Shown here piece by piece: positions 1-49,604 of a stretch of DNA of 49,604 nucleotides. Source of the stretch: Haloferax massiliensis (lineage in GTDB: Archaea > Halobacteriota > Halobacteria > Halobacteriales > Haloferacaceae). The stretch covers positions 699,881 to 749,484 of the forward strand of contig NZ_CSTE01000002.1 in the NCBI RefSeq assembly GCF_001368915.1, in the 5' to 3' direction. Under the pieces are notes generated by a model. It worked only from the letters and a program-made list of their open reading frames with translations, was not told the origin of the DNA and did not search any database. The stretch's first letter is position 1. Each line of letters opens with the position of its first letter. The position numbers and the translations under genes were made by a program.

Positions 1-2
1 GC

Positions 3-1226
3 GGCGTCGACGCCCCGTCGCTCGGCGGGATGGCGGGCCTCTTCGGCGGCGACACCAGCGGGTCGCCGGCGAGCATCAGCCCGCCGTTCCCCTTTGCCTC
101 GCTCGTCCTCGCGTTCGCCTTCCTCGTGCCGATGAACTTCGTGATTCAGGCGTACGGGTCGAGCATTCTCAACGAGCGCATCAACCGCCGCGGCGAACTG
201 CTCCTCGTCGCGCCCATCTCGCCGGGCGACATCGTCGCCGGCAAGACGCTCCCGTACCTGCTCGGCACGGTCGCTATCACCGTCGCCATCGCGGCGGCGG
301 TCGGCGGGGGCGTCGTCTCGGTGGCCGCGGTCGTTCCCGTCGGCCTGCTGTTCCTCGCGTCGACGTTCGTCGGCGCGATGTTCGCCCGCTCGTTCAAGGA
401 ACTCACGTTCGTCACGGTGACGGTGTCGGTGTTCCTGACGACGTACACGTTCGTCCCGGCCATCTTCACGAACATCACGCCCATCGCCCTCATCTCGCCG
501 CTGACGCTCGTCGTCCGCGACCTCGCGGGCGAGTCGATTCCGCTCGGCGAGTTCCTGTTTTCGGTCGGGCCGATTCTCCTCGCCGCGGGCGTGCTGTTCC
601 TCCTCGGCGTCGGCGTCTACCGCGAAGAGGACATGTTCACCCAGCGACCGGTCCCGCTGAAGTTCCTCGACGCGCTCGACAGCCGCATCTCGCGGGCGCG
701 CTCCGTGGCGACCCTGTCGGCGCTGTCGATTCCGTTCGTCTTCATCGCCGAACTGCTGGCCATCGCGGTGCTTTTCGTCCTCCCCATCGACCTGACCGTC
801 CCGCTGGTGCTGGTCGCGGTCGCGGTCGTCGAGGAGTTAGCCAAGAGCCTCCACGTCCTCGCCGCCTTCGAGAAGGCGCGGTTTTCCCGGACGCTCCGGT
901 CGTCGCTCGTCCTCGGCGGGCTCTCGGGGCTCGGCTTCTTCGTCGGCGAGAAGTTCACCGCCATCGCCCAACTCGCCGGGTTGCAGTCTCTCACCCTCGG
1001 ACAGACCGCCTTCGCGCCCTCCGGCGTCGGCATCGCCGACGGGACCGGCGTGAGCGCCCTCGTCGTCCTCGGCCTGTTCCTCGCGCCGCTGGCGCTCCAC
1101 GCGGTGACCGCCAGCGTGACCGCCCTCGGGGCGAGTCGCGGGCGCTCGGCCTACGGCGTCGCGCTCGTGGGTGCAATCGCCATTCACCTCGTCTACAACC
1201 TCCAGGTGGTGAGCGCCCTTGGGTAA
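3..1226 (+). CDS. ABC-2 type permease with C-terminal PrsW-like protease domain (5' end outside window)
   Basis: Membrane subunit of an ABC exporter fused to a putative intramembrane metalloprotease. The reading frame is open to the left edge (GVDAPSLGG precedes the first ATG at 30), so the true start lies outside. Residues about 1-200 (counted from that ATG) hold several hydrophobic segments and the ABC-2 style cytoplasmic stretch ERINRRGELLLVAPISPGD. After a charged linker (YREEDMFTQRPVPLK) a second hydrophobic block has the PrsW-type signatures VEELAKS near residue 268, a histidine in APLALHAVTAS near 357 and AIHLVYN near 385. EExxK plus two helix-borne histidines is the expected PrsW/CPBP-like metal site; activity is inferred. 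It overlaps the next permease by 8 bp, so the two are probably co-translated, and an ATPase gene is expected upstream of the window. Confidence 0.8.
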   Translation, partial: GVDAPSLGGMAGLFGGDTSGSPASISPPFPFASLVLAFAFLVPMNFVIQAYGSSILNERINRRGELLLVAPISPGDIVAGKTLPYLLGTVAITVAIAAAVGGGVVSVAAVVPVGLLFLASTFVGAMFARSFKELTFVTVTVSVFLTTYTFVPAIFTNITPIALISPLTLVVRDLAGESIPLGEFLFSVGPILLAAGVLFLLGVGVYREEDMFTQRPVPLKFLDALDSRISRARSVATLSALSIPFVFIAELLAIAVLFVLPIDLTVPLVLVAVAVVEELAKSLHVLAAFEKARFSRTLRSSLVLGGLSGLGFFVGEKFTAIAQLAGLQSLTLGQTAFAPSGVGIADGTGVSALVVLGLFLAPLALHAVTASVTALGASRGRSAYGVALVGAIAIHLVYNLQVVSALG

Positions 1227-2277
1227 CCCGCGATTCGCCATCGCCCGCCGCGAACTCGGCAGTCTCCGCAAGGAAAAGACCATCGTGCTGGCGCTGGCCA
1301 TCCAGCTGTTCGTCGCGGCGTTCTCGTCGTTCCTCGTCGTCGGGCTCGTCTCGCTGTACGACCCCGGTTCGGCGAGCTATCAGGTGGACGTGGCCGTCAC
1401 GGGCGACGAGGAGGCGGTCGAGGACCTGCTGCGCGCCGTCGGAACCGAAGACGGACTCAGCGGGCGGCCGTACGCCTCCTCGTCGGACGCGCTGACGGCG
1501 TTCCAACAGCGGGAGGTCGATGCCGTCTTAGAGGCGTCCACGGGCGAGGACGGCAGGATACGAGTCGCGGCGGTCGCGCCCGACTCGGGGGTGGAGACGA
1601 CGGCGGTCGTCGTCCGCCTCCGCGACGCGCTCCGCGAACTGGAGCGCACCGAGCGCGCGGAGCGGAGCGCGTACCTCGCCACGGACCCGCTTTCCCTCCC
1701 GCCGGCGGCGGAGTCGAGCCCGTACTTCGGCTTCACCTACACGGTGCTCGTTCCGCTGCTGCTGTTCCTGCCCGTGTTCATCTCCGGGTCGCTGGTGGTC
1801 GATTCGCTCGCCGAGGAGGTCGCCCGCGGGACGCTCGAACTCCTGCGGGTCGCGCCCGTGAGCTTCGCAGCCGTCGTGGACGGAAAGCTCCTCGCGGCCG
1901 GCGGGCTGGCCCCGGTGCAGGCTGTCGCGTGGATGCTCCTCCTCCAACTGAACGGGTCGACTATCGAGAGCGTCCCGTGGCTGTTCGGCATGGTCGCCGG
2001 GCTCTCGGCGGTCGTCGTCACCCTCGGCGCGGCGGTGGCGATTACCTCGCCCGACCGCCGGGTGGCACAGCTCCTGTACTCCATCGGCGTGCTCCTCGTC
2101 TTCGCGGGCACGTCGCTTCTGCCGCTGAACCCCGCGAACACGGCCGCGCGACTGGCGCTCGGAACCGCGGGCGTCGGCGCGAAGGCCGCCGTCGCGGGGC
2201 TGGTCTTCGTCGGCGTCGTCGCGCTCGTGGGCCTCCGAATCCTCGTCGACCGCGTGGACCCGAACGAACTCGGCTGA
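1219..2277 (+). CDS. ABC-2 type transporter permease
   Basis: Second permease of the same ABC exporter (352 residues). It uses a TTG start that overlaps the end of the previous gene by 8 bp. Layout: one N-terminal membrane segment (about residues 15-40), a roughly 130-residue extracytoplasmic acidic domain (YDPGSASYQVDVAVTGDEE onward), then five to six membrane segments to the C-terminus. The stretch VDSLAEEVARGTLELLRVAP is the typical ABC-2/NatB-like cytoplasmic loop. The substrate cannot be read from sequence. The alternation of GC-rich codons matches the chromosome, with no sign of transfer. Confidence 0.82.
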   Translation: MGNPRFAIARRELGSLRKEKTIVLALAIQLFVAAFSSFLVVGLVSLYDPGSASYQVDVAVTGDEEAVEDLLRAVGTEDGLSGRPYASSSDALTAFQQREVDAVLEASTGEDGRIRVAAVAPDSGVETTAVVVRLRDALRELERTERAERSAYLATDPLSLPPAAESSPYFGFTYTVLVPLLLFLPVFISGSLVVDSLAEEVARGTLELLRVAPVSFAAVVDGKLLAAGGLAPVQAVAWMLLLQLNGSTIESVPWLFGMVAGLSAVVVTLGAAVAITSPDRRVAQLLYSIGVLLVFAGTSLLPLNPANTAARLALGTAGVGAKAAVAGLVFVGVVALVGLRILVDRVDPNELG

Positions 2278-2369
2278 GGCTGTCGTCCCCGTTTTCCGCC
2301 CCCCGCGCGTTCGGGCTCCGCCGACACCGCACCGGAAGTCGTACAAGCCCCGAGTCCGAGAGGCGACAC

Positions 2370-2714
2370 ATGCCACTCGGAGGAACCGCGAAGAAGCTCC
2401 AGAAGGTCGCAGAGATGGCCGAAGACGTGTACAAGAAGCTCAACGAACTGCGCGAGCAGGTCGTCGAGGTCCGCGAGACGGTCAACGAGACGAAGTCGCG
2501 CGTCGACCGGCTCGAAGCCGAGAACGCCGAACAGCGGGCGATTCTCGAAGCCATCGCGGAGGAACAGGGCGTCGACCTCGACGCCGCGATCGCGCAGGCG
2601 CACATCTCCGAGGCCGAGGAGGACGCGGCCGGAGACGAGACTGAGACCGTCGCCGACGCCGCGTCTGAGTCCGACGCCGCCACGTCGAGCGACGCCGCCA
2701 CCGACGAGGCGTAA
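2370..2714 (+). CDS. Small acidic coiled-coil protein (DUF5798-like)
   Basis: A 114-residue protein that starts MPLGGTAKKLQKVAEMAEDV. The first 70 residues are a heptad-rich amphipathic helix (VYKKLNELREQVVEVRETV, RVDRLEAENAEQRAILEAI), followed by GVDLDAAIAQAHISEAEED and a very acidic Ala/Asp/Glu/Ser/Thr tail. I chose the ATG at 2370 because the frame upstream of it reads as arginine-rich antisense-like noise. It resembles a haloarchaeal family I recall as DUF5798, with no known function; the helix suggests oligomerisation. It stands alone between convergent or unrelated neighbours. Confidence 0.8.
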   Translation: MPLGGTAKKLQKVAEMAEDVYKKLNELREQVVEVRETVNETKSRVDRLEAENAEQRAILEAIAEEQGVDLDAAIAQAHISEAEEDAAGDETETVADAASESDAATSSDAATDEA

Positions 2715-2914
2715 CCCGACCCAACACCCGTCTCCGTTCCCGTCTGTATCTTCGTCGCTCTCCGCGCTCTTTCGGTCTCGCACTACCGCGCACAGCCTCG
2801 GCCTCCCGAGAGGACCGTCTTCGGCCGGCACGAAACACCCCGACGGGGGCCCGGCCCTCGACGGGCGACAACGGGATGAAAACGTTCAGGGTACGGGGCA
2901 ACTTTTGCCCAGGT

Positions 2915-3895
2915 ATGACCACGCACCGCGAACCCCTCGACTCGGTGCTCGACGCCGTCGGCGAGACGCCGCTCGTCAGAGTCCACGCGTCGCCCGACGA
3001 GGTGCCCGTCTACGCGAAGCTCGAATCGTTCAACCCGGGCGCGAGCGTCAAGGACCGCATCGGGAAGTACATGCTCGAACGGATGCTCGAATCGGGCGAA
3101 CTCCCCGAGGGCGGAACCATCGTCGAGCCGACCGCCGGCAACACCGGCATCGGCTTCGCCGTCGCGGCCGGGCAGCTCGGCATCCGCGCGGTGTTCGTCG
3201 TCCCCGAGCGGTTCAGCGTGGAAAAGCAGACGCTCATGCGCGCGCTCGGAGCCGACGTGGTGAACACGCCCACCGCCGACGGGATGGGCGGCGCTATCGA
3301 CCGCGCGCACAAGCTCGCCGACGAACTCGACGACGCCGTCGTCCCCCAGCAGTTCTCCAACCCGCTCAACCCCGAGGCGCACTACGAGACGACCGCGCCC
3401 GAGATTTACGACGCGCTCGACGGCGAGGTCGGCGCGCTCGTCGCCGGCTGCGGCACCGCGGGCACGCTCATGGGAGTGGCGCGCTACGGCCGCGAGCGCA
3501 ACGAAGACACGTTCGTCACCGCGGTCGAACCCGAGGGGTCGCTCTACGCCCGACTCCACGGCCGCGACGTGGCGGAGGCGTCGTACAAGACCGAGGGCAT
3601 CGGCACGCACGACCCCGCGACCAACGAGCTGTTCGACCCCGAACTGGTGGACGAAATCGTCCAAATCGGCGACCGCGACACCCACGCCGAGATGCAGCGC
3701 CTCGCCGCGGAGGAGGGTCACCTCGTCGCGTCGAGCGCCGCCGCCAACTCGCTGGCCGCAATCGACGTGGCCGAGCGCGCCGCCGCCGGCGACATCGACC
3801 TCCCGCACGACGCCGTCGTCACGGTCTTTCCCGACTCCTCGGAGCGATACCTCTCGAAGGACGTCTACGGCGACTTCGAGTCGTGGGAAGGCTAG
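2915..3895 (+). CDS. cysK: Cysteine synthase family protein (PLP-dependent)
   Basis: Makes cysteine from O-acetyl- or O-phosphoserine plus sulfide, or a related beta-replacement, using pyridoxal phosphate in the cytoplasm. 326 residues, normal for CysK/CysM. The PLP lysine sits in NPGASVKDRIGKYML (about residue 46); EPTAGNTGIG (about 70-80) binds substrate carboxylate; AGCGTAGTLMG (about 178) is the phosphate-binding loop; FPDSSERYLSK is the conserved C-terminal motif. Start: the ATG at 2915 gives the usual N-terminus (TTHREPLDSVLDAVGETPLV); an in-frame ATG at 2876 would add 13 unlikely residues. Cystathionine beta-synthase remains possible because the family is hard to split by eye. Confidence 0.87.
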   Translation: MTTHREPLDSVLDAVGETPLVRVHASPDEVPVYAKLESFNPGASVKDRIGKYMLERMLESGELPEGGTIVEPTAGNTGIGFAVAAGQLGIRAVFVVPERFSVEKQTLMRALGADVVNTPTADGMGGAIDRAHKLADELDDAVVPQQFSNPLNPEAHYETTAPEIYDALDGEVGALVAGCGTAGTLMGVARYGRERNEDTFVTAVEPEGSLYARLHGRDVAEASYKTEGIGTHDPATNELFDPELVDEIVQIGDRDTHAEMQRLAAEEGHLVASSAAANSLAAIDVAERAAAGDIDLPHDAVVTVFPDSSERYLSKDVYGDFESWEG

Positions 3896-3946
3896 CGGAG
3901 ACCGCCTCGAAGCCGGTCCCGGTCGATTCGCCGCGTCGCCGCCCGC

Positions 3947-4366
3947 TCAGGCGAGCCGCGAGTGCTCGACCTTGAAGCACCGGTCCTGAACGAACGAGAG
4001 CCCCGCCTCCTCGGCGCGGGCGGCCGCGTCGTCGTCGCGGATGCCGAGCTGGAGCCAGACCGCCTTCACGTCGCCCCGGTCGGCCGCGCGGTCGATTGCG
4101 GCGTCGACGATGTCGCCCGCCTCCTCGGACGGTCGGAACACGTCGACGATATCGACGTCTTCGTCCACGTCGGCGAGCGAGTCGTACGCCGTCTCGCCGA
4201 GAATCTCGTCGTGGAACGGGTTGATGGGGACGACGCGGTAGCCCTGTCTCTGTATGTACGACGGGACGTCGTGGGCAGGCTTTCCGGGCGTGGCCGAACA
4301 GCCGACGACCGCGACGGTCTCGGCGTCGAACAGCGCGCGGATGTCGTCGTCGCTGGTGATGGGCAT
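3947..4366 (-). CDS. CoA-binding (YccU-like) protein
   Basis: 139-residue single-domain protein with a Rossmann-type CoA-binding fold. The start VAVVGCSATPGKPAHDVPSY gives the nucleotide-binding loop, followed by YRVVPINPFHDEILGE, VDIVDVFRPSEE and AVWLQLGIRDDDA, which are the family hallmarks. The ATG at 4366 was preferred to an upstream in-frame start at 4438 because the family begins just before the first beta-strand. The family is related to the CoA-binding half of succinyl-CoA synthetase-like enzymes; the exact role is unknown. It is convergent with cysK. Confidence 0.85.
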   Translation of the reverse strand: MPITSDDDIRALFDAETVAVVGCSATPGKPAHDVPSYIQRQGYRVVPINPFHDEILGETAYDSLADVDEDVDIVDVFRPSEEAGDIVDAAIDRAADRGDVKAVWLQLGIRDDDAAARAEEAGLSFVQDRCFKVEHSRLA

Positions 4367-4477
4367 ACCTACGACGTGGCCGGCTTCGGATAAAAACGTC
4401 AGGCGGCTGTGCGACGCGGCCGCCGTCTCGACGCCCACAGTCGTCGTCTCGGCGGTCGCCGACGCGAGCGGAGCCGA

Positions 4478-5089
4478 CTAGTGGTCGGCGATGCGGATGT
4501 CCGGCGGCGCGTCCTCGTGGGTCGTGATGATGCCGTCGAACAGCTGTTTGATGGTGTTCATCGTCCGGTCGTCGTGGGCGTCGGCGTCGATGGTGAACAG
4601 GCCGAGGCCGCCCACGCTCTGGATGCGGCCGGTGAACACGTGGAGGAACCTGAAGACGGTCTGGAGGTCGGCGTACATCAGGAGCGTCGACAGCGAGTGG
4701 AGCATGATGCGGTTCCCCGGAAGTCCACGGCCCTGGTAGTACTCCTGGAGAATCTCCGAGAGTTTGATTCCGATTCCGGTCATGTCGACCGGCGACGACG
4801 TGTAGCGGATTCGCTCGTCGTCGCGGACCTCGCCGACGCCCTGCTGTTTCGTGACGCAGTCGACGACCGCGACGGGTTTGCCCTCGTAGTCGAGTCGCTT
4901 GCCGAAGTCCGAGAGGATGCGGTCCGCGCCGTCTTTGGTGGTGACGATGACGGAGCCCTCGCCGGTTCGCGTCCCCTCCGCGAGGATGTCGAGCGCCAGC
5001 GAGCGCTTCCCGGTCAACGGCGGTCCGACGAGGAGGAGGTTCGTGCCCGGTTCGACCTCGACGTCGAGATCAGCGCCCAGGTTATACAT
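4478..5089 (-). CDS. RecA/KaiC-like ATPase
   Basis: 203-residue P-loop protein of the archaeal RecA/KaiC superfamily. Walker A is LLLVGPPLTGKRS near residue 20; the central block RIMLHSLSTLLMYADLQTVF and the beta-strand GGLGLFTIDADAHDD look like the KaiC-type Walker B/strand order. The ATG at 5089 follows the longer possible start at 5131 by 14 residues and begins directly before the first strand. The short single domain and the lack of obvious recombinase loops suggest a regulatory or signalling ATPase rather than a recombinase. It sits downstream of, and in the same orientation as, the lipid prenyltransferase gene with a 186-bp gap. Confidence 0.72.
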   Translation of the reverse strand: MYNLGADLDVEVEPGTNLLLVGPPLTGKRSLALDILAEGTRTGEGSVIVTTKDGADRILSDFGKRLDYEGKPVAVVDCVTKQQGVGEVRDDERIRYTSSPVDMTGIGIKLSEILQEYYQGRGLPGNRIMLHSLSTLLMYADLQTVFRFLHVFTGRIQSVGGLGLFTIDADAHDDRTMNTIKQLFDGIITTHEDAPPDIRIADH

Positions 5090-5275
5090 GCAGGTACCTC
5101 GGCTCGATGTCGTCGACTCCGAGGAATGCACTCGCCTGACGCTTCCGCTCGCCGGGGGTCATCGGATAGTACGACCATACAGTGAGCCGGTAATATTCTT
5201 TTTGATTGGAGGATCGAACACTTCCGGTTCGTCGGGGTGTTCCCCGGGAACTGACCGGTCGCTCAGCCCCGGTGT

Positions 5276-6130
5276 TTATAAAAGTCCCCTCGCCGGTCCC
5301 ATCGCCCGTCCGAGGATGAACGCGAACGCCGCGAGGAACATCCCGTGTTTGAGTCGACGCTGGGCCGCGGCGGGGTCACTGAACGACCGGGCGGCGGCGA
5401 CGAGCATGAGCGCGTCGGCGGGGACGACCGCACCGAGGTACGCCAGTCCGAACTCGCCCCAGACGAACGGCACCGCGCTCGCGCCGACGGCGACCGCGAG
5501 GACGGCCGCACCCAGCCACAGCGACGCCGCCTCGCCGACAACGATGGGGAGTGTCCGGAGCCCCTCGGCTCTGTCGCCGTCGATGTCTTCGACGTCTTTG
5601 ACGATTTCGCGGGTCAGCGTCGCCAGCGCGGCGAGCACGCAGAGGACGGCCGCGCCCAACGGCTCGCCGATGGCTGCGCCGCCGAACAGGAACGTCGAGC
5701 CGGTGAGCGCGGCGACGACGACGTTGCCGACGCCGGGGAGGCCCTTGAAGAACTCCGTGTACGCGAGGAGCGCGACGAGATTGACCACGGCGATGGCGAT
5801 GGCGACGACCGGCAGCACGAGCGCCGAGACGACCGCGCCGCCGAACAGCGCGACGCTGAACCACTTGGCTTCGGCGGCGCTCACCGCCCCGCGAGGAATC
5901 GGCCGGTCGGGCCGGTTGATGCGGTCGATTTCGCGGTCGAAGTAGTCATTGATAGCGTTACCCGCTCCCGTGGCGAACACGGTGGCGAGCATCGCTGCGA
6001 CGACGACGACCGCGTCGCTGGGGGTCGCCCCCGCGACGAACGCCCCGGTGAACGTGAGCACGCCCGCGGCGACGGCGTTTCCCGGTCGGGTGAGTTCGAC
6101 GAACCCGCGCGCCCGCGCTCCGAGAGACAT
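5276..6130 (-). CDS. Digeranylgeranylglyceryl phosphate synthase (UbiA family)
   Basis: Adds the second geranylgeranyl chain to geranylgeranylglyceryl phosphate, the step that makes the archaeal diether lipid core; an integral membrane enzyme. 284 residues with eight or nine hydrophobic segments. The first aspartate-rich motif is NDYFDREIDRINRPDRP at residues 61-77 and the second is DVEDIDGDRAEG in the second half, both diagnostic of UbiA prenyltransferases; FVELTRPGN is the usual N-terminus. The ATG at 6130 was chosen over an upstream frame extension of 19 residues. A geranylgeranyl reductase that saturates these chains is also in this window (45783-47198). Confidence 0.88.
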   Translation of the reverse strand: MSLGARARGFVELTRPGNAVAAGVLTFTGAFVAGATPSDAVVVVAAMLATVFATGAGNAINDYFDREIDRINRPDRPIPRGAVSAAEAKWFSVALFGGAVVSALVLPVVAIAIAVVNLVALLAYTEFFKGLPGVGNVVVAALTGSTFLFGGAAIGEPLGAAVLCVLAALATLTREIVKDVEDIDGDRAEGLRTLPIVVGEAASLWLGAAVLAVAVGASAVPFVWGEFGLAYLGAVVPADALMLVAAARSFSDPAAAQRRLKHGMFLAAFAFILGRAMGPARGLL

Positions 6131-6190
6131 ACCCCGTACTGTTCGGAGGTCGGGTATAAATCGCGCGGAGTCGCCGCCTCGAATCAATCC

Positions 6191-6200
6191 ATTTAAAACA
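6191..6200 (+). promoter_or_regulatory. TATA box of the tRNA-Arg gene
   Basis: ATTTAAAACA lies 25-34 bp before the first base of the tRNA, the standard archaeal TATA spacing. Confidence 0.6.
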
Positions 6201-6224
6201 ATCCACGACTGACGAAGTTGTGTA

Positions 6225-6299
6225 GGGCGCTTAGCTCAGTCTGGACAGAGTGCTTGGCTTCGGACCAAGTTGCCGTGGGTTCAAATCCTGCAGCGCCCA
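6225..6299 (+). tRNA. tRNA-Arg (anticodon TCG)
   Basis: A complete 75-nt cloverleaf. Acceptor GGGCGCT (6225-6231) pairs with AGCGCCC (6292-6298), discriminator A, no encoded CCA. D-stem GCTC/GAGT, anticodon stem CTTGG/CCAAG with loop CTTCGGA, so the anticodon is TCG (reads CGA and related Arg codons). The T-arm is GTGGG-TTCAAAT-CCTGC with two G-T pairs. Its last 13 bases are part of the attachment site of the integrated element, so the element rebuilds the 3' end and keeps the gene intact. Confidence 0.93.
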
Positions 6300-6300
6300 T
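6287..6300 (+). repeat. Left attachment site (attL) of the element
   Basis: CCTGCAGCGCCCAT, spanning the 3' half of the T-stem, the acceptor 3' strand and one base beyond the tRNA. It is repeated exactly at 17389-17402. Flanks differ on both sides (AAAT before here, AACC before the other; CCAA after here, GATT after the other), so 14 bp is the whole core. Confidence 0.88.
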
Positions 6301-6470
6301 CCAAAATTTGGGGCCTTCGAGGCCGAAATTAAAAGGCCGAGAGACGGCTCCACGCCGTCGATATCGGCCAAATCGGGCGTTTCTCAAAATCGGCGAGAAA
6401 ATTATTCCCTCAGCTCCCATGCAACGGGTCGCCGCCGTCGGGCGAAATTAGAAGCCAAGAGGGGTGCATG

Positions 6471-6505
6471 ATAGATGTCTCACGTTCGTCGCGAGAGACA
6501 TCTAT
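6471..6505. promoter_or_regulatory. Perfect 11-bp inverted repeat across the first start codon of the element
   Basis: ATAGATGTCTC (6471-6481) and GAGACATCTAT (6495-6505) are perfect reverse complements around a 13-nt loop. The ATG of the first element gene (6475) lies inside the left arm. It could be an operator, an mRNA hairpin hiding the start codon, or an initiator site for the HUH Rep encoded next. Confidence 0.6.
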
Positions 6506-6990
6506 GGCGGTACGTCGAGTACCGGTGTGGGAGCTGTCACGAGTGGTGTCTCGTCGATCACTCGACGCGCGCGGCGAAGATGCGCGAGTGCAAAGACTGC
6601 GCGCGCATCCCCGCCATCGAGGACGAGATTCGGGACCATCGTCTCACCTCGCTGTTGTGGGCACACCAACTGGCCGCAGAAACCACCGCAAGGACCGGAA
6701 CAGCGGAGGGCGGGTCCCAGTCCGCCCGGAGCGGCCGGAAGCAGGGGCTTGCCCCTGACCCGGAAGCCGGTCCGCATGAGGCACACCAACTGGCCGCAGA
6801 AACCACCGCAAGGACCGGAACAGCGGAGGGCGGGTCCCAGTCCGCCCGGAGCGGCCGGAAGCAGGGGCTTGCCCCTGACCCGGAAGCCGGTCCGCATGAG
6901 GCCGGCGGCCGCCGGCCGAAAACGAGCGGCGGTAAGGCCCAGTGCCGTCTGAGCGATTTCATCCGCACAGACGGGGGTAACGGTGAGTAG
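6475..6990 (+). CDS. Zinc-ribbon protein with internal 40-residue duplication
   Basis: 171-residue protein, first gene of the element. CGSC near residue 18 and CKDC near residue 40 form a four-cysteine zinc ribbon in the N-terminal third. Residues from AHQLAAETTARTGTAEGGSQ onward form a 40-residue unit present twice in perfect tandem because of a 120-bp DNA duplication; without it the protein would be about 131 residues. The C-terminus (KAQCRLSDFIRTDGGNGE) overlaps the Rep start by 8 bp, which suggests co-translation and a replication- or regulation-related role. Function not recognised. Confidence 0.62.
   Translation: MSHVRRERHLWRYVEYRCGSCHEWCLVDHSTRAAKMRECKDCARIPAIEDEIRDHRLTSLLWAHQLAAETTARTGTAEGGSQSARSGRKQGLAPDPEAGPHEAHQLAAETTARTGTAEGGSQSARSGRKQGLAPDPEAGPHEAGGRRPKTSGGKAQCRLSDFIRTDGGNGE
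6661..6900 (+). repeat. 120-bp exact tandem duplication
   Basis: 6661-6780 and 6781-6900 are identical base for base. The unit is a multiple of three, so the zinc-ribbon gene stays open and gains 40 residues. The shared bases at the unit edges are very short (G before, GC after). Confidence 0.95.
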
Positions 6991-8896
6991 CGAGGGCACC
7001 CCCGCATCCGGCGGGCACGACTCACCAGCCGACGGTGTGGCCTCTCGGCCTTCCAAGGAGACTAACTCTGTAGAGCTCTCTACCACCGATTCTCCAGCAG
7101 AGGATAACTACGACGAACGAGTCCACGAACGCGTACTGGAGTTCACCGAGAAATACCCCGAACTGGCCGAAACGCCGGTGTGCGAAACACACGGTCGAAA
7201 GCTCCGGCGCATCGTGACCGAAGCGGACTGGCGCGATACGTACGTAGAGGCAGAGGACCCGATGGAAAACGGGTTCTACGTGACGGAGTTGGAGAAACGC
7301 CGCGCGGCGACGTGGGCGGACGCGTTGAGCGCGTTTCTCACCTCGCACGTCGACTACAAAGGACTGCTCGCGCGCTTCGCGAACGACGACGGCGATGAGT
7401 TCGAACTCCCGCTGACCGACGCGTGGGGCGAGACGTACTCGCGCAAGCAGTACGCTCGCGCGCTCGCGCTCCAGCGACAGATGGGCGGCGGTGAACGACC
7501 GTCCGGCGGCGAAGCAGTCGCGGCGTGGGGCTCGCCCGCGACCGCGATGCTCACGTTCACCGCGTCGTCGGTGCCGAACGGGGAGCGACTGCCGCCAGTC
7601 GAACACACCGACGCGCTCCACGACGCGTTTTCGTACGATGGCGTGCGCGACACACTCCGCAACACGATGGAGTATCATCTCGGCCTCGACGCCGACGAGT
7701 GGGGTTACTGGCTCCAAGCAGAACCGCACGGAATGGGTGGCGACGGAAGCGGAATGAACGCGTGCTACTCGCATCTGCACGTAGGCGTCTACTTCGATGC
7801 GGCTGACCTCGACCTCGAAGCGGTCGGCCCGGAGTTTGAACGGGTGATAGACAAACACGTCGCGGAGTGCGAATACGCCTCGTTTAGCGCCCACGACTAC
7901 AGAAATACGGACTACTTGAACGACTCCGACGGGTGCATCTCGCTGAACGCCGGCGTCGAAAACATGGGTTCGTACCTTGCCGCGTACATGGGTGGCTACA
8001 CGGAGGAACTGCTGGACAAGCCGGTCGAATACCTCGCGTGGGGTGCAATCTACTGGTCAGCGGCTCGACGCCGAACCTCGCGGTCGAAAATCGTCACTGA
8101 AGCGATCAAAGCGGACGCGTGCGAACAGCGTGCGGAGTCCAGCGAGTCGAACCAGACCGACGCGCACGGCGAGGCCGTCGTGTGGAACGACGGCCGCGGC
8201 CCCGACGTAGTGTGCGCGTGCTGTAACTCCGGCTGGGCTATCGACCAGGAACGGCTCGACGAACCGGTTCCTGACGACGACCTCGCCGGCGCCCTCGCGG
8301 ATGGCGGCGAGCCGGACGCCTCGCGTTCGGAACGCTCGTTGGCTGAACGCTGGCCGAGCGCCAAAGCGGCAGTGAGCGTCGGTGAATCGCCGACAAAGAC
8401 GCGGATACGGAAGCGTGTCGAAACGGAACTGAAGTACAGCGACGAGACGCCTTCGGTGGCGTCGATGCTCGGTCGGAACATGATTGACCCGAAGCATGCC
8501 GAGTTCGTCGAATCGGTTATGAACGGGGAGGACAACTCAGAACCGGAATCGTTCCGCCGTGCATCGCTTTCGTCTGAGTGGCGACTGGAAGCGATTATCG
8601 ACCGCGACGGCGAGGAGCACCTGCCCGGAGGCGGCGGCGTTGATATGGCCCCGCTGAAGCTCCCACTCCAGCGGGTGCTGCAAGAGACGCGGCTTCAACA
8701 CGACCTACAGAAGGGCGAGATGTGGCGCTGCACGGAGTGTAACTTCGGTATTTACAACAAACACCAGATGGCCCGGCACTTGGTCGAAGGCCACGGCCTC
8801 GACCGCCCGGAGAGTGCCGACCACGTCCTGCACGTAGAGGATTACTTCGACAAAGACCGCGAGTGTATGCGGCACCCGGCAAGAGAGGATGAGTAA
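6983..8896 (+). CDS. HUH-type rolling-circle Rep protein with C-terminal zinc finger
   Basis: Putative replication initiator of the element (637 residues). The HUH histidine pair is YSHLHVGVYFD near residues 262-270; the hydrophobic strand ATAMLTFTAS upstream fits motif 1; the tyrosine-bearing helix GSYLAAYMGGYTEELL near 328-343, followed by DKPVEYLAWGAIYW, fits motif 3. A CACC-type cysteine cluster lies near 410, and a C2H2 finger CTECNFGIYNKHQMARH near 582. HUH enzymes nick one strand and attach to the 5' end through tyrosine; that activity is inferred. The GTG start at 6983 overlaps the upstream gene (GTGAGTAG). GC and codon use are slightly lower than the chromosome. Confidence 0.75.
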   Translation: MSSEGTPASGGHDSPADGVASRPSKETNSVELSTTDSPAEDNYDERVHERVLEFTEKYPELAETPVCETHGRKLRRIVTEADWRDTYVEAEDPMENGFYVTELEKRRAATWADALSAFLTSHVDYKGLLARFANDDGDEFELPLTDAWGETYSRKQYARALALQRQMGGGERPSGGEAVAAWGSPATAMLTFTASSVPNGERLPPVEHTDALHDAFSYDGVRDTLRNTMEYHLGLDADEWGYWLQAEPHGMGGDGSGMNACYSHLHVGVYFDAADLDLEAVGPEFERVIDKHVAECEYASFSAHDYRNTDYLNDSDGCISLNAGVENMGSYLAAYMGGYTEELLDKPVEYLAWGAIYWSAARRRTSRSKIVTEAIKADACEQRAESSESNQTDAHGEAVVWNDGRGPDVVCACCNSGWAIDQERLDEPVPDDDLAGALADGGEPDASRSERSLAERWPSAKAAVSVGESPTKTRIRKRVETELKYSDETPSVASMLGRNMIDPKHAEFVESVMNGEDNSEPESFRRASLSSEWRLEAIIDRDGEEHLPGGGGVDMAPLKLPLQRVLQETRLQHDLQKGEMWRCTECNFGIYNKHQMARHLVEGHGLDRPESADHVLHVEDYFDKDRECMRHPAREDE

Positions 8897-8934
8897 CCGT
8901 GTTTCAGACTACTTTCACTAGAGTCAGTTTTAGG

Positions 8935-8947
8935 TTTAATATTAAAA
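8935..8947 (+). promoter_or_regulatory. TATA region for the particle-protein operon
   Basis: The AT-rich stretch TTTAATATTAAAA lies about 20-32 bp before the ATG at 8967. That spacing would give a leaderless or nearly leaderless mRNA starting the run of overlapping genes 8967-14648. Confidence 0.55.
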
Positions 8948-8966
8948 TTGCTAATATCTAGTTGCA

Positions 8967-9971
<1,005 letters not shown>

Positions 9972-9972
<1 letters not shown>

Positions 9973-11486
9973 TGCGCGAGTTCGCTCGACGCGGGCTCGC
10001 TGTCCTGTTTGCTGTCCTGCTCGTGACAGCAGGTGCTTCGGGTCCAGTGTCCGCGACGCTCGGGTTCCAAGACTGCGATGTCTCCGATTCCGCGATATCG
10101 GCGTTCATCAACAGTCTGATTAACCCGAACGGCGACGAGTGTCGGTTCAATCCGACCGACTCGACGCTCGACCTCGACGGGACGCAAGACAAGGTAGAGT
10201 TGTACTCTGCGGCGTCGGCTGAGAAGACGGCGCTTGAGTCGTACAACACGGCGATGGACAACTACCTGAACGACACGGAGTCCGTCGCGTGGATGAAAGC
10301 GCAGGTTGCTGTCGCTGAGGCGTACGAGGACGGTAAGACGAAAGAGCAGGCGCGTATCGACGCGAGACAGGCGATTGCTGACTACTACGCTGTCAAGCAG
10401 AAGAACGACATTGCGCGGTGGAATGCGACCGTCTCGGCGGCTGAGATGAGCATCGAAGAACGCTCCGAGTCGGAGCCGATCAACAACTCGTCTTACGTCA
10501 CGAAAGACGACTTCGCACAAGTCGATAGCGAGAGTAGCTGGTCTGTCTCGAAGACCTACGAAGGCGTGAACACGTCGTCGGTGACTCTCGTCAATGATTC
10601 GTCTGCTGACGTGCTCGCCTACAACTACACTATCGGAGATGGTTACAACAGCGTCAACACGTACGAGACGTACTACGTGACTCCGGCTCGGCACGAGTGG
10701 TTACAGATAGACGGGAACTTCGGCTGGGGTTTCCGCGGCTGGGATATCGCCGCGCCGAACAGCAACTACGATTCGATGACCTTCATCGAACACCAGTCGT
10801 TTACGGACCGCTGGAACCGCTACGAGACGAAGAACGACGACCTCCAAGCGGAGGCCGGTAACTTCGTGAATGCGACGTACGACGACTTCGCGGCTGGAAA
10901 TATCAATTCGTCCGACGTGATTTCGGCGAACACGGCGATGTTTGAGTACGGCACCCAGTCGGGTTCCGACTCGACCTCGCTGTACGACTCGACGGCGGCG
11001 CTGGCTCTGATGGGCTTCGACGTGCCCGATATGCAGTCGTCTGGACTGATGAACGTCACCGACCAGTCTGGAACGGCGAATATCACGTATCAGGGTCTCG
11101 TGATGGCTCGGTCCGCGCCTAACGGGTCGTGGTCGGTCAACACGACCTACGACGCCTCGACCATCGACGGCCCGGTGTTCATCGCGACCGCGACCGGCGA
11201 GAAGGTCGACCTCGACGGCAATTTCACCATCACCGAGATGACTGCCCGCGACGGGTCTTCGGTGCAGTCGCAGAACACGACGACGTACGTGTACAAAACG
11301 ACGAACACGAGCGAGTTCGTCACCATGACGAACGAGCTCGAAACCCTCCGTCAGGAGATTGAAGAACGCGAGCAGTCGAGTGGCGGTTCCGGTGGCTCCG
11401 GTGGCCTCGACTCGCAGATGCTCGGTATCGCCCTGCTGGTCGGTGCGGCCGCAGTGCTACTCATCCAGCGGGAGGGCAACGAGTAG
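9972..11486 (+). CDS. Pleolipovirus/vesicle-type envelope (spike-like) protein
   Basis: 504-residue secreted, membrane-anchored surface protein. Signal peptide MREFARRGLAVLFAVLLVTA with cleavage near SATLG; N-terminal helical domain with ELYSAASAEKTALESYNTAM, a DTESVAWMKAQVAVAEAY helix and IADYYAVKQKNDIARWNA, which matches what I know of the haloarchaeal viral envelope N-terminal domain; a beta-rich middle with many N-X-S/T sequons; a helix ELETLRQEIEEREQ; a Ser/Gly linker; and a C-terminal anchor LGIALLVGAAAVLLI. This is the layout of the pleolipovirus VP4 spike and of plasmid-vesicle surface proteins. The start at 9972 is set by TGATG coupling; an in-frame ATG at 9930 would bury the signal peptide. 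Likely displayed on virus-like or vesicle particles. Confidence 0.8.
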
Positions 11487-11487
11487 G

Positions 11488-11661
11488 ATGTTCGTTTTCC
11501 TGCTGAAGCGGCTCCCAATCGGAACCATCGCTGGCGTGGTCATCATCGCTGGTGCCCTGCAACTCCTCGGTGTTGACCTCATCGGGATGGGTTCGAACCT
11601 CCTGCTCGACCTGCTCGGCGTACCCGACTGGTCGGGCGACTGGTTCGGGTCGCTGTTGTAA
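11488..11661 (+). CDS. 57-residue membrane protein
   Basis: Begins MFVFLLKRLPIGTIAGVVII with one long hydrophobic stretch followed by an amphipathic tail (SNLLLDLLGVPDWSGDWFG). The start lies one base after the envelope-protein stop (TAGGATG). No known family recognised; its place between the spike and the next exported protein suggests a particle-membrane component. Confidence 0.6.
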   Translation: MFVFLLKRLPIGTIAGVVIIAGALQLLGVDLIGMGSNLLLDLLGVPDWSGDWFGSLL

Positions 11662-11693
11662 CGCTTGCCAACCTTCCTGCCCCACCCCTTCGT

Positions 11694-12284
11694 ATGACTC
11701 GAATACACACCATCATACTCGTCAGTTGTATCGCTCTGCTGTTCGCTGTCCCCGGCACAGTCGCCGCCCAAGAGACCGCGACCGCGTCTGCTCCGACAGA
11801 GACGACGACAGCCGCGGCTCCGCCCACGGCTTCGGAGTCGTCGAACGAAACGGCGTACTTCGGCGACGTGGCCGGCGACCGCGCCGTGCGAATCGTCTCC
11901 GCTGAGTACCGCGACGGCACTGCCGTGCTCGTGCTCGAATCGGACCTGCCGCGGACGGTCACCGTGACCGCGCCGACCGGCTCGACCTCGGCCGGTGCCG
12001 CCGCCGGGAATCTGGTCAGCCGACCGATTCCCCCCGGACGGACGACGATTCGAATCGACTCGCCCGAACCGCGAGTGACTATCGTTACGTCGTACTCCAT
12101 CGAGAACGGCCAATACACGGAAATCCGGTTCGAGGACGGCTCGGCGCTCATCGCCGGTCCGTTCACCGGAACGGACGTGCGAGACGCGGCTATCGGTGGC
12201 GCGTTCGGCACGTCGTTCGGTGCGCTCCTGATAATCGTCCGGCGGCGCTTCGGCCTCCACCGTGGCATGGAGCGTGTCGCATGA
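11694..12284 (+). CDS. Exported, C-terminally anchored element protein
   Basis: 196 residues. Signal peptide MTRIHTIILVSCIALLFAV with cleavage near VAAQE, a Thr/Ala-rich linker likely to be O-glycosylated (TATASAPTETTTAAAPPTA), a beta-strand-rich domain (VRIVSAEYRDGTAVLVLESD, RTTIRIDSPEPRVTIVTSYS), then a single anchor AAIGGAFGTSFGALLIIV and a basic tail RRRFG. The gene overlaps the next by 4 bp (ATGA). Position matches the ORF6/ORF7 genes of pleolipoviruses. Function unknown. Confidence 0.68.
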   Translation: MTRIHTIILVSCIALLFAVPGTVAAQETATASAPTETTTAAAPPTASESSNETAYFGDVAGDRAVRIVSAEYRDGTAVLVLESDLPRTVTVTAPTGSTSAGAAAGNLVSRPIPPGRTTIRIDSPEPRVTIVTSYSIENGQYTEIRFEDGSALIAGPFTGTDVRDAAIGGAFGTSFGALLIIVRRRFGLHRGMERVA

Positions 12285-13288
12285 GCGACGACGCCGAAAG
12301 CTCAGCTGAGGCTCAGCGGGAAACTCCCGACGAACCAGAGATGGGCGCGGCCTCGACGACGGTCGCGCCGGACCGCGACGCCGGTCGGCTCGTGACAGCG
12401 TTCGTGTGGGTGATGCGCTACGGCGTTCACCTCGCTGTCGCTGGCTCGCTGTTGCTCGTCGGGCTCGTGCTCGTCTTCGACGTGCGCGTCCCTCGCTCGC
12501 TCCAAATCATCGGCCTGACGGCTGGCCTCTCGGCGGTCATCGCCGGGCGCTGGGTCGGCGGGCAGGCCGTCGACCTGATGGGCGGCCCGCAGATGATGTG
12601 GCTCGTTGACCTCGACCTGCTCGACCGCGACGGCGCGGGTGTCTACACCTGCCCGACGCCGCGGTGGTCCGAGTGGACAGTCGTCGACGGCCAACTGTGG
12701 TGGGCGACGCCGAACCTCGCGTTCGGCCGCGGCGTCGACCTCGACGCCCGCGAAGTCGCCGGGACGTGGGTCGGCTCGCTACCCGACCCGGTGCTGGCGC
12801 GGGCACTCGAATATCTCCGGTACAACCGCAAGCAGTTGGAACCGAAGGCCCGGAAGGGCGAATCGCTCGAAATCAACTCCTTCGCTATCGTCCGAGCGGC
12901 GGCGGTCAAGACCGTGAAACACGTCGTGCGGACGTTCGAGAAAGGCGCGCTCGAATACCTCCGGTACAACCGCAAGCAGTTGGAACCGAAGGCCCGGAAG
13001 GGCGAATCGCTCGAAATCAACTCCTTCGCTATCGTCCGAGCGGCGGCGGTCAAGACCGTGAAACACGTCGTGCGGACGTTCGAGAAAGGCGCGTTACCGG
13101 ACGACGGCGACGCGCTCCACGCAGAGATTGATAGCGTGCTCGAAGACTTCGACCTGGACGGCTCGGATTCCATCTTCGACGAGGACCCGACCGAGTGGGC
13201 ACCAGGTGACGGCGACCCGGCACCGGACCCGCTGGCCGACCTCGACCAGCGGCGGAAGCAACACGCGGCCAACGGTGAATCAGAATGA
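12281..13288 (+). CDS. Two-helix membrane protein with 48-residue internal duplication
   Basis: 335 residues. Acidic N-terminus, two adjacent membrane helices (VHLAVAGSLLLVGLVLVFDV and LQIIGLTAGLSAVIAGRWVG), then a soluble domain with RWSEWTVVDGQLWWATPN. A 48-residue segment starting LEYLRYNRKQLEPKARKGES is present twice in tandem, so the protein is about 48 residues longer than its likely ancestor. The acidic tail ends DQRRKQHAANGES. Overlaps both neighbours by 4 bp. Probably a particle or assembly membrane protein of the VP3-VP8 style block. Confidence 0.65.
   Translation: MSDDAESSAEAQRETPDEPEMGAASTTVAPDRDAGRLVTAFVWVMRYGVHLAVAGSLLLVGLVLVFDVRVPRSLQIIGLTAGLSAVIAGRWVGGQAVDLMGGPQMMWLVDLDLLDRDGAGVYTCPTPRWSEWTVVDGQLWWATPNLAFGRGVDLDAREVAGTWVGSLPDPVLARALEYLRYNRKQLEPKARKGESLEINSFAIVRAAAVKTVKHVVRTFEKGALEYLRYNRKQLEPKARKGESLEINSFAIVRAAAVKTVKHVVRTFEKGALPDDGDALHAEIDSVLEDFDLDGSDSIFDEDPTEWAPGDGDPAPDPLADLDQRRKQHAANGESE
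12815..13093 (+). repeat. 144-bp-period tandem duplication
   Basis: 12815-12949 and 12959-13093 are identical (135 bp). The 9 bp between them, CTCGAATAC, nearly repeat the CTCGAATAT that precedes the first copy, so the period is 144 bp. It is in frame. The few silent differences at the left edge (GCA/GCG, TAT/TAC) suggest it is a little older than the others or was part-converted. Confidence 0.93.
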
Positions 13289-13674
13289 AACTCGAACTCG
13301 AACTTTCGACGCGCGAACAGTACATCATCGCCCTCTCGCTGTCGGTTGGCATCGTCGCTGGCCTGTGGTTCGGTATCCTGATGATACCGCCGCGGGCGCT
13401 CGACGTGCCGATGCGCTTCCTCGACGACGGCGCGGTGTCTGCGTCGTACTACCCGGTGACGAACACACACCTGTTCGTATCGGCGGCCCTGCCGCTGGCG
13501 ACGGCGTACCTCGTGCGGAACCACGCGCGGGACGACGGGACGGACGACGCGGACGAGCTCATGCCTGACCGCTCCGACGGTGACGGAGATGGGCGCGACT
13601 CCGCTCACGACCTCGACGGCAGTTCGACCAGCGAGTTCGGCCCGCATCCCCTCGACGGAGGTGAATCCGCGTGA
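13285..13674 (+). CDS. Two-helix membrane protein
   Basis: 129 residues: membrane helices YIIALSLSVGIVAGLWFGIL and HLFVSAALPLATAYLV joined by a short outside loop, then an acidic Asp-rich cytoplasmic tail (DDGTDDADELMPDRSDGDGD). Overlaps the genes before and after by 4 bp (ATGA and GTGA), so it belongs to the same operon as the ATPase. No family recognised. Confidence 0.65.
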   Translation: MKLELELSTREQYIIALSLSVGIVAGLWFGILMIPPRALDVPMRFLDDGAVSASYYPVTNTHLFVSAALPLATAYLVRNHARDDGTDDADELMPDRSDGDGDGRDSAHDLDGSSTSEFGPHPLDGGESA

Positions 13675-14648
13675 CCGACGAACGACTGCTGACGGCGGCG
13701 AAGCTGTACGAACAGGTGCGCGGGCGCATCGACGGCGACCACAGACTACTCGACCACGCGGGACTGCCGGTCTCGAAGGGCGACCACGCGAACCTGTCGT
13801 TCCTGAACTCGCTCGACCTCACCGACGACGACGAACTGGCCGACTCGTTCGCAGAAACCTCGCTGGGCAGGCTCGTCGATTCGTCGCTTCGGACCCAAGC
13901 CGCGACCCGCGCGGTGCAGTCGTCGCACGCGACCGCGCTTTCGTACCTCGTCGGCGTGACCCAGCAGGACCTCGACGCCAGTTCGCTGACGCTCCCGCTT
14001 CGGCTCGTCGACGAGCTGGAGAACGGTGGCGGTCTCACGACGATCACCGGCGCGGGGAACCCGAACACGGGCAAGACGAACACGATGTTCCTGCTGAACG
14101 GCGACCTCGCGCGGGCGCACTTCGGCGATGACCTGCTGGTCATCTCGAACGTGGGGACGTGGGACGGCGCGGACATCGTGGTGCGGTCGATGTACGACCT
14201 CATGGACGTACTGCTGACCCACCGCGAACGGCCGAAGACCGTCACTATCGACGAAGGCTCGACGCACTTCGACGCCCGGACGTTCAGCCGCGAAGTGGCG
14301 TCCCAGTGGACGCCCGCGATTAAGCGGTTTTCGAAGCTCGGCGTCGAGTCCGTCGGCGTGGTGAGCCACACGGGGAAGGACGTGCATCCCGAACAGAAAC
14401 GGCTCTCGACGCTGTCGTTCTACAAAGAGGCGCAGGACGAAGTGACGTTCTACCGCGACTGGGACGCCGATTCAGACTCGCCCGATGGTGAGCTGTTCGG
14501 CGGCTCGCTCGTGAACCTCGAACCTACGCTGGAAAAGTACGACCCGGACGACGCCGCGCCGTGGGCGTGGAATCTGCCGAGTGATCTGTTTCAGGAGCAG
14601 TTCGAGGACTGGAGCGAGTTTCATGAGATTCTTCGATGCAGTAACTAG
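13671..14648 (+). CDS. VP8-like P-loop ATPase of the element
   Basis: 325-residue NTPase. Walker A GAGNPNTGKTNTMF near residues 126-139; Walker B-like KTVTIDEGSTHFDARTF near 189. The HerA/FtsK-like flavour and its place at the end of the membrane-protein block match the putative NTPase VP8 of pleolipoviruses, thought to act in assembly or genome handling. GTG start with 4-bp overlap to the previous gene. A decayed copy of its last 75 codons lies at 17565-17789, proof of a second related element next door. Confidence 0.72.
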   Translation: MTDERLLTAAKLYEQVRGRIDGDHRLLDHAGLPVSKGDHANLSFLNSLDLTDDDELADSFAETSLGRLVDSSLRTQAATRAVQSSHATALSYLVGVTQQDLDASSLTLPLRLVDELENGGGLTTITGAGNPNTGKTNTMFLLNGDLARAHFGDDLLVISNVGTWDGADIVVRSMYDLMDVLLTHRERPKTVTIDEGSTHFDARTFSREVASQWTPAIKRFSKLGVESVGVVSHTGKDVHPEQKRLSTLSFYKEAQDEVTFYRDWDADSDSPDGELFGGSLVNLEPTLEKYDPDDAAPWAWNLPSDLFQEQFEDWSEFHEILRCSN

Positions 14649-14697
14649 TGTGCCTTCCCATTAGTTATTTAGTTGTGTGGAAAATATATAGGTATGT

Positions 14698-15240
14698 ATG
14701 AGTGAGATAACTCACACCACAGTTAGGACAGAGATTGATAATGGTCAACAAATACTCATAGTTCATGCGGAAAAGTCATACATTGTAGAATTTAAACGAC
14801 CACTTGGAGAAGATAGTCCATTCACATTCACGGATAGTGTCATTAAACCAGATGACTCTAGTAAGAATGAACATGAAGAGGCAATTCGGAACATAAAAAA
14901 AGAACTAATTAACCAAGGTTATCCTGTTTTCGCTGAAGATGTGGGGCTAAAATCTCTGGAGTCTGGTATTCTGAAGGTTAACGAAACAGAAGAAATACTC
15001 TACTCCTGTCAAAATACTATTGAGGTTTCTAAGGATGAATCATCTGACCCACAAGTGTTGGTGAAAAACAAAGATTCTGGAGATATTTTTGAGTTTGTGG
15101 TCCGTGTCGATAATGGTAACCTGCCACCAAATTGGTGTTTAATTGACCTCGTACTAATGGTGAATAATGACTACTTGAATGAATCCCAACCTGATATTCC
15201 ATATTCCGATTCAGTAACATTCGAAATATCTCGTAATTAA
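14698..15240 (+). CDS. AT-rich orphan protein in the cargo position
   Basis: 180 residues, MSEITHTTVRTEIDNGQQIL onward, mostly predicted beta-strand and charged, with no signal peptide or membrane helix and no motif I recognise. Base composition is strikingly AT-rich compared with every other element gene, and codon choice is unlike the host (many AAA, AAT, ATA), so it was acquired separately. It has its own promoter region (AAAATATATAGG at 14681-14692 and an upstream TTAGTTATTTAG) and lies between the ATPase and a convergent regulator, the same place that holds the restriction-modification genes in the neighbouring relict. A defence, exclusion or moron role is inference from position. Confidence 0.7.
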   Translation: MSEITHTTVRTEIDNGQQILIVHAEKSYIVEFKRPLGEDSPFTFTDSVIKPDDSSKNEHEEAIRNIKKELINQGYPVFAEDVGLKSLESGILKVNETEEILYSCQNTIEVSKDESSDPQVLVKNKDSGDIFEFVVRVDNGNLPPNWCLIDLVLMVNNDYLNESQPDIPYSDSVTFEISRN

Positions 15241-15295
15241 ATACCCACCTGACACGAACCGTCATAACCCACTTTACAACCCAGCCACCCACCCG

Positions 15296-15307
15296 CCCCC
15301 TTTACGG
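15296..15307. other. Conserved block downstream of the cargo slot
   Basis: CCCCTTTACGGG and its surroundings (a C-rich run before, GCTCACTCGCTGTTCTCT after) recur at 20056-20090 in the relict element in the same order. It lies between two convergent genes and may act as a terminator; the following GGGTGGTGGGTG is not a clean stem. Confidence 0.4.
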
Positions 15308-15328
15308 GTAAGGGTGGTGGGTGCTTGC

Positions 15329-15607
15329 TCACTCGCTGTTCTCTAACTCGGCGGCGTCGATCTCCCCGGCGAGATAGGCGCGACCTCGTTCGGAAAGTCG
15401 GTAAATCGCTCGCTCCTCGTCGTGGTACTCAACCAGCTCGTGGTCAAGGAGTGTCCCAAGGTGTTCGCGGACGGTTGTCCGTGCATAATCGGTGTTCTCT
15501 GCAATCAGGGCTGGCGTAAGAACGAGTTCGTCGTTCCCCTCGTTCTGCAGTCGCTCCAGTATCGACCTGTCCGCAGGCGTCATCCAGTCGGCAAGAGGAA
15601 CGCGCAT
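15329..15607 (-). CDS. Winged-helix regulator (phiH1-repressor-like)
   Basis: 92-residue DNA-binding protein. WMTPADRSILERLQNEG is followed by a helix-turn-helix (LTPALIAENTDYARTTVREH), then LGTLLDHELVEYHDE and the wing YRLSERGRAYLAG. The pattern is that of haloarchaeal phage phiH1-type repressors. It is transcribed against the particle genes and is divergent from the integrase side, the usual place for a lysogeny or copy-control switch. A 12-bp inverted repeat sits upstream at 15689-15718. The end of a homologous gene survives at 20074-20104. Confidence 0.75.
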   Translation of the reverse strand: MRVPLADWMTPADRSILERLQNEGNDELVLTPALIAENTDYARTTVREHLGTLLDHELVEYHDEERAIYRLSERGRAYLAGEIDAAELENSE

Positions 15608-16279
15608 GGATTACAACTACATTGATATAGTAAATCTATTTTCATCACTACGAACTTCGTATTAATTTGTATCTAAAACCTCCAGAGTTGTGGGTAAGTG
15701 TTAAGTCACTCACCCACAGTTCTGTTGGTATCGGAAGCTACACGCGATGTTGACTGTTGTTCAGTCGGCGTCAGAAAGCGGACCCAGCGCTGGCACGCTG
15801 GCCCGCGGTGGCTCCCGTAACCGAGGTACGGAAGCATGTTTGCCTACACGACTCGGGCTATTGAAGCCCCACGACGAACGGCTGTTGATAGACTGACAGA
15901 AAGCGGCTTCACTTTCGCTCAAACGTACACTTTCACTCCGGGGCCATGGCTCAGTACTTTAATTAGCCCCCTCGAATGGATTACCCGGCTGACGGTCCCT
16001 TTCGAGGATGCTCACCCTACCAAAGCCAGCACCCTCGACCCGGACCGCGGCCTCACAATGGAAGCCATGAATCAGTTATCGCACCGCGGTTGTAAGCGTA
16101 GCGAATGGACCGGAAGTGAACCCGATTCGGGGGTGATTCGATGAGTAAGCTCACCCTACCAAAGCCAGCACCCTCGACCCGGACCGCGGCCTCACAATGG
16201 AAGCCATGAATCAGTTATCGCACCGCGGTTGTAAGCGTAGCGAATGGACCGGAAGTGAACCCGATTCGGGGGTGATTCG
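15608..16279. other. Control region between regulator and integrase
   Basis: About 670 bp without a convincing gene. It holds an AT-rich promoter zone for the regulator (TATA-like TTTACTATATC on the minus strand near 15628-15638), a long inverted repeat, a GC-rich segment with CAGCGCTGGCACGCTGGC near 15785, and most of a 139-bp tandem duplication. An open frame at 15836-16144 (MFAYTTRAIEAPRRTAVDRL onward) runs into the duplicated DNA and shows neither a family signature nor host-like codon use; I do not call it a gene. The region is a candidate replication origin and operator zone. Confidence 0.5.
15689..15718. promoter_or_regulatory. 12-bp inverted repeat upstream of the regulator
   Basis: TGTGGGTAAGTG (15689-15700) and CACTCACCCACA (15707-15718) match at 11 of 12 positions around the 6-nt loop TTAAGT. 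It lies 82 bp upstream of the winged-helix gene. It may be the operator of that regulator or a hairpin for the HUH Rep. Confidence 0.55.
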
Positions 16280-16287
16280 ATGAGTAA
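16010..16287 (+). repeat. 139-bp exact tandem duplication before the integrase
   Basis: 16010-16148 is repeated exactly as 16149-16287, followed by GCTC again, so the junction has 4 bp of microhomology. The unit includes the first bases of the integrase gene (ATGAGTAAGCTC), so a false copy of the integrase start stands at 16141. Confidence 0.95.
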
Positions 16288-17326
16288 GCTCGAATCGCTC
16301 GAACCTGCTCGCGCGGTCCGAATGTACCTGGAGGCCCGCCAGGACGAACTCGCGGACTGGACGTTGAAGTCCCACAAGTACCGACTCCGTGCGTTCGTCG
16401 AGTGGTGCGAAGAAGCGGGCGTCGACGACCTGACCGAGCTCGACGGCCGGGACCTCTACGAGTTCCGCGTCTGGAGGCGCGAAGGAAACTTCGGTGCGGA
16501 GGACGGCGAGACGCCGGAGGAGATCGCGCCGGTCACGCTCAAATCACAGCTCACTACGCTTCGGGCGTTCCTCCGGTTCGCGGCGAACATCCACGCGGTT
16601 CCCGAGGACTTCTACGAGCGGGTGCCGCTACCGAAGCTGTCCGGGACGGACGACGTGAGTGATTCGACGCTCGAACCGGACCGGGCAACTGACATCCTCG
16701 AATATCTCCACCGCTACCACTACGCTTCCCGGCGGCACGTCGAATTCGCGTTGCTGTGGGAGACGGGCGCGCGGATGGGCGCGATTCGTGGCCTCGACCT
16801 GCGTGACCTCGACCTCGACGGCCGGACGCCGGTCGTCCGGTACAAGCACCGGCCCGACCAGGGCACGCCCATCAAGAACGGCGAGAAAGGAGAGCGGTTC
16901 AACTCGGTGTCTGACCGGGTGGGCACGATGTTACAGGCGTACATCGACGGCCCGCGCGTCGACGCGACCGACGAGTTCGGTCGGAAGCCGCTACTGACGA
17001 CTTCTCACGGGCGCGTCTCGGCGAGTACGATTCGGCAGGACGTGTACGTGGTCACTCGCCCGTGCTGGCTGAATCAGGGTTGCCCGCACAATCGAGACAT
17101 CGAGACGTGCGAGGCGGTGGAGCTGAATCACGTCAGTACGTGTCCGTCTTCTCGGTCTCCCCACGACGTTCGGAAGGGCGTGGTTACGCTCTATCGGCGG
17201 GAGGAAGTGCCGCGTCGGGTGGTGTCTGACCGCCTCGACGCGAGCGACTTGGTGCTCGATAAGCACTATGACCGCCGTGGAGAGCGTGAGCGGGCCGAAC
17301 AGCGGCGGAATCACCTCCCGTGGTAG
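16280..17326 (+). CDS. Tyrosine recombinase / integrase
   Basis: 348 residues; catalyses insertion and excision at the tRNA-Arg site. N-terminal SAM-like core-binding domain (ADWTLKSHKYRLRAFVEWCE, DLTELDGRDLYEFRVWRRE). Catalytic residues in order: Arg in ETGARMGAIRGL near residue 168, a Lys-rich beta-hairpin PIKNGEKGERF, His-x-x-Arg in SPHDVRKGVVTLY near 295-298, DRLDAS near 315, and the nucleophile Tyr in LDKHYDRRGE near 331. Four cysteines near 268-291 in the segment CWLNQGCPHNRDIETCE and VSTCPSS may bind zinc. The gene ends 62 bp before the right attachment site. Start ATG 16280; its 5' region is duplicated just upstream. Confidence 0.86.
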   Translation: MSKLESLEPARAVRMYLEARQDELADWTLKSHKYRLRAFVEWCEEAGVDDLTELDGRDLYEFRVWRREGNFGAEDGETPEEIAPVTLKSQLTTLRAFLRFAANIHAVPEDFYERVPLPKLSGTDDVSDSTLEPDRATDILEYLHRYHYASRRHVEFALLWETGARMGAIRGLDLRDLDLDGRTPVVRYKHRPDQGTPIKNGEKGERFNSVSDRVGTMLQAYIDGPRVDATDEFGRKPLLTTSHGRVSASTIRQDVYVVTRPCWLNQGCPHNRDIETCEAVELNHVSTCPSSRSPHDVRKGVVTLYRREEVPRRVVSDRLDASDLVLDKHYDRRGERERAEQRRNHLPW

Positions 17327-17388
17327 AACAATGAGTGTTCGACATATCCGAACGCGAGAGGTGGTTTATATACCCCGTTCACGGAACC

Positions 17389-17402
17389 CCTGCAGCGCCC
17401 AT
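17389..17402 (+). repeat. Right attachment site (attR) of the element
   Basis: Exact copy of the 14-bp core CCTGCAGCGCCCAT found at the tRNA-Arg 3' end, 62 bp after the integrase stop. Confidence 0.88.
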
Positions 17403-17465
17403 GATTCTTCCGCGAACAACGTGAGCGGAGACCCATCTCCGCGACGGAGTTGAACTAGCGAGCGA

Positions 17466-17492
17466 GTGCGATTCAAATCCAGCCGCGCCTAT
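17466..17492 (+). pseudogene. Decayed tRNA-Arg 3' end
   Basis: GTGCGATTCAAATCC followed by AGCCGCGCCTAT matches the tRNA 3' end (GTGGGTTCAAATCC, TGCAGCGCCCAT) through the T-loop and in 9 of the last 12 bases. The upstream two thirds of a tRNA are not recognisable. It marks an older attachment site. Confidence 0.65.
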
Positions 17493-17564
17493 CATGAACT
17501 CCGGTTTTTCGTGGCGCGATTGAAACGCCGAGAGACAGATCCCGACGCTGTCTCCGAGGACACA

Positions 17565-17789
17565 CAGGACGAAGTGACGTTCCACCGCGACTGGGACGCC
17601 GATTCAGACTCGCTCGATGAGGAGTTGTTCGGCGGTTCGCTCGCGAACCTCGAACCGACGCTGGAGGCGTACGACCCGGACGACGCCGCGCCGTGGGCGT
17701 AGAACCTGCTGAGTGATCTGTTTTAGGAGCAGTTCGAGAGTTGGGAAGAGTTCCACGAGTTGCGTTTGTCTCAGAGTTCTACGGAGTAG
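17565..17789 (+). pseudogene. Fragment of a VP8-like ATPase gene with two stop codons
   Basis: Homologous to the last 75 codons of the intact ATPase (14433-14648): QDEVTFHRDWDADSDS, ELFGGSLANLEPTLEAYD and PDDAAPWA match nearly residue for residue. TAG at 17700-17702 replaces a TGG codon and TAG at 17724-17726 replaces CAG; the frame then continues EQFESWEEFHELR to a TAG at 17787-17789. The upstream 250 codons are gone. Confidence 0.88.
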
Positions 17790-17855
17790 CCAAACCTCCT
17801 GACTATCTGAGTTAACACCAGTACATATACTAATGGCACGTCGTCATTCTATCTC

Positions 17856-18596
17856 ATGTTCGAAGATCTCGATTCGCGGGTTTCAGATGTTGTCCAACAC
17901 TACTATATGACGCTATCTGGACAAGCTGAAGAACACGAGAAGTCTGATAACGTTGCTCATGGGCGACGCCCAGAGGTTCTTGGTGGCCAGCAAATGAATG
18001 GGTTCGCGGGACTGGTTGAGGAGCTACTAGTCGAGGCTGGCGTTCCCCGCGATGCTGTAAAGCACGACTATCATGCAACACTACCAGGATATTACCGACA
18101 CGAGAAGGAGTGGGATACTGCAGTTGTCTATAACGGCAACCTTCTGGCAGCCATTGAGTACAAGTCACAAGGTAGCTCGATTGGCAACAATCTGAATAAC
18201 CGTGCTGAAGAGGTCATTGGGAATAATACCGACATACTCAAAGCGTACGAAGAGGGTCTATTTGAACCATCACCCGCCCCGTGGATTGGTTACCTTATGT
18301 TATTTGTAGACGATGACGAGTCTAGAAAAACACGGTCTCTCCGAGAACCAAATTTCCCTGCAGATGACGAGTTCCAAAATGCAGGATATATTGACAGGAT
18401 GGAACTGCTTTGTCTTCGGATGCTACGTCAAAGGCTCGTTGATGGTGCGACATTCCTCTTGAGTAACGAAGACATAGGGATAAATGGCGAATACCGAGAA
18501 CCGAACGAAGAACTCGAATTCGAACGTTTTGCTCGATCACTTGTCTCTCATGTACAGGCCCATATCGACCACGAGCAAGATACATTGTTCGACTGA
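17856..18596 (+). CDS. PaeR7I/XhoI-family type II restriction endonuclease
   Basis: 246 residues. Predicted to cut CTCGAG when unmethylated. It matches the PaeR7I family along its length: GGQQMNGFAGLVEELLVEAG, LPGYYRHEKEWDTAVVYNGN, LLAAIEYKSQGSSIGNNLNN, RAEEVIGNNTDILKAYEEG, PAPWIGYLMLF, YIDRMELLCLRMLRQRLVDG and EPNEELEFERFARSL. The catalytic PD-(D/E)xK-like residues are Asp in EWDTAVV and Glu-x-Lys in IEYKSQ (near 88 and 101). AT-rich compared with the host, so imported. TATA-like TACATATAC lies about 35 bp upstream. Its methyltransferase partner follows after 53 bp on the same strand. Specificity is inferred from the family. Confidence 0.85.
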   Translation: MFEDLDSRVSDVVQHYYMTLSGQAEEHEKSDNVAHGRRPEVLGGQQMNGFAGLVEELLVEAGVPRDAVKHDYHATLPGYYRHEKEWDTAVVYNGNLLAAIEYKSQGSSIGNNLNNRAEEVIGNNTDILKAYEEGLFEPSPAPWIGYLMLFVDDDESRKTRSLREPNFPADDEFQNAGYIDRMELLCLRMLRQRLVDGATFLLSNEDIGINGEYREPNEELEFERFARSLVSHVQAHIDHEQDTLFD

Positions 18597-18602
18597 GATC
18601 TA

Positions 18603-18617
18603 CTCGAGTTTTATATA
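18603..18617 (+). promoter_or_regulatory. CTCGAG site abutting the TATA box of the methyltransferase gene
   Basis: CTCGAG (18603-18608) ends one base before TTTATATA (18610-18617), which is 33 bp before the methyltransferase ATG. The predicted recognition site therefore occupies the BRE position of the only promoter in the gap between the two R-M genes. The methylation state could tune TFB binding. Confidence 0.6.
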
Positions 18618-18649
18618 GTTTTAACTTCGATTATCTAGTAACTCTTGGT

Positions 18650-20014
18650 ATGAAAGGCCACGTTCCTACGCCACATGACCTGGCTGAAAAAATAGTCCAA
18701 CGTTTATTTCGAGATAGACAGCCTACGAAGAGTGACCGGATACTCTATCCTGGGTGTGGGACAGGACCTTTCGCTGCAGTTGTTGAGCAGGTTTGTGAAT
18801 CAGAGGGTTGGGGCCTTCCAGACGGGCTTGCTATTGAGACGAATCCAGAGCACTTGGATGCTGCACGAAATCGCGGCCTTGAGCACGTTGAGTTTGTCGA
18901 ACAAGATTATCTTGGACCTCAGATGCTTGAGTCGGAGACGTTTGATTTCATTGTAGGCAATCCACCGTATGTTCCCATTGAAGGTCTCTCGGGTGAAGAA
19001 AAGAACCGCTACAAAGAGGAGTTCTCGACTGCAGTCGGTCGATTCGACCTCTATCTATTATTCTACGAACGCTCTTTGGAACTACTATCTTCCGGTGGTG
19101 TTCTCTCTTTTATCACACCAGAAAAGTTCGAGTACGTCGATGCTGCTGAACCACTTAGACGGCTGCTCACCTCTGATAACTTCCACGTCGAAGATGTCGT
19201 TCATATCGACGAAGATTCGTTCTCGGGGTTGGTCACGTTCCCCTGTATTACGACAATTCGGCGTACGGAAACTGGACCCACCCATGTGAAACTAAGGGAT
19301 GGATCTACTCATACAACCGCGCTCCCAGAAGATGGTGAGAGTTGGGCCGCTTCAGTAAGAGGTGCTGACCTCGAGGATCTGGAAACTGGTACAACCCTCG
19401 GTGATGTCACGGTTCGTATCTCACCCGGAATGGCGACCGGTGCTGATTCTGTATTCGTCGCTGACCGTCAGGACGTTCCTGCACAACTCGTTCCAGATTG
19501 GATTTATCCTACTGTCTCTGGCCGTCAATTGAGATCAAATGACGGGCCGTACACGGATTCAGTGTTCATCTGTCCCTATCAAGAAGACGGGACGCTGCCA
19601 GACGAAGACGAACTTGGTGCCTTTGGTGACTGGGCCGAGCTTCACCGAGAACGCCTCGAAGACCGTTCTTGTGTGAAAAAGACTGGAAAGAGATGGTATG
19701 CGTGGCATGAAAATCCACCGATGCAGGACCTGTTACAGCCAAAGATAGTATTCAAGGACATCGCTAAAGAACCACGCTTCTGGGCGGAGAAAAAGGGAAC
19801 TGTTGTCCCAAAACACAGTGTGTACTATCTAATCCCGAAGGAAGACGTACCCTTCGACGAGCTGCTTGAATATCTGAATAGTCCCAAGGCACGGCTGTGG
19901 ATGGAATCTAACTGTCAGAAGGCAGCAAATGGGTTCTACCGCCTACAAAGCCGTGTTCTCCGTGACCTACCTGTACCAGCAGAGTGGTCAGAGACGTACC
20001 AAGCAACGTTGTGA
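18650..20014 (+). CDS. N6-adenine DNA methyltransferase, PaeR7I-type partner
   Basis: 454 residues; protects the predicted CTCGAG sites by methylating adenine. AdoMet-binding motif I is DRILYPGCGTGPFAAVV near residues 28-44, the acidic loop AIETNPEHLDAAR follows, and the catalytic motif IV is FDFIVGNPPYVPIEG near 98-112. The C-terminal half (VSGRQLRSND, KPKIVFKDI-type block KIVFKDIAKEPRFWAEKKG, KAANGFYRLQSRVL) is the TaqI/Eco57I-like target recognition domain. Lower GC than the host, like the endonuclease. It also contains a second CTCGAG at 19370-19375. Starts at the ATG at 18650 after its own promoter. Confidence 0.85.
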   Translation: MKGHVPTPHDLAEKIVQRLFRDRQPTKSDRILYPGCGTGPFAAVVEQVCESEGWGLPDGLAIETNPEHLDAARNRGLEHVEFVEQDYLGPQMLESETFDFIVGNPPYVPIEGLSGEEKNRYKEEFSTAVGRFDLYLLFYERSLELLSSGGVLSFITPEKFEYVDAAEPLRRLLTSDNFHVEDVVHIDEDSFSGLVTFPCITTIRRTETGPTHVKLRDGSTHTTALPEDGESWAASVRGADLEDLETGTTLGDVTVRISPGMATGADSVFVADRQDVPAQLVPDWIYPTVSGRQLRSNDGPYTDSVFICPYQEDGTLPDEDELGAFGDWAELHRERLEDRSCVKKTGKRWYAWHENPPMQDLLQPKIVFKDIAKEPRFWAEKKGTVVPKHSVYYLIPKEDVPFDELLEYLNSPKARLWMESNCQKAANGFYRLQSRVLRDLPVPAEWSETYQATL

Positions 20015-20055
20015 ATTAAAAAGCCGTTTCGAATTAACCTATCCATCCACCGCAC

Positions 20056-20104
20056 CCTTTACGGGGCGCTCGCTCACTCGCTGTTCTCTACTTCGCCGTT
20101 GACG
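20056..20104 (-). pseudogene. 3' end of the convergent winged-helix gene of the relict element
   Basis: GCTCACTCGCTGTTCTCT here (20072-20089) equals the end of the intact regulator gene (15327-15344) and encodes ENSE-stop on the minus strand; the block CCCTTTACGGGG before it is shared as well. The rest of the gene is deleted; similarity fades by about 20104. It defines the right limit of the relict that I can see. Confidence 0.7.
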
Positions 20105-20153
20105 AGCTCGCTACTGCGACAAAAAGTCAGTAGCTGTAACTCCGCGAGAACGG

Positions 20154-20537
20154 TCAGTCGCCTTGTTCCCTCGGCACGACCCGGACCGTCGCCGAGCGCG
20201 CGCGGTCGCTAATCATCGCGCTCAGATACGAACTCCCCTCGTACTTCTCTCGGTAGGCGTCGTCGATGCGGTCGTTTATCGGTCCGTCGACCGCCTCGAA
20301 GGCGACCGCTTTGGTCTCGTCGTTGACTTCGATTCGCCCCGCGTTCTCCCGGACGGCGGCCTGATACCAACTGGAGTCTCGGCCGTTGTAGGCGCGCACG
20401 TACAGACCGTCGTCGACGCGAACGGACCAGACTCGGGTCGGCGTGCCGTACGTCTCGCCGTCCTCGCGGAACGGCGCGACGTACAGGTCGTTGGGGGCCG
20501 CGATTTCGCGCAGTTCGGCGTCGTCCCACGCGGTCAT
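20154..20537 (-). CDS. DUF2255 family protein
   Basis: 127 residues. Contains WSVRVDDGLYVRAYNGRDSS, WYQAAVRENAGRIEV and IDDAYREKYEGSSYLSAM, the signature of the DUF2255 (split-barrel, nitroreductase/FMN-binding-like) family of unknown function. It starts with the ATG at 20537. First chromosomal gene after the element relict. Role unknown. Confidence 0.8.
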   Translation of the reverse strand: MTAWDDAELREIAAPNDLYVAPFREDGETYGTPTRVWSVRVDDGLYVRAYNGRDSSWYQAAVRENAGRIEVNDETKAVAFEAVDGPINDRIDDAYREKYEGSSYLSAMISDRARSATVRVVPREQGD

Positions 20538-20800
20538 CGGCGAACCTCCTCGTCTGTCCCACAGCGGCGGAGACGGGAACGGTGGGCGCTCGCACCCACC
20601 CGTCGCTGTTCGCGTGCAGTGGTCGCCCTGCGACAGCAGTCGGCTCTTTTTCCCGCGGGTCGAATCGGTCTCGTCGCCATGACTAGGATAACGACGGTAA
20701 ATCGCTTGAGGGTACTGCTGTACGAAAAGCCCGTTTAAATAGCCGTCCGGGGATCAGAACGCGTCGATGACGGGCGACATCGACACGCGACCGCGACGAG

Positions 20801-21751
20801 TTAGTTCGACGCGGACTCGTCGTCGCCGGGCGTGAGGATAATCTTCCCGCGGGCGTGTTTCTCCTCGCTCAGTCGGTGGGCCTCCCGCGCTTCGGAGAGC
20901 GGCAACACCGTGTCGAGCGTCACCGAGACGGTGCCGTCTGCGAGTAGTTCGGTGATGGCTTCGAACCAGTCTCCGTTCCAGCGGACGTTCGTCATGATCG
21001 CTTCGACGCCCTGTTCGTCCGCCAGTTCCTGTTGCTCGGGGGTCGGCGGGCTCGGGAGCTTGTCGATGACACCGCCTTCCTTCAGGGTTTCGAGGGACTG
21101 GTCGAACGTCTCTCCGCCGACGCCGTCGATCACTCCGTCGACCGGGTCGAGCACTTCTTCGAAGCGCTGCTCGCGGTAGTTGACGAACTCGTCGACGCCG
21201 AGCTCTCGGAGGTACTCCTCGTTCGATCCCGAGGCGGTGCCGATGACGTGGAGGTCCCGCTCCCGTGCGAACTGGACGGCGAAGTGACCCACACCGCCGG
21301 CCGCGGCGTGGATGAGAACGCGGTCGCCGGCGTCTACATCGACCGCCTCTAGTGCCTGCCACGCGGTCAGCGCCGCCATCGGGACGCCGGCCGCTTCCTC
21401 GAAGCTGAGCGACGCCGGTTTCCGCACGAGCTCGTCTTCCGGCGCGGTGACGGCTTCGGCGTACGTGCCGCCGCCGTACTCGAACTCGACGAGACCGAAC
21501 ACCTCGTCGCCGCCCTCCAGGTCGCTCACGTCGGAACCGACAGCGTCGACGACGCCGGCGGCGTCCCAACCGACCATCCACGGGAGTTCGTCGCGCTCGA
21601 CGAGGCCTTTCCGCGTCATCCAGTCGACCGGGTTCACGCCGGCGGCGCGCACCCGCACGCGCACTTCGTCGGGGGCCGGTTCCGGCTCGTCTACGTCTTC
21701 GTACCGGAGGACATCCGGGCTACCGTACTCGTGAATACGTACTGCTTTCAT
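20801..21751 (-). CDS. Zinc-free medium-chain NADP-dependent oxidoreductase (quinone reductase-like)
   Basis: 316 residues of the MDR superfamily. N-terminal GroES-like fold (MKAVRIHEYGSPDVLRYEDV, AAGVNPVDWMTRKG) lacks zinc-ligand cysteines; the Rossmann part has HAAAGGVGHFAVQFAR with the AxxGxxG loop. These enzymes reduce quinones or activated double bonds with NADPH. Start ATG at 21751, six residues after a longer in-frame option. The promoter shows a TATA box and a dyad (see 21799-21822). Its neighbour is a cupin gene with a matching promoter element. Confidence 0.85.
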   Translation of the reverse strand: MKAVRIHEYGSPDVLRYEDVDEPEPAPDEVRVRVRAAGVNPVDWMTRKGLVERDELPWMVGWDAAGVVDAVGSDVSDLEGGDEVFGLVEFEYGGGTYAEAVTAPEDELVRKPASLSFEEAAGVPMAALTAWQALEAVDVDAGDRVLIHAAAGGVGHFAVQFARERDLHVIGTASGSNEEYLRELGVDEFVNYREQRFEEVLDPVDGVIDGVGGETFDQSLETLKEGGVIDKLPSPPTPEQQELADEQGVEAIMTNVRWNGDWFEAITELLADGTVSVTLDTVLPLSEAREAHRLSEEKHARGKIILTPGDDESASN

Positions 21752-21798
21752 GGGTGGGACGTACCTCAATGGAGGCGCAGAAGCTCCCTGAACTCGGC

Positions 21799-21822
21799 GC
21801 TATCTACAAAGTAGATTTAAAT
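21799..21822 (-). promoter_or_regulatory. Promoter with dyad, oxidoreductase gene
   Basis: On the plus strand GCTATCTA (21799-21806) is followed 17 bp from its start by TTTAAAT (21816-21822), the minus-strand TATA box. ATCTAC-AAA-GTAGAT (21802-21816) is a perfect dyad that overlaps the TATA and lies between it and the expected start of transcription, the place for a repressor. The cupin promoter shares the GCTATCTA/TTTAAAT pair with the same spacing. Confidence 0.55.
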
Positions 21823-21948
21823 ACTGACGCGTGTCGTCCGCCACCCGGGCGGCCACCGCGCGGCTCCGAGACGGCGGCCGGGTCGCAAACGAGCCGCCGG
21901 TGGCGGAGTTAGGGCTGGGCCGGGTTCAGTTTCGGTCGCGGCGGTAGG

Positions 21949-22356
21949 TTAGCGCTCCGACGCCGGGCCGTACTCCTCGTCGCTGACGTGTTCTAACCAG
22001 GAGACGGCCTCGCCGTCCTGTTCTTCCTGGATGGCGATGTGAGTCATCGCGTTTTCGGGCGTCGCGCCGTGCCAGTGCTTTTCGCCCGGCGGGAACCAGA
22101 CCACGTCGCCCGCGCGAATCTGTTTGATCTCTCCGCCTTCGCGTTGCACGAGGCCGCACCCGCTCGTCACGATTAGTCGCTGGCCGAGGGGGTGTGTGTG
22201 CCACGCGGTGCGAGCGCCCGGCTCGAACGTGACGCTCGCCGCGGCCGCGCGGGCCTCCCCCTGGGCGTCGAACAGGGGATCGATTCGGGTGTCTCCCGTG
22301 AAGTATTCCTCGGGTCCTTCGACGGACGGGTTCGTACCGGCTTCGGTGATATCCAT
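21949..22356 (-). CDS. Cupin-domain protein
   Basis: 135 residues with a single cupin barrel. Motif 1 is [16 protein letters not shown] (His-x-His plus downstream residues), motif 2 is [16 protein letters not shown], together a 3-His metal site. The N-terminus [20 protein letters not shown] and [20 protein letters not shown] resemble the cupin proteins related to carboxymuconolactone decarboxylase fusions and mandelonitrile-lyase-like enzymes. ATG at 22356 preferred to a GTG four codons upstream. Its promoter element suggests joint control with the oxidoreductase. Confidence 0.83.
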
Positions 22357-22402
22357 GATTGTCTCCACCCCTCAGTCGGGTGTCGTACGACTTGGTTTCG
22401 AT

Positions 22403-22426
22403 GCTATCTAGAAGGGACGTTTAAAT
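22403..22426 (-). promoter_or_regulatory. Promoter of the cupin gene with shared motif
   Basis: GCTATCTA (22403-22410) and TTTAAAT (22420-22426) repeat the pair seen at 21799-21822 with the same 17-bp offset. Here the second half of the dyad is absent (GAAGGGACG instead of AAAGTAGAT). Confidence 0.5.
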
Positions 22427-22478
22427 GCGGTCGTCAGTTCGGCGTTCCGGCCGTCAGCACACGAAGACAGACTCGCCG

Positions 22479-23156
22479 TTATCTGCTGACCGTGTTGACC
22501 TGCGCCTGCGAGCCGAGCGCGGAGGTGAGAAGCTGACGCTCGCCGCGGCGGAGGAGACTCGACATCGACGGTTGCGAGATGTCCATCTCCTGGGCGAGCT
22601 CTTCGGTCGAAACCTGCCGCGGGCTCTCGTAGTACCCCCGAGAGATTGCGAGCGTCAACGCCTCCTGTTGGCGGTCGGTCAGCCCGTACTGCGATGACTC
22701 GTCGCGTTCCCGCGGGTTCTGCGTGATGGAGATGAGCTCGATGGAGATGCCGTACTCCTCACAGCGGGTCCGCATCCCGTTGAACGCGTTGTAGTTCTGA
22801 AAGAGCTTCTTTTCGTACCACCCCTCCGGCGTGACGACCGTCCGCTCCATCTGGGTCGCGGTGAACCGCTCGGGGGCGAACGCTTCCGAGACGACGTCGT
22901 CGAGTTCGATAGTGGTCTGGAAGACGTCTTTGCCGCTCGCGCGGCCGAGCGCGTCGGCCGCGACGACTTCGTCGAACGCGAGGAGGTCGGCTTCGGACAC
23001 GCCCGCGTCGGGCTCGACGTAGACCATGAAGACGCGGGAGTTCCCCTCGTGACAGAGCCCGTGTACGCACTCGATTTGGTTCGACGGGACCGATTGTGCG
23101 AGACTGACGAACGGCAGGGCAGACGAGCGAATAACGATCTCTGTAGTGATAGTCAC
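22479..23156 (-). CDS. HTH_10-family transcriptional regulator (bacterio-opsin-activator type)
   Basis: 225 residues. The C-terminal HTH_10 domain reads LTDRQQEALTLAISRGYYES, PRQVSTEELAQEMDISQPSM, SSLLRRGERQLL, diagnostic for this haloarchaeal class. The N-terminal sensor part has RVFMVYVEPDAGVSEADLLA and WYEKKLFQNYNAFNGMRTRC. I chose the GTG at 23156 (VTITTEIVIRSSALPF) because the family starts with such a beta-strand; a GTG 30 codons upstream is the alternative. It is a candidate controller of the adjacent cupin and oxidoreductase genes. Confidence 0.8.
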   Translation of the reverse strand: MTITTEIVIRSSALPFVSLAQSVPSNQIECVHGLCHEGNSRVFMVYVEPDAGVSEADLLAFDEVVAADALGRASGKDVFQTTIELDDVVSEAFAPERFTATQMERTVVTPEGWYEKKLFQNYNAFNGMRTRCEEYGISIELISITQNPRERDESSQYGLTDRQQEALTLAISRGYYESPRQVSTEELAQEMDISQPSMSSLLRRGERQLLTSALGSQAQVNTVSR

Positions 23157-23416
23157 GAGACCGAAATAGGCTCTGTTCGAAGATAACTGTCCGGGTGTGT
23201 CCCGGTTGGGACCGACCGTCTCGCGTCCCAACGGGGCGTCACTCACTGGAACGCACGTCGGACTGACGGTGCTTCGACGGCTCGTCTCGGAGGTTCACCC
23301 TCACGTTCCAAGCTCGCTTCCCCGACGGACTTCACAACCCAAACTCGCGCCGCGCCGAACCCCCGATTCTGCTAGGCACAACCCAGTTAGGGATGGCTCC
23401 CCTCATATCCAACCAC

Positions 23417-24754
23417 ATGGACCGAACCGAATACGCGATCCTCACGACCATCGCGCTCGCGACGGTTGGGCTCGGCGTGTTCACGACGCAACAGCCGCTC
23501 GGGACGTTCCTCGTCGAGAGCGCCCGAGAGGCGCTTTCGACCACCGCGGCCATGGCGTGGGTGACGTGGTGGGCGCTCGTCGTCGGCTTCGCCATCGCCG
23601 GCGGCGTCGAGGCGTGGACCTCCGGCGAGGAGGTCTCGGAGCTACTGGAGGGTCACGGCCCCCGCGAAATCGGCTACGGCTCGCTTTTCGGCTTCGTCTC
23701 CTCGTCGTGTTCCTACAGCGCCATCGCCACCGCGAAGAACCTGTTCAAGAAGGGCGGGTCGGCGGCGGCGACGCTCGGAGCGTTCATGTTCGCCTCGACC
23801 AACCTCGTCATCGAAATCGGCGCGGTCATCTGGATTCTGCTCGGCTGGCAGTTCCTCGTGGCCGACATCCTCGGCGGGTTCATGCTCATCGGGCTGATGG
23901 CGTTCGGCTTCGTCTACCTCGTTCCCGACGAGGTGGTCGAACAGGCCCGACAGAACGTCCAAGAGGAGGGGTCCGAGACCGTCCGCGACCCCGTCTGCGG
24001 GATGGAAGTCGATCCCGACGAGACGGAGTACTCCGTCGAACACGACGGGCGGACGTTCTACTTCTGTTCGAAGTCGTGCAAGGAGAGCTTCGACCCCGAG
24101 GAGGCCAACACGACGATTCGGGAGCGGGCCACGTCGCTGTCGGGGTGGAAGGCGCTCGCCGACAAGCAGTGGAAGGAGTGGGGGATGCTCTGGGACGAAA
24201 TCGCCATCGGCTTCGTCTTCGCCGGCCTCATCGCCGGGTTCATCCCCGAGGCGGTGTGGACCTCGGTGTTCTCGGGGCCGACGTTCGGCCTGCCGGTGTA
24301 CGTCTTCTGGACCGCGGTCCTCGGGGCCGTCATCGGCGTCGCCACCTTCGTCTGCTCGGTGGGGAACGTCCCGTTCGGGGCGGTGCTGTTCTCGAACGGG
24401 CTGCCGTTCGGGAGCGTCCTGAGCTACATCTACGCCGACCTTATCGTCCCGCCCATCATGGACGCCTACCGCGAGTACTACGGGACGAAGTTCGCGGCGA
24501 TGCTCTCGGGGATGATATTCGTCGCGGCGGTGCTGACCGGCGTGGTCATCCACTTCGTCTTCCTCGGCGCGGGGCTCATCCCGTCGCCCGAGAGCGTCCA
24601 AATCGCGGAGGTGAGCATCGAGGCGGACTACAAACTCGTGTTGAACGTGTTCGCCACCGGCCTGTTCGGCGTCCTCTACTGGCTCCACCGCTCGGACTCG
24701 GTCGGAAACGAGGGACACGGCGGCCACGGCGAGGCGGCGCAGGCCGGCGACTGA
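23417..24754 (+). CDS. ArsP-like permease with internal YHS metal-binding domain
   Basis: 445 residues. Two blocks of four to five membrane helices of the DUF318/ArsP permease type (SSSCSYSAIATAKNLFKKGG and VCSVGNVPFGAVLFSNGLPF carry the duplicated Cys/Ser-rich family motif) flank a soluble linker with a YHS domain (RDPVCGMEVDPDE, FYFCSKSCKESFDP), which binds metal in copper and other transporters. A His/Gly-rich C-terminus (GHGGHGEAAQAGD) may also bind metal. Probably exports a metal(loid) or organic metal compound. Start ATG at 23417, 8 residues inside the longest frame. Confidence 0.78.
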   Translation: MDRTEYAILTTIALATVGLGVFTTQQPLGTFLVESAREALSTTAAMAWVTWWALVVGFAIAGGVEAWTSGEEVSELLEGHGPREIGYGSLFGFVSSSCSYSAIATAKNLFKKGGSAAATLGAFMFASTNLVIEIGAVIWILLGWQFLVADILGGFMLIGLMAFGFVYLVPDEVVEQARQNVQEEGSETVRDPVCGMEVDPDETEYSVEHDGRTFYFCSKSCKESFDPEEANTTIRERATSLSGWKALADKQWKEWGMLWDEIAIGFVFAGLIAGFIPEAVWTSVFSGPTFGLPVYVFWTAVLGAVIGVATFVCSVGNVPFGAVLFSNGLPFGSVLSYIYADLIVPPIMDAYREYYGTKFAAMLSGMIFVAAVLTGVVIHFVFLGAGLIPSPESVQIAEVSIEADYKLVLNVFATGLFGVLYWLHRSDSVGNEGHGGHGEAAQAGD

Positions 24755-24832
24755 ACCGGGGACTCGACGCTCGGCGTGCGACGCGCAAAAAAACGAAGCC
24801 GGGTTCCTCGGACCCGCCGAAGCGTCTCAGGC

Positions 24833-25141
24833 TTACGCTTCGAGGTGTTCGATGCCCTGCTTCGAGACGTTCGCCCGGGTGACGTAGTCGTCCATCCACT
24901 CGGGTGCGTCGTCGTCTTTCTCCTCGGTCCACGCCCACCCCTCGTAGACGTGGACCCGGTCGGTCCCGCGCTCGCGGAGCCTGAGCGTCGCCTTCCCGTC
25001 GATGTCGTCGGGGCTCGCGGCGGGGTGGAGCCGCCGGGCGGCTTTCAGCGCCGCCTGCCGGGGATACGTTCCGCTGAACACGCTCGTCTCCTCGCCGTCT
25101 TCGACGAGGACGAAGTTTCGCTTGCCGTCTTCTCGTACCAT
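24833..25141 (-). CDS. MC1-family non-histone chromosomal protein
   Basis: 102 residues. MC1 bends DNA and is a main architectural protein in many haloarchaea and Methanosarcina. The family core is present: KRNFVLVEDGEETSVFSG, YPRQAALKAARRLHPAA, LRLRERGTDRVHVYEGW, PEWMDDYVTRANVSKQGIE. More acidic than methanogen MC1, as usual in halophiles. Start ATG 25141; five upstream codons in frame are not needed. Confidence 0.9.
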   Translation of the reverse strand: MVREDGKRNFVLVEDGEETSVFSGTYPRQAALKAARRLHPAASPDDIDGKATLRLRERGTDRVHVYEGWAWTEEKDDDAPEWMDDYVTRANVSKQGIEHLEA

Positions 25142-25237
25142 GCGTGACCATACCACGCACTCCGAATTAGTAGTTCGTGTCGCCGAGAGTCACAGCGCGG
25201 CTTCGAACGGGGCCGACAGCACCGACTCAGACCGCGT

Positions 25238-26224
25238 TCACAACAGCGCGTCGAGTCGCGCCCGGTGGAAGTCGACCGCGGCCGACCCGGTCCGCTCGGG
25301 GTAGCCGGGGCGGGTCACTTCACCCGCCGAATCGACCGCCGAGCGGACGACGGCGGCGACCCGGTAGGCCCGCGGTACGGGCGGGAGCGGCCGGACCGAC
25401 TCGTAGCCCGCGCGGAACGCCCGACGGAGCGGCGCGCCGTCTTCGACGTACCAGTCGGCGACGAGGTGTTCGACCTTGGCGACGGCGAGTCCCGGCGCGG
25501 CGGCTATCGGTCGTCCCCAGTCGAGCACGGCCGAGACCCGCTCGCCGGCGACGAGCGCGTTCCCGGGTCTGAAATCCCACGGGTAGAGGTGCGACGGCGG
25601 GTTCACGGGGAGCGAGGCGGCCGCGACGGCCTCCTCCAACTGCTCTCGAACCCCGTCGAACGCGGGCGGGAGCGCGGCGATTCCCTCGCGGGCGTAGGCG
25701 GCGAACCACGCTTCCCAGTCGTCGTCGCCGGCGCTCACGGCGTCGAACCCGCGGACCGGTTCCGACTCGAACTCGGTCGCGCTCCCCCCGTCGGCTCGCC
25801 GTCTCCCGCGGGCCGGCCGACCGAGCCGACCGTAGCCGTCGAAGGAAAACCGCTCGTGGAGTTGGCCGAGGCCGACGCCGAACGACCGGGCGACGCGTCG
25901 CTGAGCCGCCGAATCGAGCGAGACGAACCGCTCGTGGAGTTCGTCGCCCGGGGCGCGCTCGGCGACGACGTAGCCGACCCCGTCGAGCGCGCCCGACGCG
26001 AGGACGCGGGGGACCGGAATCGACGTGCGCTCGCGGACCGCCCGCGAGAGGGCGGCTTCGAGGGCGAGCGCCGCGGCGTCGGCCGCCGTCTGGACGACGA
26101 CTTCCCCGCCGTCGGCGAACGTCGCCACCGCGGTCCGCTTGTGGTTCCCGTTCGGGACGCGGACCGTCGCCGCGACGCGTCGCTCGGGGAACTCGCGGGC
26201 GAGTACGCCCTCGACGGGGTTCAT
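25238..26224 (-). CDS. APH/choline-kinase-fold phosphotransferase
   Basis: 328 residues of the aminoglycoside phosphotransferase superfamily. N-lobe: VRVPNGNHKRTAVATFADG, SIPVPRVLASG, GYVVAERAPGDELHERF. Catalytic loop LYPWDFRPGNALV near residue 215 keeps Asp and Asn but has Tyr where His is usual; the metal-binding motif is SAVLDWGRPIAAAP. The substrate is unknown; haloarchaeal members are mostly not antibiotic-resistance enzymes. ATG start 26224. GC-rich, host-like. Confidence 0.8.
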   Translation of the reverse strand: MNPVEGVLAREFPERRVAATVRVPNGNHKRTAVATFADGGEVVVQTAADAAALALEAALSRAVRERTSIPVPRVLASGALDGVGYVVAERAPGDELHERFVSLDSAAQRRVARSFGVGLGQLHERFSFDGYGRLGRPARGRRRADGGSATEFESEPVRGFDAVSAGDDDWEAWFAAYAREGIAALPPAFDGVREQLEEAVAAASLPVNPPSHLYPWDFRPGNALVAGERVSAVLDWGRPIAAAPGLAVAKVEHLVADWYVEDGAPLRRAFRAGYESVRPLPPVPRAYRVAAVVRSAVDSAGEVTRPGYPERTGSAAVDFHRARLDALL

Positions 26225-26309
26225 GGAACCACTCTAGGGGCGACGCGAACAAAGGTCCAGCGGACGCGGACCGGGCGTCGATGGCCACCCCGACGCCGCG
26301 GGAGCCGAG

Positions 26310-27008
26310 TCACGGGCCGCCGTCCAGAATCGCCGGGAAGTCGGCGAGCGACCGGAGGACGTACGCCGGCGCGTACGAGGCCGGGTCGGGGTCGCCTTCG
26401 TCGCCGATATCGACCGGGCACCACGCGGCGTCGAGGCCGGCGCGGTGGGCACCGTCCACGTCGAACTCCAGCGAGTCGCCGACGTGGAGGCTCGCGTCCG
26501 CCTCGGCGTCGAGGTCGGCGAGCGCCCGGTCGAACGGGTCGGGATGGGGTTTTCGCCGCGGCATATCGCCCGCGAAGACGACCGCGTCGAACGCGTCGAC
26601 GATGCCGAGCGCGTCGAGTTTGATAGACTGCCGTCGCTCGGGCCCGTTGGTGACGAGGGCGACCGACGCGTGGTCGCGGGCGGCGGCGAGCGCCTCTTTC
26701 GCGCCCGGTCGGAACGAGACGGCCGAGTAGTCGACCGTCTCGACGAACCCGCGGGCGAGCGCCCGGGCGTCGACGCCCTCGCGGTCGTGCTTCGCGGCGA
26801 CGCGCTCGAAGCCGTCGGCGAGGTAGCCCTCGTGGTCGCCGTGGTCCGGCGGGCCGTCGAGGGCGGCCCAGAGGTCCGACGGCTCGCCGAAGCGGTCGAG
26901 GCCGGCGGCGTCGAACGCGCCGGCGTAGATGGTCTCGCCGCTCTGGTCGTTCGTACAGAGCGTGTTGTCGAGGTCGAAGAGAATCGCGTCGAACGGTGCC
27001 ACGCTCAC
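26310..27008 (-). CDS. HAD-superfamily hydrolase
   Basis: 232 residues. Motif I AILFDLDNTLC (nucleophile Asp and second Asp), motif II SVALVTNGPERRQSIK, motif III region DMPRRKPHPDPF, motif IV SLHVGDSLEFDVDGAHRAG. A helical cap sits between motifs I and II. Dephosphorylates a small metabolite, identity unknown. GTG start at 27008. Confidence 0.86.
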   Translation of the reverse strand: MSVAPFDAILFDLDNTLCTNDQSGETIYAGAFDAAGLDRFGEPSDLWAALDGPPDHGDHEGYLADGFERVAAKHDREGVDARALARGFVETVDYSAVSFRPGAKEALAAARDHASVALVTNGPERRQSIKLDALGIVDAFDAVVFAGDMPRRKPHPDPFDRALADLDAEADASLHVGDSLEFDVDGAHRAGLDAAWCPVDIGDEGDPDPASYAPAYVLRSLADFPAILDGGP

Positions 27009-27098
27009 TCTTGGAGCGGCGGCGGTAAAACCTCGTCCACGGGCGGCGCCGACCGCGGCGGCGAGGTTCCGCGAGTCGCGGGCAATGTCAGACCCGCC

Positions 27099-28253
27099 TC
27101 AGAAGCCCTTGCCGAGCAGTTCGCGGGCGATGATGTTCTTCTGAATCTCCGTGGTCCCCTCGTAAATCTGCGTTATCTTCGCGTCGCGGTAGAGCCGTTC
27201 GACGTCGTGGTCGTTGACGAAGCCGGCCCCGCCGTGAATCTGGACGGCCTCGTCGGCCACGTCGGTGGCGACGTTCGAGGCGAACTCCTTGGCCATCGAC
27301 GCGAGCGCGGTCAGTCGGTCCTCGTCGTTGTCGACGCTCCACGCCGACTTGTAGGTCAACTGCCGGGCGGCCTCGGTCGCGGTGTGCATCTCCGCGAGCT
27401 TGTGTTGAATCGCCTGAAAGTCGCCGATGGAGCGGCCGAACTGCTCGCGCTCTCTGGCGTAGTCGAGCGCCCGCTCGCAGGCACCCTTGGCGATGCCGAC
27501 CGCCTGCGCGGCCACCGCGGTCCGCGTCTCGTCGAAAAACTGCATGAGCTGGAGGAAGCCCATCCCCTCGGTGCCGACGAGATTCTCCGCGGGCACGCGA
27601 ACGTCGTCGAAGACGAGTTCGGCCGTGTCGCTGGCGCGGATGCCCATCTTCCCGGTTATCTTGTCCGCGGCGAAGCCGTCGCGGTCGGCCTCGACGATGA
27701 GCTGCGAGAAGCCCGCGTAGCGGTCGTCCGCGTCGGGGTCGGTCCGGCACATGACGACGAAGTAGTCGCCGACGCTCCCGTTCGTTATCCACATCTTGCT
27801 GCCGTTTATCACCCACTCGTCGCCGTCCCTCTCGGCGCGGGTGCGCACCGAGGTCACGTCGGAGCCCGCCTGCGGCTCGCTGATGGCCGCGCCCATGACG
27901 GACTCGCCGTCCGTAATCGGCGGCAGGAAGCGCTCTTTCTGGTCGTCGGTGCCGAAGCTGATGATGGCCTCCGCGCCGAAGCCGGCGCTCGTTATGCAGA
28001 GCCCGATACCGGGGTCGACCGCGAACAACTCCTCGGTGACGAGGGCGTTCTCCAGCGAGGAGTAGCCGACGCCGCCGTACTCGACGGGGAAGTGCGCCCC
28101 CGTCAGCCCAATCTTCGACGCCTCGCGGACGATGTCCGCGGGGTACCGCTCCGCCTCGTCGTACTCGCCCGCGACGGGTGCGATTTCGTTTTCGGCGAAC
28201 CGCCGGACCTCCTCGCGGATGGCCCGCTGTTCGTCCGAGACCGAATAGTCCAT
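27099..28253 (-). CDS. Acyl-CoA dehydrogenase
   Basis: 384 residues, full length for the family. FAD-dependent alpha,beta-oxidation of acyl-CoA. Signatures: MGAAISEPQAGSDVTSVRTR and VINGSKMWITNG in the middle domain, VQIHGGAGFVNDHDVERLYR and the catalytic Glu in KITQIYEGTTEIQKN in the C-terminal domain. ATG at 28253. It ends well before the HAD gene and has no adjacent electron-transfer flavoprotein gene in view, so chain-length and pathway cannot be assigned. Confidence 0.9.
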   Translation of the reverse strand: MDYSVSDEQRAIREEVRRFAENEIAPVAGEYDEAERYPADIVREASKIGLTGAHFPVEYGGVGYSSLENALVTEELFAVDPGIGLCITSAGFGAEAIISFGTDDQKERFLPPITDGESVMGAAISEPQAGSDVTSVRTRAERDGDEWVINGSKMWITNGSVGDYFVVMCRTDPDADDRYAGFSQLIVEADRDGFAADKITGKMGIRASDTAELVFDDVRVPAENLVGTEGMGFLQLMQFFDETRTAVAAQAVGIAKGACERALDYAREREQFGRSIGDFQAIQHKLAEMHTATEAARQLTYKSAWSVDNDEDRLTALASMAKEFASNVATDVADEAVQIHGGAGFVNDHDVERLYRDAKITQIYEGTTEIQKNIIARELLGKGF

Positions 28254-28377
28254 GATTGATTATCATATACGGGAGCGATAACAGTTGTGACACCGAGGAA
28301 AACGTGCGTCGAGTTGATTCTGTGGTCGGGGCGTCAGTCGGTCGAACACGCCAACTCAGTCGGTCAAGCCGGTCGGC

Positions 28378-30087
28378 TCAGTCGGCGGCCTCGACGGCCG
28401 CGAGCGGGAGTTCGATGACGAAGACGCACCCTCGTGGCTCGTTGTCCTCGATGCGGACGGTGCCGCCAAAGTTCGAGACGATGGTGTCGACGAGGTACAG
28501 GCCGGTCCCGGTGCCGGGGCTTTCGAGCCCCTTCGCGCCCTTCCCGAAGACGACCGACTTCTGTTCGTCGGAGATGCCGGGGCCGTCGTCGGCGATGCGG
28601 ACGGTGACGCGCTCGCCGTCCGCGGTGCCCGCGACGGCAATCGACGGTTCGTCGCGGTCGCTGTGGACGACCGCGTTCTTCAGGACGTTCACGAACACCG
28701 AGTCGAGCAGGTCGTTGGCGAACACCGTCGCCGACGGGAGGTCGCCGACCGCGAACGTCGCGTTCGGATGCCCCTCGCGCACGTCTTCGACGGCCTCGCG
28801 GACCGCGTCGCCGACGTCGAGCGGTCTGCGGCGCTCGTCGTCGTTCGTCGCGCGCATCAGCTGTCCGAGCACGTCGGTGAGGTCGACGGTGTTGAGCGCC
28901 CGCCGGAGCGCGGTCTCCAACTGCGACCGCGCCTCGTCGGACAGCGGCTCGTGGTCGAGGACGATGTCGATGTACGCCGTCACGAGCTGCATGTCGTTTC
29001 GGATGTCGTGGCGGACGATGCGGTTGAGCACCTCCAGCTCGTCGTTTCTCGACTCCAAGGCGAGTTCGTAACGCTTCCGCGGCGTCACGTCTCGGACGGA
29101 GACGACCCACCCGATCGAGTCGCCCCCTCGGCCGAGCGGGATGCGCGTCAGTTCGACGTAGCGCTCGCCCGCGACGAGCGCGTCGCACGTCGGGGCGTCG
29201 CCGGCGAGGTCGCCGTAGTTCGGGACAGCCTCGCTCGCCGGGCGGCCGAGAAGCGGGCCGTCGGCTCCCAACAGCGGGCGGACGTGGTCGTTGACGTGGA
29301 CGACGACTTCGTCGGCGTCGAGGACGACGAGCCCGTCGGTCGAGTGCGCGCCGGCGGCCGCGTAGGCGAGCGGGAGGATGTCGAGGAGCTTGTAGCGGTA
29401 GACGGCGATGCCGAACGTCACCGAGGGGACCGCGAGCGAGGCGGGAATGAGGTTGACGCCGCCGGCGAGCGGCGGCGCGCCGGTGAGTTCGAGCGCGGCG
29501 ACGACCGACGGCACGACCATCCCGACGAGGAGGAGCGTCGCCTGCGTCCGGTAGGGGCGGTCGAGTTCGACGGCGTACTGGCCGATGACGCCGAGCCCGA
29601 GGAACAGAAGCACGAAGCCGTAGACGAGGCCGAACACGCTCACCGGGCCGTCGGTGACCGAGAGCGTCGTCACGCCGTCGACGGTCGACAACTGCCAGCC
29701 GGTGTAGCCCAGCTCCAGCGGGTTGGTAAAGAGGACGACGAGGAACACCGCCGGGACGACGTACAGCGACGCGACGACGTAGCGGTCGAGCAGTTCCCGG
29801 CGGCCGGTGTACGCGAGGGCGAAGACGAAGAACGTCGGCGCGGCCGCCATTGCGCCGACGTGGAGGAGCTTGTACGCGAGCAGTTTCGCGCCGGGGTCGA
29901 CGAGGAGCAGTTTGACCGCCGTCGTCGCGGTCCAGAAGGCGACGGCGGCCGTCAGCACGGCGAACGAGACGACGGTCGGGTTCCGCCCGCGGCGGCGGAC
30001 GAACAGGACCGCGTACGCCGAAAGGACGGCGGCGACGACCGCCGCGAAGACCATCGGGTAGGCGTAGGCCGTGTGCTGCCAGTTCAT
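28378..30087 (-). CDS. Membrane sensor histidine kinase with 7TM N-terminus and PAS domain
   Basis: 569 residues. Seven membrane segments in the first 220 residues (MNWQHTAYAYPMVFAAVVAA onward) form the histidine-kinase 7TM sensor; a PAS domain follows (TDGLVVLDADEVVVHVNDHV to WVVSVRDVTPRKRYELALES); H-box LNRIVRHDIRNDMQLVTAY with His near 360; N-box LLDSVFVNVLKNAVVH; G1/G2 boxes VRIADDGPGISDEQK and GTGLYLVDTIVSNFGG. It probably phosphorylates a response regulator encoded elsewhere. Confidence 0.88.
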   Translation of the reverse strand: MNWQHTAYAYPMVFAAVVAAVLSAYAVLFVRRRGRNPTVVSFAVLTAAVAFWTATTAVKLLLVDPGAKLLAYKLLHVGAMAAAPTFFVFALAYTGRRELLDRYVVASLYVVPAVFLVVLFTNPLELGYTGWQLSTVDGVTTLSVTDGPVSVFGLVYGFVLLFLGLGVIGQYAVELDRPYRTQATLLLVGMVVPSVVAALELTGAPPLAGGVNLIPASLAVPSVTFGIAVYRYKLLDILPLAYAAAGAHSTDGLVVLDADEVVVHVNDHVRPLLGADGPLLGRPASEAVPNYGDLAGDAPTCDALVAGERYVELTRIPLGRGGDSIGWVVSVRDVTPRKRYELALESRNDELEVLNRIVRHDIRNDMQLVTAYIDIVLDHEPLSDEARSQLETALRRALNTVDLTDVLGQLMRATNDDERRRPLDVGDAVREAVEDVREGHPNATFAVGDLPSATVFANDLLDSVFVNVLKNAVVHSDRDEPSIAVAGTADGERVTVRIADDGPGISDEQKSVVFGKGAKGLESPGTGTGLYLVDTIVSNFGGTVRIEDNEPRGCVFVIELPLAAVEAAD

Positions 30088-30248
30088 CGCGCGCCTCGTT
30101 CGGCGGTCACGGTCCGAACCGTGACTCCGCTGGCGCAGTCTCAGTCGTGCCCGGCATCGTAGACGATAGCCGGAGATACTCCGTCATCGGATAAAGAACT
30201 TCTCTGGAAGTGACCGCTCTTCGGCGCGGTCCTGCTGTCAGCGCCGCG

Positions 30249-31356
30249 TCAGGCGTGCAGTTCCTCGTCGACGAGGTCGACCGCCCGCGAAATCGCCCCG
30301 ACGGAGGTGAGATGTCCCGCCCCGACGGTGGCTTTCATCGCCTTCGCGGCCTTCCCGCGGAAGATGCTCGGGCCGACCTGCGCGACCGCACCGTCGCCGA
30401 CCGAGACAATCCAGCCGGGCACCTCGAAGCGGTAGGGGTCGGGCCGCGGGGCGAAGTCGTTCTCGCCGCCGGCGGTCTCGAACTCGACCTGCGCGGCGAC
30501 GTTTCCGGCGACCGTCTTCGCCTCGCGGAGCGCCGCGGAGGCGCTCGCCGGCACGGTCCGCGTCGCCGACGACGAACGTCCGGCGGTCGAGTCGGAGGTC
30601 CGCCCTGACGGCGGGTCGCTCGCCGCCCATCGCCTCGTCGCCGGCGATGCCGCCGGTCCAGACGAGCAGGTCGTAGTCGATATCGCCGGTGTCGGTCGCG
30701 ACGGTCGCGTCAGTCACCGACTCGACGGTCGTCTCGGTCCGAATATCGACGCCCCTGTCGAGGAGTTCGTCGCGGACCGCCCGCTGGAACGACTCGTCGA
30801 ACGACGGCGCGACGGCGTCCAGTTGCTCGACGAGGACGATATCGGCGTGCGCGCCCTCCTCGTCGCGGAGCGCGGCGAGTTCGCCAGCGACCTGCACGCC
30901 CGACAGCCCCGCGCCGCCGACGACGACGGTGCCGCCCTCGTCGCAGTCGTCGAAAAAGCGGTCGCGGATGGCCTTCGCGTCCGCGACGCGCTTCAGCGGG
31001 ACCGAGTGGGATTCGAGGCCGGGGATGCCGTAGTAGGCGGTCTCAGCACCCAGACAGACCGCGCAGTAGTCGTAGTCGATGGCGTCGCCCTCGGCGAGTT
31101 CGACGGTTCGCGCGTCGCGGTCGACGCCGGTCACGCGGTCGACGACGACCTCGGCGCGGTCGAGCGCCTCGTCGAGGGGGACCCGAATGGCGTCGGCGAC
31201 CGCCGGTCGCCGAATCGCGCGGTGGACCTCGTGTTGGACGAGGTGGTGCGGGGCGTCGTTCACCACGGTCAGGTCGGCGTCGGCGGGGAGTCGGCGTTCG
31301 AGGTCGCGGGCGAGCGTGAGGCCCGCGTACCCGGCACCGAGAACCAGGACACGCAT
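30249..31356 (-). pseudogene. NADH dehydrogenase-like FAD oxidoreductase, frameshifted
   Basis: A type II NADH dehydrogenase-like flavoprotein (about 368 residues if intact). N-terminal FAD loop VLVLGAGYAGLTLARDLE; second Rossmann loop GTVVVGGAGLSGVQVAGELA; third motif RRTFVVGDADR. After that the main frame turns into arginine-rich noise, while the true C-terminus (PASASAALREAKTVAGN, WIVSVGDGAVAQVGPS, KATVGAGHLTSVGAIS) continues in the +1-shifted frame to a stop at 30249. One base (or 3n+1) appears lost near 30553-30558. It may be a genuine pseudogene or a sequencing error. Shares orientation with mvaD 69 bp upstream. Confidence 0.82.
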
Positions 31357-31425
31357 GACTGACGGGTGGGGCGCGAGAGAAAAGAGGGTGACGGCGGGCG
31401 CGGTTCGCGGCGGTCGGCCGCGCGC

Positions 31426-32400
31426 TCAGAACAGCGCCTCGGACTCGTCGAGCACCTCGGCGGGGCCGCCGACGCCCCACACGTCGGTCTCGACGCCGCA
31501 GTCGGCGACGGCTTCCTCGACGCGGTCGACGTGTTCCTCGGTGGTGTTGACGTAGACGCTCGCGCCGGTGTCGGTCGAGAAGTAGACCGGCACGTCCTCT
31601 TCGTTCCGGAGCCTGCGGACGGCGTTGAACACGGCGATGGTGCGCGGTTGCCAGTAGACCCAGCCGGCGGGCCCGGTCATCGTCGTCGCCGCGAGCGACA
31701 GCGAGTCGTGCTCGGCGAGTTCGAAGGCGGCGTCGAAGTCGGCGTCGTACAGCGCGTCGCGCATGTCGTCTATCTGGGCGTGGATGTGGGCCATCCGCGC
31801 CTGGAACATGTGGCTGTCGGCGGCCTCGGCGTGGGCCTGCTCGGTCTCCTTGTAGGCGGGGACGTGCGCGGCGACGATGCGCAGGTCGTCTTCGAGGTCG
31901 GTCTCGATGCGCTCGGAGCGGCAGTCGGTGTCGTTCATCCCCGAGTAGAGGTGCGAGACCGCGCCCGTGACGGCGCGGGCAGCGGACGCCGACCCGCGGC
32001 GAGCGATGGTCGAGACTTCGGGATGCGTCATATCGAGGCCGGCCGCCTCGGCGAGCGCCATCGCGGCCGCGGCGAACCCGGACGCCGACGACCCGAACCC
32101 GATGTTCGAGGGGAAGGAGTTCTCGCTTTCGAGGCGGACGCGGTGGTCGAAGTCGGCCAGCTCGCGGACCCGGTCGACGACGGCTCGGATGCGCTCCGCG
32201 CCGCGGCCCTCGACTTCCTCGCCGCCGATGACGTAGGTGTCCTCGTCGGCGTCGGGGAGGAACTCGACGGTCGTCTTCGTGTGGCTCGGGGCCGTGCAGA
32301 CGCTGATGCTGTCGTGGTACGGCATTCGGCGCTCCGTGTCTCGCATCCCGTGATACTTCACGAGGCCCTGAATCGGGTGGGCCTTGGCGGTGGCCTTCAT
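31426..32400 (-). CDS. mvaD: Phosphomevalonate decarboxylase (haloarchaeal mevalonate pathway)
   Basis: 324 residues; converts mevalonate 5-phosphate to isopentenyl phosphate, the step before isopentenyl phosphate kinase in the archaeal variant of isoprenoid synthesis. Same size and features as the Haloferax volcanii enzyme shown to have this activity. MKATAKAHPIQGLVKYHGMR at the start, GHMP ATP loop FPSNIGFGSSASGFAAAA near 95-112, C-terminal VYFSTDTGASVYVNTTEEH. ATG at 32400; the frame continues upstream but that part lacks homology. A TATA-like CGTTTAAC (32425-32432, minus strand) lies about 25 bp upstream, so the mRNA is probably leaderless. Feeds the two membrane-lipid enzymes in this window. 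Confidence 0.88.
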   Translation of the reverse strand: MKATAKAHPIQGLVKYHGMRDTERRMPYHDSISVCTAPSHTKTTVEFLPDADEDTYVIGGEEVEGRGAERIRAVVDRVRELADFDHRVRLESENSFPSNIGFGSSASGFAAAAMALAEAAGLDMTHPEVSTIARRGSASAARAVTGAVSHLYSGMNDTDCRSERIETDLEDDLRIVAAHVPAYKETEQAHAEAADSHMFQARMAHIHAQIDDMRDALYDADFDAAFELAEHDSLSLAATTMTGPAGWVYWQPRTIAVFNAVRRLRNEEDVPVYFSTDTGASVYVNTTEEHVDRVEEAVADCGVETDVWGVGGPAEVLDESEALF

Positions 32401-32432
32401 GTTCGAACGCCCGTCGGACTCGGGGTTAAACG

Positions 32433-32707
32433 TCCCGATAGGTGTCGACACCGGCGGGTAACGAGTATAGTCGGTCGGAAATCGAGTGCGCGCCGGCGGG
32501 AGGGCCGGCGCGGGTCGGTCGCAACAGTGCGCAGGAAGGACGCACGTTCTCCCTCTCCAGCGGGAGGCGGTCGAGTTCGATGCAGTATCGCTCGTTCGGT
32601 TACGTGGGTTGTCGTATCGTGGTCGATTAGCTGGGTTCGGTTCGATTGGTCGGTCGGACCCGATGCGGATGGTTCGTTGCTGTTCGTCGCGTCGTCTGCT
32701 CTGCCGC
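32433..32707. other. Intergenic region without a supported gene
   Basis: Between the mvaD promoter and a 38-codon ORF. Open frames here are short and lack ribosome sites or family features. It may hold the 3' UTR of the small ORF. Confidence 0.4.
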
Positions 32708-32824
32708 CTACTCTGCGGACTCGGATTCGTGCCCTCGCTCCCAGACGTTCGTGACGCTCTCGCCTGTCGGCGGCGTGTGGCTGACGTCTCGCATCGTCTT
32801 CGGGCGGTCACTCGTGTTGCTCAT
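32708..32824 (-). CDS. Possible 38-residue protein
   Basis: Complete short ORF reading MSNTSDRPKTMRDVSHTPPT then GESVTNVWERGHESESAE and a TAG stop. The codons are host-like and GC3-rich, the protein is hydrophilic and acidic at its end, and the sequence THTPPTGE-like core followed by VTNVWERG looks designed rather than random. It runs opposite to the SRPBCC gene with an AT-rich promoter zone between them (32850-32900), so the two would be divergently expressed. No function known. Confidence 0.5.
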   Translation of the reverse strand: MSNTSDRPKTMRDVSHTPPTGESVTNVWERGHESESAE

Positions 32825-32908
32825 GTGTTGCCTTGGTAGTTGCTACCACGATTCGTGGATAAAGATTTCGGCGATATTATATTACGACTTATTAGCATAC
32901 TAGGAGAT

Positions 32909-33379
32909 ATGAGGGGCGAGTCGAACCGGACCCGAACGCGTGTGGAACGAACACCGGACGGGCGGCGACTGGCCGTCTCCCGGCGGATTTCGGCTCCCGC
33001 GGACGCGGCGTGGGACGTGTTAGTGTCGGTCGCCGACTGGCCCGACTGGGGGCCGAGCGTGTCGGCCGTCCGCGGCGTCGACGGGCGAATCGAGGCGGGA
33101 AGTCGAGGCGAGGTCCGCGTCGCCGGCGTCTGGGTCCCGTTCAGCATCGAGACGTGCGACGACGAGGCCCGTCGGTGGACGTGGCGCGTGGCCGGGGTTC
33201 GCGCGACGGGACATCGCGTGAACCCCATCGGTCTCGACCGCTGTGAGGTGGCGTTCGAAGTCCCGGTTCTCGCGGGGCCGTACGCCGCGGTCTGTGCGGT
33301 CGCGCTTCGCAGAATCGAGCGACTCGCGGCGCGGCGACCCGCGGGGGAGCCGCCGTCGGGTGACAGAGACCCCGAGTGA
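32909..33379 (+). CDS. SRPBCC-family (START-like) protein
   Basis: 156 residues. Starts MRGESNRTRTRVERTPDGRR; GGAG five bases before the ATG supports this start over one 23 codons upstream. The helix-grip pattern is visible: RRISAPADAAWDVLVSVADW, PDWGPSVSAVRGVDG, RWTWRVAGVRATGHRVNPIG. Probably binds a hydrophobic ligand or acts as polyketide-cyclase-like enzyme; substrate unknown. Ends 30 bp before a convergent gene. Confidence 0.78.
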   Translation: MRGESNRTRTRVERTPDGRRLAVSRRISAPADAAWDVLVSVADWPDWGPSVSAVRGVDGRIEAGSRGEVRVAGVWVPFSIETCDDEARRWTWRVAGVRATGHRVNPIGLDRCEVAFEVPVLAGPYAAVCAVALRRIERLAARRPAGEPPSGDRDPE

Positions 33380-33408
33380 GTGACCCCGAAACTGGGTCCG
33401 AACGCCGC

Positions 33409-34062
33409 TCAGAACGGACCGAGCAGGACGAACGCCGCGGCGACCGCCACGACGACCACGGCCGCGACGAGGAGCGCGAGCGCGCGACCGGAGCGGGCTT
33501 CCTCGGCGGCGTCCGCCTCGGCCGCGGCGCGGGCTTCCTCGGCGTCGATCTCGTCGACGATGTCCTCGAACTCCGGTTCGTGCGGCTCGTGATACTCGTC
33601 GATGATAGCCTCGTCGAGGTCGGCGTCTTCGAGCGCCTCTACGAGGTCGGGAAGCGCCACGAGGTCGATGGGGGCCTCGACCTCGCCGGGGTCGACGAGG
33701 AGGGCGCGGTCGCCGTCCTCGTCGGGTTCGTCGAGCTGTTCGTCGGCGGCGAACGCGAGCGCGAGGGTCTCCGCGGCCCGCGCTTCGTCGCCGGTCGTCA
33801 GGAGCGTCCCGTCGACGCCGCGGTCGTCGCAGCGCTCGGCGAACGCCTCGACGCTCCGGGCGTCGAACGCGGCTTCCACGTCTATCCAGACGACTTCGGT
33901 CGGTTGCGACTCCCTGTCGGGGGCCGCAAACAGGAACGTCCGCCCGTCGCGGACGCTCCGTTTCGTCCGCTCCCCGCGGGCCGCGCGGACCCGCTTGACG
34001 ACGGTCGCCGCGTCGTCGGTATCGAGAAACGAGAGCACGCTCGACAACGACACGTCGCTCAT
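33409..34062 (-). CDS. Tail-anchored acidic protein
   Basis: 217 residues with a soluble N-terminal domain (SLSSVLSFLDTDDAATVVKR, GRTFLFAAPDRESQPTEVVW, TLLTTGDEARAAETLALAFA), an acidic coiled stretch (EIDAEEARAAAEADAAEEA) and one C-terminal membrane helix (ALALLVAAVVVVAVAAAFVL). No family recognised; the layout is that of a cytoplasmic domain fixed to the membrane from its C-terminus. ATG at 34062 chosen over an 18-codon extension. Followed upstream by a flavin reductase gene in the same orientation. Confidence 0.7.
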   Translation of the reverse strand: MSDVSLSSVLSFLDTDDAATVVKRVRAARGERTKRSVRDGRTFLFAAPDRESQPTEVVWIDVEAAFDARSVEAFAERCDDRGVDGTLLTTGDEARAAETLALAFAADEQLDEPDEDGDRALLVDPGEVEAPIDLVALPDLVEALEDADLDEAIIDEYHEPHEPEFEDIVDEIDAEEARAAAEADAAEEARSGRALALLVAAVVVVAVAAAFVLLGPF

Positions 34063-34129
34063 TGTTCCGACAGACCGCGTATCTCGCGATAAAGCTTCGC
34101 GCCCCATTATCACCACGCGTAACTGGAGG

Positions 34130-34711
34130 TCAGTCCGGGCGAACGAGGTCGAACCGGTCGTCGGTCGTCGCGTACTCGCTGCCGGCGAGTCGGCCGACCG
34201 CGTCGAGTTTCGTCGTGTCGAGTTTGCCGTCGGTCAGCACCTCGTCGGCGACGTGCGCGTGGACGACCTCGCCGAGGACGAGCGTCGAAGAGCCGACCTC
34301 CATGCTGTCGTAGAGGGAGCACTCGAAGGCGACTTTGGCGTCGGCGACGCGCGGGGCGTCGACGCGGACGGCCTCGGCCTTCTCGATGCCGGCGTGGTCG
34401 AACTCGTCGACGCCGGACGGGACCGTCGCGGCCGTCTCGTTCATCGCCTCGACGACGTCTCGGGTGACGACGTTGACGACGAACTCGCCGCGCGAGACGG
34501 CGTTTCGCGGCGTGTCCTTCAGCGACGGACCGCGGCCGACCGGGGCGAAGACGACGACCGGCGGGTCGACGCTGGCGACGGTGAAGAAACTGTACGGCGC
34601 GAGGTTGTCGGCGTCGTCGCCGCGGGTGCTCACCCACGCGATGGGGCGGGGCACCACGGCCCCCGAAAGCAGGCGGTACGGCGAGCCGAAGGCGTCGGGC
34701 GCGCCGTCCAT
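34130..34711 (-). CDS. Flavin reductase / FMN-binding split-barrel protein
   Basis: 193 residues. SGAVVPRPIAWVSTRG, LAPYSFFTVASVDPPVVVFA, KDTPRNAVSRGEFVVNVVTR and KVAFECSLYDSMEVGSSTLV are the signatures of the DIM6/NTAB flavin reductase-like family that binds FMN. Likely reduces flavin for an oxygenase partner or acts as a small FMN oxidoreductase. ATG at 34711. Same orientation as doxX, 191 bp away. Confidence 0.87.
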   Translation of the reverse strand: MDGAPDAFGSPYRLLSGAVVPRPIAWVSTRGDDADNLAPYSFFTVASVDPPVVVFAPVGRGPSLKDTPRNAVSRGEFVVNVVTRDVVEAMNETAATVPSGVDEFDHAGIEKAEAVRVDAPRVADAKVAFECSLYDSMEVGSSTLVLGEVVHAHVADEVLTDGKLDTTKLDAVGRLAGSEYATTDDRFDLVRPD

Positions 34712-34902
34712 CAGCGACTCGCCTCCGCGGGCGGGCGCGGTCGGCTACTCGGCGGGAGGCGTGCGCGTATCGAATCCGGGATTGCGTGGGTCATGAACGG
34801 GAGTGTGGTGGGTTCGGACGCCGATGAATCTGTGGGACCGCGACGCGTCGGTCGTGCGTTCGGGGTTCGCGTCGAAAGTCGTGCGCGGGTCCGTCGGCGG
34901 AG

Positions 34903-35334
34903 TTAGAACAGCGTCAGGCCGACGGCGTAAGACCACGTCGTCCCGCTGAGCGCGAGGAAGACGAGCGCGCCGCCGAGCATGACGACGTTCTTGAGGAAGC
35001 CGGTCATCTCGGACTCCTGTTGGTCCTCGGGGACCGCCCAGAAGTTGTGGAACACCGGCGTCCCGACGAGGAGGAAGACGGCGACGGCCCCGGCGGCGAG
35101 CGCGGGGAAGACGCCGAGGACGATGCCGAGGCCGCCGAAGACGAGCATCCCGCCGGAGACGACGACACCGAGGCGGGGTGCCGGCAGGCCCTTCATCTCC
35201 GCGTAGCCGGTCATGTGGTCGAGGTTCATGAAGTGGTTGAGCCCCATGAACGCGAGCACCGCGCCGAAGAGGACGCGCGCGAGGAGGAACGCGACGTCCG
35301 CGCCGGGAGACGCGAACTGGAGCGCGACGCTCAT
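34903..35334 (-). CDS. DoxX family membrane protein
   Basis: 143 residues, four membrane helices (VAFLLARVLFGAVLAFMGLN, LGVVVSGGMLVFGGLGIVLG, LAAGAVAVFLLVGTPVF, KNVVMLGGALVFLALSG). DoxX proteins associate with quinone or thiol redox systems. ATG at 35334 overlaps the stop of a short upstream ORF (ATGA). The promoter to its right is unusually rich in dyads (35400-35460), so it is probably regulated. Confidence 0.82.
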   Translation of the reverse strand: MSVALQFASPGADVAFLLARVLFGAVLAFMGLNHFMNLDHMTGYAEMKGLPAPRLGVVVSGGMLVFGGLGIVLGVFPALAAGAVAVFLLVGTPVFHNFWAVPEDQQESEMTGFLKNVVMLGGALVFLALSGTTWSYAVGLTLF

Positions 35335-35396
35335 CTCGGAACCTCCGTCGCGGCGGTGGTCGTGTGGCGGTCCGTCGTCCGAAGAGCTACTATCAT
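35331..35396 (-). CDS. Possible 21-codon leader ORF coupled to doxX
   Basis: Reads MIVALRTTDRHTTTAATEVP then R and a TGA that overlaps the doxX ATG by 4 bp. The TATA box for doxX (CATATATCAG on the minus strand near 35420-35429) would place the transcript start about at the ATG of this ORF, so it could be translated from a leaderless mRNA with doxX reinitiating. It may be chance. Confidence 0.3.
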   Translation of the reverse strand: MIVALRTTDRHTTTAATEVPR

Positions 35397-35399
35397 TGC

Positions 35400-35460
35400 G
35401 TTACCTGGTACGAGACCGAACTGATATATGTGTTTGCTGACATACACGTTACCGGGTAAC
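35400..35460 (-). promoter_or_regulatory. doxX promoter with paired dyads
   Basis: GTTACCGGGTAAC (35448-35460) is a perfect 13-bp palindrome; GTTACCTGGTAC (35400-35411) is a near copy. They flank the TATA box TGATATATG (35422-35430). A third related half-site, CCGGTTACG, follows at 35472-35480. Arrangement fits binding of a dimeric regulator on both sides of the TATA. Confidence 0.6.
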
Positions 35461-35652
35461 CGCACAGGTATCCGGTTACGTCGGCGTCACCCAATTTCTA
35501 CAGCGTAGGTAGGTACTGATAGTCACTGTCGAGTTAGGGTGTTTAGTGGCTGACTGTGCCGGAACGTCACGCTCCGCCGTGCTATATGGTACATATATGG
35601 TATTCTAGTCCGACCCTCGAAAGATATACCCTGCTTGGCAGTAGATACCAAT

Positions 35653-36378
35653 ATGGGACGTGTCAATCATGATGAAAACGACCAGCGGAGAGTCTCGATT
35701 ATGACCGAGACGTGGGATTCCGCCGGGTATATCGCGAGCTCACGGTACCGTCTGGCCGTGTGTCGGTACCTCTCTGAGCACGGTTCGGGACTGCCGTCTC
35801 GAATCGCCGCGGAGACCGACCTCGCACAGCCCCACGTGTCTCGGGCGCTCTCCGAACTTCGGGAGCGAGGAATCGTCGAGCTGTTGGTGCCGGAATCACA
35901 GCAGAAAGGGCGACTCTACGGGCTGACGGACCTCGGCGAACTCGCCTACGAGCGGGTCGCCCTCGACCGGGAGGCGGACGTCACCGTCGTCGACGACGGC
36001 GAGTTCCCCATGCCCGAACTGGCCTCGGAGCTTCTGGAGACGTACGGGGACACCCTCCAGGCGGTCGCGTGGTGTGAGCCGGTACAGACGCGGATTCGGT
36101 TCTTCGAGCAGTCGCTTCTCGACCGCTACGACGAAGACACCGTCAAGACGCTCGTCGCGACGCTCACGAACGAGGAGGCCATCGACGAACCGCTCGAAGA
36201 CCTGCCCATCGGCGGGCCGGAACTCGTCGCGTTCGCCATCGACGACACGCTCATCGTCCGGGTCCCGCTCGAAGACGGCGTGAAACTGCTCGTCTCGCTC
36301 GACGCGAGTGTCGACGCGACGCTCAACGAACTCCGCGATACCTGTCGCCAGATGACGGCCGCGGTGCTCGACTCCTAA
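35653..36378 (+). CDS. Winged-helix transcriptional regulator
   Basis: 241 residues from the ATG at 35653, or 225 from 35701. N-terminal winged helix: YIASSRYRLAVCRYLSEHGS, PSRIAAETDLAQPHVSRALS, ELRERGIVELLVPE, KGRLYGLTDLGELAYERV. The C-terminal half (EPVQTRIRFFEQSLLDRYDE, LIVRVPLEDGVKLLVSLDAS) is a haloarchaeal response-type domain of unknown ligand. GATATACC about 28 bp before 35653 supports a leaderless start there, while GGAG upstream of 35701 supports the inner start. It is divergent from doxX and may bind the dyads between them. Confidence 0.78.
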   Translation: MGRVNHDENDQRRVSIMTETWDSAGYIASSRYRLAVCRYLSEHGSGLPSRIAAETDLAQPHVSRALSELRERGIVELLVPESQQKGRLYGLTDLGELAYERVALDREADVTVVDDGEFPMPELASELLETYGDTLQAVAWCEPVQTRIRFFEQSLLDRYDEDTVKTLVATLTNEEAIDEPLEDLPIGGPELVAFAIDDTLIVRVPLEDGVKLLVSLDASVDATLNELRDTCRQMTAAVLDS

Positions 36379-36418
36379 CCCGGAGCGTTTCTTCCCCTTC
36401 GGGGACGTAGCTCGGTCC

Positions 36419-37216
36419 GTGCCACAGCGATTATGCCCCGTCGTCGGCGTCGACGGCTGTCGGTCCGGCTGGGTGTGCGCCGTCGCCGCCGCGGGCGGCC
36501 TCTCCGTGCGAGTCGTCGCCGACTTCGCCGCCGTCTGGGACCTCGCCCGCGAGCGCGACGCCGCGCGAGTGCTCGTCGACATCCCTATCGGCTTGCCCGA
36601 CGCCGCCCGCCGGGCGTGCGACCGCGAGGCCCGCGAGCGACTCGGCTCTCGGGCCGCCACCGTCTTCTTCGCGCCCGTCCGGGCCGTCCTCGCCGCCGAC
36701 TCCCACGAGGCGGCCAGCGCGGCCAACCGCGAGCGGACCGGGGCGGGCCTCTCCATTCAGGCGTGGAACCTCGTGCCCAAGATTCGCGAGGCCGACGCCG
36801 TCCTCCGGGAGACGCCGCGCGCTCGTGAGCGAGTGTTCGAATCGCACCCCGAACTCGCCTTTGCCGCGTTCGCCGGGGAACCCCTCTCGGAACCGAAATC
36901 GACGCCCGAGGGGCGCGCCCGCCGCCTCGACGCGCTCGGGACGGCGTTCGCCGGAGGCGACTCCGGCGACCGCGGTCCGGGAGCCGATGCGACGGACGGG
37001 CGGGGCTTCGACGCCGAGCGCGCCTACCGCGAGGCGCTGGACCGGACGCTCCGCCGCGACGTCGCCCGCGACGACGTCCTCGACGCCCTCGCCCTCGCCG
37101 CCGCGGCCCGGCGGCCCCTCGCGACGCTCCCGAGCGACCCGCCGACAGACGCCGCCGGACTGAAGATGGCGATTCGCGTCCCGACGGACGCCCGTCGTCG
37201 AACTCCCTCAGATTGA
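36419..37216 (+). CDS. DUF429 family protein
   Basis: 265 residues. VVGVDGCRSGWVCAVAAAGG at the start, VLVDIPIGLPDAARRACD, then IQAWNLVPKIREADAVLRE and VFESHPELAFAAFAGEPLSE match the DUF429 (predicted RNase H-fold nuclease) family. The Asp residues in GVDGCRSG and LVDIPIG, and the Glu/His in ESHPE, are candidate metal ligands. GTG start at 36419. Function unproven. Confidence 0.82.
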   Translation: MPQRLCPVVGVDGCRSGWVCAVAAAGGLSVRVVADFAAVWDLARERDAARVLVDIPIGLPDAARRACDREARERLGSRAATVFFAPVRAVLAADSHEAASAANRERTGAGLSIQAWNLVPKIREADAVLRETPRARERVFESHPELAFAAFAGEPLSEPKSTPEGRARRLDALGTAFAGGDSGDRGPGADATDGRGFDAERAYREALDRTLRRDVARDDVLDALALAAAARRPLATLPSDPPTDAAGLKMAIRVPTDARRRTPSD

Positions 37217-37576
37217 CAATCTCGTATAGATAGCCTCGATATCTTGAAGTAAACAAGTATATAGACAACAATAGTGTTGGGTATTCTCTGAGGAGAAGAT
37301 ATTTATGCTCAGTGTTCAATCCAACAACTGGCGCGACCCGCTGTCGCCACCACGGAATATCCAGCCCAGCCCAACGCGTGATTCAGTGCCAGTACGCAGT
37401 CGGTCGCGCCTCCCGCTGCCTCTACTCGGGTTCGACGACCCCGCCCCGGTCTCGAACCCGACCGTTTCCACGCACTGAGCGTCTGCCTCGGTCGGCGTGT
37501 CGCCCTGTCGCCACCGGACGCCGAGTCCCGCGTCTCCGGCCCGAAGCTACATCTACGGCCCATCCTAACCCCGCGT
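37217..37576. other. AT-rich intergenic region
   Basis: About 360 bp. The first 100 bp are AT-rich (GTATATAGACAACAATAG near 37258, AGATATTTATGC near 37297); the rest is GC-rich without a credible gene. AGATATTTATGC could be the TATA box of a long-leader transcript into the next gene or of an RNA. I see no conserved RNA structure. Confidence 0.4.
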
Positions 37577-38020
37577 ATGTACACCGGCAGGACGGACCAG
37601 CCCTGCTGTCTCTGCGACGACCCGAAGACGGTCGCCCGCATCGCGGTCCCCCCGCGAGCGGTGACGCTCATGGAGAACGCCGCCCCCATCGCGTGGCGCG
37701 ACATCGTCGGCGACGTGACGCTCCAGTTCTGCGAGAGCGACTGGGAACTCGTCACCGAGCTGGTCCTGGACCTCGGCATGCACCCGCTTTCGCGGTGTAA
37801 CGTCGCCCGCGCGGACTTCAGCATCCGCGAGGACTTCGAGGCGCTCCTGAACAGCACCCGCGACGAACCCGACCAGACCGAGCAGGAAGACCGCATGCTC
37901 GCCGCGGCCCGCGCCGCCATCGACGACGCGGACGACCCGATGGTCGAGGAACGCGACCTCGTCGAGGCGCACGTCGTGGTCCGCGCGATGGCCGAACTCG
38001 GCGTCGACCGGCCGGCGTGA
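37577..38020 (+). CDS. Hypothetical protein with N-terminal cysteine cluster
   Basis: 147 residues. QPCCLCDDPKTVARIAVPPR has three cysteines near residues 10-13, and a further Cys occurs in LQFCESDWELV and SRCNVARADF; together they may bind zinc. The rest is acidic and helical (EDFEALLNSTRDEPDQTEQE, RMLAAARAAIDDADD). Not recognised. It ends 12 bp before a convergent gene. Confidence 0.7.
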   Translation: MYTGRTDQPCCLCDDPKTVARIAVPPRAVTLMENAAPIAWRDIVGDVTLQFCESDWELVTELVLDLGMHPLSRCNVARADFSIREDFEALLNSTRDEPDQTEQEDRMLAAARAAIDDADDPMVEERDLVEAHVVVRAMAELGVDRPA

Positions 38021-38032
38021 GTCGGGGGGCGC

Positions 38033-38273
38033 TCACACGCCGGTTCCCACGCCGAACAGCCGCGTCGACCCCCACGTGAGCACGACGATGCCGACGATGA
38101 AGACCGCGAGCGCCGTCATCATCGGAAACGGGGCGAGCGACGGCCCGGCGAAAAACGGCCCGCGGACGATGAGGAACGCGGTGCCCGCCGCGAGGCCGAG
38201 TCCGACGCTCGTCACGAGCGAAAAAAAACAGTTTGGCGACGCCGATTCCCCGCGTGTCGTTCCGGAAGCGCAT
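38033..38273 (-). pseudogene. Two-helix membrane protein, frameshifted at a poly-T run
   Basis: The start MRFRNDTRGIGVAKLFF and the continuation SLVTSVGLGLAAGTAFLIVR, APFPMMTALAVFIVGIVVL, TWGSTRLFGVGTGV lie in different frames, joined at eight T on the coding strand (plus-strand A run 38221-38228). Removing one base gives a 79-residue protein with two membrane helices and a normal stop. Looks like a homopolymer error or slippage rather than decay, since both halves are otherwise clean. Confidence 0.72.
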
Positions 38274-38349
38274 GGGGACAGGTCCCCCGAACCCCGCTTG
38301 AACGATTTGGCCGTCTCGTTGATGTTATCGGCCGGTTGTCGGGTTCTCG

Positions 38350-38634
38350 TCAGCGTTCGATTCGAAAGCCGGTCTCGCCGTCCGGCTCCTCGTAGGTGAC
38401 GTCCACGTCCTCGACGGTCGCCATCGGACTCCCCTCGTGGCACCACTCGACCATCGCCTCCACGTCGTCGCGGGGGCCCTCGAAGACGGCCTCGACGCGG
38501 CCGTCCGAGAGGTTCTTCACCCAGCCGTCGACGCCGCGGTCGCGGGCGGTGTCGCGGGTCGTCGCCCGGTAGTAGACGCCCTGTACGTTCCCGGAGACGT
38601 ATACGTGCGCGCGAGTTCGACCGTGTTCGCTCAT
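38350..38634 (-). CDS. acyP: Acylphosphatase
   Basis: 94 residues. Hydrolyses acyl phosphates. Active-site loop VSGNVQGVYYRATTRDTARD (Arg in YYR) and GWVKNLSDGRVEAVFEG (Asn in VKN) are intact. The ATG at 38634 gives the standard length; the frame upstream is spurious. Monocistronic, divergent from the mutase gene. Confidence 0.93.
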   Translation of the reverse strand: MSEHGRTRAHVYVSGNVQGVYYRATTRDTARDRGVDGWVKNLSDGRVEAVFEGPRDDVEAMVEWCHEGSPMATVEDVDVTYEEPDGETGFRIER

Positions 38635-38807
38635 GGCCACCGTTTCGTCCGCCGCCGTCAAAGGCGTGCTGCCTCGGGCGGTCGATTCGGCGACTCGTCC
38701 GGGGGCCGATTTTCGTCTCCCAAAGCCCCCCGACCGACCCGTGCGCCCGCCTCGCACGCGTCCCCCGAACCGTCAGCATCTAAGTACGACCCACCCAACG
38801 CTGGACT

Positions 38808-40169
38808 ATGGAACTCTTCGGCACCGCCGGTATCCGCGGGAGCGCGACGGAGCGAGTCACGCCGGAACTCGCCCTCAGCGTCGGCCGCGCCGCCGGCCGC
38901 GCCGCGCTCGAATCGGACGCTCCCGCCGAGTTCGTCGTCGGCCGCGACGGACGGACGACCGGGCAGGGCCTCGCCGCCGCCGTCGAGGCCGGCCTGCTCT
39001 CCGCCGGCGCTGACGTGACCCGCGTGGGCGTCGTCCCGACGCCGGCGCTCGCGTTCGCCTCGCGGGGTCGCCGCGGCGTCATGCTCACCGCCTCGCACAA
39101 CCCGCCGACGGACAACGGCATCAAGATGTTCGTCGACGGTCAGGAGTACGACCGCGACCTCGAACGCGACATCGAGACGCGGGTCGAGGCAGACGCACCC
39201 CCGACCGACTGGGACGACTGGGGCGCGACGGGGACGAGCGGCGTCCTCGACGCCTACCGCGACGCGATCGTCGAGTTCGCCGGGCGACACGGGGCGGACC
39301 TCGACGGTCTCAGCGTCGCCGTCGACTGCGGCAACGGGATGTCCGCGCTCGGCACGCCGCAGGTGCTCCGCGACCTCGGCGCGCGCGTCGTCACGCTCAA
39401 CGGGCAGATAGACGGCCACTTCCCCGGCCGCGAGTCGAAGCCGACGCCCGAGACGCTCGCGGACCTCATCGCGTTCGTCGCCGACGGCGACTTCGACTTC
39501 GGCATCGGTCACGACGGCGACGCCGACCGCATCGTCATCATCGACGGGAACGGCGAGGTCGTCCACGAGGACACCGTCATCGCCATCGTCGCCGAGCACT
39601 ACGTCCGCGTCTCCGACGCCGAGGACCCGGTCGTCGTCACGACGCCGAACGCCTCGGGCCGCATCGACGAGCGGGTCCGCGAGGCCGGGGGCCGCGTCGA
39701 GCGGGTCCGCCTCGGCGCGCTCCACGAGGGCATCGCCAGCGCCCGCGCCGACGGCGGCGACGTGGTGTTCGCGGCCGAGCCGTGGAAGCACATCCACCCG
39801 TCGTTCGGCGGGTGGATAGACGGCGTCGCGTCGGCGGCGCTCATCGCCCGCCTCGCCGCCGAGTCCGGCATGGCCGGCCTGCGCGAACCGGTCACGGAGC
39901 GCCCGTACCGCAAGGTGAGCGTCCCCTGCCCCGACGAGAAGAAGCGGGCGGCGATGGCGGCGCTCGAAGCCTCGCTCCCCGACGCGATGGCCCCCGAGTC
40001 GGTCGACACCGAGTACGGCGTCCGACTGGAGTTCGCCGACGCGTCGTGGACGCTGGTCCGCCCGTCCGGCACGGAACCCTACATCCGGGTGTACGCGGAG
40101 GCCGACGACGTGGACGCGCTCGTCGACGAGGTGACGGCCGTCGTCGAGGGCGAAATCGAAGCCGCCTGA
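38808..40169 (+). CDS. glmM: Phosphoglucosamine mutase / phosphomannomutase
   Basis: 453 residues, alpha-D-phosphohexomutase superfamily. Interconverts 6-phospho and 1-phospho hexoses (glucosamine or mannose). FGTAGIRGSATERVTPELAL at the start; phosphoserine loop MLTASHNPPTDNGIKMF near residue 90; metal loop FGIGHDGDADRIVIID near 232; phosphate-binding RPSGTEPYIRVYAE near 420. The family has several substrates; the N-terminus suggests GlmM but PMM activity is possible. ATG at 38808, about 30 bp after a TTTAAG-poor promoter region. Confidence 0.85.
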   Translation: MELFGTAGIRGSATERVTPELALSVGRAAGRAALESDAPAEFVVGRDGRTTGQGLAAAVEAGLLSAGADVTRVGVVPTPALAFASRGRRGVMLTASHNPPTDNGIKMFVDGQEYDRDLERDIETRVEADAPPTDWDDWGATGTSGVLDAYRDAIVEFAGRHGADLDGLSVAVDCGNGMSALGTPQVLRDLGARVVTLNGQIDGHFPGRESKPTPETLADLIAFVADGDFDFGIGHDGDADRIVIIDGNGEVVHEDTVIAIVAEHYVRVSDAEDPVVVTTPNASGRIDERVREAGGRVERVRLGALHEGIASARADGGDVVFAAEPWKHIHPSFGGWIDGVASAALIARLAAESGMAGLREPVTERPYRKVSVPCPDEKKRAAMAALEASLPDAMAPESVDTEYGVRLEFADASWTLVRPSGTEPYIRVYAEADDVDALVDEVTAVVEGEIEAA

Positions 40170-40307
40170 GCGGACTCCGAGGAGGGTTCCCCGGCGCACG
40201 CGACCCGGTGCGCCCCGAACTCGACGCCCGTGGACGTGAACCGGGGTCCCGTTCTCGACGATTTGCAATCGTGGTGATGCGACGCCGCTGAAACCGCGAA
40301 ACGACAC

Positions 40308-40315
40308 CTTTATGC
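40308..40315 (+). promoter_or_regulatory. Promoter of the BMP-type importer operon
   Basis: CTTTATGC (40308-40315) is a TATA box 39-46 bp before the lipoprotein ATG, giving a short leader of about 17 bases. Confidence 0.5.
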
Positions 40316-40353
40316 AATTTTCGCGGCCCCTGTCTCAATAGGAGTTCATACAT

Positions 40354-41484
40354 ATGGACAGACGTTCTTTTGTCAAAGCGGCAGGGGTCGCGGGCATCGC
40401 GGGCCTCGCAGGTTGTACCGGCGGTCCGTCCGAGGGGAGCCAAGAGACGACCGAGGCGACGACCGAGTCGTCCGGCGGTGAGGAGACCACGACGAGCGAG
40501 CAGACGACCGAGTCGTCCGGTTCGGCGGCCAACGTCGGCATGGTCTACGCGCTCGGCGGTCTCGGTGACAAGTCGTTCAACGACGCCGCGAAGCGCGGCA
40601 TCGAGCAGGCGGAATCGGAACTCGGCATCGCCTACGACGAGGCTCAGCCCTCGGCGGCGGAGGAGTTCCCGCAGTTCCAGCGCCGGTTCGCGCAGTCGTC
40701 GAACCCGGACTACGACCTCGTGTCGTGTATCGGCTACGCGCAGAAGTCCGCCCTCTCCGAAACCGCGCCGAGTTTCTCGGACCAGCAGTTCATGATCGTC
40801 GACGACGTGGTCGACGAGGACAACGTGGCGAGCTACCTGTTCCGCGAGGAGCAGGGCTCGTTCCAGGTCGGCTACCTCGCCGGCCTCATCACGACCCAGG
40901 AGTTCTCGGCCGGCTCCGGCTCGACGACGCCCGACTCGAAGAGCGTCGGCTTCGTCGGCGGCACCGAGACCGACCTCATCCGCAAGTTCCAGGCCGGCTA
41001 CGAGGCCGGTGTGGCGCACGCGGACGAGGAGATATCCGTCGACGTGGCCTACGTCGGGTCGTTCTCCGACTCCGCGAAGGGGAAGGAGATAGCCACCTCG
41101 ATGTACGACAACGGCGCGGACGTCGTCTACCACGCGGCCGGGGGCAGCGGCCTCGGCGTCTTCCAGGCGGCCAAAGAACAGGGTAAGTTCGCCATCGGCG
41201 TCGACTCCGACCAGTCGCAGACCGAGCCGAACTACGCCGACGTCATTCTCGCCTCGATGGTCAAGCGCGTCGAGTCGGCGGTGTACACCTCCGTCGAGAA
41301 CGTCGTCAACGACGAGTTCAACGGCGGTTCCACCACGACCCTCGGCCTCGAAGAGGACGGCGTCGCCGCCGTCTACGGCGCGGAACTCGGTTCCGAAATC
41401 CCGCAGGACGTCAAGGACGCGCTCTCCGAGTCCCGCGAGGCCATCATCGCCGGCGACATCGAGATTCCGACGACGACCGAGTAA
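40354..41484 (+). CDS. BMP-family substrate-binding lipoprotein
   Basis: 376 residues. Twin-arginine leader MDRRSFVKAAGVAGIAGLAG with lipobox LAGC, then a Thr/Ser/Glu-rich linker, typical haloarchaeal Tat lipoprotein. The BMP/PnrA fold follows: VGMVYALGGLGDKSFNDAAK, YDLVSCIGYAQKSALSETAP, SFQVGYLAGLITTQ, ADVVYHAAGGSGLGVFQAAK, FAIGVDSDQSQTEPNY. Such proteins bind nucleosides. It is the first gene of a four-gene importer. ATG at 40354. Confidence 0.9.
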   Translation: MDRRSFVKAAGVAGIAGLAGCTGGPSEGSQETTEATTESSGGEETTTSEQTTESSGSAANVGMVYALGGLGDKSFNDAAKRGIEQAESELGIAYDEAQPSAAEEFPQFQRRFAQSSNPDYDLVSCIGYAQKSALSETAPSFSDQQFMIVDDVVDEDNVASYLFREEQGSFQVGYLAGLITTQEFSAGSGSTTPDSKSVGFVGGTETDLIRKFQAGYEAGVAHADEEISVDVAYVGSFSDSAKGKEIATSMYDNGADVVYHAAGGSGLGVFQAAKEQGKFAIGVDSDQSQTEPNYADVILASMVKRVESAVYTSVENVVNDEFNGGSTTTLGLEEDGVAAVYGAELGSEIPQDVKDALSESREAIIAGDIEIPTTTE

Positions 41485-41707
41485 CGCCGCACTCGACGCT
41501 CGCAGTTCTTTCGACGCCGCGCCCCGAGCGACTGCGTCCGGGATGAAGGAGTCAATATTGCCGATTCCGCACCGCGCGTAGTCGAACATGCCCGCGGGTT
41601 GAACAGTTCGAACTCCCCGATAACCGCCGCGACGCTCCGTGTGGACCACTCCCGCGCCGACTCGAATCCCACGAGTTTAAGCGAACCCCCCCGAAAAAAG
41701 GGTCAAG

Positions 41708-43267
41708 ATGAGCACCGCTGTTCATCTCGACGAAATCACAAAACGGTTCCCCGGCGTCGTGGCGAACGACGACGTGGACCTGACCGTCGAGCGCGGCACG
41801 GTGCACGCACTTCTGGGAGAGAACGGGGCCGGCAAGACGACGTTGATGAACATCCTCTACGGGCTCTACGAACCCACTGAGGGGACCGTCCGCGTGGACG
41901 GGGAACCGCGGGACTTCGATTCGCCCGCGGACGCCATCGACGCCGGAATCGGTATGATTCACCAGCACTTCATGCTGGTCGACCCCATGACGGTCGCCGA
42001 GAACATCGTCCTCGGCAACGAACCGCGCAAGTGGTTCGACACGACCGTCGACCGGGAGCGCGCGCGCCAAGAGGTCATCGACCTCTCGAACCGATACGGA
42101 TTCGACGTGGACCCCGACGCGGCCATCGAGGACGTGAGCGTCGGCGTTCAACAGCGCGTCGAGATTCTGAAAGCACTCTACCGCGGGGCCGACATCCTCA
42201 TTCTGGACGAGCCCACCGCGGTCCTCACCCCGCAGGAGGTCGAAGAGCTGTTCCGCGTCTTCGAGGAGCTGACCGCCCAGGGCAAGACGATTATCTTCAT
42301 CAGCCACAAGCTCGGGGAGGCGATGCACGCCGCCGACGACATCACCGTCCTCCGAAACGGGAAGAACGTCGGCACGGTCCAGGCTGACGAGACCTCCAAC
42401 GAGGAGCTCGCCGAACTGATGGTCGGCCGCGAAGTTCTCCTCGAACCGAAGGCCGAACCGCAGGAACCGGGCGACGAGGTGCTCGCGGTTCGGAACCTCT
42501 CTGCGGAGGACAACCGCGGCGTCCCCGCCGTCTCCGACGTGTCGTTCGACATCCGCGAGGGCGAGGTGTTCGGTATCGCCGGCGTCGACGGCAACGGCCA
42601 GTCGCAGTTGGTCGAGGCCATCACCGGCCTGCGGACGCCGACCGGGGGGGCGATTTCCTACAAGGGCCGGGACATCACCGACGCCTCGCGCCGCTCCCGA
42701 ATCGCCGACGGGATGGCGTACATCCCCGAGGACCGCCACGAGCGCGGGCTCGTGATGGACTTCGACCTCGTTCAGAACGGCATCCTCGGCAGCCAGCACA
42801 GCGCGACGTTCGCCGCCGACGGCCGGATACACTGGTCCGACGCGCGCGACCACGCCGAGCGAATCATCGACGAATACGACGTTCGACCGCCCCACGCCGA
42901 CGCCGACGCCGAGTCCTTCTCCGGCGGCAACCAACAGAAGTTCATCGTCGGCCGCGAGTTCGAACGCGAACCGGACCTCGTCGTCGCCACCCACCCGACC
43001 CGCGGCGTGGACATCGGCGCGATGGAGTTCATCCACGAGCGGCTCTTGGACCTCCGAGCCGAGGGCAAAGCGGTGCTCCTCGTCTCCTCGAAGCTCGACG
43101 AGGTGCAGGGCCTCTCGGACCGCCTCGGCGTCATGCACGACGGCGAACTCATGGACATCGTAGACCCACGCGACACCACCGAAGAAGAGATCGGCCTGCT
43201 CATGGCCGGTGAACGCCCCGACGCCGACGCGACCGACGCGGAACCGCCCGTGGGTGACGCCAGATGA
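41708..43267 (+). CDS. ABC importer ATPase with two nucleotide-binding domains (NupA/RbsA-like)
   Basis: 519 residues. First domain: Walker A HALLGENGAGKTTLMNILYG near residue 36, SVGVQQRVEILKALYRGADI signature area, Walker B ILILDEPTAVLTPQE. Second domain: degenerate loop GIAGVDGNGQSQLVEAITGL, signature FSGGNQQKFIVGREFEREPD, Walker B LVVATHPTRGVDIG. The order is standard for carbohydrate/nucleoside uptake ATPases. Own TATA-like GTTTAAGC at 41674-41681, so it may be transcribed separately from the lipoprotein. Overlaps the next gene by 4 bp (ATGA). Confidence 0.92.
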   Translation: MSTAVHLDEITKRFPGVVANDDVDLTVERGTVHALLGENGAGKTTLMNILYGLYEPTEGTVRVDGEPRDFDSPADAIDAGIGMIHQHFMLVDPMTVAENIVLGNEPRKWFDTTVDRERARQEVIDLSNRYGFDVDPDAAIEDVSVGVQQRVEILKALYRGADILILDEPTAVLTPQEVEELFRVFEELTAQGKTIIFISHKLGEAMHAADDITVLRNGKNVGTVQADETSNEELAELMVGREVLLEPKAEPQEPGDEVLAVRNLSAEDNRGVPAVSDVSFDIREGEVFGIAGVDGNGQSQLVEAITGLRTPTGGAISYKGRDITDASRRSRIADGMAYIPEDRHERGLVMDFDLVQNGILGSQHSATFAADGRIHWSDARDHAERIIDEYDVRPPHADADAESFSGGNQQKFIVGREFEREPDLVVATHPTRGVDIGAMEFIHERLLDLRAEGKAVLLVSSKLDEVQGLSDRLGVMHDGELMDIVDPRDTTEEEIGLLMAGERPDADATDAEPPVGDAR

Positions 43268-44532
43268 GCGCGGTCGAGAACGCGAAAGCCGTCCTCCGGC
43301 GGCTGACGGCCGCCTCCGCGACCGAGCGCATCCTCATCAGCTTCGCCGCGCTCGTCATGGCCGTGCTCGTCGGCGCGGTCATCATCCTCGTCTCCGGCCG
43401 CATCACGACGTGCCAGACCGCGGCGACGACGCTGTTCGGCACCGGCTTCTGTTACGACCCCGTCGAGGTGTACCTCGTGCTGTTCAACGGGGCGCTCGGC
43501 GAGCCGTTCCTCGTGAACAGCCCGGGGATTCTCAAACCGTTCAACCCCGACTGGAACCCGCTGAACTTCGGGTTCGCGCTCACGCTCAAGGAGACGACGC
43601 TCCTCATCTTCACCGGCCTCTCGGTCGCCGTCTCCTTCCGCGCCGGCCTGTTCAACATCGGGACGCAGGGACAGCTCGTCCTCGGCGGCCTCGCGACGGC
43701 GCTGTTTTCCTTCTTCGTCGCGCCGATGCTCCCGTCGGGGCTCGTCGGCGGCCTCATTTTAATTCCGCTCGCCGTCATCGTCGGCGCGCTCGTCGGCGGT
43801 CTCTACGGCGCGATTCCGGGCGCGCTCAAGGCGTACGCCGACGCCAACGAGGTCATCACGACCATCATGCTGAACTTCATCGCGGCGCAAATCGCGTTCG
43901 TCCTCGTCAGCGAGTTCTACGGCAATCCCGACTCGCAGGTCGTCGAAACGACGCCGCTTCCCGACTGGGCGACGCTCCTCCCGGTGGCGTTCCCGCAGGG
44001 CGGCGACTTCTCGATTCTCGCGCTCGCGTTCGGTCTCGCGCTCGTCGTCGCCGTCTGGTTCCTGCTCGAACAGACCTCGTTCGGGTACGACCTCCGGACG
44101 AGCGGCGAACAGCCGGAAGCGGCCGAGTACGGCGGCGTCGACGCCAAGCGCACGACCGTCACGAGCATGTTCCTCTCCGGCGCGCTCGGCGGCATGGGCG
44201 GCGCTATCTGGGTGCTCATGGTCATGGGCAAGTGGCAGGCCGGCGTCCCCGCGCTCGGGTTCGACGGCATCACCGTCTCCATCCTCGCGGGGAACAACCC
44301 GTTCGGGGTCGTCCCGGCGGCGCTCCTGTTCGGAACGCTCAAGTCCGGCTCGCTCGCGGTCCAGTTCGGGACCGGCGTCCCGAAACAGCTCGTCGGCGTC
44401 CTCCGCGGGCTCATCATCCTGTTCGTCGCGATGCCAGAGTTCTTCCGCATGCTCGGCTCCGCCATCGACCTCGAACCGGACCGCGAGACCGTGGCCACGG
44501 ACGGCGGCTCCCTCGGAGGTGACGACGAATGA
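43264..44532 (+). CDS. ABC importer permease (BMP-type system)
   Basis: 422 residues, about ten membrane helices. ETTLLIFTGLSVAVSFRAGL, FNIGTQGQLVLGGLATALFS and the cytoplasmic loop GALKAYADANEVITTIMLNF are the hallmarks of NupB/BMP-associated permeases of the RbsC-like family. 4-bp overlaps on both sides. Confidence 0.9.
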   Translation: MSAVENAKAVLRRLTAASATERILISFAALVMAVLVGAVIILVSGRITTCQTAATTLFGTGFCYDPVEVYLVLFNGALGEPFLVNSPGILKPFNPDWNPLNFGFALTLKETTLLIFTGLSVAVSFRAGLFNIGTQGQLVLGGLATALFSFFVAPMLPSGLVGGLILIPLAVIVGALVGGLYGAIPGALKAYADANEVITTIMLNFIAAQIAFVLVSEFYGNPDSQVVETTPLPDWATLLPVAFPQGGDFSILALAFGLALVVAVWFLLEQTSFGYDLRTSGEQPEAAEYGGVDAKRTTVTSMFLSGALGGMGGAIWVLMVMGKWQAGVPALGFDGITVSILAGNNPFGVVPAALLFGTLKSGSLAVQFGTGVPKQLVGVLRGLIILFVAMPEFFRMLGSAIDLEPDRETVATDGGSLGGDDE

Positions 44533-45632
44533 GTACGACAACCATCGACCGACTCCGCGACACCGAACTGTCTTACAGAGCGACCCTCGCCGGCGGGGCG
44601 CTGAGCGTCTTCCTGCTCATCGCGCTGCTCGGCCTCGTCTTCCCGGGCAGTATCTGGGGGAACCTCCTCGCCATCCTCACCAGTCGGAGCACGCTCTCGT
44701 CGGCGCTCCGGCTCTCGGTGCCCATCACCTTCGCCGCTCTCGGCGGTATCTTCTCCGAGAAGGCCGGCGTGGTGAACATCGGGCTGGAGGGTCTGCTCAT
44801 CATCTCGGCGTTCACCGCGGTCATCACCACGGCCGTCGTCGGCCCCGAGATGACCGTCCTCGGCCTGCCGGCCATCTGGATCGGCTTCTTCGCCGGCGTC
44901 CTCTCGTCGGTGCTGTTCTCGGCGCTGTTCGCCGTGGTCTGCATCCGCTTCAAGGCCGACCAGATTATCGCCGGCCTCGCCGTCTGGCTCATCGCGCTCG
45001 GCCTCGCGCCGTTCGCGGCGACCGTCTACTACGGCGGCGTCAACACCGACAACCTCGGGACGACCCTCGGGACGTGGACGATTCCCGTCCTCTCGGACAT
45101 CCCGTTTTTCGGCGCGCTGTTCGACGCCGACCCCGCGGTGTACATGATGCTCGTCGCGGTCCCGGCGTCGTGGTACGTCCTGAACCGCACGGCGTTCGGC
45201 CGCCACGTCCGCGCGTCCGGTGAGAACCCGAAGGCGCTCGACACCGTCGGCGTCGACGTCAGCCGCGTCCGCTACGCGGGCGTGCTCCTCTCGGGCTTCC
45301 TCGCCGGCATCGGCGGCTCCGCGCTGTCGCTCGGCCTCGGCCAGTTCGTCGGGAACAACCAGACGATGGTCAACGGGAAGGGCTTCATCGCCATCGTGGC
45401 GTTCCTCTTCGGGAACTACAACCCCATCGGCGCGTTCGGCGCGTCGTTCCTCTTCGCGGGGCTGGAGGCCGCCCAGATCCGCCTCCAGCAGATTCCCGGC
45501 TACGGCGTTCCCGACTCGCTCATCCAGACGGTTCCGTACGTGACGGTCCTCGTCGTCCTCGCGCTCGTCGGCCGCACCCGCATCCCGGCCGCCTCCGGCG
45601 AGCACTACGACACCGGCGACGACAACCGCTGA
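44529..45632 (+). CDS. ABC importer permease (BMP-type system, second)
   Basis: 367 residues, eight to nine helices. SVPITFAALGGIFSEKAGVV, NIGLEGLLIISAFTAVI and the conserved KADQIIAGLAVWLIALGLAP and GENPKALDTVGVDVSRVRYA loops pair it with the previous permease (NupC-like). Completes the importer. A T/C-rich stretch follows as likely terminator. Confidence 0.9.
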   Translation: MSTTTIDRLRDTELSYRATLAGGALSVFLLIALLGLVFPGSIWGNLLAILTSRSTLSSALRLSVPITFAALGGIFSEKAGVVNIGLEGLLIISAFTAVITTAVVGPEMTVLGLPAIWIGFFAGVLSSVLFSALFAVVCIRFKADQIIAGLAVWLIALGLAPFAATVYYGGVNTDNLGTTLGTWTIPVLSDIPFFGALFDADPAVYMMLVAVPASWYVLNRTAFGRHVRASGENPKALDTVGVDVSRVRYAGVLLSGFLAGIGGSALSLGLGQFVGNNQTMVNGKGFIAIVAFLFGNYNPIGAFGASFLFAGLEAAQIRLQQIPGYGVPDSLIQTVPYVTVLVVLALVGRTRIPAASGEHYDTGDDNR

Positions 45633-45650
45633 CCGACCCGGACTCCTCGC

Positions 45651-45680
45651 GTTTTCGTTTTCTCCTGTCGCTTCTCTCTC
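45651..45680 (+). terminator. Pyrimidine-rich terminator after the importer operon
   Basis: GTTTTCGTTTTCTCCTGTCG and on to CTTCTCTCTC, directly after the last importer gene; archaeal terminators are T-rich runs of this kind. Confidence 0.45.
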
Positions 45681-45782
45681 AGCCGAGCGCCGCGTCTCGT
45701 CGGGAGCGGTTCCCGCGGGACTCGCCCCGCGCGGTCGGTGCGGGAGTAAAGAGTTTTCAGCCCGCGATATGGAGGTGATACC

Positions 45783-47198
45783 ATGTCCACAGACGAGAAC
45801 GACACCGCCGAGGAGTCCTCGGCGAGCCCACGGACCCGGTCCGTGGACGTGGTGGTCGTCGGCGCGGGAACCTCCGGCTGTTACGCCGCCGCGACCATCG
45901 CGAACGCGGGCTACGACGTGACCATCGTCGAGCGCAAGCCCGCGGAGGAAGCGGGGCACATCGCCTGCGGCGACGCTCTGAAGGGCGCGGACGCCTTCCC
46001 CGAGGCGATTCCGAAGTCGAAGATCGAGCCCGCGTTCACCAACACCGAGGTCGACCACGGCCGCTTCGAGATTCCGCAGGAGGACACCGTCCTCGACATC
46101 CCGGTCCCCGGCGAACTCGCCGTCATCGACCGCTGGGAGTACGGCCGCCTCATCATCGAGGGCGCGGAGGAAGCGGGCGCGGAACTCCACTACGACACGG
46201 TCGTCCAAGACGTGAAACAGGACGACGACGGCACCGTCACCGGTATCGTCGGCAAACACGACGGCGAGGTCGTCGAGTACGACGCCGACATCGTCATCGA
46301 CGGCGCGGGCTCGCTGTCGCTCCTGCAGGACAAGGTGGACTTCTCCGACGCCACCTTCGACACGAACGTCTCCTACCAGCACTTCTCGTCGGCGTACCGC
46401 GAGGTCGTCGAGGTCCCCGAGCCCGTCGAGTGGTCGGACGCGCTCGTGTTCAAGCCCGCCGAGGTCGCCGCGGGCTACGTCTGGTACTTCCCGCGGACTG
46501 AGACGACCATCAACGCCGGCCTCGGCTTCCAGATGACAGAAGAGCCGATGAAGCTCGTCGACGACCTGAAGCGGGACCTCCGCGAGCGCCCCGAGTTCGA
46601 GGGCGCGGAGGTCGTCGACAAGCTCGGCGCCGCCCTCCCGACCCGTCGGCCCTACGACTCGGCGACCGCGCCGGGCTACATGGCCGTCGGCGACGCCGCG
46701 GCCCACGTCAACCCGACGACCGGCGGCGGCATCGCCGGCGCGGCCTACGCCGGGAAGTACGCCGGCGAGCAGGCCGCTATCGCGCTCGAAGCCGGCGACG
46801 TGAGCGAGGAGATGCTCTGGCGCTACAACCGGCGCGTCATGGACCACTTCGGCGGCCGCTACGCCAGCCTCGACGTGTACAACATCCTCTCGACCGCCGT
46901 CGACGTGGACGACCTGATGGGGCTCATCGCCTCCATCCCCGGCGAGAAGCTGGCGGAGGCGCTCTACTCCGGAACGACCTCGTTCGGCCCCGTGCTCCTC
47001 GCGCAGACCGCGGCGTCGAGCTACGGCCACTGGAGCCAGATTTACGAGTTCTTCAAAATCAAGCGCCTCGCCGACGAACTGCTGGCTCACTACGGTCGCT
47101 ATCCGAGTCGGCCGAGCGCGCTCGAAGGCTGGAAAGTCGAGCGGGACCGCATCATGGACGACATCTACGAGCTCACCGGCGCGGACCCGAAGTACTGA
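45783..47198 (+). CDS. Geranylgeranyl reductase family protein
   Basis: 471 residues, FAD-dependent. Saturates isoprenoid chains of archaeal lipids or quinones. FAD loop VVVVGAGTSGCYAAATIANA near residue 20, ERKPAEEAGHIACGDALKGA with the family Cys, AGYVWYFPRTETTINAGLGF (the PxxYxWxFP-like substrate motif), GYMAVGDAAAHVNPTTGGGI near 300. Fits with the prenyltransferase (5276-6130) and mvaD. Ends 26 bp inside the convergent kinase gene. ATG at 45783. Confidence 0.9.
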   Translation: MSTDENDTAEESSASPRTRSVDVVVVGAGTSGCYAAATIANAGYDVTIVERKPAEEAGHIACGDALKGADAFPEAIPKSKIEPAFTNTEVDHGRFEIPQEDTVLDIPVPGELAVIDRWEYGRLIIEGAEEAGAELHYDTVVQDVKQDDDGTVTGIVGKHDGEVVEYDADIVIDGAGSLSLLQDKVDFSDATFDTNVSYQHFSSAYREVVEVPEPVEWSDALVFKPAEVAAGYVWYFPRTETTINAGLGFQMTEEPMKLVDDLKRDLRERPEFEGAEVVDKLGAALPTRRPYDSATAPGYMAVGDAAAHVNPTTGGGIAGAAYAGKYAGEQAAIALEAGDVSEEMLWRYNRRVMDHFGGRYASLDVYNILSTAVDVDDLMGLIASIPGEKLAEALYSGTTSFGPVLLAQTAASSYGHWSQIYEFFKIKRLADELLAHYGRYPSRPSALEGWKVERDRIMDDIYELTGADPKY

Positions 47199-48459
47199 CC
47201 TCGGTCTCTCCGGCGAACGAGACGCCTCGGAACTCGAACCGCGCCCCGCCGGTTTCTCCGGTCGTCGCCCGCACCTCCCAGCCGTGCGCGTCGGCGACGC
47301 CGGCGACGATGGCGAGACCGAGGCCGGTCCCCCGCGCGTCGGTGCTGTAGCCCGACTCGAAAACGCGCTCCTGTTCTTCCGGCGGGATGCCGGGGCCGTC
47401 GTCCTCGACGAAGAAGCCGTCTTCGAGCGGGCCGACGCGGACGTTGACGCCCGGTGTGCCACCGTCGGCGTCGGCTATCGCCCGACGTCCCCCCGCGTCT
47501 GCCGCGCTCTTGTCGGCGGCGGTAGACGACTTCTCCGTCGGAACGCCGCGGCCCGCGGTATCGTCGGGGGACTCTCGGCTGCCCGTCGAGCCGCGCTCGA
47601 CTGCGTCGCCGGCCGGGGACCGGTTGCCCGTGGACCCGTGTTCCACGGGGTCACCAGACGCAGTCCGGTTGCCCGTCGAACCGTGTTCGACTGCGTTCCG
47701 AAACAGGTTCTCGAAGACGGCGGTGAGTCGGCCCCTGTCGGCGAGCAGTTCCGCGTCGGCCTCGACGGTGAGCCCCGACGCCCCGAGGCTGGTGTTCGTC
47801 ACCGCGTCGGCGGCCACGGTGGCGAGGCTGACGGGTTCGACGTCGCCGACCGACTCGCCGACGCGGGCGAGCTGCAGCACGTCCTGAATGAGCGCCTCCA
47901 TCCGGTCGTGGGCGTCGGCGACCGTCGAGAGGTGGTCGGTCCCGTGACCCTCGCGGACGAGTTCGAGTCGCATCTGGGCGACGTTCAGCGGGTTGCGGAG
48001 GTCGTGGGTGACGACCGACGCGAACTGGTCGAGCCGCTCGTTGCGGCTGCGCAGGTCCGCCTCGCGGGCGTCGCGGTGGTTCGACCACCGGGCCGCGCCG
48101 ACCGCGAGCGCGACCGACCCGACGAGGAGCGCCCCGTCCTCGAAGACGAGCGTGAACGCCTCGGGCTGGGCGACGACCTCGTCGACCGCGTCGGTGACGG
48201 CGTAGACGGCGAACAGCGCGGTCCCGACGTACAGCGGCCGCCAGACCGCCTGCACGTCGCGGACGCTCCCGATGACGAACGCGCCGACGAGGGGAATCGG
48301 GACCAAGAGGAGTTCGACGGCGAACCGAAGCCACCGGACCTCGGGGCTGTCGGGGAAGACGGCGACCTGGACGACCGCGACGCCGACGGCGATGCCGACG
48401 ACTGCGAGACCCGGACGCAGGTCTGTGTCTTCGGTCGATTCACCTCCGAGGAGCCCCAT
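47173..48459 (-). CDS. Membrane sensor histidine kinase with expanded N-box repeat
   Basis: 428 residues. Five to six membrane helices at the N-terminus (GLAVVGIAVGVAVVQVAVFP, LLLVPIPLVGAFVIGSV), then the H-box LDQFASVVTHDLRNPLNVAQ with His near 152, N-box FENLFRNAVEHGSTG near 253, G1 FFVEDDGPGIPPEEQE and G2 RGTGLGLAIVAGVADAHGW. Between N and G1 boxes a 15-residue unit based on VEHGSTGNR is present three times. ATG at 48459. The 3' end overlaps the reductase gene on the other strand by 26 bp. Confidence 0.87.
   Translation of the reverse strand: MGLLGGESTEDTDLRPGLAVVGIAVGVAVVQVAVFPDSPEVRWLRFAVELLLVPIPLVGAFVIGSVRDVQAVWRPLYVGTALFAVYAVTDAVDEVVAQPEAFTLVFEDGALLVGSVALAVGAARWSNHRDAREADLRSRNERLDQFASVVTHDLRNPLNVAQMRLELVREGHGTDHLSTVADAHDRMEALIQDVLQLARVGESVGDVEPVSLATVAADAVTNTSLGASGLTVEADAELLADRGRLTAVFENLFRNAVEHGSTGNRTASGDPVEHGSTGNRSPAGDAVERGSTGSRESPDDTAGRGVPTEKSSTAADKSAADAGGRRAIADADGGTPGVNVRVGPLEDGFFVEDDGPGIPPEEQERVFESGYSTDARGTGLGLAIVAGVADAHGWEVRATTGETGGARFEFRGVSFAGETEVSTSGPRR
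47558..47692 (-). repeat. Three 45-bp repeats in the kinase N-box region
   Basis: On the minus strand three consecutive 15-codon units, VEHGSTGNRTASGDP, VEHGSTGNRSPAGDA and VERGSTGSRESPDDT, follow the N-box. Divergence rises with distance from the N-box. Confidence 0.75.
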
Positions 48460-48587
48460 CGCTGGCGGCTATGCACGGGGGGGACAAATAACCGCTGGCG
48501 GTTACCGCGGCGGATTCGGGCGACCGCGCGTCGTTTCCGGCGGGGCGAGCCGCCCGGAGCGGGCTCGAACGGCGCTCTCGGCGCGTC

Positions 48588-49604
48588 TCAGGGGCGCTCG
48601 GCCGCGATTCGCTCGACGCTGCCGGCGAGCACGTCGACGGCGATGCGGATGGTTTCCTCGTCCACGTCGAACGTCCGGGTGTGGTGGCCGCCGGGGTGGT
48701 CGGTGCCGACGCCGACGTAGGCTGCGAGGCCGCCGCGGTCCTGCACGCGCTGCATGAGGTACGTCGCGTCCTCGCTCCCGCCGAGTTCGTCGCTGTCGAG
48801 GATGGAGGCGACGCCCTCGACGCCCTCGCTCACGCCGCCGACGACGGCCGCGAGCGCGTCGTCGCTCCGGGCGCTCGGGGCTTTCCCCTCGACGTTGATT
48901 TCGACCTCGCAGTCGTGCATGACGGCCGCGGACTCGATGACGGTGTGGGCGCGGCCCTCGACGTACTCCATGAGTTCCGTCGTCGCGCCGCGCACCTCGC
49001 CCTCGATGAACGCCTCCTCGGCGACGATGTTCGTGGCGGTGCCGCCGCCCATCAGGCCGACGTTGACGCGGGTCGCGCCGTCGGAGTGCCGGGAGATGCC
49101 GTAGAGGTTCTGGGTGGCCGTCGCGGCCGCGAGGTTCGCGTTCTTTCCTTCCTCGGGCTTCGCGCCCGCGTGGGCCGGCGCGCCGGTGAACTCGGCGCGG
49201 AAGTGCGAGACGGCGAGGAAGCCGTCGACGCCGCAGACGACCTCGCCGGTCGGGTGGTCGAGGCCGACGTGGAGCGCGAGCAGGTAGTCCACGTCGTCGA
49301 GGTGGCCGCCCTCGGCGACGGCCTTGCCGCCGGCGACCTGTTCCTCGCTCGGTTGGAAGAACACCTTGAACGTCCCCTCGAAGTCGGAGTCGATGACGGC
49401 GTCGAGGACGCCGAGGCCGATTGTCGCGTGGGCGTCGTGGCCGCAGGCGTGCATGAACCCCTCGTTCTCGGAGCGGAAGCCCTCGGCGGCCGGGAGGTGG
49501 TCGTCGGCCTCGGACTCGGGGATGGGGAGCGCGTCGATGTCGACGCGGAGGCCGACGGTCGGCCCCTCGCCGCGTTCGACGACCGCGACCGCGCCGGTGT
49601 AGCC
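48588..49604 (-). CDS. M20 family amidohydrolase (N-terminus outside window)
   Basis: At least 338 residues; the frame is open to the right edge, where its upstream part reads GYTGAVAVVERGEG and VGLRVDIDALPI, so the start lies outside. Metal-site motifs: VDIDALP, MHACGHDAHATIGLG, FFQPSEEQVAGG, then DHPGGHHTRTFDVDEE near the end. It hydrolyses N-acyl amino acids or similar amides (aminoacylase/IAA-amidohydrolase type). The dimerisation domain contains GAPAHAGAKPEEGKNAN. Substrate unknown. Confidence 0.88.
   Translation of the reverse strand, partial: GYTGAVAVVERGEGPTVGLRVDIDALPIPESEADDHLPAAEGFRSENEGFMHACGHDAHATIGLGVLDAVIDSDFEGTFKVFFQPSEEQVAGGKAVAEGGHLDDVDYLLALHVGLDHPTGEVVCGVDGFLAVSHFRAEFTGAPAHAGAKPEEGKNANLAAATATQNLYGISRHSDGATRVNVGLMGGGTATNIVAEEAFIEGEVRGATTELMEYVEGRAHTVIESAAVMHDCEVEINVEGKAPSARSDDALAAVVGGVSEGVEGVASILDSDELGGSEDATYLMQRVQDRGGLAAYVGVGTDHPGGHHTRTFDVDEETIRIAVDVLAGSVERIAAERP

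Follow-up and report, generated by a model that had tools for sequence, protein, structure and literature searches.

The P2/P4 hotspots (2022, PMC9122126) are fixed loci in temperate mobile elements, where the flanks are conserved and the content between them varies strongly, with various antiviral systems among it. Our comparison suggests that pleolipoviruses have a comparable cargo slot with an antiviral component. Pleolipoviruses, however, are unrelated to the P2/P4 elements, being archaeal, enveloped and pleomorphic; the flanks of their slot are the ATPase and a winged-helix (wHTH) regulator, and the cargo is mostly uncharacterised, with an antiviral role that is predicted.

The alphapleolipovirus-like proviruses pHK2, Halfgib1 and Halfvol3 (PMC7911831) share their backbone order with the element described here (Rep, VP3, spike, ORF6-8, ATPase, wHTH, ORF12, integrase), and Halfgib1 and Halfvol3 are also seated in the corresponding tRNA-Arg gene. 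Each of the three differs in having its own cargo; the Halfgib1 slot contains five genes (an R-M-like pair, SIR2-TPR, a putative nuclease and one small gene), whereas the slot of our intact element contains one orphan. Halfgib1, a close relative, was recovered as an induced provirus (PMC7911831). The available text of that paper lists the genes without describing a slot, and no description of the slot was found in the available text of the literature on 164 pleolipovirus genomes (PMC10599561), HHPV4 (PMC5867852) or archaeal dark matter (PMC4158269).

The window analyzed is a stretch of 49,604 nucleotides from Haloferax massiliensis. We propose with good confidence that the position between the ATPase and the wHTH regulator or integrase serves temperate pleolipoviruses as a cargo slot, which is partly antiviral and holds freely replaced, short, AT-rich cassettes, and that the R-M system in a neighboring relict has most likely been active for a long time.

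The intact provirus and its slot

The intact element at 6287-17401 occupies tRNA-Arg(TCG) and belongs to the pHK2/Halfgib1 family of alphapleolipovirus proviruses (Table 1). The 13-bp att core at 6287 and 17389 brackets the intact element including its integrase, which points to site-specific integration. The same tRNA gene is also occupied in Hfx. gibbonsii, and relicts are found at it in Hfx. larsenii and another Haloferax. The predicted product of 6983-8896 matches the rep of pHK2 and Humcor2, as expected of a homologue of the alphapleolipoviral rolling-circle initiator, and the core block of VP3, spike VP4, ORF6/7 and VP8-like ATPase has the same order in Halfgib1, pHK2 and Humcor2, consistent with membership of the Pleolipoviridae. 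The regulator resembles pHK2 ORF11 and Halfgib1 HfxHg1_090. As a separate observation, the VP3-like gene contains a probable assembly duplication.

Table 1. Features of the intact provirus and of the neighboring relict in the window.
Feature	Position	Strand	Basis or remark
tRNA-Arg (TCG), integration target	6225..6299	+	ARAGORN
attL core CCTGCAGCGCCCA	6287..6299	+	exact repeat at 17389
Putative Rep	6983..8896	+	position and sequence homologous to pHK2 and Humcor2 rep
VP3-like internal membrane protein	9335..9871	+	homology to related elements
VP4-like spike protein	9972..11486	+	homology to related elements
VP8-like ATPase, left wall of slot	13671..14648	+	97% to Halfgib1, 98% to pHK2, 53% to HRPV-1 VP8
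Variable slot, intact element	14627..15284	.	comparison with other Haloferax elements
Orphan cargo gene, 180 aa, GC 0.37	14698..15240	+	ORFan
Hairpin beside slot	15285..15323	.	conserved in every intact Haloferax element compared
Convergent winged-helix regulator, right wall of slot	15329..15607	-	Pfam HTH_IclR
Tyrosine integrase	16280..17326	+	PF00589/PF02899; 99% to Halfgib1 integrase
attR core CCTGCAGCGCCCA	17389..17401	+	exact repeat of 6287
Relict tRNA 3' end and element left end	17466..17552	+	local alignment, 88 columns, to tRNA-Arg/6274-6359
Relict ATPase 3' end, two amber stops	17553..17789	+	alignment to intact ATPase
XhoI/PaeR7I-like restriction endonuclease, 246 aa, intact	17856..18596	+	PF04555 E=2e-51; PADLOC REase_II E=4e-61
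CTCGAG site between both R-M genes	18603..18608	.	one of two in window
N6-adenine methyltransferase, TaqI_C specificity domain, 454 aa, intact	18650..20014	+	PF07669 E=2e-23 (Eco57I-type), PF12950
Relict half of slot-border hairpin	20036..20065	.	to 15278-15308, 84%, colinear
Relict wHTH 3' end	20064..20109	-	to 15319-15364, 80% over 46 bp, E=4e-6

Judged by its position, the orphan gene is slot cargo. No homologue was found among 391 haloarchaeal genomes or in IMG/VR, and there was no match in Pfam, PADLOC or PDB sequences; a cellulase match (E=0.06) was below the cut-off and was dismissed as chance. Structure prediction from the single sequence gave a mean pLDDT of 50 and no confident fold, and the sole better part was an N-terminal four-strand-plus-helix segment (pLDDT about 75). 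An antiviral or exclusion role for this gene is a guess. The hairpin beside the slot was considered as a possible replication origin, an idea taken from SNJ2, whose origin is a hairpin (PMC13107129). Outside Haloferax, the stretch resembling the hairpin is missing or lies on the opposite side of the slot.

The relict provirus and its restriction-modification pair

Positions 17466-20109, beside the intact element, read as a decayed older copy, in which an ATPase tail and a regulator end common to both copies enclose an XhoI-type R-M pair. The first-pass annotation had placed the ATPase end, a shared block and the wHTH end in both copies and two amber stops in the relict, and the alignments agree with that arrangement; the relict ATPase tail at 17531-17759 matches 14395-14627 with 84% identity over 233 bp (E=1e-69). 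The similarity that it had noted at 20056-20104 is not chance, since the alignment of the wHTH ends is accompanied by a colinear hairpin match, and since CCCTTTACGGG occurs exactly twice in the window, where 0.04 occurrences are expected and two were never obtained in 100 shuffles. The first-pass annotation lacked one further relict feature, the degraded tRNA 3' end with the element's left end. Its retention argues that the relict is an older provirus which sat at the attachment site of the intact element and suffered an internal deletion, and not a stray fragment. In this genome there are three element copies with three different slot contents.

The pair itself proved to be PaeR7I-like, as had been claimed: a PF04555 endonuclease adjoins a methylase, and both frames are intact (17856-20014). 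Like XhoI/PaeR7I R-M systems, it combines a PF04555 endonuclease with an Eco57I/TaqI_C-type N6-adenine methylase encoded by the adjacent gene. It differs in being located in a decayed provirus, and in that we infer its CTCGAG specificity from the enzyme family and from genome-wide depletion of the site. A PDB sequence search with the XhoI-like enzyme gave no significant match.

The relict ATPase tail has accumulated 13 relict-specific changes (2 silent, 9 replacement and 2 stops). At this rate of decay, 5.9 stops were predicted in the R-M frames and none is present (P(0)=0.003). The only CTCGAG sites in the window are the one at 18603 and another within the methylase gene at 19370. In the 4.0-Mb host genome, CTCGAG was counted 84 times compared to 941 for the reversed control (ratio 0.09), while 14 other Haloferax genomes had 158-1386 sites with ratios of at least 0.40, which makes the host the lowest of the 15 in both count and ratio. 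Because the presumed site has been purged from the host genome, and both frames have stayed open next to an ATPase tail in decay, the relict R-M system, with its predicted CTCGAG specificity, has most likely been active over a long time. It appears that a functional restriction system survives from the old broken copy and has cleared its target sequence from the entire chromosome. A different system with the same specificity, lost or undetected, could also account for the depletion, and CTCGAG depletion was not consistent among other carriers of XhoI-like enzymes.

A separate, later insertion of the pair into dead DNA would fit the mobility of R-M pairs and the internal deletion of the relict, but this origin is very improbable, as the two borders of the pair are precisely those that enclose all other cargo. 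A distant pleolipovirus also has an independent XhoI-like enzyme (59% identity) with a different methylase at the same position, after the ATPase, and in Hfx. larsenii relict cargo at the same tRNA is likewise found between the ATPase tail and regulator remnants.

Slot contents across haloarchaea

Homologues were tabulated using one genome per species and a home-made gene caller, and cargo proteins were counted from 70 aa up. This yielded 55 haloarchaeal elements with a closed slot between the ATPase and the wHTH regulator or integrase. The claim of a cargo slot with a common backbone and differing AT-rich contents was upheld in these elements: the 149 cargo proteins fall into 97 families, 82 of them singletons, compared to 5 clusters for 50 genes that immediately precede the ATPase. 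The GC content of the cargo was 0.444 versus 0.615 for the ATPase and was lower in 54 of 54 comparisons, and slot length varied from 633 to 6122 bp (CV 0.56, against 0.16 for the spike-to-ATPase distance). Membrane proteins were more frequent among slot proteins than among flank proteins (42% versus 24%, p=0.004). The borders are sharp and lineage-specific. In Haloferax, homology between elements ends 13-34 nt before the ATPase stop (-13 to -34) and restarts 43-52 nt before the wHTH stop (-43 to -52). The left and right borders are at +184 to +196 and about -1 to +17 in Haloarcula-like elements and at +131 to +151 and about +11 to +35 in Halobellus, and the left border is at -4 to -10 in most Halorubrum pairs. 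Conserved flanks with variable content of this kind resemble the P2/P4 hotspots.

The slot is not always filled by one backbone-like gene. A putative nuclease, which recurs in 19 of the 55 slots, comes closer to a semi-backbone gene in its behavior; its PD-(D/E)XK reading is based solely on an invariant E, D, DxK motif. A PDB sequence search gave nothing significant, and a fold search with a model from 11 sequences (pLDDT 45) gave no match at E<=0.001, the best matches being ribosomal and Tudor-like noise.

At least 12 of 56 slots hold recognisable antiviral genes, and their types are diverse, as in the P2/P4 hotspots: R-M, SIR2-TPR, GmrSD, Pycsar, TIR, Schlafen (an AlbA_2 match), ParE/RHH and the PADLOC candidates PDC-S59 (twice), PDC-S45 and PDC-M19A. 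The Halfgib1 slot has REase_II, a C5 MTase and SIR2-TPR. In the Halolamina pelagica slot, a cyclase (E=2e-15) and the TM effector PycTM (E=3e-21) lie side by side as divergent neighbors. This is the PycC and PycTM arrangement of Pycsar, although the pair is predicted from sequence and is located in a haloarchaeal provirus slot. The earlier proposal of a defence locus is borne out by these genes for a minority of slots. The PADLOC tallies of 142 models in slots versus 45 in the control are not taken as proof of enrichment over the genomic background, since they were not cleanly different after redundant models, and the housekeeping paralogues that make up most control matches, had been discounted. 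Most of the cargo has no recognisable function, and the antiviral share could be small.

The slot could instead hold viral lysogeny, replication or host-takeover genes (regulators, PCNA, MCM-like proteins, own-kind superinfection immunity) that evolve beyond recognition, with antiviral systems as occasional passengers. Slots do contain PCNA and MCM-like domains, along with small HTH proteins and numerous membrane proteins, and the majority of the cargo is unassigned. We nevertheless consider this rather unlikely, since elements with ATPases 95-96% identical differ in their contents, with similarity stopping dead at the border, which indicates replacement and not fast divergence. The base composition of the cargo is also foreign.

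It is distinctly unlikely that the slot is just a neutral site where insertions are tolerated behind the virion operon, with content under no selection. Insertions would do least harm at this convergent end between two transcription units, ORFans are many, and the Haloferax hairpin region flanking the slot could favor recombination. However, unrelated yet functionally coherent antiviral modules recur, they are present as whole pairs (REase+MTase, PycC+PycTM, RHH+ParE) and not as fragments, and the R-M cassette is intact inside a decayed element.

Proposed cargo exchange and its possible consequences

The cargo-slot reading describes an allelic position, flanked by conserved virion and lysogeny genes, whose content would be freely swapped as short, AT-rich, self-contained gene cassettes. 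Co-resident elements probably exchange cargo by homologous recombination at their common flanks, because elements in the same cell are more than 90% identical in the ATPase, with integrase identity down to 44%. Part of the cargo (R-M, SIR2-TPR, GmrSD, Pycsar, TIR, toxin-antitoxin) is presumably antiviral, so that a lysogenised host would gain protection from other viruses and a non-lytic virus would guard its own cell. The virion and integration genes of the relict decayed, but its R-M cassette stayed intact. A broader reading, which we hold tentatively as a possibility short of even chances, is that the pleolipovirus family, alpha- and beta-type alike, runs a systematic reservoir of archaeal antiviral systems behind the ATPase. 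Most ORFans there, including 14698-15240, would then be new kinds of antiviral or superinfection-exclusion module, domesticated by hosts as the provirus decays.

The slot may provide a guilt-by-position rule for archaeal antiviral genes, by which the content between the pleolipovirus ATPase and the wHTH regulator or integrase is inspected. The protein families counted above, singletons included, would then form a ranked list of candidates in a clade that is well suited to genetic work (Haloferax volcanii). The relict would offer a testable case of domestication, in which a restriction system outlived its provirus and apparently reshaped the host genome through the purge of CTCGAG.

The intact provirus and its cargo slot

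The intact element is an alphapleolipovirus-type provirus and is part of contig C2 in a Haloferax genome of 4.0 Mb (G000). Its ATPase shared 97% identity with the ATPase of Halfgib1, an induced provirus from Hfx. gibbonsii, 98% with that of the Hfx. lucentense plasmid pHK2 and 53% with VP8 of HRPV-1, and its whole gene order was that of Halfgib1 and pHK2. The corresponding tRNA is occupied by Halfgib1 and Halfvol3 (PMC7911831). Exact tandem duplications, 118-144 bp in size, were seen at four places, all within the provirus, and some of them disrupt genes; they are probably assembly artefacts, since similar 90-bp repeats in the draft Hfx. gibbonsii genome were attributed to misassembly (PMC7911831).

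Features of the intact and relict elements
Feature	Position	Remark
tRNA-Arg(TCG)	6225-6299	3' end is the left boundary of the intact element
Intact element	6287-17401	provirus
Tandem duplications	6660-6902; 9610-9851; 12806-13093; 16010-16291	
VP8-like ATPase	13671-14648	left flank of the slot
Orphan gene	14698-15240	cargo of the intact element
Second CCTGCAGCGCCCA copy	17389	right boundary of the intact element
Relict	17466-20109	decayed element
XhoI-like endonuclease	17856-18596	cargo of the relict
N6-adenine methyltransferase	18650-20014	cargo of the relict

The ATPase was used as the query against 391 haloarchaeal genomes and GTDB contigs, which led to the reading of some 80 neighbourhoods. 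Genes were predicted with a small caller based on amino-acid composition, which recovered 39 of the 42 annotated genes in three reference elements. Removal of duplicates left 55 elements in which the slot was closed by a winged-helix (wHTH) regulator or an integrase. With a minimum length of 70 aa, 149 proteins were counted in their slots; these fell into 97 clusters, 82 of them singletons, whereas the gene immediately upstream of the ATPase formed just 5 clusters among 50 elements. The mean GC content of the cargo was 0.444 versus 0.615 for the ATPase, and was lower in 54 of 54 comparisons. Slot length ranged from 633 to 6122 bp (CV 0.56), while the spike-to-ATPase distance was near constant (CV 0.16). 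Conserved flanks with non-homologous content therefore define an allelic cargo slot, and the pattern that the first-pass annotation had described from two neighbouring elements holds across the survey.

Slot borders and proposed exchange of contents

Pairwise comparison showed that homology between elements ends at constant points. Among Haloferax elements it stopped 13-34 nt before the ATPase stop codon, except that in one comparison, involving the more distant copy of Hfx. profundi, it continued to that stop, and it resumed at a strong hairpin 43-52 nt before the wHTH stop. Homology ended 184-196 nt past the ATPase stop in a Haloarcula-like group, 131-151 nt past it in Halobellus, and 4-10 nt before it in most Halorubrum pairs.

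The host genome carries three copies of the element with three different contents: the orphan gene, a 166-aa membrane protein (contig C6) and the restriction-modification (R-M) pair. Because the C6 copy is integrated in a different tRNA, tRNA-Ile, and its integrase is only 44% identical, cargo moves separately from the integration genes. This C6 provirus (G000:C6:210000-228000, at tRNA-Ile(GAT)) also has no spike gene between its VP3 and ORF7-like genes, and is either defective or a collapsed assembly. Between HfxHg1_080 and HfxHg1_085, the slot of Halfgib1 contains a remnant copy of the ATPase tail, 107 bp long, that divides the R-M/nuclease cargo from the SIR2-TPR gene; this suggests that cargo was stacked by recombination through the flank. 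Co-resident elements may swap contents by homologous recombination in their flanks.

The relict provirus and its R-M pair

The relict ATPase tail was 84% identical to that of the intact element (E=1e-69), and the right side aligned with the border hairpin and final wHTH codons of the intact copy (E=4e-6). In an alignment of 88 columns, positions 17466-17552 also matched the 3' end of the tRNA together with the intact element's left end. The 11-mer CCCTTTACGGG occurred at only two places, the right-hand borders of the two copies. The proposed shared backbone was thus borne out, and because of these matches the relict is an earlier provirus that occupied the site of the intact one; the stretch from its left end to the ATPase tail was deleted, and at its opposite end the integrase is gone. 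Hfx. larsenii and another Haloferax likewise have ATPase relicts next to the corresponding tRNA-Arg.

The relict ATPase tail carried 13 relict-specific changes in 174 sites, namely 2 silent changes, 9 replacements and 2 stops. At this rate of decay about 6 stops would be expected in the R-M frames and none was present (P=0.003), unless the R-M pair arrived later. CTCGAG, the site expected for the XhoI-like enzyme family, was counted with the reversed sequence as control. The host genome contained 84 sites versus 941 for the control (ratio 0.09), while 14 other Haloferax genomes, none with an XhoI-like gene, contained 158-1386 sites with ratios of at least 0.40. The window's two sites both lie within the R-M cassette, one of them in the intergenic gap. 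Depletion was inconsistent among other genomes with XhoI-like genes, one being strongly depleted, so the support that it gives to R-M activity is strong yet single-lineage. Overall, the frames and site counts indicate that the relict R-M system is probably functional. The remaining host sites were clustered (for example, G000:C1:510780-518321), and the clusters probably lie in recently acquired islands.

Cargo content and recognisable antiviral genes

The Halfgib1 slot encoded a type II endonuclease, a C5 methylase and the SIR2-TPR protein, and the Halolamina pelagica slot a complete Pycsar pair (cyclase, E=2e-15; PycTM, E=3e-21). Elsewhere, slots held GmrSD plus RHH/ParE, a TIR effector, Schlafen AlbA_2, PDC-S59 (twice), PDC-S45 and PDC-M19A. 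In a distant, beta-like pleolipovirus (G301:C25:88000-104000), an XhoI-like endonuclease 59% identical to the relict enzyme lies directly behind the ATPase; enzyme family and position are as in the relict, and the accompanying gene, in convergent orientation, encodes an N6_N4 methylase unlike that of the relict. Beta-type elements carried GmrSD, a type IIG enzyme and a DpdJ-like helicase at a comparable position, and in many of them (L167-L186) the ATPase is followed by a small PD-(D/E)XK-looking gene of about 110-140 aa and then by AT-rich cargo.

Of the 55 slots, 19 encoded a protein of 262-341 aa whose PD-(D/E)XK-like motif is invariant and which had no match in Pfam or PADLOC. Because of its strong conservation (61-84% to its reference across genera), it is closer to a backbone gene. 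It has a C-terminal repeat, and is present in relicts and in Halfgib1 (L007:11597-12391). Membrane proteins made up 42% of slot proteins versus 24% of flank genes (p=0.004). One slot (L049:10483-11223) held a PCNA homologue adjoining a 577-aa protein of unknown function.

The defence role proposed for the slot is supported in part: recognisable antiviral genes were present in at least 12 of 56 slots, but the bulk of the cargo had no assignment to a known function. The orphan gene had no homologue across the 391 genomes and no family match. In its structural features the slot matches the hotspots for antiviral genes in P2 phages and P4 satellites (PMC9122126), and it would work as they do. It was not mentioned in the openly accessible papers on pleolipovirus genomics that were searched.

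Cargo was retained in other relicts too, in a sample biased towards relicts with an ATPase tail, through which they were detected. As a temperate virus that does not lyse its cell depends on the survival of that cell, antiviral cargo would suit it, and when the virus decays, useful cargo such as the R-M pair in the relict may persist.

What the first reader, a model, noticed from the sequence alone, without database searches (positions are those of the whole stretch)
18603..18617. Predicted R-M target CTCGAG sits against the TATA box of its own methyltransferase
CTCGAG (18603-18608) ends one base before TTTATATA (18610-18617), the BRE position. Autoregulation by methylation of a target site in the R-M intergenic region is known for bacterial systems such as CfrBI and SsoII; here it would act on archaeal TFB/TBP binding, which I have not seen described.
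Basis: partly seen in the sequence, partly recalled or inferred. Interest (0 to 1): 0.72.

Follow-up and report, generated by a model that had tools for sequence, protein, structure and literature searches.

The report
Methylase's own target in its promoter
In salt-loving archaea, the promoter of an XhoI-type DNA-methylase gene carries the methylase's own predicted target sequence at a fixed, conserved place beside the TATA box, as if the enzyme shuts off its own gene once the DNA is marked; bacterial enzymes are known to do this, but I found no archaeal report.

Summary
It is not chance. The upstream gene is a PF04555/XhoI-family nuclease and the downstream gene a TaqI/PaeR7I-like N6-adenine methylase. 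PaeR7I recognises CTCGAG. The host genome holds 84 CTCGAG against 941 for the same letters reversed, yet one lies in the 53-bp R-M gap. Of 31 non-identical haloarchaeal homologues of the methylase, 17 have CTCGAG 47-53 nt before the start codon (about 0.07 expected from flanking density). A CTCGAG+TATA pattern matched 8 places in 391 genomes, all in front of this methylase (reversed control 0). Four loci carry two CTCGAG exactly 26 bp apart, bracketing the TATA box. The site stays with the methylase while the nuclease gene is same-strand, divergent, convergent, replaced or absent. Thirteen homologues (the 12 placed on the tree form one group) lack it, so it is not obligatory. The working TATA is more likely TTTTAA (18619-18624), which puts CTCGAG just upstream of the BRE rather than on it. 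Best explanation: methylase feedback on its own promoter, probably negative, through methylation or substrate binding. This is known in bacteria (CfrBI, AhdI, LlaDII); I found no archaeal precedent. Methylation, TSS and repression are unmeasured.

The parts
17856..18596 (+). Type II restriction endonuclease, XhoI/PaeR7I family, 246 aa
   Evidence: PF04555 E=2e-51, cut-off passed by 150 bits; PADLOC REase_II; 34% identity to PaeR7I R over 234 aa with the WD..E.K core kept
18603..18608 (.). CTCGAG, predicted target of this R-M pair and proposed promoter element; the adenines that M.PaeR7I would methylate are at 18607 (+ strand) and opposite 18604 (- strand)
   Evidence: conserved at the same place in 17 of 31 homologous loci
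18610..18617 (+).
   Evidence: Columns +8..+14 of the promoter alignment; degenerate in the two-site promoters and absent in loci without CTCGAG
18619..18624 (+). TTTTAA, more likely the TATA box (-31..-26 from the ATG, leaderless spacing)
   Evidence: TTTAA conserved in 15-17 of 17 promoters per column and kept as TTTAAA/TTnAAGTA in several homologues without CTCGAG; AT peak at -31..-27 upstream of 104 predicted genes
18650..20014 (+). N6-adenine DNA methyltransferase, TaqI/PaeR7I-like, 454 aa, with NPPY motif and TaqI-like C-terminal specificity domain
   Evidence: PF07669, PF12950, PF02384; TaqI and BseCI methylases in PDB; 27% identity to PaeR7I M over most of its length
19370..19375 (.). 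second CTCGAG of the window, inside the methylase gene (+720); coding, no regulatory claim

Best explanation
CTCGAG 18603-18608 is a cis-regulatory element of the methylase promoter by which the methylase senses its own activity. When the locus enters an unmodified cell, or the site is hemimethylated after replication, the promoter is free and the methylase is made. Once the methylase has methylated CTCGAG (inferred: N6-adenine at 18607 and opposite 18604), or sits on it as a substrate, recruitment of TFB/TBP/RNA polymerase to the adjoining BRE/TATA falls and its own synthesis is damped. Shown here: gene identities, predicted specificity, position, conservation, two-site bracketing of the TATA box, and exclusivity to this gene. 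Inferred: the actual specificity, TSS, methylation of the site, and that the effect is negative.
For: R is XhoI/PaeR7I family and M is PaeR7I-like. PaeR7I recognises CTCGAG and its M makes 6mA at the fifth base (PMC3031569). CTCGAG is depleted here (84 vs 941 for GAGCTC, ratio 0.09; congeners without R 0.40-4.19), so its presence in a 53-bp gap is unexpected. 17 of 31 non-identical M loci have it at -53..-47, against about 0.07 expected. The conserved block has sharp edges: CTCGAG plus AT-rich/TATA, with flanks near background. CTCGAGNNNTAWATANNTTTAA gave 8 hits in 391 genomes, reversed control 0, all 8 in front of an M homologue. Four loci have CTCGAG-N20-CTCGAG bracketing the TATA box and one has only the downstream copy. 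The site follows M, not R: R may be upstream, divergent (DL31), convergent (L088), a different gene, or absent. Bacterial precedents: CfrBI, AhdI, LlaDII (PMC12707154).
Against: Thirteen M loci, most of those closest to this M (66-73% identity) and with an XhoI-family R, have no CTCGAG in the promoter, so a working system does not need it. No transcription, methylome or binding data were available. The sign of the effect cannot be read from sequence. Genomes with related M but no XhoI-family R show no CTCGAG depletion, so for them the specificity is inferred only from homology and the promoter site itself.
Confidence: 0.72

Rival explanations
1. The methylase represses by occupying the unmodified or hemimethylated CTCGAG as a bound protein (steric repressor at the edge of the TFB/TBP footprint), not through the methyl mark itself.
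For: Two sites 26 bp apart on either side of the TATA box look like paired operators; no extra regulatory domain is seen in M, so its catalytic DNA-binding surface would have to do it.
Against: A methylase normally leaves the fully methylated product, so occupancy would fall exactly when the enzyme is abundant. No binding data.
Confidence: 0.2
2. Positive feedback: methylation of CTCGAG strengthens the promoter, locking the methylase on once established.
For: The site adjoins the BRE, so a methyl group could in principle help as well as hinder; all anatomy results fit either sign.
Against: The M-gene feedback cases summarised in the reviews read here are repressive; a promoter that needs methylation to fire would endanger the cell on first entry.
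Confidence: 0.1
3. CTCGAG here is the binding site of an unrelated haloarchaeal transcription factor and only by coincidence equals the R-M target.
For: A palindromic hexamer beside a BRE is a plausible activator site; flanking bases are unconserved, as for a short site.
Against: The pattern is found in front of this methylase only, 8 of 8 in 391 genomes; its equality with the predicted target of the very gene it precedes would be unexplained.
Confidence: 0.07
4. CTCGAG marks a recombination seam: the nuclease cut there and alternative upstream genes were swapped, leaving the site in front of M.
For: Different upstream genes abut the site; in L025, L026 and L030 it supplies the last codons of a different gene.
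Against: Does not explain the fixed spacing to TATA, nor the second copy downstream of TATA, nor why no seam is seen at the other end of M.
Confidence: 0.04
5. Chance occurrence.
For: The hexamer is short.
Against: 17 of 31 loci against about 0.07 expected, P about 1e-37 if loci were independent, and depletion of the hexamer in this genome.
Confidence: 0.01

Closest known systems
CfrBI R-M system (Citrobacter)
   Same: A target site of the R-M system lies in the methylase promoter; its methylation lowers transcription of the methylase (PMC12707154).
   Different: Bacterial sigma-type RNA polymerase; R and M divergent with overlapping promoters, methylation switches to R; the methylase is from another family (my recollection: N4-cytosine, CCWWGG). 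Here R and M are tandem and the promoter is TBP/TFB type.
AhdI and LlaDII R-M systems
   Same: Promoter methylation affects only the methylase's own gene (PMC12707154); the closest functional parallel.
   Different: Bacterial. AhdI also has a controller protein; none was seen beside R or M here. The site-TATA-site bracket found in four haloarchaeal loci has no counterpart in the passages read.
PaeR7I R-M system (Pseudomonas plasmids)
   Same: Homologous R (34%) and M (27%); target CTCGAG with 6mA at the fifth base.
   Different: M precedes R; its two CTCGAG lie at +93 and +100 inside the annotated M gene, not in the 60 bases before its annotated start. I found no report of methylation feedback for it.
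SsoII / Ecl18kI / EcoRII regulatory methylases
   Same: A methylase represses its own gene.
   Different: They use an N-terminal helix-turn-helix bound to an operator; no such domain was found in this M.

Membership tests
XhoI/PaeR7I-type IIP R-M system | PF04555 restriction endonuclease | tested here: met
   E=2e-51 over residues 28-213
XhoI/PaeR7I-type IIP R-M system | adjacent gamma-type N6-adenine methylase homologous to M.PaeR7I | tested here: met
   27% identity over most of the protein, NPPY kept
XhoI/PaeR7I-type IIP R-M system | cleaves and methylates CTCGAG | tested here: inconclusive
   Indirect only: homology plus 10-fold CTCGAG deficit in this genome
Methylase genes with promoter-methylation feedback (CfrBI/AhdI/LlaDII kind) | cognate recognition site within the methylase promoter | tested here: met
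   CTCGAG 10 bp above TTTTAA, conserved position in 17 of 31 loci
Methylase genes with promoter-methylation feedback (CfrBI/AhdI/LlaDII kind) | methylation of that site lowers methylase transcription | not testable with these tools
   Needs methylome, TSS and reporter data
SsoII-type regulatory methylases | N-terminal helix-turn-helix regulatory domain | tested here: not met
   Conserved MKGHVPTP motif begins at residue 1; no HTH match in Pfam
C-protein controlled R-M systems | small HTH controller gene beside R and M | tested here: not met
   No ORF of 60 aa or more lies between R and M; the 78-aa ORF just upstream of R has no Pfam match, and the HTH ORF at 15329-15607 lies 2.2 kb away beyond the integrase

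The most novel reading that the evidence does not exclude
A methylation-gated archaeal core promoter: N6-methyladenine in CTCGAG directly upstream of the BRE (or on both sides of the TATA box) controls TFB/TBP recruitment, so the methylase reads its own mark. It would be the first such epigenetic feedback switch on the TBP/TFB machinery, conserved across many haloarchaeal genera and carried as a module with the methylase irrespective of its partner (XhoI-type nuclease, an unrelated upstream gene, or a DruE-like helicase context).
Probability: 0.5. Interest if true: 0.78.

Novelty: new variant of a known kind. Interest (0 to 1): 0.62.

Why it matters
How archaeal R-M systems time methylase against nuclease is, as far as my searches show, unstudied. 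This gives a concrete conserved element with natural variants (one site, two sites, downstream only, none) that makes methylation control of a TBP/TFB promoter directly testable in Haloferax or Halobacterium with a small reporter set. It would also be a rare case where DNA methylation has a named promoter target in Archaea, and the natural two-site promoters offer a ready-made methylation-responsive archaeal switch.

Tried and rejected
Chance: rejected. General haloarchaeal avoidance of CTCGAG as the cause of the deficit: rejected; congeners and other genera without R do not show it, and some Natrialbaceae-like genomes have over 10,000 copies. Deficit as a property of all M carriers: rejected; it goes with XhoI-family R (Mann-Whitney P=0.015 against other genomes, 0.002 against M without this R) and is modest in several. 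Viral copies: the M profile found none in viral contigs; seven pattern hits there are chance matches, in AT-rich contigs for six of the seven, with no M beside them. Bacterial PaeR7I-like loci as further cases: inconsistent (sites at +93/+100, -295, none, and -36 in a CTCGAG-rich locus), so I make no claim. An R-linked rather than M-linked element: rejected; where an XhoI-family R pairs with a different, PF01555-type methylase (L035), no CTCGAG lies at the equivalent position. No archaeal precedent surfaced in the paper searches, but the library is open-access only and the CfrBI, LlaDII and AhdI originals were not held.

Full report
OBSERVATION. The coordinates are right. 18597-18649, the 53-bp gap between the two genes, contains CTCGAG (18603-18608), T, TTTATATA (18610-18617), G, TTTTAA (18619-18624), and then the methylase ATG at 18650. 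CTCGAG occurs twice in the 49.6-kb window against 38 expected from shuffles. The whole genome (4.0 Mb) holds 84 copies against 941 of the reversed sequence GAGCTC. Fourteen congeners without this nuclease have ratios of 0.40-4.19 against 0.09 here. So the hexamer is strongly avoided in this genome, and one of the few copies sits in the methylase promoter.

GENES. The upstream gene is a PF04555/XhoI-family nuclease, 34% identical to PaeR7I R over 234 residues. The downstream gene is a TaqI/Eco57I-type N6-adenine methylase, 27% identical to PaeR7I M over most of its length. PaeR7I recognises CTCGAG and its methylase makes 6mA at the fifth base (PMC3031569). Specificity for CTCGAG is therefore well predicted but not measured. 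Both genes are GC-poor (48% and 50% against 66% for the window), as expected of recent acquisitions.

CONSERVATION. I collected methylase homologues by protein similarity, without regard to the promoter, giving 31 non-identical loci. Seventeen have CTCGAG starting 47-53 nt before the ATG, against 0.067 expected from the CTCGAG density in their own flanks. Nominal P is about 1e-37, an overstatement because the loci are related. Aligned on the site, conservation is confined to CTCGAG, a WTAWATA stretch and a TTTAA box at fixed spacing; bases on either side are near background (CTCGAG itself is fixed there by the anchoring). In the reverse direction, the pattern CTCGAGNNNTAWATANNTTTAA matched 8 places in 391 haloarchaeal genomes (reversed control 0), and all 8 precede a homologue of this methylase, 47-100% identical.

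TWO-SITE PROMOTERS. Four loci (L066, L067, L071, L072) have two CTCGAG exactly 26 bp apart, at -47/-49 and -21/-23, with the TATA box between them, and L073 has only the downstream copy. L066 and L067 are close relatives; L071 and L072 are on other branches, so the arrangement arose or was lost more than once. This is hard to reconcile with anything but a promoter-control element.

THE SITE TRAVELS WITH M. Where CTCGAG is present, the XhoI-family nuclease may be upstream on the same strand (window, L027, L084), divergent (plasmid of halophilic archaeon DL31), convergent downstream (L088), replaced by an unrelated 270-290-aa upstream gene without Pfam match (L025, L026, L030, L065-L067, L070), or absent (L029, L069, L071-L073). 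Thirteen loci lack the site; the 12 of them long enough for the tree group with one change, while the window and the truncated L027 keep it. The simplest reading is an ancestral site lost in one subgroup, but branch support there is weak and the tree is effectively unrooted, so a gain is not excluded.

WHICH TATA BOX. I favour TTTTAA (-31..-26). The AT peak upstream of 104 predicted haloarchaeal genes is at -31..-27. In Haloferax volcanii 72% of protein-coding transcripts are leaderless and leaders just above 5 nt are rare (PMC4983044). TTTAA is kept in several homologues that lost both CTCGAG and the upstream box (L017, L024, L059), and in the two-site promoters it is the better preserved of the two. 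On this reading CTCGAG ends 10 bp above the TATA box, just upstream of the BRE and at the edge of the expected TFB/TBP footprint. If the other box is used, the methylated adenine at 18607 falls within the BRE. A mapped TSS would decide.

MECHANISM. Most likely the methylase damps its own promoter by methylating CTCGAG (about 0.7 for feedback by the methylase; about 0.5 for the methyl mark itself being the signal). Bacterial parallels are CfrBI, AhdI and LlaDII (PMC12707154; PMC3874152). Nothing in the sequence fixes the sign of the effect.

LIMITS. No expression, TSS or methylation data were available. 'No archaeal precedent' means none found in an open-access library. The relative loci whose M lacks an XhoI-family R show no CTCGAG depletion, so their specificity rests on homology and on the promoter site itself.

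Noticed in passing
L029:5001-11302; also L079, L083, L089, L081: A branch of the methylase family (MKGFVKTP type in L029, L079, L083) sits beside an AlbA/Schlafen-domain gene; in L029 the convergent 1239-aa helicase matches Druantia DruE profiles (PADLOC E about 1e-67), and similar long convergent genes lie in the others. Their methylase promoters also carry CTCGAG. Possibly an archaeal Druantia-like defence system with its own methylase.
   Followed up: partly
L025, L026, L030, L064-L067, L070, upstream of M: A 270-290-aa gene family with a GEPDIVIPE...EIRVIQ core (PD-(D/E)XK-like by eye), no Pfam, NCBIfam or PADLOC match, directly upstream of the methylase where the XhoI-family nuclease is missing; possibly an undescribed CTCGAG nuclease or partner.
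   Followed up: partly
Genomes G004, G137, G390: CTCGAG is enormously over-represented (11,293, 15,064 and 18,276 copies against 516-3,253 for GAGCTC), the opposite of avoidance.
   Followed up: no
Promoters of L018-L024, L055, L061: Homologues without CTCGAG share another box, about GTTTACRTA-NN-TTnAAGTA, at the same place; perhaps a different control element.
   Followed up: no
Upstream of R in L020, L022, L023 (about 25-50 nt before the start): A recurrent GTCGACAGRCATACAGTGTYTGCATCGAC-like sequence with inverted-repeat character around the presumed promoter of the nuclease gene.
   Followed up: no
window 16004-16281: A 139-bp near-perfect tandem duplication (99%) just before the integrase-like gene at 16280-17326.
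   Followed up: no
window 14419-14627 and 17551-17759; 15319-15364 and 20064-20109: Direct repeats (86% and 80%) around the integrase and R-M genes, suggesting an inserted or rearranged island.
   Followed up: no
Own genome C1:510780-518321, C2:380773-383160, C2:441141-446665: The remaining CTCGAG sites cluster in a few short stretches, probably recent imports not yet purged of the site.
   Followed up: no
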